This document shows positions 1 through 5,664 of a DNA stretch of 5,664 bases, in pieces. Every line of letters begins with the position of its first letter. Positions within the stretch are counted from its first letter, which is position 1. Source of the DNA: Deltaproteobacteria bacterium RBG_13_61_14 (GTDB lineage: Bacteria; RBG-13-61-14); assembly GCA_001797815.1 (NCBI GenBank), contig MGQK01000009.1:4498-10161 (forward strand), in the 5' to 3' direction. Both the position numbers and the translations under genes were made by a program. The notes under the pieces were generated by a model. The model was not told where the DNA came from. It did not search any database and saw only the letters and a program-made list of their open reading frames with translations.

Positions 1-1
1 C

Positions 2-382
2 CCGGGCAAAGCCTTTCCCTCCCTGCTCCTCCGCCCCTGCGGCTCTTTCGATGAGCTTTCCGGCCAGCGCATCGTGAAGATCATCGCCGACTTCACCGCC
101 ACCTTGGCCCGCGCCGGCGCCGCCCGCTTCAGCCTGGGCCTGCTCGACCTCTTCCCGGAGGACTACGCGATCCGCGATTTTGCGGAAGACGTGTTCGAAG
201 GGCTGGTCAAGGGCCTGTCCGGTCCCTGGGCCGCGAAGGTGGAGGCGATCCGGCTCTTGTGGCGGGAGCAGGACACCGAGCCGCTTTTGCGCGAGCTCCG
301 CCGCTTCCGGCATCACCTTCCGAACCCCGAGAGTTGGGAAGTGATCTTGGATACGGATGGGACCGAAGAGACGAAAAAGTAG
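2..382 (+). CDS. C-terminal part of an unrecognised protein (5' end outside window)
   Basis: The reading frame is open from the left edge to a TAG at 380-382, giving about 126 visible residues. A GTG at 74 could serve as a start, but the frame stays open and protein-like upstream of it (S-F-D-E-L-S-G-Q-R), and no clear ribosome binding site precedes it, so I read this as the end of a longer gene. The visible part is soluble. It is rich in Ala, Leu, Arg and acidic residues, with likely helices (for example around D-F-T-A-T-L-A-R and L-L-R-E-L-R-R-F), and ends in a charged tail E-E-T-K-K. I see no membrane segment, signal peptide, metal-binding cluster or nucleotide-binding loop. It converges on the activase gene and so is unlikely to belong to the GRE cluster. 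I do not recognise the family and assign no function. I am fairly sure that it is coding and of its stop codon. Confidence 0.6.
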   Translation, partial: PGKAFPSLLLRPCGSFDELSGQRIVKIIADFTATLARAGAARFSLGLLDLFPEDYAIRDFAEDVFEGLVKGLSGPWAAKVEAIRLLWREQDTEPLLRELRRFRHHLPNPESWEVILDTDGTEETKK

Positions 383-451
383 GCGGCCGACAACAGACCA
401 CCAGAGACAGCTTTTTTTCTTGCCCCGACTGCCGGCGGCAGGCTGCCCGGA
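383..451. other. Convergent intergenic gap with T-tract and small inverted repeat
   Basis: These 69 bases separate two converging genes. They hold a run of seven T at 412-418 and a short inverted repeat at 429-441 (CTGCC, 3-base loop, GGCAG). A canonical intrinsic terminator has the hairpin just before the T-run. Here, on the plus strand, the T-run comes first, and on the minus strand the hairpin is followed by an A-rich stretch. The inverted repeat starts about 11 bases after the activase stop and could still help to end or stabilise that transcript, but this is weak. No other signal is seen. Confidence 0.25.
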
Positions 452-1345
452 TTACGGTTTTCTCACTCGCAATCCCGCCTTGATGAAGACTTCCGACTTT
501 GCCTGCAATTCTTTCTCGGACATCGAGGGGATGCCCAGGGGTTTCAGTTCGCTATTCAGCTTTTCGAGCTTGCTCTCGCCCAGGCGGTGATAAGGCAGGA
601 GCACGATTTCGGTCTCGCCCAATTCAATCAGGAATTTTGCAATCCGTTTCAGCTCGTCTTCCGAATCATTTAAGCCCGGGATCACCGGCATGCGGAGGTG
701 GCGGGGTATGCCCTTGGCGATGATCCGCCGCAGATTCTCCAGAATTACAAGGTTGCTCTGGCCGGTCAGTTTCCGGTGCAGGTCTTCGCTCAGCGCCTTG
801 AGATCGAAAAGCACAAGGTCTGTCTGCTTAAGGACCGGCTGGAGCGATTCCCAATTGAAATGGCCGCAGGTCTCGACCGCGAGGTGCAGATTTTCATGCT
901 TGATCAGCGGCACCAGTTCCTGGAGAAAGTCCGGTCGCGCCAGCGGCTCGCCGCCGCTCAGGGTGACGCCGCCCTCCGGCTCGTAAAACTCCCGGTCTTT
1001 GACCAGTTCTTTCACCAGCGCTGCCGGCGAAAATTCCCGGGCCGCCGGCTCCAGGGCCCGGGCCGGGCAGGCCTCGGTGCAGACAAAACAGGCGTCGCAT
1101 TTCTCCCAATTGATGTGCGGACCGTGATCGTGGCGGATCGCCTGGATGGGGCAGGCTTTGGCGCACTCGCCGCAGGCGATGCAGCGTTCCGAGGAGAAGA
1201 TCAGCTCGTTCTCGAAGCGGAGGGCTTCCGGGTTCTGGCACCAGCGGCAGCGGAGCGGACAGCCTTTGCAAAAGACCGTGGTCCGGATCCCGGGACCGTC
1301 ATGGACGGAAAAGCGCTGGATATCGCAGACTAAGGCAGGGGGCAT
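452..1345 (-). CDS. Glycyl radical enzyme activating enzyme (radical SAM, two ferredoxin-type clusters)
   Basis: Installs the glycyl radical on its partner GRE by reductive cleavage of S-adenosylmethionine; cytoplasmic and oxygen-sensitive. I chose the ATG at 1345 (297 aa). A TTG at 1369 would add 8 residues, but it lies inside a heptamer repeat and family similarity begins after the ATG (C-D-I-Q-R-F-S-V-H-D-G-P-G). Neither start has a strong ribosome binding site. Visible motifs: radical-SAM CxxxCxxC at residues 29, 33 and 36, with W35 in the usual C-x-W-C context; an inserted pair of CxxCxxCxxxC clusters at 55-65 and 83-93; the SAM-binding GGEP at 131-134; E-T-C-G at 158-161; D-L-K at 181-183; R-M-P-V-I-P-G-L-N-D at 218-227; and L-L-P-Y-H at 249-253. 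The ferredoxin insert is typical of activases for non-PFL GREs and is absent from classical PflA. It is the last gene of the minus-strand cluster, and its natural target is the GRE at 1947-4394. Family assignment is firm; no substrate-specific name is justified. Confidence 0.95.
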   Translation of the reverse strand: MPPALVCDIQRFSVHDGPGIRTTVFCKGCPLRCRWCQNPEALRFENELIFSSERCIACGECAKACPIQAIRHDHGPHINWEKCDACFVCTEACPARALEPAAREFSPAALVKELVKDREFYEPEGGVTLSGGEPLARPDFLQELVPLIKHENLHLAVETCGHFNWESLQPVLKQTDLVLFDLKALSEDLHRKLTGQSNLVILENLRRIIAKGIPRHLRMPVIPGLNDSEDELKRIAKFLIELGETEIVLLPYHRLGESKLEKLNSELKPLGIPSMSEKELQAKSEVFIKAGLRVRKP

Positions 1346-1362
1346 GAATTTTATCCGGTAAT

Positions 1363-1432
1363 GTGTCAAGTGTCAGGTGTCACGTGTCAAGTGAAAATAT
1401 GACCTGACACTTGCCGCTTGCCACCTGACACG
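1363..1432. repeat. Inverted heptamer repeat array (GTGTCAN units and their complement)
   Basis: Four contiguous 7-bp units GTGTCAN run from 1363 to 1390, with the last base varying (A, G, C, A). After a short spacer (GTGAAAATA), units of the opposite orientation follow from about 1400 to 1432: TGACACT, TGCCGCT, TGCCACC and TGACACG, also on a 7-bp step. The two halves can pair. Bases 1367-1378 are a perfect 12-bp complement of 1402-1413 with a 23-base loop, and 1370-1379 can alternatively pair with 1422-1431. The array fills most of the gap between the SCP2-like gene and the activase. On the minus strand no T-run follows the stem, so it does not look like an intrinsic terminator. Confidence 0.85.
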
Positions 1433-1445
1433 GCAACGACCAGGC

Positions 1446-1892
1446 TCAAGCGTTGTTTACCGCACCCTTGGGTTGACGCCGCCGGCTCGTGAAGTATCGC
1501 TCCAAGAGGCTCATGATAAACCCGAATTGGTAGACGTAATAGAGGTTTCCGGTCTGACCGATCTTATTGCCGATCAAGATTTCCAGCAACTGGTCGGGCC
1601 GGGAGCTGAACCCCAGGGCGTCGGGCTGGTGCAAGGTAAAGGTGAAATGAACTTCTTCCGGCTTCTGTTTCCGTGCGAACACTCTGCCGCCGGCGAACAC
1701 CAGGTGCCGGGCATACTCGCCGTCACCGCTCTCAAAACGGTAGGTCCCCTGGTATTCCCGGATCGCCCGCCCCAGCATGGCGTCCCGTTTGGATGCCCAC
1801 CTCAGGACCGAGGCCAGGACTTTGAGGCCGAGGCCGATGGCCCCCCAGCGCAGTTTTTCTTTCAACGAATCGCCGGAGACACTCTGTTGCAT
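1446..1892 (-). CDS. Small SCP2-like protein encoded between GRE and its activase
   Basis: 148 aa with an ATG start and TGA stop, on the same strand as the GRE and activase and lying between them (54 bases after the GRE, 100 before the activase ATG). No clear Shine-Dalgarno site precedes the ATG, so translation may rely on coupling or the start may be misplaced. Residues about 15-34 form a hydrophobic or amphipathic helix (W-G-A-I-G-L-G-L-K-V-L). The core, about 50-130, alternates strands and ends in a pattern that recalls SCP2 sterol-carrier domains: G-G-R-V-F-A-R, then V-H-F-T-F-T-L, then D-Q-L-L-E-I-L-type helix, then G-N-K-I-G-Q-T-G-N-L-Y-Y. A basic tail (S-R-R-R-Q-P-K-G) follows. SCP2 domains bind lipids and other hydrophobic ligands; that this one does is inference from sequence pattern only. 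It has no cysteine, so it is not an Fe-S small subunit like those of benzylsuccinate synthase or hydroxyphenylacetate decarboxylase. An overlapping plus-strand frame exists but fits neither context nor composition. Confidence 0.75.
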   Translation of the reverse strand: MQQSVSGDSLKEKLRWGAIGLGLKVLASVLRWASKRDAMLGRAIREYQGTYRFESGDGEYARHLVFAGGRVFARKQKPEEVHFTFTLHQPDALGFSSRPDQLLEILIGNKIGQTGNLYYVYQFGFIMSLLERYFTSRRRQPKGAVNNA

Positions 1893-1930
1893 TTTTGAAT
1901 AAAGACCACGGGCCGGAATCCGAGTCAGAA

Positions 1931-1951
1931 GCCTAACGCCTAATGCCTAAA
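1931..1951. repeat. Heptamer tandem repeat GCCTAAN x3
   Basis: Three exact 7-bp steps, GCCTAAC, GCCTAAT and GCCTAAA, with only the seventh base changing. The repeat overlaps the GRE stop codon (TAG on the minus strand, 1949-1947) and fills the start of the gap before the SCP2-like gene. It has the same six-fixed-plus-one-variable design as the 1363-1432 array but a different core, and no inverted half is seen here. Confidence 0.75.
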
Positions 1952-4394
1952 TAATATCCTCGGTCCGGTTAATGATTTCCTGCTGCATGGCCGGGTTGAG
2001 GTCGCCGAAATAAGCGGTGTAGCCGCTGACCCGGACCAGGAGGTCCTTGGCCTTCTCCGGGTCGTTCATGGCCTCGATCAGCATTTCCTTGTCCGCGATC
2101 ACGAACTGGAGCTGCATGCCCCGCTTGCGGAAATAGCCCCGGACCAGTTGTTCCATGACCTCCATCTTTCCCGGCTCCTGGAGCAGGCTGGCCGGAATCT
2201 TGTGGTTGTTGGCAATGCAGTTGGCCAGAGGCCCGGGCGGCAGCTTGGCGGTGGAGCTCAGGGAAGCGCTCGGCCCCTGGCGCGCGGCCCCGCTGACCGG
2301 AGTAGCGCCGCTGGCCAGGGCCTGGCCCTTTCTCCGGCCGTTGGGCAGGGCGCCCACGATGCGGCCGTAGCCGGTGTGGAAGGTAATACTCCAATAGCCC
2401 ACGCAATACGGCCCGCCGCGGTAATTGGGGCGGCGGTTGAAATTCCGGTCAATTTCTTCGACCAGGCGGACGGCGATTTCGTCGGCCCCGGGATCGTCAT
2501 TGCCGTATTGGGGAGCCCGATGGAGGCACATGGCCCGCACCTGGTCATAACCCACAAAATCAGCCTTGAGCGCGGCCTCCATCTCCGCCGGGCTCACCCG
2601 CTTCTCCTCAAAGACCAGCTTCTTCAGCGCGGCCAGCGAGTCCACCACGTCGGCCAGGCCCACCACCCAGACCCCGCTGGAGTTGTAGCGGGCGCCGCCG
2701 CTGGTCAAATCCTTGCCTGTTTCCATCGGGCCTTCGATCAGCGCGCTCAGGAGCGGAATCGGGTGCAACTCCTCATGAGCCTGATCATAAAGGATCTCCG
2801 CCTCCACGCTCGAGTCCACCATGAACTGAAGCTGCGCGTGAAAGGCCTCCAGGAACCGCGCGAAGGATTCCATCTCGCCGAGCTTGGGCGTCCTGGGTCC
2901 CACCTGCAATCCGGACAGGTGGTGCACTCCCCCGGCCAAGGTGAGTTCCAGCACCGCGGCCAGGTTGAGGAGGATGGAACCGGTCATGGGATAAGCTTTT
3001 CCCTGGACCGCGGTTTCCACGCATCCGATCACCCCATAATCCCGCGCGTCTTCCAGGCTGACGCCCTTGGCCGTGAGCGCCGGGACGATGGCCTCGTCGT
3101 TGTAAAGCGCGGGCGCGGCGCCGGTAGAGCGGACGACTTCGAGGACCCGTTGGTACCATTCTTTGGGTGAATCCCGATGGAAGCGGGCGTCCACGTTGGG
3201 CTCGCGGAGCTTGAGCAAGTTGAGGGCCTGGACCATGAGGTAGCTTAAGTCGTTGGTGGCGTCGCGGCCCCGGCCATCCATCCCGCTCAGGGTAATGGAC
3301 TGATTGGTGCCCGAGCCGCTGAACAGCGCCTCCCCCGCGGCCGGCACCAGCGGGGTATGGTCGTTGCTCTTGACGTAAAAGGCCATGACCAGTTCCAGCG
3401 CCTTCCCCGGGTCCAGCCGGCCCGCCTCCAGGTCGCGCCGGTAAAAAGGCCACAGGTATTGGTCCATGCGGCCAAAGCTCATGGCCAGGTCGGAATTCTC
3501 CATCATCACCGCCACGTGGGTGATCCACAGTGACTGCAAGGCTTCCCAGAAGGTTTCCGCGGGTTCGGCCGGGACCCGTTCGAGGATGCGGCCCAACTCG
3601 GCGAGCTCCGCCTTGCGCTCGGGGTCTTTTTCCCGGTCCGCCAGTTCCCGGCATTTCGCGGCATAGTTCCGGGCGAAGGCGATCACGCCCTCACTGACTG
3701 TAACCACGGCTTGATAAAATTCCTGTCTGGTATCCGCTTCCGGGCCGGCGCTGGAAACTTCCTGGGCTTTTTGCCGCGCCAGCTCCAGGATCCGGTTGAA
3801 GCCGAATTGGATGGCCGCCGGATAGTTGGGAACCAGGTGGGAGACGCCGTTGGGTAAAGCGATCAAATAAAAAACCATCCGCTCCATGAGCTTGATCGAG
3901 TCGGCGTACCCGAACCGCTTTTTCGCCCACTCGTGAATGTTCTTGTCCCGGAAATAGGGAAAGATACGGAAGCTGTATTCTTCGATCGCCTCCCGGCTGA
4001 CCCCCACCGGGTGCCGTTTCCGAAGGGGCAGCTTCACCAGTTCCGGCCAGATCAGCGAAGCCTGGAACTCCGGATACATCATGCAGCCCAAGCGGTGCTC
4101 GGTGGCCGAGCCGACGATCAACTCCTCCGGGAAAACCACCGGCTGCAGGTGAGCGAGGACGTAGCGCAGCGATTCCGCCTGCCGGCGAAGCGGCCGTTCG
4201 GCGTTGAAGCCGTTCTTCTCGAAATAGTCGGTCAGCAGCTTCGAGCGCTCCAGGGCCACCGCGGGTTGCGCCTGGAGCACGGCCTCCCGCAGGCGGGCGA
4301 TGCGGGGAAAGTTTTCCAGGGTGGCCGAAAAAATCTCGTCCCGCCGGCTCGTTTCCGAAGCCGCGGGCTTGATTCCTGCAATCGCCGTGGACAT
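1947..4394 (-). CDS. Glycyl radical enzyme, PFL-like superfamily, substrate unassigned
   Basis: 815 aa, within the usual size range of the family. The first ~700 residues are the PFL-like barrel domain and the last ~100 the glycine radical domain. The active-site motif is G-C-V-E-T with Cys458 (thiyl radical) and Glu460 (likely acid/base). The radical loop is R-V-S-G-Y-T-A-Y-F with Gly791 as radical carrier, followed by the usual ~24-residue end, so the gene is complete. Other family signatures are Y-N-D-E at 431-434, G-G-A-R-Y-N at 566-571 and G-A-L-P-N-G-R at 681-687. A single active-site Cys, rather than the Cys-Cys of pyruvate formate-lyase, with Glu two residues on is the pattern of GRE dehydratases, C-N/C-S lyases and arylacetate decarboxylases. 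Most that I recall read G-C-V-E-P; here Thr replaces Pro. The N-terminal extension is short, and no microcompartment genes are in view. The start is supported by AAGGAG 8 bases upstream. It is first in the cluster, with the cognate activase downstream. Activity requires anaerobiosis. Superfamily is certain; substrate is not. Confidence 0.97.
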   Translation of the reverse strand: MSTAIAGIKPAASETSRRDEIFSATLENFPRIARLREAVLQAQPAVALERSKLLTDYFEKNGFNAERPLRRQAESLRYVLAHLQPVVFPEELIVGSATEHRLGCMMYPEFQASLIWPELVKLPLRKRHPVGVSREAIEEYSFRIFPYFRDKNIHEWAKKRFGYADSIKLMERMVFYLIALPNGVSHLVPNYPAAIQFGFNRILELARQKAQEVSSAGPEADTRQEFYQAVVTVSEGVIAFARNYAAKCRELADREKDPERKAELAELGRILERVPAEPAETFWEALQSLWITHVAVMMENSDLAMSFGRMDQYLWPFYRRDLEAGRLDPGKALELVMAFYVKSNDHTPLVPAAGEALFSGSGTNQSITLSGMDGRGRDATNDLSYLMVQALNLLKLREPNVDARFHRDSPKEWYQRVLEVVRSTGAAPALYNDEAIVPALTAKGVSLEDARDYGVIGCVETAVQGKAYPMTGSILLNLAAVLELTLAGGVHHLSGLQVGPRTPKLGEMESFARFLEAFHAQLQFMVDSSVEAEILYDQAHEELHPIPLLSALIEGPMETGKDLTSGGARYNSSGVWVVGLADVVDSLAALKKLVFEEKRVSPAEMEAALKADFVGYDQVRAMCLHRAPQYGNDDPGADEIAVRLVEEIDRNFNRRPNYRGGPYCVGYWSITFHTGYGRIVGALPNGRRKGQALASGATPVSGAARQGPSASLSSTAKLPPGPLANCIANNHKIPASLLQEPGKMEVMEQLVRGYFRKRGMQLQFVIADKEMLIEAMNDPEKAKDLLVRVSGYTAYFGDLNPAMQQEIINRTEDII

Positions 4395-4402
4395 GATTTC
4401 CG

Positions 4403-4408
4403 CTCCTT
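4403..4408 (-). promoter_or_regulatory. Ribosome binding site of the GRE gene
   Basis: On the minus strand the sequence reads AAGGAG, 8 bases before the ATG at 4394. It is a strong match to the anti-Shine-Dalgarno complement and fixes the GRE start. Confidence 0.8.
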
Positions 4409-4428
4409 ACTTGAGGCCGGTAAGGGAA

Positions 4429-4456
4429 AGTATCCCGTCTTTTTAGTTTATAACAA
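4429..4456 (-). promoter_or_regulatory. Candidate sigma70-type promoter for the GRE cluster
   Basis: Minus strand: TTGTTA (4456-4451) as -35, a 16-bp spacer, then GATACT (4434-4429) as -10; each box matches consensus at 4 of 6 positions. It predicts a start near 4422 and a leader of about 28 bases containing the AAGGAG site. No operator palindrome is evident. The match is moderate, so this is a prediction only. Confidence 0.4.
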
Positions 4457-4500
4457 GTGCATGCCGGTTTCAATCCCGCGGCCGAATTTTTCCGATCATC

Positions 4501-4528
4501 TTTACCCGCTCGAAAATGTTGCTATAAT
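4501..4528 (+). promoter_or_regulatory. Sigma70-type promoter for the membrane protein gene
   Basis: A perfect TATAAT at 4523-4528 is preceded, with a 16-bp spacer, by TTTACC at 4501-4506 (4 of 6 against TTGACA). The -10 ends only 9 bases before the ATG at 4538, so transcription would start around 4535, practically at the start codon. It lies back to back with the GRE cluster promoter. Confidence 0.6.
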
Positions 4529-4537
4529 GCTCCCACC

Positions 4538-5590
4538 ATGAATACCGCGCCACCAATTCAAGCGGAAAATGTGATCCCTCTCCCGCCGGAGGAGGAGCCG
4601 AAGCGGCCTTCGCTGGTCAAGCAAATCCTGCCCTGGGTGATCACCGTCGCGATTTTTTCTTGGATTTTCAGGAGCGTGGACTTCGGCAAGGTCTGGACGG
4701 AGATGCAGCGGGCCAACCTCTGGATTCTCATCCCGGCCATGGCCGGCCTGGTGGGGGTCCAGGTCTGGAGTGAAATATGGACCTTCGGGACCAGTTATCG
4801 GTGGTTCGCGGACCGGCATCCCACCGCCTGGCAGATCGGCGTGGCCCGGGTCGGGACGTATCCAGTCCAGGTCTTGCTGGCGCCCCTAGCCGCGGTGGTC
4901 ATGCTGGTTTATCTGGTCCGGGTTTACAAAATGCGCCTGGCCCTGGTTTTCGCCTCGGATGCTTTCGTCGTTTTTATAGACTTGCTGCAGGGCGCAATCA
5001 GCCTGGCCGCTGCCGTCCTGATCGCCTCCGGAACCGGCCTGGAATCCCTGCACTGGTTTTTCTACGCTTTCGCCGCCTGGAACCTGGTGTTCTATATTTT
5101 ATGGTTCACCTATTGGCGCACCGCTCTCAAGGACCGGCTCTGGCCGAAATTCCGGGACATCGTGGCTTTCCAATCTTTCCGGGTGGCCACCTGGAGCCAA
5201 TTCGGGAAGATGTTTCTGATGCGGCTGCCGTGGTGCTTCGGCAACCTGATCTCGATGTATCTTTGCCTGGTGGCTTTTGACATCCGCGTGCCGCTGGCCG
5301 TGTTTCTCATCGCCGCGCCCTTGATCATGGGCATGGCCTTCCAGCCAGTCTCGGTCGGGGGCTACGGAGGGCCGCAGGCCCTGGCCATCCTCTTTTTCAA
5401 GGGTTACGCCGCGGAGGAAGTGATCCTGGCCCAGAGTCTGCTCTGGTCAACCTTCTACGCCCTGTTCCGGTTGGCGGCCGGCCTGGTGTTTCTCTATCCC
5501 TTCCTCAAGGGCTTTTACCGGACCGGGGGCGTTGCCGTCGCCGCGGCTCCGTCCCTGGCCGCGGCCGAGCCCGCGGGAGCGGAGGACTGA
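4538..5590 (+). CDS. Polytopic membrane protein, LPG-synthase-TM / flippase-like family (UPF0104 type)
   Basis: 350 aa from the ATG at 4538. The frame stays open upstream to an ATG at 4457, but a perfect -10 box sits at 4523 inside that extension, so the later start is better. A polar, Pro/Glu-rich N-terminus (residues 1-26) is followed by about eight hydrophobic segments, roughly at 27-44, 61-80, 105-127, 141-162, 171-191, 226-246, 251-270 and 298-320, then an Ala-rich tail. The late motif P-V-S-V-G-G-Y-G-G-P-Q-A (270-281), followed by a helix containing a conserved-looking Arg (311), matches the P-x-x-x-G-G-x-G signature of the family that includes YbhN and the membrane domain of MprF. Members are inner-membrane proteins linked to lipid or lipid-linked glycan translocation or modification; the substrate here is unknown. 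There is no Shine-Dalgarno before the ATG. It is probably co-transcribed with the gene starting at 5591 and is not obviously linked to the GRE cluster. Confidence 0.85.
   Translation: MNTAPPIQAENVIPLPPEEEPKRPSLVKQILPWVITVAIFSWIFRSVDFGKVWTEMQRANLWILIPAMAGLVGVQVWSEIWTFGTSYRWFADRHPTAWQIGVARVGTYPVQVLLAPLAAVVMLVYLVRVYKMRLALVFASDAFVVFIDLLQGAISLAAAVLIASGTGLESLHWFFYAFAAWNLVFYILWFTYWRTALKDRLWPKFRDIVAFQSFRVATWSQFGKMFLMRLPWCFGNLISMYLCLVAFDIRVPLAVFLIAAPLIMGMAFQPVSVGGYGGPQALAILFFKGYAAEEVILAQSLLWSTFYALFRLAAGLVFLYPFLKGFYRTGGVAVAAAPSLAAAEPAGAED
5581..5585 (+). promoter_or_regulatory. Ribosome binding site for the downstream gene
   Basis: GGAGG lies inside the last codons of the membrane protein gene, 5 bases before the ATG at 5591. 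It supports that start and translational coupling of the two genes. Confidence 0.7.
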
Positions 5591-5664
5591 ATGAACCGCG
5601 GCCGCTTCCTCAAGGCCGCGGTCGAGGCGACCCGAAAGGCCGGCCAAATCCAGCGCCGGCGCCT
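5591..5664 (+). CDS. N-terminus of a probable inositol monophosphatase family protein (cut by window edge)
   Basis: The ATG comes directly after the TGA of the membrane protein gene, with no gap, and is preceded by GGAGG. Only 24 full codons are visible, beginning M-N-R-G-R-F-L-K-A-A-V-E-A-T-R-K-A-G. The pattern F-L-x-x-A-x-x-A-x-R-x-A-G is the typical first helix of inositol-monophosphatase/SuhB-like proteins, which are Mg2+-dependent sugar or inositol phosphatases. None of the metal-binding motifs lie within the window, so the call rests on this short helix alone. Start and operon arrangement are firm; family is likely but not proven. Confidence 0.6.
   Translation, partial: MNRGRFLKAAVEATRKAGQIQRRR

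Follow-up and report, generated by a model that had tools for sequence, protein, structure and literature searches.

The question raised by this locus is what role a small gene plays between a glycyl radical enzyme (GRE) and its activase. In the 5,664-nucleotide stretch of DNA that was analyzed (hereafter, the window), three genes are concerned:

452..1369, minus strand: GRE activase of 305 aa, a radical SAM protein with two extra 4Fe-4S motifs (TIGR02494, 321.7 bits against a cut-off of 174)
1446..1892 (stop included), minus strand: SCP2-like small protein of 148 aa (family profiles; homologs fused to or beside GREs of one clade)
1947..4394, minus strand: GRE of 815 aa, eliminase type (PFL-like and Gly_radical matches; Cys458-Val-Glu460, His186, Thr471, and Gly791)

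The minus-strand open reading frame (1446-1892) is intact and starts with ATG. Its product of 148 aa has zero cysteines, as an earlier note on this DNA had stated. Its G+C content by codon position (0.58/0.42/0.76) is like that of the neighboring genes, and the differences from the ortholog in a same-order relative (L001, about 51-54% identity) fall mostly on third positions (46/33/73 by codon position, over 131 codons). This composition and the third-position bias indicate that the reading frame is a true coding gene. Reading frames and domain matches agree with the arrangement described before, in which GRE, small gene, and activase follow each other on a single strand, with spacers of 54 nt and 76 nt between them. 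A helix at the N-terminus, previously called amphipathic, was predicted as well, at low confidence, but it is more hydrophobic than strictly amphipathic. The spacer between the small gene and the activase contains an inverted repeat (1370-1431) whose 24-nt arms match imperfectly (83%), as well as a direct repeat nearby. In two same-order relatives, a secreted transglutaminase-like gene, absent from the window, is located between the GRE and SCP2 genes (L001 6614-7942; L041 5511-6821).

The resemblance to sterol carrier protein 2 (SCP2) domains that had been seen by eye does not emerge from the window sequence alone. By itself, the 148-aa protein had no match in Pfam, NCBIfam, or PHROGs and a single chance-level match in the PDB, and a profile-profile comparison with SCP2 using only the two closest sequences gave no match either. 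Homologs were found in L001, in a second same-order genome, and, at approximately 25% identity, in distant genomes. From these, an alignment of 13 family members, stand-alone and fused, was built, and at this level the resemblance held. The Pfam SCP2 model (PF02036) matched 9 of the 13 members (best 4.5e-5), with 2 fused members passing its gathering score of 21.3 (24.2 and 21.9), and 2 members additionally matched Alkyl_sulf_C weakly. Against the PDB, the top matches of the family profile were sterol carrier protein 2 (E 0.0036), and UbiJ was matched weakly (E 0.31). Furthermore, hhalign aligned the family with classic SCP2 proteins at 93.6% probability (E 2e-7), with a score of 48.4, whereas 100 column-shuffled controls scored 17.3 at most (best probability 1.3%) and the reversed alignment 13.7. 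The stand-alone and the fused members, taken as separate subsets, reached 90% and 80%, respectively. Two AlphaFold models from shallow, two-sequence input were of low confidence (pLDDT 47.7 and 44.6), with an order of helices and strands compatible with SCP2. The small-protein family is therefore supported as SCP2-like by profile comparison, a membership that belongs to the family, since neither the window sequence nor the two closest sequences together gave a match. Four further proteins of about 280-310 aa (L022, L026, L027, and L028) with weak profile matches seemingly consist of two SCP2-like halves and have no GRE in frame.

SCP2-like folds are reused in enzymes, and the window sequence is strongly divergent, so that the fold might serve a use other than lipid binding, for example that of a structural subunit by which the GRE is shaped or closed, a role comparable to that of the small benzylsuccinate synthase subunits. 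We regard this as improbable: the protein has neither cysteines nor an Fe-S motif, and a hydrophobic ligand would fit the aliphatic active-site changes described below.

The SCP2-family profile was searched against 386 genomes, with matches below an E-value of 1e-11 regarded as strong. Fifteen strong matches were found, 14 of them fused to or beside a GRE and the fifteenth being a truncated second copy in G266. Eight of the 14 are N-terminal domains of GRE reading frames of about 990-1050 aa, and 6 are stand-alone neighboring genes. The reverse search of the same genomes, using a profile of the GRE clade to which these enzymes belong, returned 14 full-length members, all of which are accompanied by SCP2, and 1 further member (G045) that is cut off at the start of its contig; other GREs in those genomes are devoid of an SCP2 domain. 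Additional searches of phylum sets yielded 8 more fused GREs (G391-G394 and G399-G402) and 3 more GRE-SCP2-activase loci (a second copy in G391, G405, and G410). In G397, an in-frame stop splits the SCP2 domain from the GRE (L131 10575-13547), a break that may be genuine or due to an error in sequencing. Viral contigs contained no clade GRE. Counted from the sets of genomes searched phylum by phylum, the clade would span at least seven phylum-level groups. Adjacency or fusion to a single GRE clade thus recurs across phyla, and the functional link between small gene and GRE, which had been suggested from gene order in the window, is corroborated by this conserved association. No shared pathway, and no consistent lipid pathway, was found in the neighborhoods of the clade loci; an FGGY kinase, a metallophosphoesterase, a short-chain dehydrogenase, a FadR-like regulator, and a transglutaminase each recur in only one or two lineages. 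The FGGY carbohydrate kinase genes lie beside fused GREs in two families of one phylum (L035 6928-8235; L036 6844-8388).

Carrier, membrane tether, and activation helper had been put forward as roles of the small protein. That it assists activation, by docking the activase on the GRE or by shielding the glycyl radical, could be suspected because the SCP2 gene, where it stands alone, mostly lies between the genes of these two proteins. However, the activase of G059 lies about 2.5 kb away, other GREs with similar activases do without such a protein, and wherever SCP2 was seen fused, its fusion partner is the GRE and never the activase. Two genomes, G403 and G404, encode SCP2-activase pairs adjoining htpG with no GRE alongside (L126 8611-10006; L124 561-1968), and a clade GRE was not found in either at an E-value of 1e-100. 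While this retention would suit an activation helper and fits poorly with a carrier serving the GRE, the activase frame of G403 starts without its N-terminal radical-SAM motif, and the pairs may therefore be remnants. Taken together, we consider a role in activation rather unlikely. Since SCP2 is fused to the GRE, a carrier or a membrane tether is favored.

In a tree of 31 GREs, which included other GREs of the same genomes as well as glycerol dehydratase and CutC, all 14 SCP2-linked GREs form one clade (support 100/100). An extended quick tree (44 rows) likewise placed 22 SCP2-linked GREs and the truncated G045 together (SH-aLRT 99), with GREs lacking SCP2 (G173, G026, and G349) just outside. 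Clade membership was set by the tree and not by a gap in bit scores, because one member (G391:C292) scored below two GREs without SCP2. The fused forms are nested inside the SCP2-linked clade (support 100), for which a single fusion event would be the simplest reading. Furthermore, SCP2 and GRE identities are correlated (Mantel r 0.85, 0 of 2000 permutations; 0.72 at one row per lineage), as expected for partners, although shared ancestry alone also yields such a correlation. The window GRE itself remained below every NCBIfam equivalog cut-off, including those of the characterized CutC, HypD, HpsG/HpfG, PflD, HPAD, and IAD, with CutC scoring best (512.7 bits compared to 1050). Another GRE, in G037 (C78:7290-9755), lies in an open frame of 1117 aa and is extended at its N-terminus.

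Catalytic residues are retained throughout the clade. Cys458-Val-Glu460 and Gly791 are invariant, the radical motif RVSGYTAYF varies little, His is kept at the position that we take to be 164 of glycerol dehydratase, and Thr is kept at CutC 502 (Ser once). Other positions have changed: CutC Y506 corresponds to Leu/Met/Ile and CutC Y208 to aliphatic residues, while Leu/Val/Ala/Met/Thr and Gly/Ala/Asn/Ser occupy the positions of glycerol dehydratase H281 and D447, respectively (these numbers, like S282 and Y339 below, being presumably those of the enzyme). Aromatic packing on the substrate is common in GRE eliminases, without strictly defining them. The CxE motif and the usual substrate-packing aromatic residue have been described for this group (PMC8473560); the aromatic is absent here, as all 14 members have Asn/Asp (Val once) at the CutC F395 position. 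From these residues, the enzyme would be an eliminase whose pocket is less polar. The conserved Asn/Asp is itself polar, however, and counts against a hydrophobic substrate.

If the SCP2-like part were instead an anchor that holds the GRE, and possibly the activase, at a membrane or scaffold without handing over a substrate, the hydrophobic helical segments near the N- or C-terminus of members would be accounted for, and UbiJ offers a precedent, as it both binds lipid and organizes a multiprotein complex (PMC6747719). The hydropathy of members is mostly under transmembrane level, though, and an anchor leaves unexplained why active-site positions turned aliphatic specifically in this clade. We therefore judge this to be the less probable role, if a more plausible one than assistance in activation.

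We consider it probable that the SCP2-like protein is a dedicated lipid-carrier partner of this one clade of glycyl radical eliminases, presenting a hydrophobic substrate to the GRE. As such a carrier, it would have remained a separate protein in the lineage of the window and become the N-terminal domain of the GRE in the nested subclade. Its pocket, together with the hydrophobic N-terminal helix, would take up the substrate from membrane or cytosol and pass it to the GRE, in which the activase would have generated the Gly791 radical. Cys458 would then become a thiyl radical and abstract a hydrogen atom from a carbon that carries a hydroxyl group, while Glu460 and His186 would aid the 1,2-elimination of water or another leaving group, resulting in an aldehyde-type product. 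The clade GRE would accordingly be a dehydratase or lyase acting on a lipid-like hydroxyl compound. As to a more specific role, the chances are roughly even that the clade is a previously undescribed group, present in several anaerobic phyla that are uncultured, whose enzymes act by radical elimination on lipids of membranes or of storage, delivered by the SCP2-like carrier or domain. Examples of candidate substrates are glycerol ethers, monoglycerides, long-chain diols, and sphingoid-like bases.

Known GRE eliminases use small soluble molecules, such as glycerol, choline, hydroxyproline, and isethionate. An SCP2-like domain beside or fused to one branch of these oxygen-sensitive enzymes, as seen in several bacterial phyla that are uncultured, suggests a greasy, lipid-like substrate, unlike those of its known relatives, and thereby points to anaerobic radical chemistry on such compounds. 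In the openly accessible literature searched, no link between GREs and SCP2 was found, the sole co-mention being an unrelated fungal genomics paper. While GREs and SCP2 proteins are each known, their conserved pairing appears to be new, although the fused architecture may have been noticed before. The two form a defined pair that can be expressed and tested, and might account for one of the steps by which lipids are broken down or made anaerobically in phyla for which metagenomes are the main source of knowledge. Moreover, the pairing marks out a group of GREs that existing equivalog models do not assign.

Among other GRE systems, those of benzylsuccinate synthase and 4-hydroxyphenylacetate decarboxylase likewise include a gene for an additional small protein. 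Their small subunits are Fe-S/cysteine proteins, in contrast to the 148-aa protein, which has no cysteine to bind a cluster. With B12-independent glycerol dehydratase (1r8w) and CutC (5fay), the window system has in common the GRE fold, CxE, Thr, the glycyl Gly, and a similar activase; the conserved His is shared with glycerol dehydratase and replaced by Asp in CutC. However, the window GRE matches 1r8w at only about 500 bits, differs from the two enzymes at H281, S282, Y339, and D447 and at F395 and Y506, respectively, and unlike them has an SCP2-like partner. Such partners are known from elsewhere: UbiJ and UbiT, which take part in ubiquinone synthesis, are SCP2 proteins and bring hydrophobic intermediates to the enzymes of the pathway, and a natural ubiT-ubiU fusion exists (PMC6747719). 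Here too, an SCP2-domain accessory protein accompanies an enzyme system and occurs fused, with a GRE in place of the U32-type hydroxylase that is the partner there. The type III alkylsulfatases SdsA1 and SdsAP, whose substrates are amphipathic, likewise have an SCP2-like domain fused to an enzyme (PMC5426288), in this case C-terminal to a metallo-beta-lactamase enzyme, whereas the domain is N-terminal in the clade GREs. By analogy, UbiJ/UbiT and the alkylsulfatases may serve as the nearest working models for the SCP2-GRE pair.
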